Notes under the pieces: generated by a model | Database searches by the model: none | What the model was told of the DNA's origin: nothing | The model's input: the letters and a program-made list of their open reading frames with translations, nothing else | Part shown: piece after piece, positions 1 through 41,334 of the stretch | Numbering within the stretch: the first letter of the stretch is position 1 | How the letters are laid out: each line of letters opens with the position of its first letter | Source of the DNA: Aquabacterium sp. | GTDB lineage: Bacteria; Pseudomonadota; Gammaproteobacteria; Burkholderiales; Burkholderiaceae_C | Direction of reading: 5' to 3' | Assembly: GCA_023150345.1 (NCBI GenBank) | Contig: JAKLLB010000030.1 | Location: 1 to 41,334 of the forward strand | DNA: 41,334 bases | Made by a program: the position numbers and the translations under genes

Positions 1-787
1 TGAAGATGCCGCCGCGCGTGAGGATGCGGTGCACGTCGGCCACCATGCTGGCCACCCAGCGCATGTTGAAGTCCTTGCCACGTGGGCCGTCCTTGCCGGC
101 CAGGCACTCGTCGATGTAGGTGCGCACCGGCGCTGCCCAGTGGCGCATGTTCGACATGTTGATCGCGAACTCCTTGGTGTCCGCCGGGATCTGCACCTCG
201 TTGCTGGTGAGCACCCACGAGCCGGTCTCGCGGTCGAGGGTGAACATGGCGACACCTGTGCCCACGGTGAGCACGAGCGTGGTCTGCGGGCCGTACACGC
301 AGTAGCCCGCCGCGGCCTGTGCGCGGCCGGGCTGGAGGAAGTCTTCTTCGCTGACGCCGCGGTGGTGGCCCACCTTGCGCAACACCGAGAAGATGGTGCC
401 GATGGAAACGTTGACGTCGATGTTGGACGAGCCGTCGAGCGGGTCGTACAGCAGCAGGTACTCGCCCTGCGGGTAGCGGTTGGGCACGACGTGGATGGAG
501 TCCATCTCCTCGCTGGCCATCGCGGCGAGGTGACCGCCCCATTCGTTGGCCTCGATCAGCACCTCGTTGCTGATGACGTCGAGCTTCTTCTGCACTTCGC
601 CTTGTACGTTCTCGGTGCCGGCGCTGCCCAGCACCTCGCCCAGTGCGCCCTTGTTGACGGCGATGGCGATGGTCTTGCAGGCACGGGCGACGATCTCGAG
701 CAGCAACCGAAGCTGGCTGGGGATGTGCCCATGCTCGCGCTGCTGTTCGACGAGGTACTGGGTGAGGCTGACGCGTTTGGCGGCCAT
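1..787 (-). CDS. fbp: Fructose-1,6-bisphosphatase class I (C-terminus cut by window edge)
   Basis: This cytosolic gluconeogenic enzyme hydrolyses fructose 1,6-bisphosphate to fructose 6-phosphate. The visible 262 N-terminal residues begin [12 protein letters not shown] at the ATG at 785-787 and include the metal and substrate loop [19 protein letters not shown], which is diagnostic of the class I family. The ISNEVL and [11 protein letters not shown] segments also fit. Family members are about 330-340 residues, so roughly 75 residues lie beyond position 1. The gene starts 33 bases after the pepN stop on the same strand, so it is probably the last gene of a prfB-pepN-fbp run. No frame damage is visible. 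Family assignment is secure. Confidence 0.95.
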
Positions 788-820
788 GGCGGTGCGGGGC
801 AGGTCAGGTGAGGGACGGGT

Positions 821-3514
821 TCAGGACTCGAGCGCCTTGGTGACGATCTCGCGCACGTCGGACGACAGCTCGGTGCGCGCGGCGACCCGGGCGATGGCTT
901 CGCGTGCGGCGCTGCGCAGCGGCTCGGCCAGCTGCGACCAGCGGTCCATGGCGCGCGCCACGCGTGCGGCGATCTGCGGGTTGAGGGCATCGAGTTCCTG
1001 CACCCGCTCGGCCCAGAACACATAGCCCGCGGCATCGGGCCGGTGGAAGGCGGCCGGGTTGGCATGGCAGAAGGCGCCGATCAGGCTGCGCGCCCGGTTG
1101 GGGTTGCGCAGCGTGAAGTCGGGGTGCTGCAGCAGGGACCTGACCCGCGCGAACACGCGCCCGGCATGGGCGCCCAGCGGCTCGGGCGTGGTGGCCTGCA
1201 GCGTGAACCACTTGTCGATGACCAGCGGGTCGTGCGAGAAGCGGCCGTGGAAGTGCTCGAGCGCGGCTTCGGCCAGGGCTGCATGCGAGGAGGTGAGCGC
1301 TTCGAGCGCGCCCATGCGGTCGGTCATCGAGGCCGCGTCTTTCACGCGCTGGTAGGCGCGGCCCGGCCACACCGGGTCGGCGGTTTCCACCGCGTGCAGG
1401 ACCAGGTTGCGCAGGGCCAGGTTGGCCAAGGCGCGGCGACCCGACTGATCGGCATCCGGGCGGTAGCCCTCGCGCACCTGGTGGTGTTCAAAGGCCCACA
1501 ACCAGTCGGCATGCAGGCGTGCGGCGAGCTGGCGGCGCATCAGCTCGCGCACCACGTGGATGCGCTGCGGGTCGACCGTGGCGCACTGTTCGGCCACGTA
1601 GCTTTCGCTGGGCAGGGTGAGCACCAGTTCCTTGAAGGCCGGGTCGAGCTCGGGGTGGCGCAGGATGGCGCGCATGGCGTCGACGAAGGCATCGTCCAGG
1701 TGCGGCTCGCGCCCGGCGTCGGCCACCGATGCCAGCATGCGGCGCAGCGCCAGGCGCTGGCCGGCTTCCCAGCGGTTGAAGGCGTCGTGGTCGTGCTGCA
1801 GCAGCGTGAGCAGGGCGGCATCGTCCAGCCCGTCGGACAGCAGCACCGGTGCCGAGAAGCCGCGCAGCAGCGAGGGCACTGCCGGCACGTCGATGCCGAC
1901 GAAGCGGAAGGTCTGCTCGGTGTCGGCCAGCACCAGCACGCGGTCGGTGCCTGCGGGTGCGGCTTCGCCTTCGAGCTGCAGCGGCAGCGCGCGGCCATCT
2001 GCGGCCACCAGGCCCATGTGCACCGGGATGACGGCAGGCAGCTTGTGCGCCTGGCCCGGCGAGGGCTGGGCGCTCTGGCGCAGCGTGAGCGCGAGCGTGC
2101 CCGAGGCCGCATCGGCCTGCACCGTGGCGTGCAGGGTGGGCGTGCCGGCCTGCGCGTACCAGCGCTTGAAGGCCTCGAGGTGGGTGGCCAGCGCGCTGCC
2201 GGGGTTGGCATCGGCGATGGCCTGCGCGAAGTCGTCGCAGGTGACGGCCTGTCCGTCGTGGCGCTGGAAGTACAGGTCCATGCCGCGGCGGAAGCCCTCG
2301 CGGCCCACCAGGGTGGCCATCATCCGCACCACCTCGGCGCCCTTTTCGTAGACGGTGGCGGTGTAGAAGTTGTTGATCTCGAGGTAGCTGTCGGGGCGCA
2401 CCGGGTGGGCCATGGCGCCGGCGTCCTCGGGGAACTGCGCGGCGCGCAGCGAGCGCACGTCCTCGATGCGCTTGACCGCGCGCGCCGAAGGCGAGCCGGC
2501 CATGTCCATCGAGAACTCCTGGTCGCGGTAGACGGTGAGGCCTTCCTTGAGCGAGAGCTGGAACCAGTCGCGGCAGGTGATGCGGTTGCCGGTCCAGTTG
2601 TGGAAGTACTCGTGACCGACCACGCTTTCGATGCCGGCGAAGTCGGCGTCGGTGGCGGTGGCGGGGCTGGCCAGCACGTACTTGGTGTTGAAGATGTTCA
2701 GGCCCTTGTTCTCCATGGCGCCCATGTTGAAGTCGCCCACGGCGACGACCATGAAGCGTTCGAGATCGAGCGACAGGCCGAAGCGCGATTCGTCCCAGGC
2801 CACCGAGGCGATGAGCGACTGCATCGCATGTTCGGTCTTGTCGAGGTCACCGCGCCGCACATACACCTGCAGCAGGTGGTCCTTGCCCGAACGCGCGGTG
2901 ATGCGCTGCTCGCGGCACACGAGGTCGGCGGCCACCATGGCGAACAGGTAGCTGGGCTTGGGGAAGGGGTCGTGCCACTTGGCGTAATGGCGCCCGCCGT
3001 CGAGCGCACCGTGTTCCACCCGGTTGCCGTTGGACAGCAGCACCGGGTAGCGCGCCTTCTCGGCGCGCATGGTGACGGTGTACACCGCCATCACGTCGGG
3101 CCGGTCGAGGAAGTAGGTGATGCGGCGAAAGCCCTCGGCCTCGCATTGGGTGAAGAAGCCGCCGCTGGAGGTGTACAGGCCTGACAGCGCGGTGTTCTTC
3201 TCGGGCGCGCAGGTGTTGCGGATCTCGAGCGTGAAGCGGTCGTCGGCGGGCGGTCGGTCGATCACCAGCTTGCCGTCGGCATGGCGGAACGACACGCTCT
3301 CGCCGTTGATCAGCACGCGCAGCAGGTTGAGCTCGTCGCCGTGCAGCTCGAGCGCCTGGCCCGGTGGCACAGCGGTGTTGCGCTCGACCTGCATGCGGCT
3401 GGTGACCAGCGTCTTGGCGGCGTCGAGATCGAAGGCCAGGTCGACCTGGCGGATCCAGTAGGCCGGGGCTGTGTAGTCCTCGCGGCGGATGACGGTGGCG
3501 GGTCCTTCGCGCAT
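821..3514 (-). CDS. pepN: Aminopeptidase N (M1 family zinc metallopeptidase)
   Basis: This broad-specificity cytosolic aminopeptidase removes N-terminal residues from peptides. The 897-residue product has the exopeptidase signature GAMENKGLNIF and, downstream, the zinc motif HEYFHNWTGNR (HExxH) with the third zinc ligand in LKEGLTVYRDQEFS. This is the standard order in gluzincin aminopeptidases, and E. coli PepN is of similar length (about 870). The start MREGPATVIRREDY is the first methionine in frame; the family usually begins close to the RxDY segment, so the start is plausible. It lies 51 bases downstream of prfB and 33 bases upstream of fbp, all on the minus strand. No regulatory signal is obvious in these short gaps. 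Confidence 0.95.
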   Translation of the reverse strand: MREGPATVIRREDYTAPAYWIRQVDLAFDLDAAKTLVTSRMQVERNTAVPPGQALELHGDELNLLRVLINGESVSFRHADGKLVIDRPPADDRFTLEIRNTCAPEKNTALSGLYTSSGGFFTQCEAEGFRRITYFLDRPDVMAVYTVTMRAEKARYPVLLSNGNRVEHGALDGGRHYAKWHDPFPKPSYLFAMVAADLVCREQRITARSGKDHLLQVYVRRGDLDKTEHAMQSLIASVAWDESRFGLSLDLERFMVVAVGDFNMGAMENKGLNIFNTKYVLASPATATDADFAGIESVVGHEYFHNWTGNRITCRDWFQLSLKEGLTVYRDQEFSMDMAGSPSARAVKRIEDVRSLRAAQFPEDAGAMAHPVRPDSYLEINNFYTATVYEKGAEVVRMMATLVGREGFRRGMDLYFQRHDGQAVTCDDFAQAIADANPGSALATHLEAFKRWYAQAGTPTLHATVQADAASGTLALTLRQSAQPSPGQAHKLPAVIPVHMGLVAADGRALPLQLEGEAAPAGTDRVLVLADTEQTFRFVGIDVPAVPSLLRGFSAPVLLSDGLDDAALLTLLQHDHDAFNRWEAGQRLALRRMLASVADAGREPHLDDAFVDAMRAILRHPELDPAFKELVLTLPSESYVAEQCATVDPQRIHVVRELMRRQLAARLHADWLWAFEHHQVREGYRPDADQSGRRALANLALRNLVLHAVETADPVWPGRAYQRVKDAASMTDRMGALEALTSSHAALAEAALEHFHGRFSHDPLVIDKWFTLQATTPEPLGAHAGRVFARVRSLLQHPDFTLRNPNRARSLIGAFCHANPAAFHRPDAAGYVFWAERVQELDALNPQIAARVARAMDRWSQLAEPLRSAAREAIARVAARTELSSDVREIVTKALES

Positions 3515-3565
3515 GGTGGTGGGCTTTCGGTGATGCGTGCGTTCGGTGGTGCGAGCCGGGCGGGC

Positions 3566-4670
3566 CTACAGCCCCTGCTTCAGGCTGGCTTCGATGAAGG
3601 CGTCGAGATCGCCGTCGAGCACCTTCTGGGTGTTGGAGATCTCGACGTTGGTGCGCAGGTCCTTGATGCGGCTCTGGTCGAGCACGTAGCTGCGGATCTG
3701 GTGGCCCCAGCCGACGTCGGTCTTGGTGTCTTCGAGCTTCTGCTGCTGCTCCATGCGCTTGCGCATCTCATGGTCATAGAGGCGCGAGCGCAGGCGGCGC
3801 CAGGCGACGTCGCGGTTGCTGTGCTGGCTGCGGCTGTCCTGGCACTGCACCACGATGCCAGTGGGGATGTGTGTCAGGCGCACGGCGGAGTCGGTCTTGT
3901 TGATGTGCTGGCCGCCGGCGCCCGAGGCGCGGAAGGTATCGGTGCGCACATCCGCCGGGTTGATGTCGATCTCGATCGAGTCGTCGATCTCGGGGTAGCA
4001 GAAGATGCTGGCGAAGCTGGTGTGGCGCCCGCCGGCGGAATCGAACGGGCTCTTGCGCACCAGGCGGTGCACGCCGGTCTCGGTGCGCAGGTGGCCGAAG
4101 GCGTAGTCGCCTTCGATCTTGAGCGTGGCGCTCTTGATGCCGGCCACGTCGCCCGGGGTCTCGTCTTCGACCGTGGCCTTGAAGCCCTTGCGCTCGCAGT
4201 ACTTGAGGTACTGGCGCAGGAGCATGGCGGCCCAGTCGCAGGCTTCGGTGCCTCCGGCGCCGGCCTGGATGTCGATGAAGCAGTTGCTCGGGTCGGCAGG
4301 GTTGCTGAACATGCGCCGGAACTCGAGCTGCTCGACGATTTCGCGCAACCGGCTGGCGTCGGCTTCGATGGAAGCCAGGGCATCGGTGTCGCTCTCGTCG
4401 CGCGACATCTCGAACAGCTCGGCGCTGTCGGACAAATTGGTCTCGAGGTGATCGATGGTGTCGACCACGGTTTCGAGCGTCTTCTTCTCGCGCCCGAGTT
4501 CCTGGGCTCGCTTGGGTTCGTTCCAGACGCTCGGGTTCTCGAGCGCGGCATTGACTTCGTTCAACCGCAGGGCTTTGCGGTCGTAGTCAAAGATACCCCC
4601 GGAGCTGCTGGGTGCGGGCGCTCAGATCGGCGAGCAGCGAGCCGATGGCGTTGATGCGTTCGATGTCCAT
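3566..4670 (-). CDS. prfB: Peptide chain release factor 2, expressed through a programmed +1 frameshift
   Basis: RF2 recognises UGA and UAA stop codons and triggers peptidyl-tRNA hydrolysis. The main frame carries the SPF anticodon-like tripeptide ([14 protein letters not shown]) and the catalytic GGQ ([15 protein letters not shown]). The start is not in the same frame. An ATG at 4668-4670 opens a 27-codon frame ([16 protein letters not shown]...RGYL) that ends at an in-frame UGA (4587-4589). Shifting +1 at CUU joins it to [13 protein letters not shown] and gives 367 residues, matching the usual 365. The span given covers both segments and needs a joined annotation at the shift. This is a functional recoded gene, not a pseudogene. 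A conventional caller would start it too late, for example at the TTG ending at 4564. Confidence 0.95.
4586..4602 (-). promoter_or_regulatory. prfB programmed +1 ribosomal frameshift site
   Basis: The mRNA reads CGG GGG UAU CUU UGA C. A GGGGG Shine-Dalgarno-like run sits three bases before the slippery CUU, which is followed by the RF2-read UGA and a C. This is the classical bacterial RF2 autoregulation element: low RF2 lets the ribosome pause at UGA and slip +1 to make more RF2. Every known component is present, and the downstream +1 frame continues directly into conserved RF2 sequence. Confidence 0.96.
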
Positions 4671-4905
4671 TTGATGACCGGATGACTGCGGCGCGGGCCG
4701 CGCGGCGAAACGCGAATTCTCGCATGCGAGCCTGACAACACGACCGTTGCGTGGCCTTGCGCCAGGCGATGAGGCCGATGGTGCGATGCAGCACCGAAGG
4801 GATGCGGGTTTGTCCGCCCCGGGACTGTGCCGGGGTGGCCCCGATTCGTCAGAGAGACGTAAGCCGCCGAATCGACGCTGCGAACCAGACGTACTGGAGG
4901 CTCAC

Positions 4906-5205
4906 TTGCTGTTGTTGGTGTCGTCGGTGAAGCTCGTGGCTGAGATCGCCTTGCTGGCGTTTGCAGGCCAGTGGTTGCTGGGCCTGCTGGCCGGCAAGAA
5001 GCGTGAGCAGAACCTGTTCTACAAGCTGCTGCAGGTGGTGACGGGCCCCTTCGTCAAGGGGGCGCGATGGGTGGCGCCGCGCCGCATCGTGATCGACCGG
5101 CACCTGCCGCTTGTGGCCGTGCTGCTGCTGGCTTTCGCATGGCTGGCCGCCACCATCACCAAGATCAGCCTGTGCCTGCAATCGGGGGTGAATCTGTGTC
5201 ACTGA
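4906..5205 (+). CDS. Small membrane protein of unknown function
   Basis: A 99-residue protein with two hydrophobic segments, one at the N-terminus (LLLVSSVKLVAEIALLAFAGQWLLGLLAG) and one near the C-terminus (HLPLVAVLLLAFAWLAATI). They are separated by a basic linker with FYKLLQVVTGPFVKGARWVAPRR. I choose the TTG start at 4906 because GGAGG lies at 4897-4901 and the hydrophobic segment starts at once; a start further upstream would add an unsupported tail. Its stop overlaps the start of the TPR gene by 10 bases, so the two are probably translationally coupled. I recognise it only as a conserved-looking Burkholderiales hypothetical and infer no function. Confidence 0.7.
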   Translation: MLLLVSSVKLVAEIALLAFAGQWLLGLLAGKKREQNLFYKLLQVVTGPFVKGARWVAPRRIVIDRHLPLVAVLLLAFAWLAATITKISLCLQSGVNLCH

Positions 5206-5777
5206 TCGATCCGCAATTCTGGGCCCGGCAGGGCCTGCGCATGGTGGCCATGGGCTGGCTGCTGGCTGGACGACCGCAGCGTGCTCAAGCGGTGTTCACG
5301 CAGATGCTGGAGCGCTGGCCGGGCGATGCCTATGCACTGGCCAGCCGCGCGTATGTCGCGGCGCAAGCCGGGCGGCTGGACGACGCCATTGCCGACGCGC
5401 ACTCGCTGGTCGAATTGCATCCGCAGCGCAGTGCGGGCGACTGGTTCAACCTGGCCTTCCTCCTCGAGCAACGAGACCGCCTCGACGAGGCCGAGCGGGC
5501 CTTCCGCCGCGCCCTGGAACTCGACCCCGAGCTCGACCGCGCCTGGTATGGGCTGGGCGTGGCGCTCATCCGCCAAAGCCGCTTCGACGAGGCCGTGGCC
5601 GCGCTCAAGCGCAACACCGAACTGCAACCCATGAGTCCGTACGGCTGGTACCAGCTGGCGCGGGTGCATGTGGATCGTCACGACCCCGACGAGGCCCGGC
5701 GGATCATCCGCCACCTCAAGGGGTTCGAGCCCAAGGTGGCCGCTCAACTCGAGCGGGAAACGGGGCTCGCCACGTGA
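5196..5777 (+). CDS. Tetratricopeptide-repeat protein
   Basis: A 193-residue helical repeat protein. TPR-type units are visible, for example DWFNLAFLLEQRDRLDEAER followed by AFRRALELDPELDRAWYGLG and then SRFDEAVAALKRNTELQP, with the canonical A/G-x-A-x-x-x-P spacing. The GTG start at 5196 is preceded by GGGGG at 5184-5188 and overlaps the upstream gene's stop, favouring coupled translation. There is no signal peptide; the N-terminus (VSLIDPQFWARQGLRMVAMGWLLAG) is only mildly hydrophobic. TPR proteins mediate protein-protein contacts, and the partner here is unknown. It lies 93 bases ahead of the symporter operon and may belong to the same transcription unit. Confidence 0.85.
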   Translation: MSLIDPQFWARQGLRMVAMGWLLAGRPQRAQAVFTQMLERWPGDAYALASRAYVAAQAGRLDDAIADAHSLVELHPQRSAGDWFNLAFLLEQRDRLDEAERAFRRALELDPELDRAWYGLGVALIRQSRFDEAVAALKRNTELQPMSPYGWYQLARVHVDRHDPDEARRIIRHLKGFEPKVAAQLERETGLAT

Positions 5778-5870
5778 TGGCAGGCAACGGGCGGACTGCC
5801 ACGCCCGAAGGGCGTCGTGGGGGCGTACGAGCCCTGATCCGACGGTTTCAACGATATGGAGGCGACTGCA

Positions 5871-6050
5871 ATGCAACTGACTGAGAAGCACCGCCAGTAC
5901 TGGTCGAAGAATCTACGGATCACGTCGATTCTGCTGGCCATCTGGTTCTTCGTGACGTTCGTGCTCGGGTTTTATTGCCTGATCATCTGGTACTACGCTA
6001 GGTACATGAACCGGCTGGACCAGGAACACGGCGTGGCCGAGGAGGAATGA
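5871..6050 (+). CDS. DUF4212 small subunit of a sodium/solute symporter
   Basis: A 59-residue inner-membrane protein, MQLTEKHRQYWSKNLRI..., with two hydrophobic stretches (ILLAIWFFVTFVLGFYCLIIWYY) and a charged C-terminus. The YW-x-K-N-L-R start and the FGxY/LGFYCLIIWYY pattern are typical of the DUF4212 (sodium symporter small subunit) family, which sits immediately upstream of the VC_2705-type symporter. The ATG at 5871 is preferred over that at 5856 because GGAGG at 5858-5862 is well placed for it. The stop lies one base from the next ATG (6052), indicating coupled expression with the large subunit. Confidence 0.9.
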   Translation: MQLTEKHRQYWSKNLRITSILLAIWFFVTFVLGFYCLIIWYYARYMNRLDQEHGVAEEE

Positions 6051-6051
6051 C

Positions 6052-8175
6052 ATGGCCGGCATGACCTTTGACCACGGATCGTCGACATCGGCGTCCGACA
6101 ACAAGGCGTTCAAGTCGCAGCTCAACAAGGTGTACGGCTGGTACACCGGCGGCTTCATCGCATTCGTCATCGTGCTCGCGGTGCTCGAGCAGATGGGGCT
6201 GCCACGCAACTGGATCGGCTTCACCTTCCTGCTGGCCACGGTGCTGCTGTATGCCGGTATCGGGGTGATGAGCCGCACCAGCGACGCCTCCGAGTACTAC
6301 GTGGCGGGGCGCCGGGTTCCGGCGCTCTACAACGGCATGGCCACCGGCGCCGACTGGATGAGCGCGGCGTCGTTCATCGGCATGGCCGGAACGCTCTACC
6401 TCAGCGGCTACGGCGGCCTGGCCTTCATCATGGGCTGGACCGGCGGCTACTGCCTGGTGGCGCTGTTCCTCGCGCCGTACCTGCGCAAGTTCGGGCAATT
6501 CACCATTCCCGACTTCCTGGGTGCACGCTACGAGGGCAACCTGCCCCGGTTGATCGGTATCTTCGCCGCCATCCTGTGCTCGTTCACGTATGTGGTGGCG
6601 CAGATCTACGGCGTGGGCATCATCACCACCCGCCTGTCGGGCCTGGCCTTCGAGATCGGGATCTTCGTCGGTCTGGGCGGCATCCTGGTGTGCTCCTTCC
6701 TGGGCGGCATGCGTGCCGTTACCTGGACGCAGGTGGCGCAGTACATCATCCTGATCATTGCCTACATGATCCCGTTGGTGTGGCTGTCGGTGAAGCAGAC
6801 CAGCGTGCCCATTCCGCAGGCGGTGTACGGATTCCAGCTGCAGAAGGTGACCGCGGCCGAGAACAAGCTGAAGACCGACCCGAAGGAGCTCGAGGTCATC
6901 GGCATCTTCAAGGCGAGGGCCGCCGAGTTCGACGCCAAGCTCAAGGACATTCCCGCCGCCATGGCCGCCGACAAGGCTGCCGCCGAGAAGAAGCTGGCCG
7001 ACCTGAAGGCCGCCAACGGCGCGCCTGCCGACATCCAGGCAGCCGAGAAGGCGCTGGCCTCGCAGCCGGCCGACGTGGCAGCGGCCAAGAAGGCCTGGAC
7101 CGCCGCCAAGGCAGCCAACGAAGCCCGTGCCAAGCCGCTGGCCGGCATGCCCCCGCATGCCAACCAGTTTGCGGGTGATCCGAACGGCGACGAGAAGGCC
7201 CGCAAGGCTTTCGACGAGTCGCGCCGCAACTTCCTGGCGCTGATCTTCTGCCTGATGGTGGGTACGGCCGCGTTGCCGCACATCCTGATGCGCTACTACA
7301 CCACCCCGTCGGTGAAGGAGGCGCGTGAGTCGGTCACGTGGAGCCTGTTCTTCATCTTCTTGCTGTACTTCTCGGCCCCGGCCCTGGCCGTGCTGGTGAA
7401 GTACGAGGTGTTCAGCGTGCTGGTGGGCACTCCGTTCGACAAGCTGCCGGCGTGGATTGCCAACTGGTCGCGCGTCGATCCGGGCCTGCTGAGTGTGGTG
7501 GACATCAACAAGGACGGCATCTTCCAGCTCGGCGAGATGAAGATCGGTGGCGACATCATCGTGCTGGCCACGCCGGAAATCGGTGGCCTGCCGTATGTGG
7601 TGTCGGGCATGGTGGCCGCTGGTGGCCTGGCAGCGGCGCTGTCGACCGCTGACGGCCTGCTGCTGACGATCGCCAACGCGCTGTCGCACGACCTGTACTA
7701 CAAGATGATCGACCCGAACGCGCCGACGAGCCGCCGCGTGGCCATCTCCAAGGCCCTGCTGCTGGTCGTGGCACTGTTGGCTGCCTCGGTGGCGGCGCAG
7801 AAGCCGGCGGACATCCTGTTCCTGGTTTCGGCGGCGTTCTCGTTCGCGGCGGCGGCGTTCTTCCCGGCGCTGGTGTGCGGCATCTTCTGGAAGCGCGCCA
7901 ACAAGTGGGGCGCGTCGCTGGGCATGATGGCTGGCCTGGGCACCACCTTCTACTACATGGCCACCACGCAGCCTTGGCTGCGCGGCATGTTCGGGGTGAC
8001 CAGCCCGATCGAGCTGTGGTGGGGCATCCAGCCCATCTCGGCTGGCCTGTTCGGCGTGCCGATCGGCTTTGCGGTGATCATCATCGTGAGCCTGCTGACC
8101 GGCGAGCCGCGCAAGGACACCCAGGAACTGGTGGAGCATGTGCGCTACCCCAACCTGAAGGGCATGAAGGCCTGA
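6052..8175 (+). CDS. Sodium:solute symporter, VC_2705-type (often annotated cation acetate symporter)
   Basis: A 707-residue SSS-family permease using the Na+ gradient to import a small solute, probably a carboxylate; the substrate is not provable here. Typical SSS segments include YYVAGRRVPALYNGMATGADWMSAASF near the N-terminus and SGMVAAGGLAAALSTADGLLL in the second half. Two additions stand out. Residues about 262-390 form an alanine/lysine/glutamate-rich, probably coiled-coil insert between membrane helices. Residues 484-495 read DINKDGIFQLGE, a close match to an EF-hand calcium loop. The product ends LVEHVRYPNLKGMKA. The gene follows the DUF4212 subunit by one base. The next gene starts 165 bases on, beyond a hairpin. 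Confidence 0.92.
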   Translation: MAGMTFDHGSSTSASDNKAFKSQLNKVYGWYTGGFIAFVIVLAVLEQMGLPRNWIGFTFLLATVLLYAGIGVMSRTSDASEYYVAGRRVPALYNGMATGADWMSAASFIGMAGTLYLSGYGGLAFIMGWTGGYCLVALFLAPYLRKFGQFTIPDFLGARYEGNLPRLIGIFAAILCSFTYVVAQIYGVGIITTRLSGLAFEIGIFVGLGGILVCSFLGGMRAVTWTQVAQYIILIIAYMIPLVWLSVKQTSVPIPQAVYGFQLQKVTAAENKLKTDPKELEVIGIFKARAAEFDAKLKDIPAAMAADKAAAEKKLADLKAANGAPADIQAAEKALASQPADVAAAKKAWTAAKAANEARAKPLAGMPPHANQFAGDPNGDEKARKAFDESRRNFLALIFCLMVGTAALPHILMRYYTTPSVKEARESVTWSLFFIFLLYFSAPALAVLVKYEVFSVLVGTPFDKLPAWIANWSRVDPGLLSVVDINKDGIFQLGEMKIGGDIIVLATPEIGGLPYVVSGMVAAGGLAAALSTADGLLLTIANALSHDLYYKMIDPNAPTSRRVAISKALLLVVALLAASVAAQKPADILFLVSAAFSFAAAAFFPALVCGIFWKRANKWGASLGMMAGLGTTFYYMATTQPWLRGMFGVTSPIELWWGIQPISAGLFGVPIGFAVIIIVSLLTGEPRKDTQELVEHVRYPNLKGMKA

Positions 8176-8234
8176 GCCTGTGCCCGAGCCTGACACGGGC
8201 CGCCCTGCGGGCGGGCCGTGCCGGCTGACTATGC

Positions 8235-8263
8235 AGGGCCATGCCGGCGATCGGCATGGCCCT
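8235..8263 (+). terminator. Perfect 12-bp hairpin after the symporter gene
   Basis: AGGGCCATGCCG at 8235-8246 pairs exactly with CGGCATGGCCCT at 8252-8263 across the loop GCGAT. It lies 60 bases after the symporter stop and about 77 bases before the next gene. Only a short pyrimidine run (TTCTC) follows, so it may be an attenuating terminator or an RNA-stabilising 3' end rather than a strong intrinsic terminator. Confidence 0.6.
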
Positions 8264-8340
8264 TCTCACATGGGCGGGCATGCGGCGGCAATGCGGCTCC
8301 TGTGATGCAATAGCCGCGTTGTCCTGACGAGGGGACCCGT

Positions 8341-10260
8341 ATGAGTGCTCCCGATACCACCGTGCCGGCGAGCACGCCTGCACCGAGCTTGATGACCGGC
8401 CTGCGCGGCGAGCTGATGCGCCACCTGCCGTTTTCGCGCATGGCGCCCGAGCATGTGGACCGCTTCATCGCCGCGAGTCACCAGGCCTACTACGCTCCCG
8501 AAGAGGTGGTGCTCGAGCCCGCCAGCGGCGTGGCCGAGGTGCTGCACCTCATCCGCAGCGGCAGCGTCACCGGCCGGCGCGGCATGGCCGAGATGTCGGG
8601 CCACTTCGAGTACACATCGGGTGACCTGTTCCCGGTGGGTGCGGCGCTGGGCCGGCGGGCGGTCACCGCCACCTACACGGCCAACGAAGACACGTTCTGT
8701 CTGCTGCTGCCGGTGCAGGCCATGCATGAGCTGGCTGCGGCCAGCGGACCCTTCGCCGACTACCTGAACCGGCGGGTGCTGCAGTTCCTGGAACTGTCGC
8801 GCCGGGCGGTGCAGGTGGCATGGTCGTCGCAGACGCTGGCCGAACAGTCGCTCGAGGCGCGATTGGGCAGCCTGCAGCGCAAGACGCCGCTGGCCTGCAG
8901 TGCCGACACACAACTGGCGCAGGCCCTGGGCCAGATGCACGAACGGCGAGTGGGTTCGGTGCTGGTGGTCGACGCCGCCAGCGTGCCGCTGGGCATCGTG
9001 ACGCGCCACGACATCCTGGGCCGCGTCACGCTGCCGCAGCGCCCGCTCACCGATCCAGTGGGCAGCGTGATGAGCACGCCCTTGCGCTGCCTGACGGTGG
9101 ACGACACCCTGCAGGACGCGGCGCTGCTGATGTCGCGCCACGGCATCCGGCATGTGCCTGTCACCGAAGACGGCGCGCTGGTGAACATCGTCTCCGAGCG
9201 CGACCTGTTCGCGCTGCAGCGGCTGTCGCTCAAGCAGGTGAGCACGCAGATCCGCGCCGCGCGCGACGTCGACACCCTCAAGCTGGTGGCCGGGCAGATC
9301 CGCCGGTTTGCGCGCAACCTGCTGGGCCAGGGCGTGCAGGCGCGTCAGCTCACCGAGCTGATCAGCCACTTGAACGATGTGCTGGTCGAGCGCCTGGTGC
9401 AGCTGGTGGCCGATCGGCACGGGTTGAACCTGGCCCACGCGTGCTGGCTGGCCTTTGGGTCCGAGGGTCGCAGCGAGCAGACCGTGGCCACCGACCAGGA
9501 CAACGGCTTGATCTTCGAAAGCGCCGACCCCCAGACCGACCGCCCGCGCTGGCTGGCGATGGCCGACGATGTGAACGTGGCGCTGGACCAGTGCGGCTTT
9601 CCGCTGTGCAAGGGCAATGTGATGGCCCGCAATCCAGCCTGCTGCCTGACGGCCCAGGAGTGGATGCATCGCTTCTCGGAATGGATCGAGCACGGCGCGC
9701 CGGAAGATCTGCTCAACGCGAGCATCTACTTCGACCTGCGCCCGGTGGCTGGCCACGCCGGGCTGGCCGCGCCGCTGCGCGAGATGATTGCGCGCGACGC
9801 GGCCCGGGTGCCCCGCTTCATCAAGCAGATGGCCGACAACGCGCTGCGCCGGCGCGCGCCGATGAACTGGCGCGGCGCCATCGAAACCGCCGATGTCGAG
9901 GGACGCGCGATGCTCGACCTGAAGCTGCAGGGCACGGCCATCTTCGTGGACGCGGCCCGGCTGTATGCGCTGGCTCATGGCCTGGGGGCACTGGGCACAC
10001 GCGCCCGCCTGGAGGCCATTGCGCCGGTACTCGGCGTGAGCACGCAGGAAGCCGAGGGCTGGGTTGGCGGCTTCGAGTTCCTGCAGATGCTGCGCCTGCA
10101 GGCACAGGTGGGCGAGGACTCTCGTGCCCGCGTCGCCGACAACCCCAACCTGGTGGCGCTCGACGAGCTCAACTCCATCGACCAGCGTGTGCTCAAGGAG
10201 ACGCTGCGCGTGGCGCGCCAGCTGCAGCAGCGCATCGAGCTCGACTACCAGCGCAACTGA
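8341..10260 (+). CDS. Cyclic-nucleotide-binding/CBS-domain putative nucleotidyltransferase (DUF294 family)
   Basis: A 639-residue cytosolic regulatory protein. An N-terminal cNMP-binding-like domain (about residues 20-150, with VLHLIRSGSVTGRRG) is followed by two CBS repeats (about 180-300, including TRHDILGRVTLP and VMSTPLRCLTV...GIRHVPVTEDG). A nucleotidyltransferase domain with GSEGRSEQT (373-381) and the D385-x-D387 pair follows, then the C-terminal DUF294 substrate domain. The family resembles GlnD-type uridylyltransferases, but target and reaction are unproven. GAGGGG at about 8329 supports the ATG at 8341. The gene is followed after two bases by the exonuclease gene. Its constant linkage to SSS symporters suggests it senses adenylates or a nucleotide signal and controls uptake; this is inference. 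Confidence 0.9.
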   Translation: MSAPDTTVPASTPAPSLMTGLRGELMRHLPFSRMAPEHVDRFIAASHQAYYAPEEVVLEPASGVAEVLHLIRSGSVTGRRGMAEMSGHFEYTSGDLFPVGAALGRRAVTATYTANEDTFCLLLPVQAMHELAAASGPFADYLNRRVLQFLELSRRAVQVAWSSQTLAEQSLEARLGSLQRKTPLACSADTQLAQALGQMHERRVGSVLVVDAASVPLGIVTRHDILGRVTLPQRPLTDPVGSVMSTPLRCLTVDDTLQDAALLMSRHGIRHVPVTEDGALVNIVSERDLFALQRLSLKQVSTQIRAARDVDTLKLVAGQIRRFARNLLGQGVQARQLTELISHLNDVLVERLVQLVADRHGLNLAHACWLAFGSEGRSEQTVATDQDNGLIFESADPQTDRPRWLAMADDVNVALDQCGFPLCKGNVMARNPACCLTAQEWMHRFSEWIEHGAPEDLLNASIYFDLRPVAGHAGLAAPLREMIARDAARVPRFIKQMADNALRRRAPMNWRGAIETADVEGRAMLDLKLQGTAIFVDAARLYALAHGLGALGTRARLEAIAPVLGVSTQEAEGWVGGFEFLQMLRLQAQVGEDSRARVADNPNLVALDELNSIDQRVLKETLRVARQLQQRIELDYQRN

Positions 10261-10262
10261 CC

Positions 10263-10916
10263 ATGGGCCTGCTCGACGCGATCAAGGGCTGGCGCGGTGG
10301 CGCCGACGAGGTGCAGCGCTGGGTGGTGGTGGACGTGGAGTCCAGCGGGCTGGATGCCGAGCGTGACCGACTGCTGGCCATTGCGGCCGTGGCCGTGCAG
10401 GCCGACGACCAGCACCCGCACATCCTGCTGGGTGACAGTTTCGAGGTGGTGCTGCGCCAGGCCGAAGCGGCGGGGCGCCTGCCCGACAAGGCCAACATCT
10501 TGCTGCACGGCATCGGCGTGGGGGCGCAGCGCACCGGTGTGGAGCCGGCGCAGGCGTTGGCGGCCTTCGAGCGGTACGTGGGCGCGTCGCCGCTGCTGGC
10601 CTTTCATGCGGCCTTCGATCGAACGATGATCGAGCGGGCCTTCCAGGCCGTGCTCGGGCACCGCCCCGCCGTGCCCTGGCTCGACATCGAGCCTGTGGCG
10701 GCCGTGCTGCACCCGCAGGTGCGGGCGCGCTCGCTGGACGAATGGATGGCGCACTTCGACATCCATTGCCTGGTGCGCCATCAGGCAGCAGCCGATACCC
10801 TGGCCACCGCCGAACTGCTGCTCAAGCTGTGGCCGGCCATGCGCGCCCAGGGTGTGCGGCCGTCGTTCAAGGCCGTGGCGAAGCTGGCCGCGCAGCGGCG
10901 CTGGGTGACGGGCTGA
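10263..10916 (+). CDS. 3'-5' exonuclease, DnaQ/DEDDh family
   Basis: A 217-residue protein related to the DNA polymerase III epsilon exonuclease. Motif I is VVVDVESSG with D24 and E26. Motif II is FHAAFDR with D119, and motif III is RHQAAADTLATAE with H173 and D178, giving an intact DEDDh set. The HGI element of the fold is at 82-84. It lacks the C-terminal tail that binds polymerase alpha in replicative epsilon subunits. The ATG at 10263 is two bases after the preceding stop, so it is co-translated with the DUF294 gene. Its role in a transport operon is unknown; a substrate such as a signalling nucleotide or RNA is possible. Confidence 0.9.
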   Translation: MGLLDAIKGWRGGADEVQRWVVVDVESSGLDAERDRLLAIAAVAVQADDQHPHILLGDSFEVVLRQAEAAGRLPDKANILLHGIGVGAQRTGVEPAQALAAFERYVGASPLLAFHAAFDRTMIERAFQAVLGHRPAVPWLDIEPVAAVLHPQVRARSLDEWMAHFDIHCLVRHQAAADTLATAELLLKLWPAMRAQGVRPSFKAVAKLAAQRRWVTG

Positions 10917-10933
10917 AGAGGGCTGACTGGGCC

Positions 10934-12202
10934 CTAAAGCAACTGGAAGGCCAGCATGGCCACCGTCGTGGGAGCGAGTGCGGCCACGAGCAAGCCGCCA
11001 GGATGGATGGAGCCATCGGCGAAGTGCGGCCGCAAGATGGCCATGCCCGCCGGGTTGGGGGCGTTGGCGATCACCGTCAGTCCGCCGCCGGCCACTGCGC
11101 CGGCCACCAAGGCCACTTTGAACTCGTCGCTCAAACCGGGCACCAGCGAACCCAGGTAGGTGAGGGCGGCGTTGTCGGTGACCGCGGTGAGGGCGGCCGC
11201 GCCGTAAAACACGGCGGTGGCGTCCATGCCCATGAGCAGCGGCTGCAGCCACCAGGTTTGCACTCCACCCAGCACGACCAGGCCCGCGAGGAAGAAGGCG
11301 ACCAGCAGCGCCTCACGCAGGATCAGGGGGTTCTGGTGCCGCTCGTAAGCGGTGGCGATGCCCAGGAAGAACAGGAACAAGCCCAGGAACGCCGGCGGAT
11401 CGTGGGCGAAGAGCACCACCCCGGCGAGGAAGGCCACGTGCACGACGACCAGCGCCTGCGGGACCGGGGGGCGGCCATCGGCGGCCTTGGCCGTGGGGCG
11501 CAGGTGCTGGGTGAGTTCGCGCCGGAACAAGACGGTGGCCGCCAGCGCATTGACGAGTACCGCCACGGCCGCCTTCCAGCCGAAGGTCTGCAGCATGAAG
11601 GGCGTGTCCCATTGCCAGGTGGCGGCCACCATGAGCACCGGCGGCGCCGCGAACGACGTCAGGGTGCCGCCGATCGAGATGTTGACGAACAGCACGCCCA
11701 CGGTGGCGTACTTGAGCCGTGTGCTCACGGGATGCGCGTACAGCGCATCGCGCAGCATCAGTGCAGCCAGCGTCATGGCCGCAGGCTCGGTGATGAACGA
11801 TCCGAGCAGGGGCACCAGGGCCAGCAACACGAAGTACAGCACCGGGCCATGGGCCAGGGGCACCACGCGCACCATGGCTCGCACCGTGGCCTCGGCCACC
11901 TGCAAGATGGGCCGCGTACCGGCGATCACCATGATCGCGAACACGAACAGGGGCTCGGTGTAGTTGCGCGAGTCGAGGTAGGCGGTGCCGGCCGCCTTGC
12001 CCTGCAGGGCGAACATGAAGAGCATCAGCACGGCAGCCCAGAACCCGAACACGGCCTCCACTTCGCCGAGCAAGTGCCACAGGCCGGCATGCCGTGGCTG
12101 GGTGTGCGCCAGGTGCTCGAACAGCTTGGTCGAGAAGGTGTGCACGACCGCGAGCGCGAACAGTGCAGCGCCGAGGGTCTCGACGGTGGCGGATGGGGTC
12201 AC
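10934..12202 (-). CDS. Putative Na+/H+ antiporter (Na_H_antiport_3 / DUF1504 family)
   Basis: A 422-residue inner-membrane protein with about eleven hydrophobic segments. Conserved elements include SFITEPAAMTLAALMLRD, GGTLTSFAAPPVLMVA, TAVTDNAALTYLGSLVPG and GGGLTVIANAPNPAG, a pattern seen in the arsenite-permease-like putative Na+/H+ antiporter family. The GTG at 12200-12202 is chosen because GAGGA lies upstream in the mRNA and the first helix follows shortly; an ATG at 12271 would add a basic, low-hydrophobicity extension. The gene converges on the exonuclease gene with 17 bases between stops and is divergent from GH44. Ion specificity is untested. Its nearness to a Na+-driven symporter is suggestive only. 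Confidence 0.85.
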   Translation of the reverse strand: MTPSATVETLGAALFALAVVHTFSTKLFEHLAHTQPRHAGLWHLLGEVEAVFGFWAAVLMLFMFALQGKAAGTAYLDSRNYTEPLFVFAIMVIAGTRPILQVAEATVRAMVRVVPLAHGPVLYFVLLALVPLLGSFITEPAAMTLAALMLRDALYAHPVSTRLKYATVGVLFVNISIGGTLTSFAAPPVLMVAATWQWDTPFMLQTFGWKAAVAVLVNALAATVLFRRELTQHLRPTAKAADGRPPVPQALVVVHVAFLAGVVLFAHDPPAFLGLFLFFLGIATAYERHQNPLILREALLVAFFLAGLVVLGGVQTWWLQPLLMGMDATAVFYGAAALTAVTDNAALTYLGSLVPGLSDEFKVALVAGAVAGGGLTVIANAPNPAGMAILRPHFADGSIHPGGLLVAALAPTTVAMLAFQLL

Positions 12203-12334
12203 GCGGGTGTTCCTCGTGGTACGGTCGGTCGGTGTGCGGCGCGCGGCGGCAAGCTTGGCCCGGCCGACCATAACTCACGCCGGCAGCCCCCTGCGCCGAT
12301 GCGGGCTGCGCCAGCCGCCTCGCCGGCCCCGCTT

Positions 12335-12359
12335 GTTACACCGCGGATGCGGCGGTAAC
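12335..12359. promoter_or_regulatory. Imperfect inverted repeat in the antiporter-GH44 divergent region
   Basis: The 298-base divergent gap (12203-12500) contains GTTAC (12335-12339) and GTAAC (12355-12359) flanking a CCGC...GCGG core, giving arms of about ten bases with one or two mismatches. It could be a regulator operator for the GH44 gene or simply a GC-rich hairpin. No convincing -35/-10 pair was seen nearby. Confidence 0.35.
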
Positions 12360-12500
12360 CCCTGGTGTCGCGCAGCCACTGCGGCGGCGTTTCCGTCGCT
12401 TACCAGGTGCCACGACCGAGGCCGTAGCCTGACCGCAGCGGCTAAGAGCACCGGGCCATCACGACCGGCAGCCGCTGCAACGCGTCATCGGGAGGGTCAC

Positions 12501-14765
12501 ATGGGCACAGCGCATCCGGATCTCGTCTCCATCGCCGCGGGTTCGCGCGAGCGGATCGGCGCCCGGGTGCCGCCGGTGCCGGTGGCCTGGGTATCGCTGG
12601 TCATGGTCGCGGCGATGAGCGGCTGCGGTGGTGGTGCAGAGTCACCGGCGACGACCGCCAACGCCGCATCGCCGACAGCCGTGAGCACAGCGGCCGAGGA
12701 CGTGTTCGAGGCGAGGCGCCGCGCACTGGCGGCCACCAACCCGGTGGCCTCATCAGGCAGCGTGACGCTGTTCGCCAAGGGCGCCTACGGCAGTGGCGTG
12801 CAGAACTGGAGCTGGAACCTGTGCAACACCAACCTGACGACCCGGCTTGGGCGGCAGACGGTGCTGTACTTCAACGAATGCCAGGGCGGCGATTGGGGCA
12901 GTGGCGGCTACCTGCACCTGGACTCCGCCGCAACCGATGCGGCGACCCTGAGCTTCGACGTCTATCTGGGCACGCAGCCGGCGGTGACGGCGCAGCAGAT
13001 CTACTTGTCATTCGGCGATGGCTCGCAAGGCATGCTGCTGTCGAGCCTGCTGCCCGCGCCCAAGGCCAATGCCTGGAACACGGTGAAGCTGAACATGGTG
13101 CCGGTGCTGGCCGGCATGCCGTTCCAGGACTTCATGCTGATGAACGCGAGCGGCCACCCGAAGTTCTATCTCAACAATGTGGTGCTGTCCCTGGGCAGCG
13201 GTGGCGGCGGTACCGGCGCCGCCGTGACCGTGAAGGTGGATGCCACGGCCCAGGTGCATCCGATCTCGCCGTTGGTCTACGGCGTGGCCGCCTTCGACAA
13301 CACGGCCGCGGTGCTGGGGGCACTCAACAGCCCCATCAACCGGCATGGCGGCAACGCCACGTCGCAATACAACTGGCAGCTCGATGCGAGTGGCCGCGGC
13401 ATGGACTGGTACTTCGAGAGCGTGCCCGAGTCCTCCGGTGCGACCCCTGCAGGCTCGGTGGCAGATCTGGTGACGGCCAATCGGCAGGCCGGGGCCCAGA
13501 GCATGGTGACTGTGCCGATGCTGCCCTGGGTGGCCACGCTGGGGCCGGGCCGCAGCAAGCTTGCCAGCTTCTCGGTGGCCAAGTACGGGGCGCAGCAGGA
13601 CACCGACTGGCAATGGATGCCTGATGCGGGCAATGGCGTGCGCACCGACGGCAGCTTCATCACCGGCAACGACCCTCGCGATGCGCACGTGCCCTCCGAC
13701 CCGACGTTCCAGCGCGGCTTCGTCGACTCGCTGGTTCAGCGGTTCGGCACGGCGGCCGCCGGCGGCGTGCGCTACGTCATACTCGACAACGAGTACAGCA
13801 TCTGGCACAGCACCCATCGCGATGTGCATCCGCAGGGTGCGGGCATGGACGAGGTGTTCGACACCATGCGCCGCCATGCAGCCATGGTGCGGGCCGCCGA
13901 TCCTTCGGCGCAGATCGTCGGACCCGAGGAATGGGGCTGGGGCGGATACCTGTACTCGGGCAAGGACCTGCAGGCCGCGAACTGGACCAACCCGCCAGAC
14001 CGCGCGGCACACGGCGGCATGGACTACGTGCCCTGGCTGCTGCAGCGCATCCGCCAGGAAGAACAGGCCACCGGCACGAAGCTGCTCGACGTGTTCTCGC
14101 TGCACTACTACCCGCAAAGCGGCGAGTATTCGAACGACGCAAGCACGACCATGCAGCGCCTGCGCAACGAGTCGACGCGCTCGCTGTGGGACCCGGCCTA
14201 TACAGACAAGAGCTGGATCGCCGACAAGGTGCAACTGATTCCGCGCATGAATCAGTGGGTGACGCAGTACGCGCCCGGCCTGAAGACCGCGATCACCGAG
14301 TACAGCTGGGGCGCCGACAACCACATCAACGGAGCCACTGCGCAGGCCGACGTCCTGGGCATCTTCGGGCGCGAAGGCGTGGACATCGCCACCCGATGGA
14401 CCGCACCGGCCGAAACCTCGCCGGTGTTCAAGGCGTTCCAGATGTACCGCAATGTCGATGGCCAGCGCAACGGGTTCGGCGAAACATCGGTGCAGGCCTT
14501 GGCGCCCAACCCCGACCAGGTGGCCGCCTTTGCCGCGCTGCGCGCCGACGGCGCGCTGACGGTGATGGTGATCAACAAGGACCTCACCGCCGCGCGGCCG
14601 CTGACGCTCGAGCTGGCGAACTTCGGCGGCGGCAGCGGGACTGCCCAGCGCTGGCAGCTTACCAAGGCCAATGCGATCACGGCGCTGGCACCGTTGCCCT
14701 ACAGCGGCGCCCGGGTGGCCGATACGCTGCCAGCGCAGAGCATCACGCTGTACGTGATCCGCTGA
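12501..14765 (+). CDS. Glycoside hydrolase family 44 endoglucanase, exported lipoprotein
   Basis: A 754-residue exported enzyme probably cleaving beta-1,4-glucans (cellulose, xyloglucan or mixed-link glucan). The ATG at 12501 follows GGAGGG. The N-terminus has a hydrophobic stretch (VAWVSLVMVAAMSGCGGG) with a lipobox-like Cys, then a Ser/Ala linker. Residues about 75-235 look like a beta-sandwich accessory or carbohydrate-binding module, ending in a Gly-rich linker. The GH44 TIM-barrel starts at VTVKVDATAQVHPISPLVYG. The acid/base is E431 in LDNEYSIW and the nucleophile is E600 in ITEYSWG. A small beta-domain ends with SITLYVIR. It is monocistronic. Free-living plant-matter use is a fair inference. 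Confidence 0.92.
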   Translation: MGTAHPDLVSIAAGSRERIGARVPPVPVAWVSLVMVAAMSGCGGGAESPATTANAASPTAVSTAAEDVFEARRRALAATNPVASSGSVTLFAKGAYGSGVQNWSWNLCNTNLTTRLGRQTVLYFNECQGGDWGSGGYLHLDSAATDAATLSFDVYLGTQPAVTAQQIYLSFGDGSQGMLLSSLLPAPKANAWNTVKLNMVPVLAGMPFQDFMLMNASGHPKFYLNNVVLSLGSGGGGTGAAVTVKVDATAQVHPISPLVYGVAAFDNTAAVLGALNSPINRHGGNATSQYNWQLDASGRGMDWYFESVPESSGATPAGSVADLVTANRQAGAQSMVTVPMLPWVATLGPGRSKLASFSVAKYGAQQDTDWQWMPDAGNGVRTDGSFITGNDPRDAHVPSDPTFQRGFVDSLVQRFGTAAAGGVRYVILDNEYSIWHSTHRDVHPQGAGMDEVFDTMRRHAAMVRAADPSAQIVGPEEWGWGGYLYSGKDLQAANWTNPPDRAAHGGMDYVPWLLQRIRQEEQATGTKLLDVFSLHYYPQSGEYSNDASTTMQRLRNESTRSLWDPAYTDKSWIADKVQLIPRMNQWVTQYAPGLKTAITEYSWGADNHINGATAQADVLGIFGREGVDIATRWTAPAETSPVFKAFQMYRNVDGQRNGFGETSVQALAPNPDQVAAFAALRADGALTVMVINKDLTAARPLTLELANFGGGSGTAQRWQLTKANAITALAPLPYSGARVADTLPAQSITLYVIR

Positions 14766-14806
14766 GGCTGGCGGCACGGTGTTGCGCCGGGCCGGCCTGC
14801 GGCCGA

Positions 14807-15751
14807 TCAAGCCCGCAGGAACGCCCCCAGCCGCGCGGCCAGGGCCTCGGGCTGGTCGTGGTGCAGCATGTGGGCCGCGCCCGCGAGCACGCAGCGCTGC
14901 AGTTGCGGCACGACGGCCAGGCGGGCGTCGAACTCCTCGCGGGTGTAGCGCGCGACCCAGCTCGGTGGCGGGCGCGTCTCGCCGCCTTCCACCCACAGCG
15001 TGGGCGCGGTGATGTGGCGCCAGATGGCCAGCACTTCTTCGGCGCGGTACAGCGCCGGGTTGACGCGCTTGTGGGCGCCGTCGGCGCGCAGGTGCCAGTG
15101 GCCATCGGCCCGCTGCGCCGACCACTGCGCGGCCAGCCAGGCGGCCTTGTCGGGTGACAGGCGCGGGTTGTTGGCGCGCAGTCGATCGGCCACTGCCGTC
15201 ACGCTGGCGTAGGGCTTGAGGGCCTGTGGCGTCTTGAGCTCGTCGAGCCAGCGGGTCAGGCGCGCCGGCGCCTCGTCGGGGCGGTTGTCGGGCAGGCCGA
15301 AGCCTTCGAGGTTGACCAGCCTGCGGATGCGCGCGGGCCGCACGCCGGCATAAGCCATCACCACGTTGCCGCCCATGCTGTGGCCGATCAGGTCCACCGG
15401 GCGATCAGGCGACAGCCGGTCGAGCATGGCGTCCAGGTCGCCCAGGTAGTCGGGGAACCAGTAGGCGTCGGTGTGCGTCTCGGTGAGGCCGAAGCCGCGC
15501 CAGTCGGGGGCGACCACCGGCCGGTCGTCGTCGAGGGCGTCGACCACGAACTGGAACGACGCGCCCATGTCCATCCATCCGTGCACCATCACGCGCAGCG
15601 GTGCGTCGTCGGTGACGGCAGTCGGGTCGCCCCATGCGTGCAGGTGCATGCGCAGGCCTCGCGCATCGATCCAGTGGCTGTGGGCGGCGCGGCGGGGGCA
15701 ATAGGGCGCCGCGGGCGTGTCGGGGGTGGAGGCGGTGCTGGGTCGGGTCAT
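14807..15751 (-). CDS. Alpha/beta hydrolase
   Basis: A 314-residue cytosolic hydrolase of the alpha/beta fold. It has the oxyanion region MVHGWMDMGASF, the nucleophile elbow GHSMGG with S125, APDWRGFGLT after strand 4, and the catalytic His at about 294 in AAHMLHHDQPEAL. The acidic member is probably in LWVEGGETR. This arrangement is general for esterases, epoxide hydrolases and lactonases, so substrate cannot be told. The ATG at 15749-15751 is chosen over an upstream frame extension that overlaps the GNAT promoter region. It is convergent with GH44 (41 bases apart) and divergent from the GNAT gene. Confidence 0.85.
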   Translation of the reverse strand: MTRPSTASTPDTPAAPYCPRRAAHSHWIDARGLRMHLHAWGDPTAVTDDAPLRVMVHGWMDMGASFQFVVDALDDDRPVVAPDWRGFGLTETHTDAYWFPDYLGDLDAMLDRLSPDRPVDLIGHSMGGNVVMAYAGVRPARIRRLVNLEGFGLPDNRPDEAPARLTRWLDELKTPQALKPYASVTAVADRLRANNPRLSPDKAAWLAAQWSAQRADGHWHLRADGAHKRVNPALYRAEEVLAIWRHITAPTLWVEGGETRPPPSWVARYTREEFDARLAVVPQLQRCVLAGAAHMLHHDQPEALAARLGAFLRA

Positions 15752-15852
15752 GGGTTCACTGTAGCGGCGGCGGGGCGATGCCGCGCGAGCCGGGTATCGC
15801 AGCAGGCAGATGGCGGGCCGGGCGCGAGCAGGGCCGATGGGACAATCTCCGC

Positions 15853-16362
15853 ATGTCACCCTACACACTGCGCCCGGCGCGGCCCGACGACCTGCCTGCG
15901 ATCGTGGGCCTGATCCGCGAACTGGCCGAATTCGAGCACCTGTCGCATCTGGTGTCTGTCACCTCGCAGACGCTGCAGCCGCACTTGTTTGGTCCGCGAC
16001 CGGCCGCCGAGGCACTGGTGGCGGTCGTGAACGGGCAGGTCGTGGGCTTCGCGCTGACCTTCACCAACTTTTCCACCTTCCTGGGTCTGCCCGGGTTGTA
16101 TCTGGAGGACCTGTACGTGCAGCCCGCGCACCGTGGCTGCGGAATCGGGCGGGCGATGCTCGAGCACCTGGCGGCGGTGGCCGTCGAACGCGGCTGCGGT
16201 CGCTTCGAATGGAGCGTGCTCGACTGGAACCGGCACGCCATCGGGTTCTACGAGAAGATGGGCGCGACCGTGCTGCCGGATTGGCGCATCTGCCGCGTCA
16301 CCGGCCCAGCGTTGCAGGAACTGGGCGCGCGCGCCGCCGGCGCGGCGACCGAGAGGAGCTGA
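15853..16362 (+). CDS. GNAT family N-acetyltransferase
   Basis: A 169-residue acetyl-CoA-dependent acetyltransferase. It begins YTLRPARPDDLPAIVGLIRELAEFE, has LYLEDLYVQPAHRGCGIGRAML (motif A, acetyl-CoA pyrophosphate loop) and ends with NRHAIGFYEKMGATVLPDWR. The whole layout resembles the SSAT/diamine acetyltransferase-like branch, but acceptor identity is uncertain. GACAAT at 15841-15846 ends six bases before the ATG and there is no Shine-Dalgarno, so the mRNA may be leaderless. The stop lies two bases before the YeeE gene start, whose ribosome site (GAGAGGA) is inside this gene. Confidence 0.88.
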   Translation: MSPYTLRPARPDDLPAIVGLIRELAEFEHLSHLVSVTSQTLQPHLFGPRPAAEALVAVVNGQVVGFALTFTNFSTFLGLPGLYLEDLYVQPAHRGCGIGRAMLEHLAAVAVERGCGRFEWSVLDWNRHAIGFYEKMGATVLPDWRICRVTGPALQELGARAAGAATERS

Positions 16363-16364
16363 CC

Positions 16365-16835
16365 ATGCAGGCGATCTTTCCGCTCGGATGGGCGCACTAC
16401 CTGGCCGGTGGCGTGGCCATCGGGCTGGCGGTGGCACTGCTGTTCGTGCTCACCGGCCGCATCGGCGGCATGAGCACGGTGTTTTCGTCGAGCTGGTCAT
16501 GGCTGTCTCGGCGCAGCTATTTCCAGCAGCCGCGCTTTGTCGGCACGCGGGCGTGGCGGGCGGTGTTCGCGCTGGGACTGGTGCTTGGTGCCGGGCTGTG
16601 GTGGTGGCTGCAGGGTCCCGATCAACCGGTGCGCACCGGCCTGCCGCCGGGCGTGCTGCTCGCCGGCGGCCTGCTGGCGGGCTACGGCGCGCGGCTGTCT
16701 GGCGGTTGCACATCTGGCCACGGCATTTGCGGGTTGGGATCGGCGCAGATGCCATCGCTGGCAGCCGTGCTGGTGTTCATGGCCACGGGCTTTGCCACCG
16801 CGCTTGCGGTGCAGGCGATGGGGTGGCTGCCATGA
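16365..16835 (+). CDS. YeeE/YedE family sulfur-transport membrane protein
   Basis: A 156-residue inner-membrane protein with four hydrophobic segments and the conserved cysteine motif SGGCTSGHGICGLG in its second half, characteristic of the YeeE/YedE (DUF395) family. Family members move thiosulfate or other reduced sulfur; half-length proteins like this one usually work with a DUF6691 partner. That partner is encoded next, overlapping by four bases (ATGA). The ATG at 16365 is preceded by GAGAGGA within the end of the GNAT gene. The rhodanese-type sulfurtransferase 4 kb downstream may share its sulfur substrate, though they are not one operon. Confidence 0.88.
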   Translation: MQAIFPLGWAHYLAGGVAIGLAVALLFVLTGRIGGMSTVFSSSWSWLSRRSYFQQPRFVGTRAWRAVFALGLVLGAGLWWWLQGPDQPVRTGLPPGVLLAGGLLAGYGARLSGGCTSGHGICGLGSAQMPSLAAVLVFMATGFATALAVQAMGWLP

Positions 16836-17278
16836 CGCCGCTGTACCTGCTGGCCGTCTTGGGCTGCGGCGCTCTGTTCGGCTACGGGCTGGCGCTGTCC
16901 ACCATGATCCGCCCGGAGGTGGTGCTGTCCTTCCTGCGCGGACAGGACTTTGGTTTGATGCTGGTGATGGGCGGGGCCGTGGTGGTCACGTTCATGGCCT
17001 ACCGCTGGGCGCCGCGGCGCCTGCGCGCGCCGCTGCTGGGCGGGCAGTTCGACACCCACCCCTCGGTGATGAACCGCGACACGCTGCTGGGCGCGGCCAT
17101 CTTCGGCGTCGGCTGGGGCCTGTGCGGCGTGTGCCCAGGCCCGGCGATTGCCTCGCTCGGCGCGGGCAACCTGCCCACGCTGTGGGCGCTGGCGGGCATG
17201 GCGCTGGGCGCTTGGCTGCAGGGCGTGCAGGCCGATCGGCATGGTTCTGCGCCGGTGGCGGGGGCCCCGTCCGACTGA
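16832..17278 (+). CDS. DUF6691/YeeE-type sulfur-transport partner protein
   Basis: A 148-residue membrane protein that starts by ATGA overlap with the YeeE gene. It has four hydrophobic segments, starting LYLLAVLGCGALFGYGLALS, and the conserved WGLCGVCPGPAI motif with two Cys, matching the second half of full-length YeeE/YedE transporters. The pair probably assembles as one channel-like unit for a small sulfur compound. The C-terminus is a short hydrophilic tail. It is followed by 472 bases that hold the tryptophanase leader region, so it is the last gene of the GNAT-YeeE-DUF6691 group. Confidence 0.85.
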   Translation: MTPLYLLAVLGCGALFGYGLALSTMIRPEVVLSFLRGQDFGLMLVMGGAVVVTFMAYRWAPRRLRAPLLGGQFDTHPSVMNRDTLLGAAIFGVGWGLCGVCPGPAIASLGAGNLPTLWALAGMALGAWLQGVQADRHGSAPVAGAPSD

Positions 17279-17366
17279 TCCTGCCGGCATGAAGCCGGGA
17301 GGCGCCGCGGACCGTGCATCGCTCACGCGCATCGCCCAGTCACGGCCCGGGGCGTTGTGGCTTGGC

Positions 17367-17395
17367 TTGCGAGTCCACCCGAACCCTGGTATTTT
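17367..17395 (+). promoter_or_regulatory. Probable sigma-70 promoter of the tnaC-tnaA operon
   Basis: TTGCGA (17367-17372) and TATTTT (17390-17395) are separated by exactly 17 bases, and the A+T-rich -10 stands out in a GC-rich stretch. Transcription would start near 17402, just upstream of the leader peptide candidate starts. Each hexamer matches four of six consensus positions. Confidence 0.55.
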
Positions 17396-17433
17396 CCCGG
17401 CCTGTGATGCGAGCCGTTGACCGCCAGCCCTGG

Positions 17434-17556
17434 ATGAGCGCGTGCCTGCCCCGGCACGGCGCGCGCATGGCGCTGCCCGACGGCGGCGAGGGCACCTGGC
17501 TGCCCCGCTGGTACAACCTCGACATCGTGCTGAACGACGACTTCCCGCGAGTCTGA
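17434..17556 (+). CDS. tnaC: TnaC-like tryptophanase leader peptide
   Basis: A short frame ending WYNLDIVLNDDFPRV then UGA. Aligned without gaps to E. coli TnaC (WFNIDNKIVDHRP), the residues critical for tryptophan-induced ribosome stalling coincide: W (12 in E. coli), N14, D16, D21 and P24, with identical W-to-P spacing. Two residues (R, V) follow the Pro before UGA. The stop is 194 bases before tnaA, about the E. coli distance. The start is uncertain: in-frame ATGs at 17407, 17434 and 17467 give 49, 40 and 29 residues, none with a strong Shine-Dalgarno. I chose 17434 because it leaves about 30 bases of leader after the predicted start site. Role by homology: free Trp stalls the ribosome, blocks Rho and lets tnaA be transcribed. 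Confidence 0.85.
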   Translation: MSACLPRHGARMALPDGGEGTWLPRWYNLDIVLNDDFPRV

Positions 17557-17750
17557 GTTCGGCCGCGGCCGTTCGCCCGGGCTGGGCCCGCGGCGCCACT
17601 GGCCGTATCAGTGCCCAAGCCGAGGGCGCACCCCACACCACCTGTTTGTCGACTCACGGCGCCTGTGCCCGCGAGCGGCGCATGCGTGCCATCCGGCTTT
17701 GAGCGCCGAGGGCCGCGTGGCGCCTGCCTTGTGCGGCCGGCGTCTCAGCC
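17557..17750 (+). promoter_or_regulatory. tnaC-tnaA spacer with candidate Rho utilisation region
   Basis: This 194-base transcribed spacer contains no convincing gene. The stretch around 17626-17660 is C-rich and G-poor (CGCACCCCACACCACCTG), the composition expected of a rut site just after the tnaC stop. In the E. coli system Rho binds here unless a Trp-stalled ribosome covers it. No intrinsic terminator is evident. Confidence 0.5.
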
Positions 17751-19238
17751 ATGGAATTCACCGTCATGACCACCCGCGTACGTCCCTTGCCCGAGCCCTT
17801 TCGCATCAAGATGGTCGAGCCCATCCGCCTGGCGCCGCCCGATCAGCGCCGCCGAGCGCTGCAGCAGGCCGGCTGGAACCTGTTCCTGCTCGATGCCGAG
17901 GATGTCTACATCGACCTGCTCACCGACAGCGGCACCGGTGCCATGAGCGACCGCCAGTGGGCGGGCCTCATGCTGGGCGACGAGTCCTACGCCGGCAGCC
18001 GCAACTACCTGCACCTGCGCGACACGGTGCGCGAACTGTTCGGTTACCCGTACACCATCCCCACCCACCAGGGCCGCGGTGCCGAGCAGATCCTGTTCCC
18101 CGAACTGGTGACGCGCGCGCTCGCACGCCGGCCCGACGTGCAGCCGGTGTTCATCTCGAACTTCCACTTCGACACCACCAAGGCGCATGTGGAGATGGCC
18201 GGCGCCCGGGCGCTGAACGTGCTCACACCGCGGGCCACAGACACCGCCGACCCCTACCCCTGGAAGGGCAACTTCGACCTCGATGCCCTGCGCGCGGCGA
18301 TCGCCCAGCACGGTGCGGCATCGGTGGCCGGCATCGTGGCCACCCTCACCTGCAACAGCGCCGGCGGCCAGCCGGTGTCGATGGACAACCTGGCCGCGGT
18401 GCGCGAGATTGCCACGCGCCACGGCATACCGGTGGTGCTGGACGTGGCCCGTTATGCCGAGAACGCCTGGTTCATCCGTGAGCGCGACCCGGCATGGGCG
18501 GGTGCGAGCATCGCCGAGATCGTGCGGGCCATGTTCGACCTGGGCGACATGTTCACCATGTCGGCCAAGAAGGACGGCCTGGTCAACATCGGCGGCCTGT
18601 GCTGCTTCCGTGACGACGAAGACCTGTTCCGCGCGGTGCAGGCGCGCTGCGTGCCGATGGAGGGCTTCGTCACCTACGGCGGCCTGGCCGGGCGCGACAT
18701 GGAGGCGCTGGCGGTGGGCCTGCGCGAATCGCTGCAGCAGGAGTACCTGGACTACCGCATTGGCCAGGTGGCCTACCTGGGCGAGCGCCTGCAGCAGCAG
18801 GGCATCCCGATCCAGACGCCCACAGGCGGCCATGCGGTGTTCGTCGATGCGCGGCGCATGTTGCCGCACATCCCGGCGCACCGCTTCCCGGCGCATTCGC
18901 TGGCGGTGGCGCTGTACCTCGAGGGCGGTGTCCGCGCGGTGGAGATCGGCTCGCTGCTGCTGGGCCGCAATCCGCTCACCGGGGAACAGGAGCCCGCACC
19001 CATGGAACTGCTGCGCCTGACGATCCCGCGGCGCACCTACACCCACAGCCACATGGACTACGTGGCCGATGTGTTCGGTGACCTGCGGCGCATGGCCGCC
19101 ACCCTTCCGGGTTATGACTTCGAGTGGGAGCCGGCGGTACTGCGCCACTTCACGGCGCGACTGAAGCCGGTGGCCTGCGATGGCGGCGCGGCGGCAGCGC
19201 AGTCGCGCGAATCGGCGGCCCAGGCCCAGCCGGCGTGA
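17751..19238 (+). CDS. tnaA: Tryptophanase
   Basis: A 495-residue PLP enzyme that splits L-tryptophan to indole, pyruvate and ammonia. The PLP lysine is K274 in MSAKKDG. It is assigned as tryptophanase rather than tyrosine phenol-lyase from FDTT (D141, the position of TnaA Asp137), [13 protein letters not shown] (Ile where tyrosine phenol-lyase has Arg), [15 protein letters not shown] and LRHFTARLK, plus the Trp-sensing leader upstream. The C-terminus carries an extra Ala/Gln-rich tail of about 25 residues. Start choice is between ATG 17751 and ATG 17766; neither has a clear Shine-Dalgarno. No tryptophan permease gene follows, unlike tnaCAB operons. Indole may serve as a signal or nitrogen release; this is inference. 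Confidence 0.93.
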
Positions 19239-19356
19239 GTTCACCTGTTGTACGGCAACCCTCGGCAGGGGGGGTAGACCCGCCGCCCGTGAAGAGCGCT
19301 CACCCTCGGGGCTGGCCCGCAGTGCGCTGGTGGGGTCGGGGGCGTAAGCTCGCGCG

Positions 19357-21096
19357 ATGCCCACGCACCGCACCGGGTCTGCCAGCCACACGGCCTTGAC
19401 CGCCGATCCCTACGACATCCTGCACCACGGTTTCCACTGGCAGGTGCCGGCGCGCTTCAACATCGCGCAGGCCTGCTGCAGCCGCTGGGCGCAGGCCACG
19501 CCACAGGCGGTGGCGGTGCGCCTGCACGAGGACGACGGCCCCGGCGCCACGCTGACCTACGGCGCGCTGCAGCAGCAGGCACTGCGGCTGGCGCAGGCGC
19601 TGCGGCGCCACGGCGTGGGCCGCGGCGACCGTGTGGCGGTGGTGCTGCCCCAGGGATTCGAGGCGCCGGCGGCGCACATGGCGCTGTACTTCATGGGCGC
19701 GGTGGCGATGCCGCTGTCCATGTTGTTCGGGCCCGAGGCGCTGGAGTACCGGCTGCGCGACAGCGGGGCGGTCGCCGCCATCGGCGATGCCCTCACGCTG
19801 CCCGCTCTGCGCCAGGTGCGCGCGGCCTGCCCGGCGCTGCGGCTGCTGGTGGCGGTGCAGGCCGAGCCCCTGTCCGACGAGGCGGCCTGGGCGACCCTGC
19901 AGCAGGCGCACGGACCGCTTGCCGAAACGGTGGACACCGCGGCAGACGATGCGGCGGTGCTCATCTACACCAGCGGCACCACGGGGCCACCCAAGGGCGC
20001 GCTGATTCCGCACCGTGCGTTGATTGGCAACCTCACCGGCTTCGTGTGCAGCCAGAACTGGTTCCCGCAGCACGACGCGGTGTTCTGGTCACCCGCTGAT
20101 TGGGCCTGGACCGGTGGCCTGATGGATGCGCTGCTGCCCACGCTGTACTTCGGCCGCGAGATCGTGGCCTGGCGCGGCCGCTTCACGCCCGAGCGCGCAT
20201 TCGAGCTGATGCAGCGCCACCGGGTGACGCACACCTTCTTGTTCCCCACCGCGCTGAAGGCGATGATGAAGGCGGTGCCCGAGCCGGGCGCGCGCTACAC
20301 GCTGGAGTTGCGCGCCTTGATGAGTGCCGGCGAGGCGGTGGGCGACACCGTGTTCGCCTGGTGCCGCGATGCGCTGGGCGTGGCGGTCAACGAGATGTTC
20401 GGCCAGACCGAGATCAACTACATCGTGGGCAACTGCGGGCGCTGGATCGACTCCCGTGGGCAGGCGCATCCGGGCTGGCCGGCGCGCCCGGGAAGCATGG
20501 GCCGCGCCTACCCCGGCCATCGCGTGGCGGTGATCGACGACGCGGGGCACGAGTGCCCGCGCGGCACGCCGGGTGACGTGGCGGTGCACCGGCTCGATGG
20601 GCATGGCCACCCCGACCCGGTGTTTTTCCTGGGCTACTGGGGCAACGAAGCGGCCACGCGGGCCAAATACACCGGCGACCCGGCTGCCAGCTGGTGCCGC
20701 ACCGGCGACACCGCGGTGATGGACGACGACGGCTACCTCTGGTACCAGGGCCGCAGCGACGATGTGTTCAAGGCCGCCGGCTACCGCATCGGCCCCAGCG
20801 AGATCGAGAACTGCCTGGTGCGCCATCCGGCCGTGGCCAACGCCGCCGTGGTGCCCAAGCCCGATGCCGAGCGCGGCGCGCTGGTCAAGGCGTACGTGGT
20901 GCTCGCAGCGGGCTGGCAGGCCAGCGCCGAACTCGTGGCCGATCTGCAGCAGCATGTGAAGGGCCGGCTCGCGCCCTATGAGTACCCCAAGGAAATCGAG
21001 TTCATCGATGCCCTGCCGATGACGACCACCGGCAAGGTGCAGCGGCGCGTGCTGCGCTTGCAGGAAGAGGAGCGGGCGCGCGCCGCGGGGCGGTGA
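19357..21096 (+). CDS. AMP-dependent acyl-CoA synthetase
   Basis: A 579-residue ANL-superfamily enzyme that activates a carboxylic acid to acyl-AMP and then acyl-CoA. The ATP loop is YTSGTTGPPKG (204-214), and later motifs are FGQTEINYIVGN, YQGRSDDVFKAAGYRIGPSEIE and the catalytic lysine near the C-terminus in PMTTTGKVQRR. The sequence is closest in feel to acetyl/medium-chain acyl-CoA synthetases (ACSM-like). No substrate is proven. The start ATG 19357 has no Shine-Dalgarno but follows GTAAGC by seven bases, a possible leaderless promoter. It follows tnaA by 118 bases on the same strand, so it may be read through. Confidence 0.88.
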   Translation: MPTHRTGSASHTALTADPYDILHHGFHWQVPARFNIAQACCSRWAQATPQAVAVRLHEDDGPGATLTYGALQQQALRLAQALRRHGVGRGDRVAVVLPQGFEAPAAHMALYFMGAVAMPLSMLFGPEALEYRLRDSGAVAAIGDALTLPALRQVRAACPALRLLVAVQAEPLSDEAAWATLQQAHGPLAETVDTAADDAAVLIYTSGTTGPPKGALIPHRALIGNLTGFVCSQNWFPQHDAVFWSPADWAWTGGLMDALLPTLYFGREIVAWRGRFTPERAFELMQRHRVTHTFLFPTALKAMMKAVPEPGARYTLELRALMSAGEAVGDTVFAWCRDALGVAVNEMFGQTEINYIVGNCGRWIDSRGQAHPGWPARPGSMGRAYPGHRVAVIDDAGHECPRGTPGDVAVHRLDGHGHPDPVFFLGYWGNEAATRAKYTGDPAASWCRTGDTAVMDDDGYLWYQGRSDDVFKAAGYRIGPSEIENCLVRHPAVANAAVVPKPDAERGALVKAYVVLAAGWQASAELVADLQQHVKGRLAPYEYPKEIEFIDALPMTTTGKVQRRVLRLQEEERARAAGR

Positions 21097-21127
21097 CAAT
21101 GCAGACTCGCCCTTGAGCACTGTCGAC

Positions 21128-21985
21128 ATGCACACCCATCCCCTGATCGAACCGCTGGCGCTGCAGGCGCTGCTGGCCCGTGGCGCGGGCCATGTCCGGG
21201 TCTGCGATTGCAGCTTCGACCTGGCCGACCCGACCGCTGGCGAGCGCGCGTTCGCGCAGGGTCACATCCCCGGGGCGGCCTACCTGCACCTGGACCGCGA
21301 CCTGAGCGCCGCCAAGACCGGCCGCAACGGCCGGCACCCCTTGACCACCCGCGACGCCTTCGCGGCGCGCATCGCCGCGCTGGGTGCCGACGACGACACG
21401 CTGCTGGTGGCCTGCGATGCCCAGGGCGGCATGTTCGCTGCCCGTCTGTGGTGGATGCTGCGCTGGGTCGGGCACGCGCGTGTGGCGGTGCTCGACGGCG
21501 GCCTGCCGGCGTGGCGTGCAGCCGGCGGGGCGATCGAGGCCGGGCCCGTCGAGCCGGCGCCACGCACAGGGCGCTTCTCGCTGCGCCCGGCGCTGGTGGA
21601 CACCATCGACGGGGCGACGCTGCGTGCGCGGCTGGGCGAGCCGGGTCTGCAGATTCTCGATGGGCGCAGCGCGGACCGCTTCCGCGGCGAGAACGAAACG
21701 CTCGATCCGGTGGCCGGGCACATCCCCGGTGCGCTGAACCGGCCGTTCAAGGACAACCTCGACGATGCCGGGCGTTTCCTGCCGCTGCCCGTGCTGCGGG
21801 CGCAATGGCAGGCCGTGCTCGCCGGGCGTGCACCGTCAACGCTGGTGCACCAGTGCGGCTCCGGCGTCACGGCCTGCCACAACCTGCTGGCACTGCACGC
21901 GCTGGGCCTCGAAGGCGGCGTGCTTTATCCGGGCTCGTGGAGCGAGTGGTGCGCCCAGCCGGGCGCGCCGGTGGCCACCGGCTGA
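21128..21985 (+). CDS. Two-domain sulfurtransferase (rhodanese / 3-mercaptopyruvate type)
   Basis: A 285-residue tandem rhodanese. The N-terminal domain lacks the active Cys (ACDAQGGMFAARLWWML). The C-terminal domain has the active-site loop CGSGVTA with C243, the form typical of 3-mercaptopyruvate sulfurtransferases rather than CRKGVT thiosulfate enzymes. DGRSADRFRGENETLDPVAGHIPGA is the usual second-domain start. I take ATG 21128; a TTG at 21113 in frame is the alternative, with GACAAT at 21095-21100 as a possible -10. It transfers sulfane sulfur to cyanide or thiols in the cytosol. It follows the acyl-CoA synthetase closely and is convergent with the proline-rich gene. Confidence 0.88.
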   Translation: MHTHPLIEPLALQALLARGAGHVRVCDCSFDLADPTAGERAFAQGHIPGAAYLHLDRDLSAAKTGRNGRHPLTTRDAFAARIAALGADDDTLLVACDAQGGMFAARLWWMLRWVGHARVAVLDGGLPAWRAAGGAIEAGPVEPAPRTGRFSLRPALVDTIDGATLRARLGEPGLQILDGRSADRFRGENETLDPVAGHIPGALNRPFKDNLDDAGRFLPLPVLRAQWQAVLAGRAPSTLVHQCGSGVTACHNLLALHALGLEGGVLYPGSWSEWCAQPGAPVATG

Positions 21986-22008
21986 GCGCAGCACGGCCCT
22001 AGGGGCGC

Positions 22009-22614
22009 TCAGCAGTTGCCTGCCAGTCGCGGGATGGGCCGTGCGCTCTGGTTGTAGGGGTCGAGCTGCGCATCGCGCGCCTGGCGCGTCATGATGCACT
22101 GGTTTCCGCGCCGAAAGCGCTGCACGCCTTCGGCAGCGGCCTCTTCGCGCAGCGTGAGATCGGTGCCCAGCGCGCGTGCCATGCGCTCGCCGCCCGTCGG
22201 CGCATGCTGGCCCAGGCGAGCGTCCTCGCGCGCCAGTGCGCCGGTGCCTCGCGTCGGCGGCGCGGCCAGGCGCAGTTCCAAAGGTGGCGCCGAAGGCGCC
22301 GAGGCGGGCAGGGGCGCTGTGATGGCTTGCGGCTGCGCGGGGACAGGCACCATGGTGGTGGCGGGCGACTGCGCCGCCGGTAGAGCACCGGGCCGAAGCA
22401 GCGGCTGCGGCACAGCGATGAGCGGTCGCTTCTCGGCAGTGCGCGGCTCGGGTGTGGGTGGTGTGGCCTTTGGGAGCACGCGCAGCCAGAGCGTGCGATG
22501 CGCGGCCGATGCACCGCTCAGCGGCCGCGGGGCCGGGCGCAGTGCCAGCGCCAGCAACCACACCAGCAGCAGGTGCGCCAGTGCCACCGCCACCCAGGGC
22601 AGCGCGCGCCTCAT
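22009..22614 (-). CDS. Proline/alanine-rich membrane-anchored protein of unknown function
   Basis: A 201-residue protein with one N-terminal membrane anchor (LPWVAVALAHLLLVWLLALAL) and then a long Pro/Ala-rich periplasmic stretch, which recalls the N-terminus of TonB-type energy transducers. The C-terminal part (residues about 130-201, ...EAAAEGVQRFRRGNQCIMTRQARDAQLDPYN) is not a TonB fold, and I do not recognise it; it has two Cys. Its ATG overlaps the XRE regulator's stop (ATGA), so the two are co-translated. It is the last gene of the DUF2975 operon. Function unknown; a stress or envelope role is only a guess. Confidence 0.7.
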   Translation of the reverse strand: MRRALPWVAVALAHLLLVWLLALALRPAPRPLSGASAAHRTLWLRVLPKATPPTPEPRTAEKRPLIAVPQPLLRPGALPAAQSPATTMVPVPAQPQAITAPLPASAPSAPPLELRLAAPPTRGTGALAREDARLGQHAPTGGERMARALGTDLTLREEAAAEGVQRFRRGNQCIMTRQARDAQLDPYNQSARPIPRLAGNC

Positions 22615-22835
22615 GGGTGGGGCGCTTCATCGTCGGGCACGAACTCCAGCAGGTCGCCGGGCTGGCACTGCAGCACCGCGCAGATGCGCTCCAGCGTGTC
22701 GAATCGCATGCCCCGCACCTTGCCGCTCTTGAGCAGGGAGATGTTCTGTTCGGTGATGCCCACGGCCTCGGCCAGCTCGCGCGAGCGCATCTTGCGCCGC
22801 GCCAGCATCACATCGAGGTGGACGACGATGGGCAT
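22611..22835 (-). CDS. XRE/Cro-type transcriptional regulator (YozG-like)
   Basis: A 74-residue single-domain helix-turn-helix protein. The helix-turn-helix is RELAEAVGITEQNISLLKSGK, followed by the usual third-helix to C-cap FDTLERICAVLQCQPGDLLEF. This small YozG-like XRE type is commonly paired with DUF2975 membrane proteins, as here (49 bases upstream). It probably binds DNA as a dimer and represses its own operon through the ACATTAAA palindrome at 23464-23488; the site and the link are inference. Its stop overlaps the next gene's start. Confidence 0.9.
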   Translation of the reverse strand: MPIVVHLDVMLARRKMRSRELAEAVGITEQNISLLKSGKVRGMRFDTLERICAVLQCQPGDLLEFVPDDEAPHP

Positions 22836-22884
22836 GGCGCGAGCAGCAGCCAGCTGTCAAACGCTTCAAAAGTGAGCGTCATCA

Positions 22885-23457
22885 CTAGATGAAGCTCTCG
22901 TTCTCTTCGGCCAGCCGCGCCGCCTCGGTCATGACCGCGGTGATGGCCAGGAGCACGGCCGTACACAGGATCGCGACGTAGTCGTTCCAGTTGATGCCCA
23001 GCACCAGCACGCGTTGCCCCGCCGGGTTGCCCAGCGTGAGTGCGACACCGATCGCGGCGCGTTGCAGCGGCACCAGCAGGGCCGACGCGAGCATGAACCA
23101 GGCGAAGCGCCCCATGTGCCGCACGGCCGCGACACCGAACACGCGGCCGGCGTCGTATTCGCTGAACAGCGCCCACAGCCGCGCCAGTGCGGCCAGGCCC
23201 AGCGCAACACCGGGTGCGCTGGCGACCGCGCCCCATAGCCGCGCCCGAGCGTCGATGACCACAGGGTGGCCGTGCAGGCTCGCCAGCGCAGGGCCATCCT
23301 CGGCCACCCAGCCCGGCGAGCACCAAAACGCCACCGGCACCACGCACAGCGCGAAGGCGCCGAGGAGGGTCAGCCCGCGAACGACCCAGATCAGTGCACG
23401 CAGGCCCTTGGGCAACGACTGACGGACGAGGCCGGAGGTGTGCGTTGTGGAGGACAA
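22885..23457 (-). CDS. DUF2975 membrane protein
   Basis: A 190-residue inner-membrane protein with four hydrophobic segments, beginning at ALIWVVRGLTLLGAFALC and ending at ILCTAVLLAITAVMTEAARLAEENESFI. The RVFG-x-x-AVRHMGRFAWFMLASA and ENESFI end resemble DUF2975 family proteins. The first possible start is TTG at 23455-23457, since a TAA lies just upstream in frame; there is no Shine-Dalgarno, consistent with the very short leader predicted from its promoter. Function of the family is unknown; pairing with an XRE regulator suggests a membrane-signal or toxin-like regulatory module. Confidence 0.85.
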   Translation of the reverse strand: MSSTTHTSGLVRQSLPKGLRALIWVVRGLTLLGAFALCVVPVAFWCSPGWVAEDGPALASLHGHPVVIDARARLWGAVASAPGVALGLAALARLWALFSEYDAGRVFGVAAVRHMGRFAWFMLASALLVPLQRAAIGVALTLGNPAGQRVLVLGINWNDYVAILCTAVLLAITAVMTEAARLAEENESFI

Positions 23458-23463
23458 AAATTC

Positions 23464-23488
23464 ACATTAAACATTAAAAGTTTAATGT
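23464..23488. promoter_or_regulatory. AT-rich palindromic operator (ACATTAAA/TTTAATGT)
   Basis: Three octamers occur in 25 bases: ACATTAAA at 23464-23471 and again at 23471-23478, then the inverted TTTAATGT at 23481-23488, forming an 18-base palindrome with a two-base centre. The island stands out sharply in a GC-rich genome. It overlaps the -10 and predicted start of the DUF2975-XRE operon, so it is a likely autorepressor site. Confidence 0.7.
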
Positions 23489-23512
23489 AAAACGATAACC
23501 ATGGCGTGTCAA
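23484..23512 (-). promoter_or_regulatory. Sigma-70 promoter of the DUF2975-XRE operon
   Basis: On the minus strand a perfect TTGACA (23507-23512) is followed by a 17-base spacer and TACATT (23484-23489). The start would fall about 20 bases before the TTG of DUF2975. The -10 lies inside the operator palindrome. Confidence 0.7.
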
Positions 23513-23545
23513 CCGGATCTGCATCAGATGCCGGCTGCCGGTCCT

Positions 23546-23869
23546 TCATTCGATGCCGAATCGCCAGATCGTCACCACCGCGCACAGCACCCCGAGACCC
23601 AGCGCCAGCCACCGCAGCCGCGAGACTGGCGCCAGCCAGGCGCCGAGGCCCTGGGCCACCATGCATCCGCCTAGCAGCAGGGCGATCACGACCCAACGAT
23701 CACCACTGGCATCGTCTGGCAAACGTCCACTGAAGGCCGGATCGAGCTCGCGCATCCAGGCGTAGCGATGCGAGGGGAGCAGCAGCAGCGCCAGCAGGCA
23801 GGCTGCCGTAAGGCCTTGGAGCACCCACCAGGCGCGTCGATTCCCATGTGCTCGAGGCATGCTGCGCAT
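23546..23869 (-). CDS. Small membrane protein at the end of the copper-receptor operon
   Basis: A 107-residue protein with three hydrophobic segments (WWVLQGLTAACLLALLLL, WVVIALLLGGCMVAQGLGAWL and LRWLALGLGVLCAVVTIW) and a short acidic-polar loop RELDPAFSGRLPDDASGDR. I choose ATG 23869, five bases after the thioredoxin-like gene's stop; ATG 23860 is possible. It is the last gene of the run that starts at the DUF2946 ORF. I do not recognise its family. Its location suggests a helper of the upstream thioredoxin or receptor system, which is inference. Confidence 0.65.
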   Translation of the reverse strand: MRSMPRAHGNRRAWWVLQGLTAACLLALLLLPSHRYAWMRELDPAFSGRLPDDASGDRWVVIALLLGGCMVAQGLGAWLAPVSRLRWLALGLGVLCAVVTIWRFGIE

Positions 23870-23874
23870 GGGGC

Positions 23875-24489
23875 TCAACGCGTCACCTCCGCAGCCGCGG
23901 CCCACGCCCGAAGTTGCGCATCGCTGGGCATGCCCAGCGAGAAGGTTGGTGCGGCGCCGGGGCGCAGCAGCGCGACGTAGGGCGTCACGCCGCGCCAGGA
24001 CGGGTTCACCGCATGGCGCAGGGCGGCCGGCTGGCCATCGAAGGCCAGCAGGCGCTGTGCGCTCGCGTAGTGCGGGTTGGCCAGCAGGCCGGCATCGACT
24101 TCGCCCGGTGCCACGTCCATCACCACGGCCACCAGTGGGGCCCGCAGTTGCTGACGCACGACGTGAGCGTGCAGCGCCTGCATCACGGCTGGGCAGTGGC
24201 TGCAGTCGGTGGTGGAGAACACGACCACGGTCGGGCGCGTGGCGGCGCGGGACAGCTGCGACCAGGTCGACAGACTGAATGGCTCGACCTGTCGTGCTGG
24301 AGCGGTGACCGACGACGCCGGGGCACCGACCGGCGCGGTCACCTCGTGCAGCGCGTGCGGCGAGGCCGCCGGCGCTGCGATGACAGGCGGCACGGTGGCC
24401 AGCCACAGCGCGAGTGCGCCGCAGGCGCTGGCGAACGGCGACTTGGTGCGCGACCAGGCCGCGCGCGCATCACGGAACGAGGGTTTCAA
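23875..24489 (-). CDS. Periplasmic thioredoxin-like protein
   Basis: A 204-residue exported thioredoxin-fold protein. A signal segment (SACGALALWLATVPPVIAA) follows a basic N-terminus, and the fold starts near residue 85 with VVVFSTTDCSHCPAVM, giving a redox CXXC at C96/C99 (CSHC). The cis-proline region is probably in RGVTPYVALLRPGA. The TTG start at 24489 is chosen because AAGGAG sits six bases upstream; the gene overlaps the end of the beta-propeller gene by 20 bases, implying translational coupling. It is likely to reduce or load the Cys of a copper-handling partner, most obviously the CECC protein before it (inference). Confidence 0.8.
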   Translation of the reverse strand: MKPSFRDARAAWSRTKSPFASACGALALWLATVPPVIAAPAASPHALHEVTAPVGAPASSVTAPARQVEPFSLSTWSQLSRAATRPTVVVFSTTDCSHCPAVMQALHAHVVRQQLRAPLVAVVMDVAPGEVDAGLLANPHYASAQRLLAFDGQPAALRHAVNPSWRGVTPYVALLRPGAAPTFSLGMPSDAQLRAWAAAAEVTR

Positions 24490-25762
24490 CGTGCACTCCT
24501 TCGGCATCGCGCCACAGGGCCACCAGTGCCTGGCCTTGCCGAAGCAGGCGCGGATGGTCGCTGTCCAACGTGCTGCGGCCCAGTTCGCGCAGCATGAAGG
24601 TCTGGCCGTCGTCGGCCGAGATCCAGGCGCGCCACCGTGTGGCCTGGCCGTCGAAGCTGCGCCAGACGATGGCCACGTGGCGGCCTGCGCTCTGGATGTC
24701 GGCATGCTCGGCGGTCTCGTCGGGCAGTTCGCGCGCAGGGCCCAGTGGTTCACCGCGCGCGCTGAGCCTGCCGTAACGCACCGCGGCACGGCCCTGGCGC
24801 TGGCCGAACCACACGGCGTGATAACCACCGTCCGACGCGGCCGTCAGGCCCGGGCCATGATGCGGACAGCCGTCGACCGCCCAATGGTCGAGACTCGCGC
24901 GCACGAGGGCGGGCGCACCTGGGTTGGCCGGCGCTGCGCCGCCGATCAAGGCGAACGCGTGGTCGCGCAAGTTGGGCTCGAACACGTGGCGCCACATGGC
25001 CGCCACGCCACCACCTGGCGCGGGTGCCAGGGCGATGCGGCAGCACTCGCAGCTGTGATCGGCCACGCGCGTGTCGGGCCCGAAGCTGCGCCCGCCATCG
25101 TGCGACTCGACCCGGTAGATGGCCGCGCCTCGGTACTTCTGGCCGCTGGCCTTGGCGGCTTCCAGGTCGCGCTTGTCGATCCACAGGGCGTGCAGCACGC
25201 CGTTGGCGTCGAATGCGATGGCGTCGAAACGGTGTGTGATCACCTGCCGATCGTGGTGCACGGTGACGGGTGGTGCGAAGCTGGCACCACCGTCGTCGCT
25301 GCGCAGCAACCGGATCTCGCCGGTGTACGGTTTGGCCAGCGGATGGGTGTAGCTGATCACGACCGTGCGCGGCCCGGAGAAGGCGATCTTGGGCCAGCTC
25401 TCCCCGTCGGCGGCGACCGTGTCGCCGGCGGTGTCGAGCACCCGAGGCGGCTCCCAGGTGCGACCGCGGTCCGCGCTGCGCTGCACGGTCAGGCGGCCCT
25501 GGGCGTCCAGCGTGCTGATCCACAGCGCACCGTCCGGCGCGAACGCCGCGCCGGTGCCCAGCGTGGCGCGCTTGCGCGCGGCTGGCTTGGATGCGGGGCG
25601 CGAAGCGGCGGTGTCGGGCGGTGCGCTCGCACCCGCCTGTGCATGGGCCCCGTGGCCGCCGGGTGGTGGGGCCTGTGCGGCCAGCGGTGCGCACAGCAAC
25701 AGGCCGGCCCAAAGGGCGACGCGTCGCATTGCGGCGCTTGCCTGGGCGGAGGTCAAGTTCAT
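24470..25762 (-). CDS. Periplasmic BNR/Asp-box beta-propeller protein with CECC motif (sialidase-like fold)
   Basis: A 430-residue exported protein. It has a signal peptide (MRRVALWAGLLLCAPLAAQA), a His/Ala/Pro-rich linker (PPPGGHGAHAQAG), and repeated Asp boxes (SADRGRTWE, SDDGGASF, SHDGGRSFG and SADDGQTF) that mark a beta-propeller. Standard naming would be exo-alpha-sialidase, but I see no sialidase arginine triad or FRIP motif and it lies in a TonB-receptor operon. DHSCECCRIALAP holds C238, C240 and C241, a likely metal site. ATG 25762 follows GGAG. It sits 25 bases after the receptor gene and overlaps the thioredoxin gene. Confidence 0.75.
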   Translation of the reverse strand: MNLTSAQASAAMRRVALWAGLLLCAPLAAQAPPPGGHGAHAQAGASAPPDTAASRPASKPAARKRATLGTGAAFAPDGALWISTLDAQGRLTVQRSADRGRTWEPPRVLDTAGDTVAADGESWPKIAFSGPRTVVISYTHPLAKPYTGEIRLLRSDDGGASFAPPVTVHHDRQVITHRFDAIAFDANGVLHALWIDKRDLEAAKASGQKYRGAAIYRVESHDGGRSFGPDTRVADHSCECCRIALAPAPGGGVAAMWRHVFEPNLRDHAFALIGGAAPANPGAPALVRASLDHWAVDGCPHHGPGLTAASDGGYHAVWFGQRQGRAAVRYGRLSARGEPLGPARELPDETAEHADIQSAGRHVAIVWRSFDGQATRWRAWISADDGQTFMLRELGRSTLDSDHPRLLRQGQALVALWRDAEGVHVETLVP

Positions 25763-25787
25763 CGTCGGATCTCCTGGTGGCCGCTGT

Positions 25788-28190
25788 TCAAAGGCTGAAT
25801 CGCACCTCGGCGAACAGCGTGCGCCCCGGATAGGGGTGCGACTGGAAGCCGCGCTTGTCCAGCAGGTTGTCGATGCCGATGGCGTACTCCAGCGTGCCCG
25901 CGGGCTTGTAGGCCAGGCGCAGGTCGGTGAAGGTGTATGCCGACACGCCGCCATAGACGTTCGGATTGATGTCGAGGTTGTAGGTGTCGTTGTAGGCGCG
26001 GCCCGAGTGGCGGATGCCGAGGCTGCACATCCACTGCGCCGTGGGACGCCAGGTCGCCATGGCGTTGGCCCGCACTTTGGGCACGCGCAACCACCACTTG
26101 CCCACGCTGGCGACGTCACGGGCGTTCTGCACCACCTTGGAGTGGGCAAAGGCGGCGTTGGCATCGAGCGACAGGCCTCGCAGGAGCAGATCCTGTGACT
26201 GGAACACCACCTCGACCCCGCGTGTGCGGACGCGGTCGACGTTGGACACTCGGGTGACCGTGGGCACCACCGTGGTGTCGGACTGGCGCAGGATGGCGTC
26301 GCGCACGTCGTCGTGGAACAGCGACACGCGCACGCGGTGCAGCTCGAAGTCGCGCTCGGCACTGAGTTCGACTGCGTTGGAACGCTCGGCGCGCAGGTTC
26401 GGATCGCTGAGCGACTGCGAGCTCGCGGTGAACGTGCCGTTGTAGAGCTCCTCGACGTTGGGGAATCGCACGCCACGCCCGGCGCTGGCCTTCAGCAACA
26501 GGTCAGGGGCGGCGCGCCAGGCCAAGGACGCCTTGGGCGAGGAGCCGCGCAGCGTGCGCACGTCGTAATCCAGCGTGCGCAGGTACTGGCCGGCGTCGAC
26601 CGCCTCGCATCCCACCTGGCCCCCCGTCACCGCGCCAGTGGTGCACTGAGTCGTGCGCACGAGCTGCCGCCCGTCTTCGGCACGAAAACGCTCCACCCGT
26701 GCGCCCAAAGTGAGTGTCAAGTCGCGCTGCAGCTTCCAGGCGTCCTGTGCGTATGCGGCCGCCACCTCGGTGCGGCCCTGGTAGCGCTGGGTCAGCGCGG
26801 TGGGCGTCTGGCGCCAGTCGCTGGCGTTGTAGGTTGGGCTGTCCAGGCGGTAGGCGTTGCGGTGCAGGCCGAACGTGAGCGAGTGGCGACCGTCGCCCCA
26901 GTCACCGGCCTGGGGCGTGTAGGCGGCCTGCACTTCGAAGGTGTCCCACCCGGTGCCGTCGCGCAGGGTCCAGGTGCCTGCACCCCCGTTGGTGGCCACC
27001 GGGTCGGGCTGCTGCGCCTGGCGGGCAATGTCCTCGGTGATGCGGTAGTTCGAATAGACGACCGAGCCGTTCCATCCCGACTTGCGGCGCGTCTTCAACG
27101 ATGCTCCGGCGTGGCGGTGTTGCTCATTGCGGTCACTGGGCGCAAACGCAGTGGCCGGGATGTTGAAGGTGTTGACGCCGTCGGTGACCTTGCCGCTCCA
27201 GACCGGTTGCCCCTGTTCGTCGCGCAGGTGCGTGCGGTTGGTGTTGGTGGTGTCGTTGGTCCACATGCCGAGCATGGCGCTGGCCACCACCTCAGGCGTG
27301 AAGGCATAGCCTGCCTTGAACTTGGCGGTGTGCTGCAGGGTGTGGTCGATGGCGCCGCTGCTGGAACCGAAGATGGCACGTCGTGCGCCTTTCGGATCGG
27401 TGTCGTAGACGATGCCCTGCACGCGGGTGGCGGTGCCGCTGACGGCGGGGAACTGGCCCGTCGTCGCGTTGGCCGACACGGCGTAGTACTGCATCGGCTG
27501 CGACGTGGAGTCCTGCCGGTTGAACGCGCCGGTGAGCCACAGGCCCGAGTCCAGCCGCGCACCCAGGTGCAGCGAAGCCTGGTGGCCGTCGTAGTGGTCG
27601 TCCTGTCCGTACTGCTTGAACCACTGGCGATAGCCGGTGAGCCGCCCCGAGGCCTCGAAGCGGCGGGGCTCGCGTTCGGTGATGGCCACCGTGGTGCCGA
27701 TGGAGTTGCCGGGGTAGATGGCCGAGAACGGGCCGTACAGCACGTCCACACGCGCGATGGTTTCGGGTGTGACCATGTTCCAGCGGGGTGCATCGAAGCG
27801 GCCGAGGAAGTTGGAGATCAACAGGCCATCGACATACACCAGCGCGCGCGAGGGCTGCAGGGTGCCGAAGCTGCGTCCGCCGATGAGCGCGTTGCGGTCA
27901 CCGATATAGCGTTTGCGGATGGTCGTGTTGGGCACGTACTTCAACGCGTCTTCGGGGTTGACGAGGTTCTGTTCGCGCAGGTCGTCGGCGGTCTTGCTGA
28001 CGCTGGTACCGGGCACGCCATTGGCCAGGCCCGAGCGCACGGCCTGACCGGTGACGACGACAGTGGGAGCGAGCTGCTGGTCGGTCGCCACGCCTTGTGC
28101 GCAGGCGACAGTGGCGCAGGGCAGGCAAATGGCGGCGCGGACGGCCAGGGCGATGGCGCGCGGGTGCGCGGCAGGGATGGAGGTGTGCAT
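25788..28190 (-). CDS. TonB-dependent outer-membrane receptor, probable copper/copper-chelate uptake
   Basis: An 800-residue outer-membrane receptor. It has a signal peptide ending near ATVACAQG, a TonB-box-like APTVVVTG, a plug domain with FGTLQPSRALVYVDGLLIS and RVDVLYGPFSAIYPGNSIG, and a 22-strand barrel ending in the usual aromatic C-terminus (AEVRFSL). Substrate is inferred from context: a DUF2946 leader ORF upstream and thiol and CECC proteins downstream parallel the Bordetella pertussis bfrG operon that copper down-regulates. The start is ATG 28190. A vitamin B12 or siderophore role cannot be excluded from sequence alone. Confidence 0.85.
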   Translation of the reverse strand: MHTSIPAAHPRAIALAVRAAICLPCATVACAQGVATDQQLAPTVVVTGQAVRSGLANGVPGTSVSKTADDLREQNLVNPEDALKYVPNTTIRKRYIGDRNALIGGRSFGTLQPSRALVYVDGLLISNFLGRFDAPRWNMVTPETIARVDVLYGPFSAIYPGNSIGTTVAITEREPRRFEASGRLTGYRQWFKQYGQDDHYDGHQASLHLGARLDSGLWLTGAFNRQDSTSQPMQYYAVSANATTGQFPAVSGTATRVQGIVYDTDPKGARRAIFGSSSGAIDHTLQHTAKFKAGYAFTPEVVASAMLGMWTNDTTNTNRTHLRDEQGQPVWSGKVTDGVNTFNIPATAFAPSDRNEQHRHAGASLKTRRKSGWNGSVVYSNYRITEDIARQAQQPDPVATNGGAGTWTLRDGTGWDTFEVQAAYTPQAGDWGDGRHSLTFGLHRNAYRLDSPTYNASDWRQTPTALTQRYQGRTEVAAAYAQDAWKLQRDLTLTLGARVERFRAEDGRQLVRTTQCTTGAVTGGQVGCEAVDAGQYLRTLDYDVRTLRGSSPKASLAWRAAPDLLLKASAGRGVRFPNVEELYNGTFTASSQSLSDPNLRAERSNAVELSAERDFELHRVRVSLFHDDVRDAILRQSDTTVVPTVTRVSNVDRVRTRGVEVVFQSQDLLLRGLSLDANAAFAHSKVVQNARDVASVGKWWLRVPKVRANAMATWRPTAQWMCSLGIRHSGRAYNDTYNLDINPNVYGGVSAYTFTDLRLAYKPAGTLEYAIGIDNLLDKRGFQSHPYPGRTLFAEVRFSL

Positions 28191-28338
28191 GGATGGGCTT
28201 GGGCAACGATGTGCAGCCGCGGGTGGCGTCGCGCCTGGGCGCGCCTGCTGTGCGGCTGCATCTGAACGGGGCAGCGACACTGCGCACCGGGTGTGGGCGC
28301 GGTGTGGCTGATGGGGCAGGGCGTCGCCCTGCGGCCGT
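28191..28338 (-). promoter_or_regulatory. Leader-to-receptor spacer, candidate Rho-dependent attenuation region
   Basis: This 148-base gap between the DUF2946 stop and the TonB-receptor start has no ORF of note. On the transcribed strand it has a C-rich, G-poor run (CCCTGCCCCATCAGCCACAC and neighbouring CGCCCACACCC), as expected for a rut site. No strong intrinsic terminator is seen. It matches the place where Rho acts in the described CruR system. Confidence 0.45.
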
Positions 28339-28728
28339 TCAGGCGGCCGGCGGCGGGCCGCGCGGGTGCCGTGTGGCCCACGCGTGAGGCGTGGCCGCGG
28401 CGCTGCGGAAGCGCTCGGGTGTGGCGTGCGCCAGGCGTGTGTCGACCGGCAGTGCCGATTCGGTGGGCGGCAGCGCGGCGTGGTCGATGCCGTGCACGAC
28501 ACAGGCCGGGCAGTGCTCCATCAACATCTTGTCGATGGCCCCGGCGGGGCTCAGGTCAGTCGCAGCGTCGCCGGCAGTCACACTGCGCATGCCGGCCTGG
28601 CTGCAGACCTCGGTCCACGACGGAATCTCGCCGCGGCTCGAGGCCATGGCCCGTGCCACGGTGGGCGCAAGCGCACCCAGCCACAGGCTGAACAGCGTCA
28701 GCCAGATCAGGCGGTGACAGGGGCGCAT
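28339..28728 (-). CDS. DUF2946 copper-sensing leader ORF (CruR-like), RGPP variant
   Basis: A 129-residue protein with an N-terminal signal/anchor (LIWLTLFSLWLGALAPTVARA), the DUF2946 core, HCPAC with C73 and C76 (CXXC), and a C-terminus ending HPRGPPPAA. In the B. pertussis DUF2946 protein CruR, copper binding by the nascent CXXC relieves stalling on a C-terminal RAPP and triggers Rho termination ahead of the next gene. Here RGPP (residues 123-126) replaces RAPP, close to the known RAPP/RAGP arrest family. Start: ATG 28728, or ATG 28746 in frame. It heads the receptor operon. Role by homology, untested here. Confidence 0.85.
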   Translation of the reverse strand: MRPCHRLIWLTLFSLWLGALAPTVARAMASSRGEIPSWTEVCSQAGMRSVTAGDAATDLSPAGAIDKMLMEHCPACVVHGIDHAALPPTESALPVDTRLAHATPERFRSAAATPHAWATRHPRGPPPAA

Positions 28729-28889
28729 CGACGACACGGCGCGCATTCTAGTTCGGGGTTACCCGCACTGCCTGAGATAGCGCAAGTCGACAGTCGGCCC
28801 GTGCGCGCCGTGGCTCCGGCTTTGGCACACTGCGACCCAATTCCAACAGCAATGCGCCCGGCCACACGGGCGCAAGGACTCCGGGAACG

Positions 28890-29378
28890 ATGGGCCGCAA
28901 GGACAAGCATGTGAGCGAGACGCCAGCCACGCAAGTGCTGCGCAGCGCGGGCGTCGCGTTCACCGAGCATGTGTACGACTATGTCGACCACGGTGGCACC
29001 GGTGAATCGTCGCGCCAGCTCGGCGTGAGCGAGCACGAGGTGGTCAAGACCCTGGTGATGCAGGACGATCGGGCGCAGCCGCTGATCGTGCTGATGCATG
29101 GCGACTGTCAGGTGAGCACCAAGAACCTCGCCCGCGCCATCGGCGTGAAGAGCGTGGAGCCCTGCAAGCCCGAAGTGGCGCAACGCCACAGCGGGTACCT
29201 CGTGGGAGGCACCTCGCCCTTCGGTACCCGTCGACCCCTGCCGGTCTACGTGGAGGCCAGCGTGCTCGCGCTGCCGCGCATTCTGATCAACGGCGGGCGG
29301 CGCGGCTACCTCGTGGGCATCGCGCCATCGGTGCTGACCGAGTTGCTGGGCGCGCGACCGGTGCAGTGCGCACTCTGA
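28890..29378 (+). CDS. ybaK: YbaK/EbsC-family aminoacyl-tRNA deacylase (Cys-tRNA(Pro))
   Basis: A 162-residue trans-editing enzyme that hydrolyses misacylated tRNA, normally Cys-tRNA(Pro). The family signature GGTSPFGTRRPLP and YLVGG are intact, along with EVVKTLVMQDDRA containing the conserved Lys and KSVEPCKPEVAQRHSGY. The whole length matches E. coli YbaK (159). ATG 28890 is used; GTG 28911 would remove seven residues (MGRKDKH). It is divergent from the DUF2946 ORF, with 161 bases between them, and convergent with the pectinacetylesterase gene, only 11 bases from its end. The ybaK name follows family membership; a ProX-type specificity is possible. Confidence 0.92.
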   Translation: MGRKDKHVSETPATQVLRSAGVAFTEHVYDYVDHGGTGESSRQLGVSEHEVVKTLVMQDDRAQPLIVLMHGDCQVSTKNLARAIGVKSVEPCKPEVAQRHSGYLVGGTSPFGTRRPLPVYVEASVLALPRILINGGRRGYLVGIAPSVLTELLGARPVQCAL

Positions 29379-29389
29379 CTCACCGACTC

Positions 29390-30649
29390 TCAGGGCAGCC
29401 AGTTCAGCAGCAGCTTGACCAGGCGTATCGCGGGGCTGAGTTCCTGCGTGAGGTCGTGGCGGCGATCGATCTCGGTGTTGCGCATCACCGGGCCGCGATC
29501 CAGCGTTGCGTCGACGAAGCTGCCGACGCTGGCCACACCCGCGTCTTCGACCCCGGTGCCAGAGAAGTCGACGATGGTCAGGCAGTGCGACGAGTTGAAG
29601 TTGCGGAAGTAGGGCACATGGAACGCAACGTTGGAAAACGAATTCATCGCCTGCGTCCAGTTCGCCACATCGGGTTCCCAGCGGCTGAACAGGGCGCGCC
29701 GTCGCGCCAGTTCGTTCGGTGCGTTCTTGATGTCGTCATAGAACTTCGCATAGCTGAACGCCGAGAAGGTGGCGTCGGCCTGGAACACCATGTAGCCGAA
29801 GCGGTCGGACGGGTACTTGCTGGCCAGCGCACCGGTGACCGAGCCCAGGTTCTCCGCATCGAAACCGGGCAACGTGCCCGCGTACTGGTTGATCAGGCCG
29901 CCGGTGTCGTCCAGACCCCAGGCGCTTCGGATGGTGTTGTGCATCAGCACCGACGGATACTGCGCGGGCGAGCCGGTGCGCGGCGCCATCATCAGCGGGC
30001 CGGAGTCGGCCAGCAGTGAAGCGGCGCCCGTGGGTTGCAGCGCCTGGCGCACCAGGTCGTAGGTGACCGTGGAGCCCACGCCGCCGGCGGAGAACCCGGT
30101 GAGCATGAGCTTCTCGGGCTGGCCCAGCGAACTGCGCAGCCACTGCGCGGCGCCGCGGATGTTGGCCTGGCCCTGGTGGTGTTGCACGCGTGGCGTGGCC
30201 GGGTTGGCGTCGTTGTAGACGCTCACCTTGCTGCCCGAATGGACGTCGCCCGTGCAATAGGGCAGGTAGACGATGTTCCAGCTTTGCGTCTGCACCGTCT
30301 GGAACGGGTCGTTGCGCGAGCTGAAGGGGGTCACCAGGCCCAGCGCAGCCGTGCTCGACAGGCTGTGCATGTAGTCGGGTGGTATGCCGTCGGGGTTGGA
30401 TGCCGACAACGGCCCTACGCCCAGGCATGCGTTCTGGTCCCAGCAGGCGCCGCCGCCTTCGAACACCATCACCAGGTTGTTCGAGGCCGGCGTGCGGTTC
30501 ACGAAGAAGCGATAGGGCGTGCCGTTGCCGCAGGCGGCACCGCTGGCCACCGGCAGTTCCACCATCTCCCAGCGGTAATAGTCGGCCTGCGCCAGCGGCG
30601 CTGCCAACGCGAGGATCGATGCACCGAGGCTGCGCGCGAGGTACTTCAT
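29390..30649 (-). CDS. Secreted pectinacetylesterase-family serine hydrolase
   Basis: A 419-residue exported hydrolase of the pectinacetylesterase (CE12/CE13-like) family. It has a signal peptide (SILALAAPLAQA), FEGGGACW at 64-70 (oxyanion loop), YCTGDVHSG, and the nucleophile elbow LTGFSAGGVGS with S187. The catalytic His is likely in NSSHCLTIVDF near the C-terminus. Bacterial members cleave acetyl or other ester groups, but this one's substrate is unknown; the GH44 glucanase in the window makes a polysaccharide ester a possible guess. ATG 30649 follows AGGAG, 31 bases after the stop of the periplasmic helical gene, so the two form an operon. Confidence 0.85.
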   Translation of the reverse strand: MKYLARSLGASILALAAPLAQADYYRWEMVELPVASGAACGNGTPYRFFVNRTPASNNLVMVFEGGGACWDQNACLGVGPLSASNPDGIPPDYMHSLSSTAALGLVTPFSSRNDPFQTVQTQSWNIVYLPYCTGDVHSGSKVSVYNDANPATPRVQHHQGQANIRGAAQWLRSSLGQPEKLMLTGFSAGGVGSTVTYDLVRQALQPTGAASLLADSGPLMMAPRTGSPAQYPSVLMHNTIRSAWGLDDTGGLINQYAGTLPGFDAENLGSVTGALASKYPSDRFGYMVFQADATFSAFSYAKFYDDIKNAPNELARRRALFSRWEPDVANWTQAMNSFSNVAFHVPYFRNFNSSHCLTIVDFSGTGVEDAGVASVGSFVDATLDRGPVMRNTEIDRRHDLTQELSPAIRLVKLLLNWLP

Positions 30650-30680
30650 GGCGAGGTCTCCTGGGGGTTGAGCGGGTCGG

Positions 30681-31430
30681 TCATGACCCGGCGGGCCGGT
30701 AGATGCGCTGTCGCAGCGCCTGCAGATCCCGTTCGAGCTGTGCGCGGTCGCGCAGCGACGGTGGTTGCGCTGTCCATGCTGCGATCAGCGTCTGTTGCTG
30801 GCGCAGGAACTCGGCGTCACGCGCGTGGGTGGCGCTGGCCACGGCGGGGGTCGCCTGTGCCGCCTGCCACGCGGCCAGCCGCTGCTCGCGCGCGGCGGCA
30901 TCGGGCTCGAGGATCTCGAGCACCGCGCGCTTGACCTGATAGGCCTCGGCACCGTGCATCTCGCGCTGGCGCTGGCGCTCGGCCAGGCCGGCATCGAGCG
31001 TTGTGGCCAGCGCCACCAGCTCAGGCGAGCCGCTCGGCTGGGCCTTCAAGGCCCGGAAGCGTTGCAGCGCGTCGGCGTACTCGAGGTAGGCGCGCAGGCG
31101 GGCCAGCTCGGAGGCGCCGTCGGCGCGGCTGCCCAGCTCGGCTCTCAGGCGCTGCCAGTGCTCGGGGGAAATTCCGGGTGGCGTCGCGGCAGGCGCGGCG
31201 TTTGCGGCGGAGCCGGCACGCGGCGCGATGGACGGGGCCTGCGACACAACGCCTGCGGGGTTCGGGCCGATGGCTGCTCGGTCGGGCTGGCCCGCCTGAG
31301 CCTGTGCGGCATCACCGTGGGCGACACGTGCCTCGGCCGGTGCAGGCTCGGTGCCGTGGCGTGCCGCAACCCAGGCTGCGGCTGCGACAGCCAGGGCTGA
31401 AACGCCCGCAAGGGCAATTCGAAACGACAT
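30681..31430 (-). CDS. Exported alpha-helical protein of unknown function, possible hydrolase chaperone
   Basis: A 249-residue protein with an N-terminal signal-anchor (MSFRIALAGVSALAVAAAAWVAAR), an Ala/Pro-rich linker (residues about 30-85) and a long helical region (about 95-245) rich in Arg, Gln, Glu and Leu. The layout (anchor, linker, helices, beside a secreted esterase) recalls lipase secretion chaperones, but the LifO motif RxxFDY is absent, so I do not assign that family. It is transcribed just ahead of the pectinacetylesterase-family gene. A GTG 18 bases further upstream is an alternative start. Confidence 0.65.
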   Translation of the reverse strand: MSFRIALAGVSALAVAAAAWVAARHGTEPAPAEARVAHGDAAQAQAGQPDRAAIGPNPAGVVSQAPSIAPRAGSAANAAPAATPPGISPEHWQRLRAELGSRADGASELARLRAYLEYADALQRFRALKAQPSGSPELVALATTLDAGLAERQRQREMHGAEAYQVKRAVLEILEPDAAAREQRLAAWQAAQATPAVASATHARDAEFLRQQQTLIAAWTAQPPSLRDRAQLERDLQALRQRIYRPAGS

Positions 31431-31474
31431 GCGTGCGAGTATCGGCACACATGGCGCACAGTGCCAACCCTGGT

Positions 31475-31494
31475 TCCCCCGTACCTGCGGGGGA
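31475..31494 (-). terminator. 7-bp GC hairpin after the PCu(A)C gene
   Basis: TCCCCCG (31475-31481) and CGGGGGA (31488-31494) pair perfectly across a six-base loop, 15 bases after the PCu(A)C stop on the minus strand. There is no U-run, so it is at best a weak terminator or a 3'-end stabiliser separating the copper operon from the downstream esterase pair. Confidence 0.4.
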
Positions 31495-31509
31495 GGACGT
31501 GGGGATCGG

Positions 31510-31989
31510 TCAGTGCTTGTGCATGGCCGGTGTCGCAGCCGTCATGGCCTTGGCCGGTGCACTGACCTCGACGGTTTCGCGCTTGCCGTCCGGACCTTCG
31601 ACAGTGAGGGTGATGCGCACGGGCTCGCCCGCGGGCACGGGCGCCTTCAGGTCCATCAGCATGACGTGGTAGCCGCCGGGCTTGAGCTCCACGGCCTTGC
31701 CGGCCGGCAGTGCCAGCGCCGGGACGGCGCGCATGCGCATGACGTTGCCCTCCATGGCCATCTCGTGGATCTCGACCACCCCTGCCGCTGGCGAGGAAGC
31801 GGCCACGAGCTTGCCGCCACGCGCGGCCGTGATCTGCATGAAGGCGCCGGTGGCCTTCTGCTGGGGCACGGTGGCACGCACCCAGGCGTCGGATACGGTG
31901 ATCTGGGCCAGGGCAGGAACGGCCAGTGCGCACAGCGCTGCCGTGATGGCGGGCAGGCGGACGAAACGAGACAGGGTCGTGGACTTCAT
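31510..31989 (-). CDS. Periplasmic copper chaperone PCu(A)C
   Basis: A 159-residue exported Cu(I) chaperone that delivers copper to the CuA site of cytochrome oxidase. It has a signal peptide (ITAALCALAVPALA) and a cupredoxin-like domain with the exact HX10MX21HXM site: H75, M86, H108 and M110. The C-terminus (...ATPAMHKH) is an added His/Met metal-binding tail seen in many PCu(A)C proteins. It begins 88 bases after the Crp/Fnr regulator on the same strand, and is the likely end of the DUF2946-Crp/Fnr-PCu(A)C operon. Copper-dependent expression is predicted from that leader. Confidence 0.95.
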   Translation of the reverse strand: MKSTTLSRFVRLPAITAALCALAVPALAQITVSDAWVRATVPQQKATGAFMQITAARGGKLVAASSPAAGVVEIHEMAMEGNVMRMRAVPALALPAGKAVELKPGGYHVMLMDLKAPVPAGEPVRITLTVEGPDGKRETVEVSAPAKAMTAATPAMHKH

Positions 31990-32077
31990 GGTCGCGGTGA
32001 TGCGGTAGGCAGTGGATAGCAACAAGTGGCGTGCGAGGGGGTGCATGAGAGGCGGCCGGACGCTGGCCCGGGCGCTG

Positions 32078-32728
32078 CTATGCATCGACCTGTGCCGGCT
32101 TGCGCGCCGAGGTGGAGCCTCGGGTAACGCCAGCCGGCAGCGTTGAGCGCGCCAGCGGTTCGGCCTCGTAGCGTACCCGCTTGCGCTTGCGGCCGTCGAG
32201 CAGCTGCATGCGCCGCAGCGCGCTGAATACGCGCGAGACGGTCTCGGGCGATGTATCGACGATGCTGGCAATCTCGCGCAGGCCCGGCAGCGCATGGGTG
32301 TCCTGATCAGGGCCGGGCGTGGCCAGCAGTACCAGCAGGGCCTTCACGCGGTCGGGCACCGGGCCGGTGCGCAGGGCAGCCATTTCGGTGGCGCGCCGCC
32401 AGTGCATGGCCAGCGCGTTGCGGGCACGTTCGATGCCGGCGGCGGTGTGGGCGGGGGCGGCCAGGGCGCGCAGGCGGGTGGGGACCACCGCACGCGCGGC
32501 GTAAGGGCTGGCTTGCTCGAACAGGCGCTCGAAGCCGACGCTGTCACCGGGCAGTGCCAACTGAACCGGTCCGCTGGCGCTGGTGTCGGTATCCAGGCGC
32601 AATGCGCCTTCGACGACCTGCCACCCGTGCCCCAGGGGGCCGGGCAGGTCGGTCAGGGCCGCACCGGGCGGCAGTTGCAGGACGATGGGTTCACCCGTGG
32701 GCGTGGGTGTGTTCGAGGATGCATGCAT
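32078..32728 (-). CDS. Crp/Fnr family transcriptional regulator
   Basis: A 216-residue regulator with an N-terminal effector-domain-like barrel (VLQLPPGAALTDLPG...GDSVGFERLFE) and the C-terminal winged helix with the classic Fnr recognition helix TSPETVSRVFSALRRMQLLDG. It has no cysteines, so it cannot hold an Fnr-type Fe-S cluster; the ligand is unknown. The C-terminal tail (GRKRKRVRYEAEP...) is basic. ATG 32728 is taken; a TTG at 32770 is possible. It lies between a DUF2946 leader ORF and a copper chaperone, so copper-linked control of respiration genes is a reasonable inference. Confidence 0.88.
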   Translation of the reverse strand: MHASSNTPTPTGEPIVLQLPPGAALTDLPGPLGHGWQVVEGALRLDTDTSASGPVQLALPGDSVGFERLFEQASPYAARAVVPTRLRALAAPAHTAAGIERARNALAMHWRRATEMAALRTGPVPDRVKALLVLLATPGPDQDTHALPGLREIASIVDTSPETVSRVFSALRRMQLLDGRKRKRVRYEAEPLARSTLPAGVTRGSTSARKPAQVDA

Positions 32729-32860
32729 GTGCGGATGGGGCCCGGGCAGGCCGCGATAGGTTCCGTTCAAGGGCGGGCGGGGCCGAAATGCCCCGCAGCT
32801 GGCAGAGCGCCGGGCGCGGGCACCCGATGGCGCAACTGCGGGCCGGCTGCGGCCGGACAG
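32729..32860 (-). promoter_or_regulatory. Spacer between DUF2946 and Crp/Fnr, candidate attenuation region
   Basis: This 132-base gap is close in length to the 148-base gap after the other DUF2946 ORF. The mRNA is GC-rich with a C-rich run, CCCCGCCCGCCCTTGAAC. No gene is visible. By analogy with CruR it may contain a Rho-dependent terminator. Confidence 0.4.
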
Positions 32861-33244
32861 TCAGGAACGAACCGGCGGTGCCCGTGCGGGCGGTGGTGCG
32901 CCCGCACTGCAGATGTGATGCGTCCAGGCGCAATCCGACGAAACCCCAGCGCCCGCCGAGACCAACGCCCACTGCAAAGCGGCCGGCGGCGGACCGGCAG
33001 TGTCGACGCCTGAAACGGCACAGAACGTGCAGTGATCCAGCACATGGGCCAGCAGGCGCAGTGGGTCGCTGTTCGCAGGTGTTCCGCTGCCGGGTGCGGC
33101 ATCGATGCGGCAGACCACCGCGAAGGGCGAGTCGGGCGCCGCGTTGGCCGCCAGCGCGCGCGACACGCCGGGCGCCAGAGTGGCCATGGTGATCGCCGCG
33201 AGGGCGAGCCATGACATCCAGCGACGGGTGGTGCGCGTGAGCAT
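32861..33244 (-). CDS. DUF2946 copper-sensing leader ORF (CruR-like) with canonical RAPP
   Basis: A 127-residue protein with an N-terminal hydrophobic signal/anchor (MSWLALAAITMATLAPGVSRA), the DUF2946 core, DHCTFC with C72 and C75 (CXXC), and the C-terminus ARAPPVRS. The exact RAPP at residues 121-124 is the arrest motif of the CruR-type DUF2946 leader. CXXC-to-RAPP spacing (about 46-49 residues) is similar in both copies in this window. It heads the Crp/Fnr-PCu(A)C operon. Both copies are therefore probable nascent-chain copper sensors rather than final functional proteins; this is by homology. Confidence 0.87.
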   Translation of the reverse strand: MLTRTTRRWMSWLALAAITMATLAPGVSRALAANAAPDSPFAVVCRIDAAPGSGTPANSDPLRLLAHVLDHCTFCAVSGVDTAGPPPAALQWALVSAGAGVSSDCAWTHHICSAGAPPPARAPPVRS

Positions 33245-33304
33245 GGGCGGAGATTCACCCAGCGGAGGCGTTTCATGGTTGCTGCAGATCAATTTCCCGC
33301 CACG

Positions 33305-33322
33305 CATACCTAATGGGGTATG
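33305..33322. promoter_or_regulatory. CATACC-N6-GGTATG inverted repeat, possible metal-repressor operator
   Basis: CATACC (33305-33310) and GGTATG (33317-33322) form a perfect six-base inverted repeat across TAATGG. The G4-TAT core (GGGGTATG) recalls CsoR/RcnR-type operators. It lies in the 211-base gap between the DUF2946 ORF and plsY, just upstream of the DUF2946 ORF. A GC hairpin GGCCCG/CGGGCC follows at 33325-33340. No CsoR gene is in the window. Confidence 0.4.
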
Positions 33323-33455
33323 TCGGCCCGGCATCGGGCCGCGCGCCATTAAACTGCCCGACGTTTGCTGATGCTGCGGTCCGCGGCCCGGCCGGCGCCT
33401 GCGGTGGCGACGGCTCGGCCGTGGCGGGTGCCAGCGCCGCTTTGACAAAACGCGC

Positions 33456-34151
33456 ATGGAATTGCTCTACAGCTTGCTGGCCATCCTCGCAGCCTATCTG
33501 GTGGGATCGCTGTCGTTCGCGGTGATCGTCAGCCGCCTGATGGGTTTGGCCGATCCCCGCAGCTATGGCTCGAAGAACCCCGGTGCCACCAATGTGCTGC
33601 GCTCGGGCAACCGCGCGGCTGCCGTGCTCACGCTGGCCTTCGATGCGCTCAAGGGCTACCTGCCGGTGCTGGCGGCGGCATGGGCCGCTCCGCGCGCTGG
33701 CTGGGGCGCGCTGACCATCGGCCTGGTCGGCCTGGCGGCCTTCATCGGGCACCTGTGGCCGGTGTTCTTTCGCTTCCAGGGCGGCAAGGGCGTGGCCACG
33801 GCCGCTGGCGTGCTGTTGGCGCTGAACGCCGGGCTGGGCGCAGCCACGCTGCTCACCTGGATCATCGTGGCCTACTTCTTCCGGTACTCATCGCTGGCCT
33901 CGCTGGTGTCGGCAGCATTCGCGCCGTTCTATCAGTTGCTGATCTGGGGTCCGTCGACTCAGGTGCTCGCCATCGCGGTGATGAGCCTGCTGCTGATCTG
34001 GCGGCACGAGGCAAACATCCGCAAGCTTCTGGCGGGCACCGAGTCCCGGCTGGGCCAGAAGGCGGCCGCTGGACACTCCCCGGCGCACGATGGCGGCGCG
34101 CCGGGGTCGCAGGCGGCCGGGCGACATCATCGATCCAGGAAAGGTCACTGA
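33456..34151 (+). CDS. plsY: Glycerol-3-phosphate acyltransferase PlsY
   Basis: A 231-residue inner-membrane enzyme that transfers an acyl group from acyl-phosphate to glycerol 3-phosphate, the first step of phospholipid synthesis. Signature elements are all present: GSKNPGATNVLR, GHLWPVFFRFQGGKGVATA and RHEANIRKLLAGTE. There are about five hydrophobic segments. The C-terminus has an extra 35-residue Gly/His/Ala-rich hydrophilic tail after GTESRLGQ that is longer than usual. The ATG at 33456 follows GACAAA by six bases and lacks a Shine-Dalgarno. The RidA gene begins two bases after the stop. Confidence 0.95.
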   Translation: MELLYSLLAILAAYLVGSLSFAVIVSRLMGLADPRSYGSKNPGATNVLRSGNRAAAVLTLAFDALKGYLPVLAAAWAAPRAGWGALTIGLVGLAAFIGHLWPVFFRFQGGKGVATAAGVLLALNAGLGAATLLTWIIVAYFFRYSSLASLVSAAFAPFYQLLIWGPSTQVLAIAVMSLLLIWRHEANIRKLLAGTESRLGQKAAAGHSPAHDGGAPGSQAAGRHHRSRKGH

Positions 34152-34153
34152 AA

Positions 34154-34498
34154 ATGGTTCAACGCTACGACGTGGGCGCCCGCATGTCCGAGATGGCCGT
34201 GCACAACGGCGTGTGCTACCTCGCCGGCCAGGTGGCGGTGGGCGGCGCGCCCGATATCGAAGGCCAGACACGCGAGGTGTTGGCGGCCATCGATGCCCTG
34301 CTGGCCCGCGCCGGCACCGACAAGACCCGGATCCTTCGGGCGCAGATCTACCTGGCCGACATGGCCGACTTCCCGGGAATGAACGCCGTGTGGGACGGTT
34401 GGGTCGTGCCCGGTCACACGCCGCCGCGAGCCACGGTACAGGCGTTGCTGGCCAAGCCGCAGTGGAAGGTCGAGATCGTGGTGACGGCCGCGCTCTGA
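34154..34498 (+). CDS. RidA/YjgF family protein (2-iminobutanoate/2-iminopropanoate deaminase type)
   Basis: A 114-residue RidA-fold protein that hydrolyses reactive enamine/imine intermediates. It has VCYLAGQVAV, AAIDALLARAGTDKTRILRAQIYLADMADFPGMNAVWDGWV and PPRATVQALLAKPQWKVEIVVTAAL, with the active-site Arg in PPRATVQ and Glu in WKVEI. ATG 34154 is preceded by AGGAAAGG, and it starts two bases after plsY. RidA members are diverse, and specificity here is not certain. Confidence 0.9.
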   Translation: MVQRYDVGARMSEMAVHNGVCYLAGQVAVGGAPDIEGQTREVLAAIDALLARAGTDKTRILRAQIYLADMADFPGMNAVWDGWVVPGHTPPRATVQALLAKPQWKVEIVVTAAL

Positions 34499-34594
34499 TG
34501 ATCTGATCATCCAGGAACCAGCCGACTGAGCCGCAGGCGTTACCAGCGGCAACGTCTGCTTTCAATCGCGGGCTTCAGGGCATAGGCGCCAGCG

Positions 34595-34627
34595 TCGAAG
34601 TAGCGGGTAACCCCCGCCCGACTTCGA
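34595..34627 (+). repeat. Compound inverted repeat just before the serine-hydrolase lipoprotein start
   Basis: TCGAAGT (34595-34601) pairs with ACTTCGA (34621-34627), and inside it GCGGG (34603-34607) pairs with CCCGC. The outer stem ends eight bases before the ATG at 34636, where no Shine-Dalgarno is seen. It could end ridA transcription or hide the next ribosome site. Confidence 0.5.
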
Positions 34628-34635
34628 TCGCCGCC

Positions 34636-35724
34636 ATGTCGTACCGCTTCCGTGCTCCCTTCCTGGTTTCGCTCTCTGCCGCCCTGCTGTTGGCGGCTTG
34701 TGGTGGGGGTGACCCCGATGTGCCCGCCTCCGCGCAGCCGTCCGAGGAAGCCCTGCTGACCGAAGGAAGCGTGGCCGTCGTGACGGGCGGTGGCGCCGCC
34801 GCACGGCCCCAGGGGTCAGCGGGAGCACTGGCCGTGAGCGACAGTGCGCGTGTCACGGCGGCCACGACCACCGCCAACAGCAGCACCAACGCGTGCGCCG
34901 CCATTCGTCCGTTCTACTGGGAAGTGGGGTCGGCCTCGGCGCGCATGGCCTCGGGATCGGTGAAGGCCGCCGGCGTCAGCACCGGCTATGCGTCGACCAC
35001 GCCGATGGCCGTGGCATCGGCGTCGAAGTGGCTGTACGCAGCCTATGTGGCCCAACGCCGCGCCGGTGTGCTCGATGCCACCGACGTCACGCATCTGACC
35101 ATGCGCAGCGGTTACGTGAGCATGTATTCGAATTGCCTGGCCACCCAGACCGTGGATGCCTGCCTGGCCTACCAGGGCAACGACGCCCACACAGCGGCAG
35201 CCGACGGTCGCTTCTACTACAACAGCGGGCACATGCAGAAGCACGCCAGCCGCATGGGGCTGGGTGCGCTGGCTCCCAAGGCGCTGGCCAGCGAGATTCG
35301 CAGCCAGTTGGGGACCGACATCAGCCTGGCCTACAACCAGCCGCAACTTGCCGGCGGCGCCTACACCACGCCCGACAGCTATGCGCGTTTCCTGCGCAAG
35401 CTACTGGGCGGTCAATTGCGCATGGGAGCGCTGCTCGGGACGCAGAAGACGTGCACCAACCCGGGTACCTGCCCGGTGGGAGAGGCCCTGGTGTCGCCGA
35501 CGACGCAGTCCTGGCACTACTCGCTGGGCCACTGGGTGGAAGACGACCCAGCCACCGGCGACGGCGCATTCAGCAGTCCCGGCGCTCTGGGCTTCTACCC
35601 GTGGATCGATGCCAGCCGAAGCTGGTATGGCGTCGTGGGCCGGGTGCAGACACAGGGCTGGGATGGCTCCACCCAGTGCGGCCGCCTGATCCGTCGCGCA
35701 TGGGTGACGGGCAGCGCACTCTGA
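34636..35724 (+). CDS. Lipoprotein with serine-hydrolase (beta-lactamase/PBP-like) motifs
   Basis: A 362-residue exported lipoprotein: signal plus lipobox LLLAAC then GGG. A low-complexity linker (about 25-85) leads into a domain with SASKW (S-x-x-K nucleophile candidate), YYNSGH (Y-x-N-like) and HYSLGHW (possible third motif), in the right order for a beta-lactamase/penicillin-binding-protein fold. I do not know its exact family; it may be an esterase or a D-Ala peptide hydrolase. ATG 34636 is used. It follows the RidA gene by 137 bases and is convergent with yciO. The rather low similarity of motifs makes catalytic function unproven. Confidence 0.6.
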   Translation: MSYRFRAPFLVSLSAALLLAACGGGDPDVPASAQPSEEALLTEGSVAVVTGGGAAARPQGSAGALAVSDSARVTAATTTANSSTNACAAIRPFYWEVGSASARMASGSVKAAGVSTGYASTTPMAVASASKWLYAAYVAQRRAGVLDATDVTHLTMRSGYVSMYSNCLATQTVDACLAYQGNDAHTAAADGRFYYNSGHMQKHASRMGLGALAPKALASEIRSQLGTDISLAYNQPQLAGGAYTTPDSYARFLRKLLGGQLRMGALLGTQKTCTNPGTCPVGEALVSPTTQSWHYSLGHWVEDDPATGDGAFSSPGALGFYPWIDASRSWYGVVGRVQTQGWDGSTQCGRLIRRAWVTGSAL

Positions 35725-35834
35725 TGTGCTCCAGTGTTGGCGCAGTGCGGCGGGCCGCAGAACGGGTCAGGAGACCAGTCGTCCGCCTGAGTCCTCCATG
35801 GGACTGCTGAGGTCGACCACCCACAGGACTTGCA

Positions 35835-36470
35835 TCACTGCTGCGCCTGCAGCCCCAGCCGGGCAGGATCGCCCCGGCCGATGCGGGTGAGCACCGGCTC
35901 GTCGCCGGAGAAGTCGACGACCGTGGTTGGCTCCATCGGGCAGGCGCCTGCGTCGATGACCGCCTGCAGCTGCTTCTGGAAGTAGTCGCGGATCTCGTGC
36001 GGGTCGTTCAAGGGGTCGGTCTGGCCTGGCGGTATCAGCGTGGTGGCCAGCAGCGGCTGACCCAGCGTGGCCAGCAGTTCCTGGGTGACCCGGTGATCGG
36101 GTACACGCAGGCCGATGGTGCGGCGCGAGGGGTGCGACAACCGCCGGGGCACTTCGCGCGTGGCCTCCAGTATGAAGGTGTAGGGGCCCGGCGTGCCGAG
36201 CTTGAGCATGCGGTACTGGCGGTTGTCCACCCGTGCATAGGTGGCCAGCTCCGACAGGTCGCGGCACAGCAGCGTGAGGTGGTGTCGTGCGTCGACCTGG
36301 CGGATGCGGCGCAGCGACTCGGCCGCCGCCTTGTCGTCGAGGTGGCAGACGAGCGCGTAGCTCGAGTCGGTGGGCACCGCGCACACGCCGCCGGCGTGAA
36401 GAATTTGCGCGGCCTGCTTCAGCAGGCGCGGTTGTGGATTGTCTGGGTGGACTTCGAAGTACTGGGACAT
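35835..36470 (-). CDS. YciO/Sua5/YrdC-family protein
   Basis: A 211-residue protein of the YrdC-like fold that in Sua5/TsaC makes threonylcarbamoyl-AMP for tRNA t6A. It has GGVCAVPTDSSYAL near the N-terminus, RHHLTLLCRDLSELATYA and GLRVPDHRVTQELLATLGQPLLAT. It lacks the Sua5 C-terminal domain and looks like the YciO branch, whose own role is less clear. ATG 36470 is preceded by GGCAAT at six bases, perhaps leaderless. The yciO and PHP-phosphatase genes are usually adjacent; here DUF3617 lies between on the opposite strand. Confidence 0.88.
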   Translation of the reverse strand: MSQYFEVHPDNPQPRLLKQAAQILHAGGVCAVPTDSSYALVCHLDDKAAAESLRRIRQVDARHHLTLLCRDLSELATYARVDNRQYRMLKLGTPGPYTFILEATREVPRRLSHPSRRTIGLRVPDHRVTQELLATLGQPLLATTLIPPGQTDPLNDPHEIRDYFQKQLQAVIDAGACPMEPTTVVDFSGDEPVLTRIGRGDPARLGLQAQQ

Positions 36471-36542
36471 GCCATGATTGCCGGCTGCGTGCTGCGTCCG
36501 GTGCCGGGCGGGCCGTCGACACGATGCAAAGGAGCGTGGATT

Positions 36543-37124
36543 ATGAACACTCGCGGTTACGTCGCCATGGCGGCACTGATGGTCGGTGCCTGCGGCCTCG
36601 CACAAGCCGAGGACCTGCCCAAGCGCAAGCCTGGGCTTTGGGAATTCGCCATGCAGATGGAAGGCATGCCCGCCGGCATGCCGGGCATGAAGTCGCAGCA
36701 CTGCGTCGACGAGAAGTCCGACCAGGAGATGCAGCGCAAGGCCATGACCAACGCCGACCCGAAGCAGCAGTGCACGCAGGGCACGCCCAAGCGCGTCAGC
36801 GGCGGCATGGAGGTCGAGACCACCTGCAAGGGCACCGACGGCTCGGTGCATGTGCGCTCGCGCATCACCGGTGACATGTCGAGCAACTACGTGGTCGACA
36901 GCACCATGAAATTCACCCCGCCGCGCCACGGCATGAGCGAATCGCGCATGCAAATCAAGGCCAACTACGGCGGTGCCTGCCCGGCCGGCATGAAGCCCGG
37001 CGAGGTGCGCATGGGCGGCATGAGCTTCAACCCGGCCCAGGGTTCGATGGACATGAAGAACATGGATCCCGAGGCGCTGAAGAAGTGGGCCGAGCAGATG
37101 GAAAAGGCGCAGCCGCGCAAGTAG
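36543..37124 (+). CDS. DUF3617 exported protein
   Basis: A 193-residue exported protein of the DUF3617 family, common in Burkholderiales and of unknown function. It has a signal peptide (VAMAALMVGACGLAQA), then KRKPGLWEFAMQMEGMPAGMPGM, a Met/Gly-rich run, four Cys that may form disulfides, and a charged end. ATG 36543 follows AAGGAG. It sits alone on the plus strand between yciO and the PHP gene. Methionine richness (over 20 Met) could mean copper binding, though many DUF3617 proteins share it; this is a guess. Confidence 0.88.
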   Translation: MNTRGYVAMAALMVGACGLAQAEDLPKRKPGLWEFAMQMEGMPAGMPGMKSQHCVDEKSDQEMQRKAMTNADPKQQCTQGTPKRVSGGMEVETTCKGTDGSVHVRSRITGDMSSNYVVDSTMKFTPPRHGMSESRMQIKANYGGACPAGMKPGEVRMGGMSFNPAQGSMDMKNMDPEALKKWAEQMEKAQPRK

Positions 37125-37148
37125 TCGCCGCGCCAGCGCGGCGAGCGA

Positions 37149-38033
37149 TCAGTCACCGGCAGCGGCTGGGCGCAGCACCGCGGCCTGGATGCGATCGACC
37201 AGCCGCTGCCACACGGGCTCGAGGCGGCCCGACAGCGTGGGCAGCGCGCCCAGCTCGACGCGGCTTTCGCCCGGCGCGTGGAAATCGCTGCCGCGCGAAG
37301 CCGCCAGTCCGAACTCGAGCGCCAGGTCGGTGTACTTCGCGGCATCTGCGGCGGTATGCGCACTGGTGAGCACTTCCACGGCCTGGCCGCCGTGTGCGAT
37401 GAATTCGCTGAACAGCGCGTACTCGACGGTTGCGTTGAACGGGTAGCGCGCCGGATGCGCAATGCAGGCCACTCCGCCTGCGCCCCGGATCCATCCCACC
37501 GCTTCGCCCAATGCGGCCCAGCGGTGCGGCACATGACCGGGGTGGCCGCTGGTGAGATAGCGGCGAAAGACATCGGCATTGTCGCGACAGTGCCCGGTGT
37601 CCACCAGCCAGCGTGCGAAGTGGGTGCGGGAAATCAACTCGGGGTTGCTCACGTAGCCCAGCGCGCCTTCGAAGGCACCGCGGATTCCCACCCGCGCCAA
37701 CCCCTCTGCCATCTCGCGTGCGCGCCGCTCGCGGCCGCCGCGCACCTGTGCCAGGCCGCGTTGCAGGGCTTCGTTGGTCGGGTCGATGCCCAGACCCAGC
37801 ACATGGACCGTTTCACCCGCGAAGGTGACCGACACCTCCACGCCGGCCAGCCACGCCATGCCCAGCCGCTGCGCTGCTGCGGCCGCCCGCGGCAGGCCGT
37901 CGAGTTCGTCGTGATCGGTCAGCGCCCACAGCTCCACACCCTGGCGCGCTGCCCGCTCGGCCAGGGCTTCAGGGTCCAGCGTTCCGTCAGAGACGGTGGA
38001 GTGGCTGTGTAGGTCGGCGTTGAGCAGGTGCAC
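37149..38033 (-). CDS. PHP-domain phosphoesterase (RNase AM / YciV-like)
   Basis: A 294-residue trinuclear-metal phosphoesterase. Metal motifs are ADLHSHSTVSDG (H9, H11), ALTDHDEL, GVEVSV, CIAHPARY and SRGSDFHAPG, the full PHP set. E. coli RNase AM (YciV) trims 5' ends of rRNA and hydrolyses 3',5'-nucleoside bisphosphates. The start is a GTG at 38033; no in-frame ATG is closer. CACAAT lies five bases upstream, so leaderless expression is possible. It is adjacent to DUF3617 by convergence and would classically be followed by yciO. Confidence 0.92.
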   Translation of the reverse strand: MHLLNADLHSHSTVSDGTLDPEALAERAARQGVELWALTDHDELDGLPRAAAAAQRLGMAWLAGVEVSVTFAGETVHVLGLGIDPTNEALQRGLAQVRGGRERRAREMAEGLARVGIRGAFEGALGYVSNPELISRTHFARWLVDTGHCRDNADVFRRYLTSGHPGHVPHRWAALGEAVGWIRGAGGVACIAHPARYPFNATVEYALFSEFIAHGGQAVEVLTSAHTAADAAKYTDLALEFGLAASRGSDFHAPGESRVELGALPTLSGRLEPVWQRLVDRIQAAVLRPAAAGD

Positions 38034-38147
38034 GGCCCATTGTGGCCGGCCCGGCTGACCCTTGCCCGAGGCGGGGATCCTGATGCCCGACAGCGTCCCC
38101 GAAGGGGATGACCGCGCTCGGCGGCCTCCCGGGGCCGGCCCGAGGGA

Positions 38148-39344
38148 CTACTCACCCGGTGGATCGTCGCCAGGCCAGTGCGTGCCCCGCGCCAGAGCTG
38201 CGCGCAGGGCGGGCCCGTGCTCGTCCAGCCGCGGCGGGCGCCGCTTGGCCAGCGGCCGCTGGCCATCGACGCGCATGGGCTGCGCGACCATGGGCGTGCC
38301 GTCGTCTGCGGCGACACGCATGCCCCGGGCCACCACCTGCGGGTGCGTGAAGACCCCCGGGAGATCGAGGATGGGCGCGCAGGGCACCGACTGCGGTTCG
38401 AGCAGCGCCACCCACTGGGCCGTGGTGCGCCCGAGCATCCAGGCGGCGACTTGGGGCACCAGTTCGGCGCGGTGCTCCACGCGCGCTGCGTTGGTGGCGT
38501 AGCGTGCGTCCTGCGCCAGGCCAGCATGCCCGGCCAGCGCGCAGAAGCGGGCGAACTGGCCATCGTTGCCGACCGCCAGCACGATGTGGCCGTCCTGCGT
38601 GGCGAACACTTGATAGGGCACGATGTTGGCGTGTGCGTTGCCCATGCGCCTGGGCGTCTTGCCGCCCACGAGGTAGTTGCTGGCCTGGTTGGCGAGCATG
38701 GCGACCTGGACGTCCAGCAAGGCGGCGTCGATGTGGCGGCCGCGTCCCGTACGGCCGCGCTCGATCAGTGCGGCGAGGATGGCGCTGGCCGCGTACATGC
38801 CGGTGAAGAGATCGGTCACCGCCACGCCGACCTTCTGGGGTTCGCTGCCGGGGGTGCCGTCCTTCTCGCCGGTGATGCTCATCAGGCCGCCGGTGGCCTG
38901 GATCGCGAAGTCGTAGCCGGCTGCCTGGGCGTACGGGCCGTCCTGGCCGTAACCGGTGACCGAGCAGTACACCAGCCGGGGGTTCAGCGCCGACAGCGCA
39001 GCGTAGTCCAGCCCGTATTTCGCCAGCTGCCCGACCTTGTAGTTCTCGAGCACCACATCGGCCTCGGCCGCAAGCTGGCGCACCAGCGCCGCTCCCTCGG
39101 CCGTGGCGATGTCGATCGCGATCGAGCGCTTGCCGCGGTTGCAGCACAGGTAGTAGGCGGCCTGCCGCTCATCGCCCTCGCCCCACCACGGCGGCCCCCA
39201 GCCGCGTGTGTCGTCGCCCGCGCCCGGCCGCTCCACCTTGATCACATCGGCCCCGTAGTCGGCCAGCAACTGCCCCGCCCACGGCCCCGCGAGCACGCGC
39301 GACAGATCCAGCACGCGAACACCCTGCAACATCCGAGGTCCCAT
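38148..39344 (-). CDS. Class III CoA-transferase (CaiB/BaiF), probable glutarate or hydroxymethylglutarate CoA-transferase
   Basis: A 398-residue CoA-transferase: GVRVLDLSRVLAGPWAGQ at the N-terminus, KVERPGAGDDTRGWGPP, and D178 in VTDLFTGMYA, the position of the catalytic Asp in formyl-CoA transferase. GcdH is encoded 87 bases upstream on the same strand, and human SUGCT works on glutarate, so activation of glutarate to glutaryl-CoA is a reasonable inference. ATG 39344 or ATG 39332 (MLQGVRV) may be the true start. Roles with other dicarboxylates cannot be excluded. Confidence 0.88.
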   Translation of the reverse strand: MGPRMLQGVRVLDLSRVLAGPWAGQLLADYGADVIKVERPGAGDDTRGWGPPWWGEGDERQAAYYLCCNRGKRSIAIDIATAEGAALVRQLAAEADVVLENYKVGQLAKYGLDYAALSALNPRLVYCSVTGYGQDGPYAQAAGYDFAIQATGGLMSITGEKDGTPGSEPQKVGVAVTDLFTGMYAASAILAALIERGRTGRGRHIDAALLDVQVAMLANQASNYLVGGKTPRRMGNAHANIVPYQVFATQDGHIVLAVGNDGQFARFCALAGHAGLAQDARYATNAARVEHRAELVPQVAAWMLGRTTAQWVALLEPQSVPCAPILDLPGVFTHPQVVARGMRVAADDGTPMVAQPMRVDGQRPLAKRRPPRLDEHGPALRAALARGTHWPGDDPPGE

Positions 39345-39431
39345 CCACGCCCCAAAGTCAATGCCGACTCAAACCAGCCACCGTGCCACAGGCCCCGGCA
39401 GGGGACAGGCCGCCCCCGGCGGCCAGGGCCA

Positions 39432-40613
39432 TCAGTTAAATGCGGCGATGCCGGTGATCGCGCGCCCGAGGATGAGCGCGTGGATGTCGTGCGTGCCCTC
39501 GTAGGTGTTCACCACCTCCAGGTTCACCAGGTGGCGCGCCACGCCGAATTCGTCGCTGATGCCGTTGCCGCCCATCATGTCGCGGGCCATGCGGGCGATA
39601 TCCAGCGCCTTGCCGCAGCTGTTGCGCTTCATGATCGACGTGATCTCGATCGAGGCGGTGCCCTCGTCCTTCATGCGACCCAGGCGCAGGCAGCCCTGCA
39701 GGCCCAGGGTGATCTCGGTGAGCATGTCGGCCAGCTTCTTCTGGATGAGCTGGTTGGCGGCGAGCGGGCGGCCGAATTGCTTGCGGTCGAGCACGTACTG
39801 GCGGGCGCGGTGGAAGCAGTCCTCCGCGGCGCCCATGGCGCCCCAGGCGATGCCGTAGCGCGCCGAGTTCAGGCAGGTGAACGGGCCTTTGAGGCCACGG
39901 ACCTCGGGGAAGGCGTTCTCCTCGGGGCAGAACACCTCGTCCATGACGATCTCGCCGGTGATGGACGCGCGCAGGCCCACCTTGCCGTGCACGGCCGGTG
40001 CCGACAGGCCTTTCCAGCCCTTCTCGAGGATGAAGCCGCGGATCGCGCCTTCGTCGTCCTTGGCCCAGACCACGAACACATCGGCGATCGGGCTGTTCGT
40101 GATCCACATCTTGGCACCCGACAGCGAATAGCCGCCGGCGACCTTGCGCGCGCGGGTGATCATGCTGCCGGGGTCGGAGCCGTGGTTGGGCTCGGTCAGG
40201 CCGAAGCAGCCGATCCACTCGCCGGTGGCCAGCTTGGGCAGGTACTTCTGCTTCTGGGCTTCGGTGCCGAACTCGTTGATGGGCACCATGACCAACGACG
40301 ACTGCACGCTCATCATCGAGCGGTAGCCGGAGTCGATGCGCTCAACTTCACGGGCCACCAGGCCATAGCAGACGTAGTTCAGGCCGGCGCCACCATAGGC
40401 CTCCGGGATGGTCGGGCCGAGCAGGCCCAGCGCGCCCATCTCGCGGAAGATGGCGGCGTCGGTCTTTTCGTGTCGGAAGGCCTCCTGTACACGCGTGGCC
40501 AGTTGCTCCTGGCAGTAGCTGCGCGCGGCGTCGCGCACGGCGCGTTCGTCGGCGGTGAGCTGGGCATCGAGCAGCAGCGGGTCGTCCCACTGGAAGGAAG
40601 CATGCTTGGCCAT
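39432..40613 (-). CDS. gcdH: Glutaryl-CoA dehydrogenase
   Basis: A 393-residue FAD-dependent acyl-CoA dehydrogenase that oxidises and decarboxylates glutaryl-CoA to crotonyl-CoA in lysine and tryptophan degradation. [15 protein letters not shown] is the flavin/substrate loop, [16 protein letters not shown] follows, and the catalytic base is E372 in [15 protein letters not shown], as in known GCDH enzymes. Substrate Arg is probably in the [11 protein letters not shown] region. ATG 40613 is preceded by GAGA. It is divergent from a LysR regulator with 164 bases between. Confidence 0.94.
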
Positions 40614-40777
40614 GGGTGTCTCGTCGGCAGGGGTTGTGTAGAGGGGTCCGGCGATGCTAGGCCGACCGCGGCTCCTGGGCAACCGATTCTTCGGCAACCA
40701 GATATGCGCTGGCAGAATGTCTGGCCGGGGCAAGTAGGAGGCACCGACAGTCTCATTCACAGCATGGAGAGCATGTC

Positions 40778-41334
40778 ATGGCACGCAAGATCCCCTCGCT
40801 GCAGGGCCTGAGCTGTTTCGAGGCCGCCGCCCGGCACGAGAGCTACACCCGGGCCGCCCACGAGCTGGCGCTGACCCAGGGTGCGGTGTCGCGCCAGATT
40901 GCGACACTGGAGGACTTCCTGGGCGTGACGCTGTTTCGGCGCACTCGCCACGGGGTGGCACTGACACCCGCTGGGACGGCCTACGCCCGACAGGTGGCCC
41001 GCCGGCTGGATGGCCTGGAGCGGGACACGCTGGACGCGATGGCCTTGCCAGCCTCTGGCGGGGCGATCCACCTGGCTGCGGTGCCCACCTTTGCCACGCG
41101 CTGGCTGTTGCCGCGGCTGCCGCTGCTGGCGCGCGAGCATCCCGACATCACGGTGCACGTGGATACCCAGACCCGCCCGTTCATGTTTGCCGAAACCGAG
41201 CACGACGCGGCGCTGTACGCGGGCACCCCGCAGCAGGTGGCGCATTGGGCCGGCACGCGCGCGACCCTGCTGCTGACCGAGGCGGTGCTGCCGCTGGCCA
41301 GCCCCGCGCTGCTGGCCGGCCGACGCCGCTGGAC
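40778..41334 (+). CDS. LysR-family transcriptional regulator (C-terminus cut by window edge)
   Basis: The first 185 residues of a LysR-type regulator. The N-terminal winged helix-turn-helix is LQGLSCFEAAARHESYTRAAHELALTQGAVSRQIATLEDFLGVTLFRR, with the substrate domain starting AIHLAAVPTFATRWLLPRLP in the GcvA-like style. The ATG at 40778 has GGAGA upstream. It is divergent from gcdH, the usual arrangement for a GcdR-like activator of glutaryl-CoA degradation. About 110-120 residues lie beyond the window. No clear T-N11-A site was found in the intergenic region. Confidence 0.9.
   Translation, partial: MARKIPSLQGLSCFEAAARHESYTRAAHELALTQGAVSRQIATLEDFLGVTLFRRTRHGVALTPAGTAYARQVARRLDGLERDTLDAMALPASGGAIHLAAVPTFATRWLLPRLPLLAREHPDITVHVDTQTRPFMFAETEHDAALYAGTPQQVAHWAGTRATLLLTEAVLPLASPALLAGRRRW

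Follow-up and report, generated by a model that had tools for sequence, protein, structure and literature searches.

TnaC is a well-studied arrest peptide that senses a small molecule, and the experimental work on it that we found rests on E. coli and P. vulgaris. According to the passages of PMC10941005 and PMC3902921 on which we draw, W12, D16, I19 and P24 of E. coli TnaC are needed for the arrest induced by Trp. The E. coli K-12 peptide (WFNIDNKIVDHRP) has 24 amino acids and ends in Pro-stop, so the blocked step there is release by RF2; in passages of PMC3902921, L-Trp stops RF2 from releasing the E. coli peptide at P24, and in P. vulgaris it blocks transfer to the Lys33 tRNA. The same passages give P. 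vulgaris TnaC a W20, D24 and P32 at the E. coli spacing, a Leu at the position of I19 and a sense codon past the Pro, where arrest blocks the next aminoacyl-tRNA, and they describe the E. coli system as Rho-dependent. From passages of PMC8429421 we take that with R23F E. coli TnaC reaches half-maximal stalling at about 30-fold less Trp, that Phe is frequent at position 23 among TnaC homologues, and that Lys90 of uL22 and the 23S rRNA pair A752:U2609 take part in the arrest.

The DNA analyzed here, a stretch of 41,334 nucleotides from Aquabacterium sp. that we call the window, carries a putative leader of this kind in front of a tryptophanase gene. We consider it probable (about 0.87), judging from sequence, that this leader is a TnaC-type arrest peptide at which a Trp-induced stall switches tnaA on. 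The features of the locus are:

17367..17395, + strand: TTGCGA-17-TATTTT, a weak resemblance to a promoter in which 8 of 12 positions fit the consensus
17407..17556, + strand: tnaC-type leader open reading frame, 49 amino acids if the start is ATG 17407
17509..17547, + strand: WYNLDIVLNDDFP, the conserved core, which aligns with positions 12-24 of E. coli TnaC
17548..17553, + strand: Arg-Val, a two-residue extension past the Pro, with Arg the predicted A-site codon of an arrested ribosome
17554..17556, + strand: leader stop TGA, the stop in 57 of 58 leaders
17557..17750, + strand: tnaC-tnaA spacer of 194 nt, with the palindrome CGGCCGCGGCCG at 17560-17571 near its start
17751..19238, + strand: tnaA, tryptophanase, 495 amino acids; the real start may be ATG 17766

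The leader frame ends in WYNLDIVLNDDFPRV-TGA on the + strand, with its Trp codon at 17509-17511, its Pro codon at 17545-17547 and its stop at 17554-17556. The preliminary description had placed a short frame 194 bases 5' of tryptophanase, and the coordinates agree: the TGA ends at 17556 and the ATG of tnaA is at 17751, a gap of 194 nt. Its gapless alignment to E. coli TnaC also holds, since against K-12 the segment from W12 to P24 is ungapped and W12, N14, D16, D21 and P24 are identical. The two peptides further share a UGA stop and a position 5' of tnaA, and they differ in that K-12 has R23 where the window has F23, and has a tnaB. Our comparison with P. vulgaris TnaC is drawn from its published description and not from its sequence; in the passages concerned the codon past the Pro is Lys and the operon is tnaCAB, whereas here that codon is Arg or His, D22 and the UGA are nearly fixed, and the genome gave no match to the tnaB family. 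The Arg-Val extension past the Pro, reported earlier as a feature of this leader, is present but is not unique, because P. vulgaris TnaC continues past Pro32 with Lys33 (passages of PMC3902921).

ATG 17434 (40 amino acids) and ATG 17467 (29 amino acids) are as possible as leader starts as ATG 17407. We saw no clear Shine-Dalgarno sequence before any of the three, so the leader may be 49, 40 or 29 amino acids long; in relatives such as L034 and L125, purine-rich tracts precede the leader ATG. The promoter claimed for this leader has the correct 17-base spacing but is weak, as TTGCGA at 17367 and TATTTT at 17390 each match 4 of 6 consensus positions, and a scan requiring at least 9 of 12 matches found no promoter before the leader. 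In the near relative L031 the TATTTT is retained and the TTGCGA reads TTGCCT.

To judge how often such a frame would be seen by chance, we simulated the full window 300 times with a first-order Markov model and scanned both strands. The pattern W...D..[ILVM]....P, no more than 4 residues from a stop, occurred on average 0.04 times per simulated window and once in the real one, and the stricter pattern of the preliminary description, W.N.D....D..P, occurred in none of the 300 and once in the real window. An HMM built from the other loci, leaving out the window and its near-copy L031, ranked the window frame at the top of 837 six-frame segments (E 4.6e-9). The frame was also at the top with an HMM built from gammaproteobacterial Pro-type cores alone, not significantly (E 0.27; runner-up 0.37). 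As a positive control, the leader scan recovered E. coli K-12 tnaC. A tblastn search of plasmids with the 49-residue leader gave weak matches only (E at least 2), and there was no tryptophanase leader among the best 20 of the 28 matches listed.

The existing family models, Pfam PF08053 (Tna_leader) and NCBIfam TIGR02616 (tnaC_leader), do not report the window leader. At E of 10 or less, TIGR02616 matches 12 of 16 typed leaders and PF08053 matches 2 of 16. When betaproteobacterial-type leaders were scored singly against TIGR02616, three scored 13.5-16.5 bits, short of the cut-off of 23.55, and the Propionivibrio leader gave no match; E. coli TnaC scores 44.3 bits. Alignments of the relatives to TIGR02616 stay in register as far as the Pro.

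Family and key residues identify the predicted product of the downstream gene as tryptophanase. It matches NCBIfam NF009709 with 704 bits (E 7.5e-212) and the equivalog model TIGR02617 with 695 bits, which is under the cut-off of 825.8; its closest PDB match is the tryptophanase 1ax4, and it shares 241 identical residues with the 471-residue E. coli TnaA. We compared 20 chosen E. coli TnaA positions, which we take to be functionally important residues, and 18 of them are identical in the window TnaA, including Y74, D137, K270 and H463; V59 and M226 differ. The genome has one TnaA match, and TnaA is absent from all four sampled congeners (E 1e-80). The gene after tnaA encodes an acyl-CoA ligase-like protein, and in the genome, which is 94% complete, there is no match to Trp_Tyr_perm (the TnaB family, PF03222) at E of 0.001 or less. 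Of the tna operon proposed earlier we thus find a tnaC-type leader 5' of tnaA, and we do not class it as tnaCAB, since no tnaB family match was found. On the ribosomal side, the host genome keeps uL22 Lys90, and no 23S rRNA, with its TnaC-related positions A752, U2609 and A2058, was found in the assembly.

Upstream of the leader, two YeeE/YedE-type sulphur transport genes (PF04143, PF20398) lie at window positions 16365-17278, flanked by a GNAT gene and tnaC. The near-identical L031 lacks about 930 bases of this region (16418-17345), and homology picks up again just upstream of tnaC. An Rfam search of 16800-19400 found no fitting element; its sole hit, mir-592 at 19138-19225 in the 3' end of tnaA, scored 28.9 bits against a gathering threshold of 67 and was taken as chance.

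We compared 137 TnaA loci, counting the window's own, and sorted them by identity to the window TnaA. They came from a collection of named species (17 loci), from samples of genomes of the same family, order, class and phylum, from plasmids (11 of 76 matching plasmid records were taken in) and from E. coli K-12; for the family f28, all 61 genomes were searched for TnaA (E 1e-150). At 65.5% identity or more, a cut (~66%) that we picked after the data were seen, there are 59 loci; one of them (L065) is without upstream sequence, and the leader is present in all 58 others. Leaving out the window and its 98% identical near-copy, this is 56 of 56. Among the 58 leaders, 57 have the Pro no more than 4 residues from the stop, and L108 has a tail of five. 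Loci at 60-65% identity comprise one with a Pro-type leader, five with the sensor part only and 11 with none; for one of the 11 (L046) the match starts at residue 131, so that it is no fair test. At 50-59% we found eight Pro-type leaders, two of which are E. coli, four with the sensor part only and nine loci with none, and below 50% the leader occurs in none of 40 loci. Nine TnaC-like leaders (L076, L077, L126, L128, L036, L085, L130, L132 and L134), several of them from Vibrio, are without a Pro at position 24. They keep W-x3-D-x2-[IL], as in WYNVDYTLSLLNKETLLS and WYTLDHQLSFHLSSE, which is the sensor part without the known arrest residue.

In f28, which is probably Chromobacteriaceae (a guess on our part), 49 of 49 TnaA-bearing genomes have the leader. 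Other carriers are a second Burkholderiaceae record (L032, TnaA 88%) and Propionivibrio dicarboxylicus (L033, 79%), and, outside the betaproteobacteria, Aeromonas piscicola and A. salmonicida (L034 and L035, 71%) and the alphaproteobacterium Tistrella mobilis, on plasmid pTM3 (L075, 66%). The claim that this is a betaproteobacterial extension of TnaC is therefore right in that the window, L032 and Propionivibrio carry the leader, and too narrow in that the leaders of Aeromonas and Tistrella are of the same type. As to the search of Burkholderiales tnaA 5' regions that had been proposed as a check, the leader is present in the second Burkholderiaceae record, and the TnaA loci of Variovorax, Acidovorax and Chitinasiproducens, at 62-65% identity, have no such leader. 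In the Propionivibrio record (L033), on the opposite strand downstream of tnaA, positions 4463-6216 hold what by eye are genes like those for elongation factor P and the rhamnosyltransferase EarP.

On a TnaA tree, the window groups with L031, L032 and Propionivibrio (SH-aLRT 100), apart from the branch of Variovorax, Acidovorax and Chitinasiproducens. The tree was made by a quick method with 103 of the 137 loci, including nine hand-picked from the 40 of low identity, and its deep order is unsure because branches are long and partly unsupported. Presence and absence of the leader require 10 state changes on it, and the tree cannot tell gain from loss. Given that the Variovorax, Acidovorax and Chitinasiproducens TnaAs lack the leader and form their own branch, inheritance of the leader as a betaproteobacterial trait is counted against. 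Horizontal spread of a tnaCA cassette fits the distribution, with loss of the leader in some lineages as the alternative. The tnaC-tnaA pair of Tistrella lies within 585154-591542 of pTM3, which PLSDB types as conjugative, and a plasmid of this type is a possible vehicle for such spread.

Conservation was assessed on 57 leaders, the window's and 56 others, with 51 distinct DNA cores and 26 distinct peptides from W to P. The residues W12, D16, L19, D22, F23 and P24 (E. coli numbering) are invariant in all 57. The leader scan itself asked for W12, D16, P24 and a hydrophobic residue at 19, and it set no condition on D22 or F23. The invariant residues include the set required in E. coli, namely W12, D16, P24 and I or L at 19. 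The spacing W-x3-D-x2-[IL]-x4-P, also demanded by the scan, is found in 57 of 57 and likewise in L108 with its longer tail. Position 25 is Arg in 49 leaders and His in eight. D21 had been listed as conserved, and the window does match E. coli there, but across the 57 leaders this position varies (Y 21, D 15, F 13, N 6, C 2), and the invariant Asp is D22.

Within the core, pN/pS is 0.224 in frame, and a shift into either of the other two frames raises it to 1.36 and 2.14. In the flanks it is 0.941 (39 nt after the stop) and 1.040 (39 nt before the W codon), values that indicate lack of conservation and are not rates, because the comparison is ungapped, near saturation and of sequence that is not alignable. 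To judge from these substitutions, the leader is selected as a peptide, with its C-terminal end kept and its N-terminal part free, which is the pattern of an arrest peptide. We discarded the idea of recoding at the UGA, helped by a hairpin downstream, since no constraint is seen on the codons past the stop (pN/pS 0.94).

The leader stop is TGA in all but one of the 58 loci, L059 having TAG, and this is one change on the TnaA tree. In the same loci the tnaA stop is TGA in 24, TAA in 19 and TAG in 12, with three not read, and it changes 12 times. The extension from Pro to stop is exactly two residues in 56 of the 58; L059, with its TAG, has three and L108 has five. Of the nine Pro-type leaders below 65.5% TnaA identity, just two end in TGA. 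The E. coli H240 record (L082) and K-12 (L139) encode the same TnaC peptide, followed by TAA in the former and by TGA in the latter.

By composition, the window gives no support to the C-rich, rut-like tract that had been described after the leader. The spacer there has C 0.40 and G 0.36, and its best C-minus-G over 78 nt, 13, is lower than the 16 reached within the first 300 nt of tnaA. Family spacers have C above G in 55 of 57 cases and a C-over-G excess above that of tnaA in 44 of 57; the mean C/G values are close, 0.352/0.286 for the spacer and 0.339/0.297 for tnaA. By this measure even the E. coli K-12 spacer is barely distinct (C 0.16, G 0.18; best 78 nt 8 versus 6).

What many of the relatives have past the stop is a hairpin, a claim that we base on shuffles over 57 loci and on 54 distinct sequences. 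A perfect stem of at least 5 bp with at least four GC pairs, starting 5-12 nt past the leader stop, is present in 31 of 57 loci, which are related and so are not 31 independent cases; dinucleotide shuffles (200 rounds) gave a mean of 4.3 and a maximum of 12. The fold z over the 54 distinct sequences averages -1.37 in the first 34 nt, with 20 of 54 below -2, and 0.04, 0.30 and -0.22 in later stretches. There is a further peak of stems 57-64 nt past the stop (16 of 57 loci, a raw count without shuffle comparison). The stem sequences differ among loci, and U/C-rich tails stand behind many of them; in L048, L051, L088, L092 and L100, for example, a GC-rich hairpin lies about 6-10 nt past the tnaC stop with a U/C-rich tail. 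The stem is mostly absent in genus g201 and is absent in Propionivibrio. The window itself has a 5-bp stem at +10, but its fold z of -0.6 falls short of significance, and the terminator search gave no intrinsic terminator there. RNAalifold on a MAFFT alignment of 24 post-stop sequences, picked because most of them had a stem, gave no consensus pairs. The hairpin may be a polymerase pause hairpin or a weak terminator hairpin.

We class the window leader with TnaC because of its sequence, its place and the selection on it. The central claim of the preliminary description, a TnaC-type leader of a tryptophanase in a betaproteobacterium, is upheld by the 58 loci, the purifying selection, the tryptophanase 3' of it and the uL22 Lys90. 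At the level of sequence, then, this is a conserved and selected TnaC-shaped leader before a tryptophanase gene, in a host that keeps uL22 Lys90. From there we infer that the leader is translated and arrests in response to Trp, as well as at which step it stalls and how transcription ends. A ribosome would translate the leader, and plentiful free L-Trp would bind within the exit tunnel, next to the WxNxDxxL part of the nascent chain. The ribosome would then stall with Pro24 in the P site and the Arg or His codon next; Arg as the A-site codon is predicted by analogy with Lys33 of P. vulgaris (passages of PMC3902921). As the window Pro is followed by Arg, the arrest would be one of elongation as in P. 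vulgaris, and the blocked step is most likely transfer of the peptide to Arg-tRNA, not RF2 release directly past the Pro. The stalled ribosome would prevent transcription from ending in the 194-nt spacer, and transcription that passes the spacer would lead to tnaA being made and tryptophan being degraded. At low Trp the ribosome would finish at the UGA and leave, and transcription would stop early, by Rho or at another site. F23 is predicted to confer high sensitivity to Trp. Counting against an arrest peptide are the miss by PF08053 and TIGR02616, the weak promoter, the lack of a clear Shine-Dalgarno sequence, the lack of a rut signature in the window and the Burkholderiales TnaAs of 62-65% identity that have no leader. 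A simple arrest model also leaves two facts over, the hairpin past the stop in many relatives and the nearly fixed UGA, which it does not predict because arrest at the Pro leaves the stop two codons on free.

Those two facts bear on where the ribosome stalls and on what it controls. The arrest could be one of termination at the UGA: the residue that follows Arg/His would occupy the P site and RF2 would be the factor blocked, as in E. coli but two codons later. The contrast between a leader stop that is TGA in 57 of 58 loci and a tnaA stop that drifts speaks for this, as does the constant two-residue extension. The distance from W to Pro, however, equals the one in E. coli, and none of the 57 leaders varies at Phe23 or Pro24, which argues that Pro and not residue 26 is in the P site; the P. 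vulgaris stall is at a sense codon (passages of PMC3902921), and L059 and L108 depart from the two-residue rule, the former with TAG. We regard termination arrest as unlikely. A second alternative, a little less unlikely, concerns what lies downstream: the stalled ribosome would control the hairpin right past the stop, as a polymerase pause or weak terminator, in place of Rho loading at a rut site. The excess of stems over shuffles, to which the window contributes, the confinement of the low fold z to the first 34 nt, and stems that vary in sequence with U/C-rich tails behind many all favor it, but the loci are kin, g201 mostly and Propionivibrio entirely lack the stem, another peak lies at 57-64 nt, and neither the window's own z, its want of an intrinsic terminator nor the RNAalifold result lends support.

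Two further explanations do away with arrest altogether. Under classical attenuation the ribosome would wait at UGG when charged tRNA-Trp is short, and there are indeed Trp codons just 5' of the regulated gene, one in the core and two more upstream if the start is 17407. Such control would induce a degradative gene under Trp shortage, and it would leave the invariant D16, L19, D22, F23 and P24 unaccounted for, and with no intrinsic terminator found we think it very improbable. That the frame is due to chance, or is the conserved end of an unrelated small protein, is hardly credible: the peptide is short and named by neither Pfam nor NCBIfam, but only 0.04 matches are expected per window by simulation, every one of the 58 loci within one range of TnaA identity has the leader, and selection acts at the codon level on the last residues with the N-terminal part free. 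The Trp-induced arrest peptide that stalls at Pro24 is the reading that we prefer.

The kind of leader is known, as TnaC; it is the lineage that is little noticed, and priority is not claimable. A betaproteobacterial tnaA is already in print, with Chromobacterium violaceum in a table of PMC8537960. In open-access literature on Burkholderia, Aeromonas, Chromobacterium, Chromobacteriaceae, Vibrio and Betaproteobacteria, no such leaders were found among the matches listed, and an earlier betaproteobacterial alignment is possible.

It is conceivable, if rather doubtful, that leaders of the D22-F23-P24-[R/H]25-x-UGA lineage make up a TnaC type of their own, with two checkpoints and a ribosome-hairpin geometry instead of a rut site. 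If so, Trp would block transfer to Arg/His at the Pro, the selected UGA and the hairpin would set how long the ribosome dwells, and the hairpin would sit at the leading edge of the ribosome, next to the UGA. Such a two-checkpoint tnaCA cassette would have been taken up by beta-, gamma- and alphaproteobacteria, in the genome of the window at least without tnaB. For the arrest peptide itself, the lineage offers 26 distinct natural W-to-P cores that show which positions are unchanged across 57 leaders. It carries the hypersensitive Phe23 throughout these 57, and it offers a natural test of whether RF2 or an aminoacyl-tRNA acceptor is needed for arrest. The finding would also widen possible Trp-controlled indole production to bacteria whose leaders are missed by annotation models or fall under their cut-offs.
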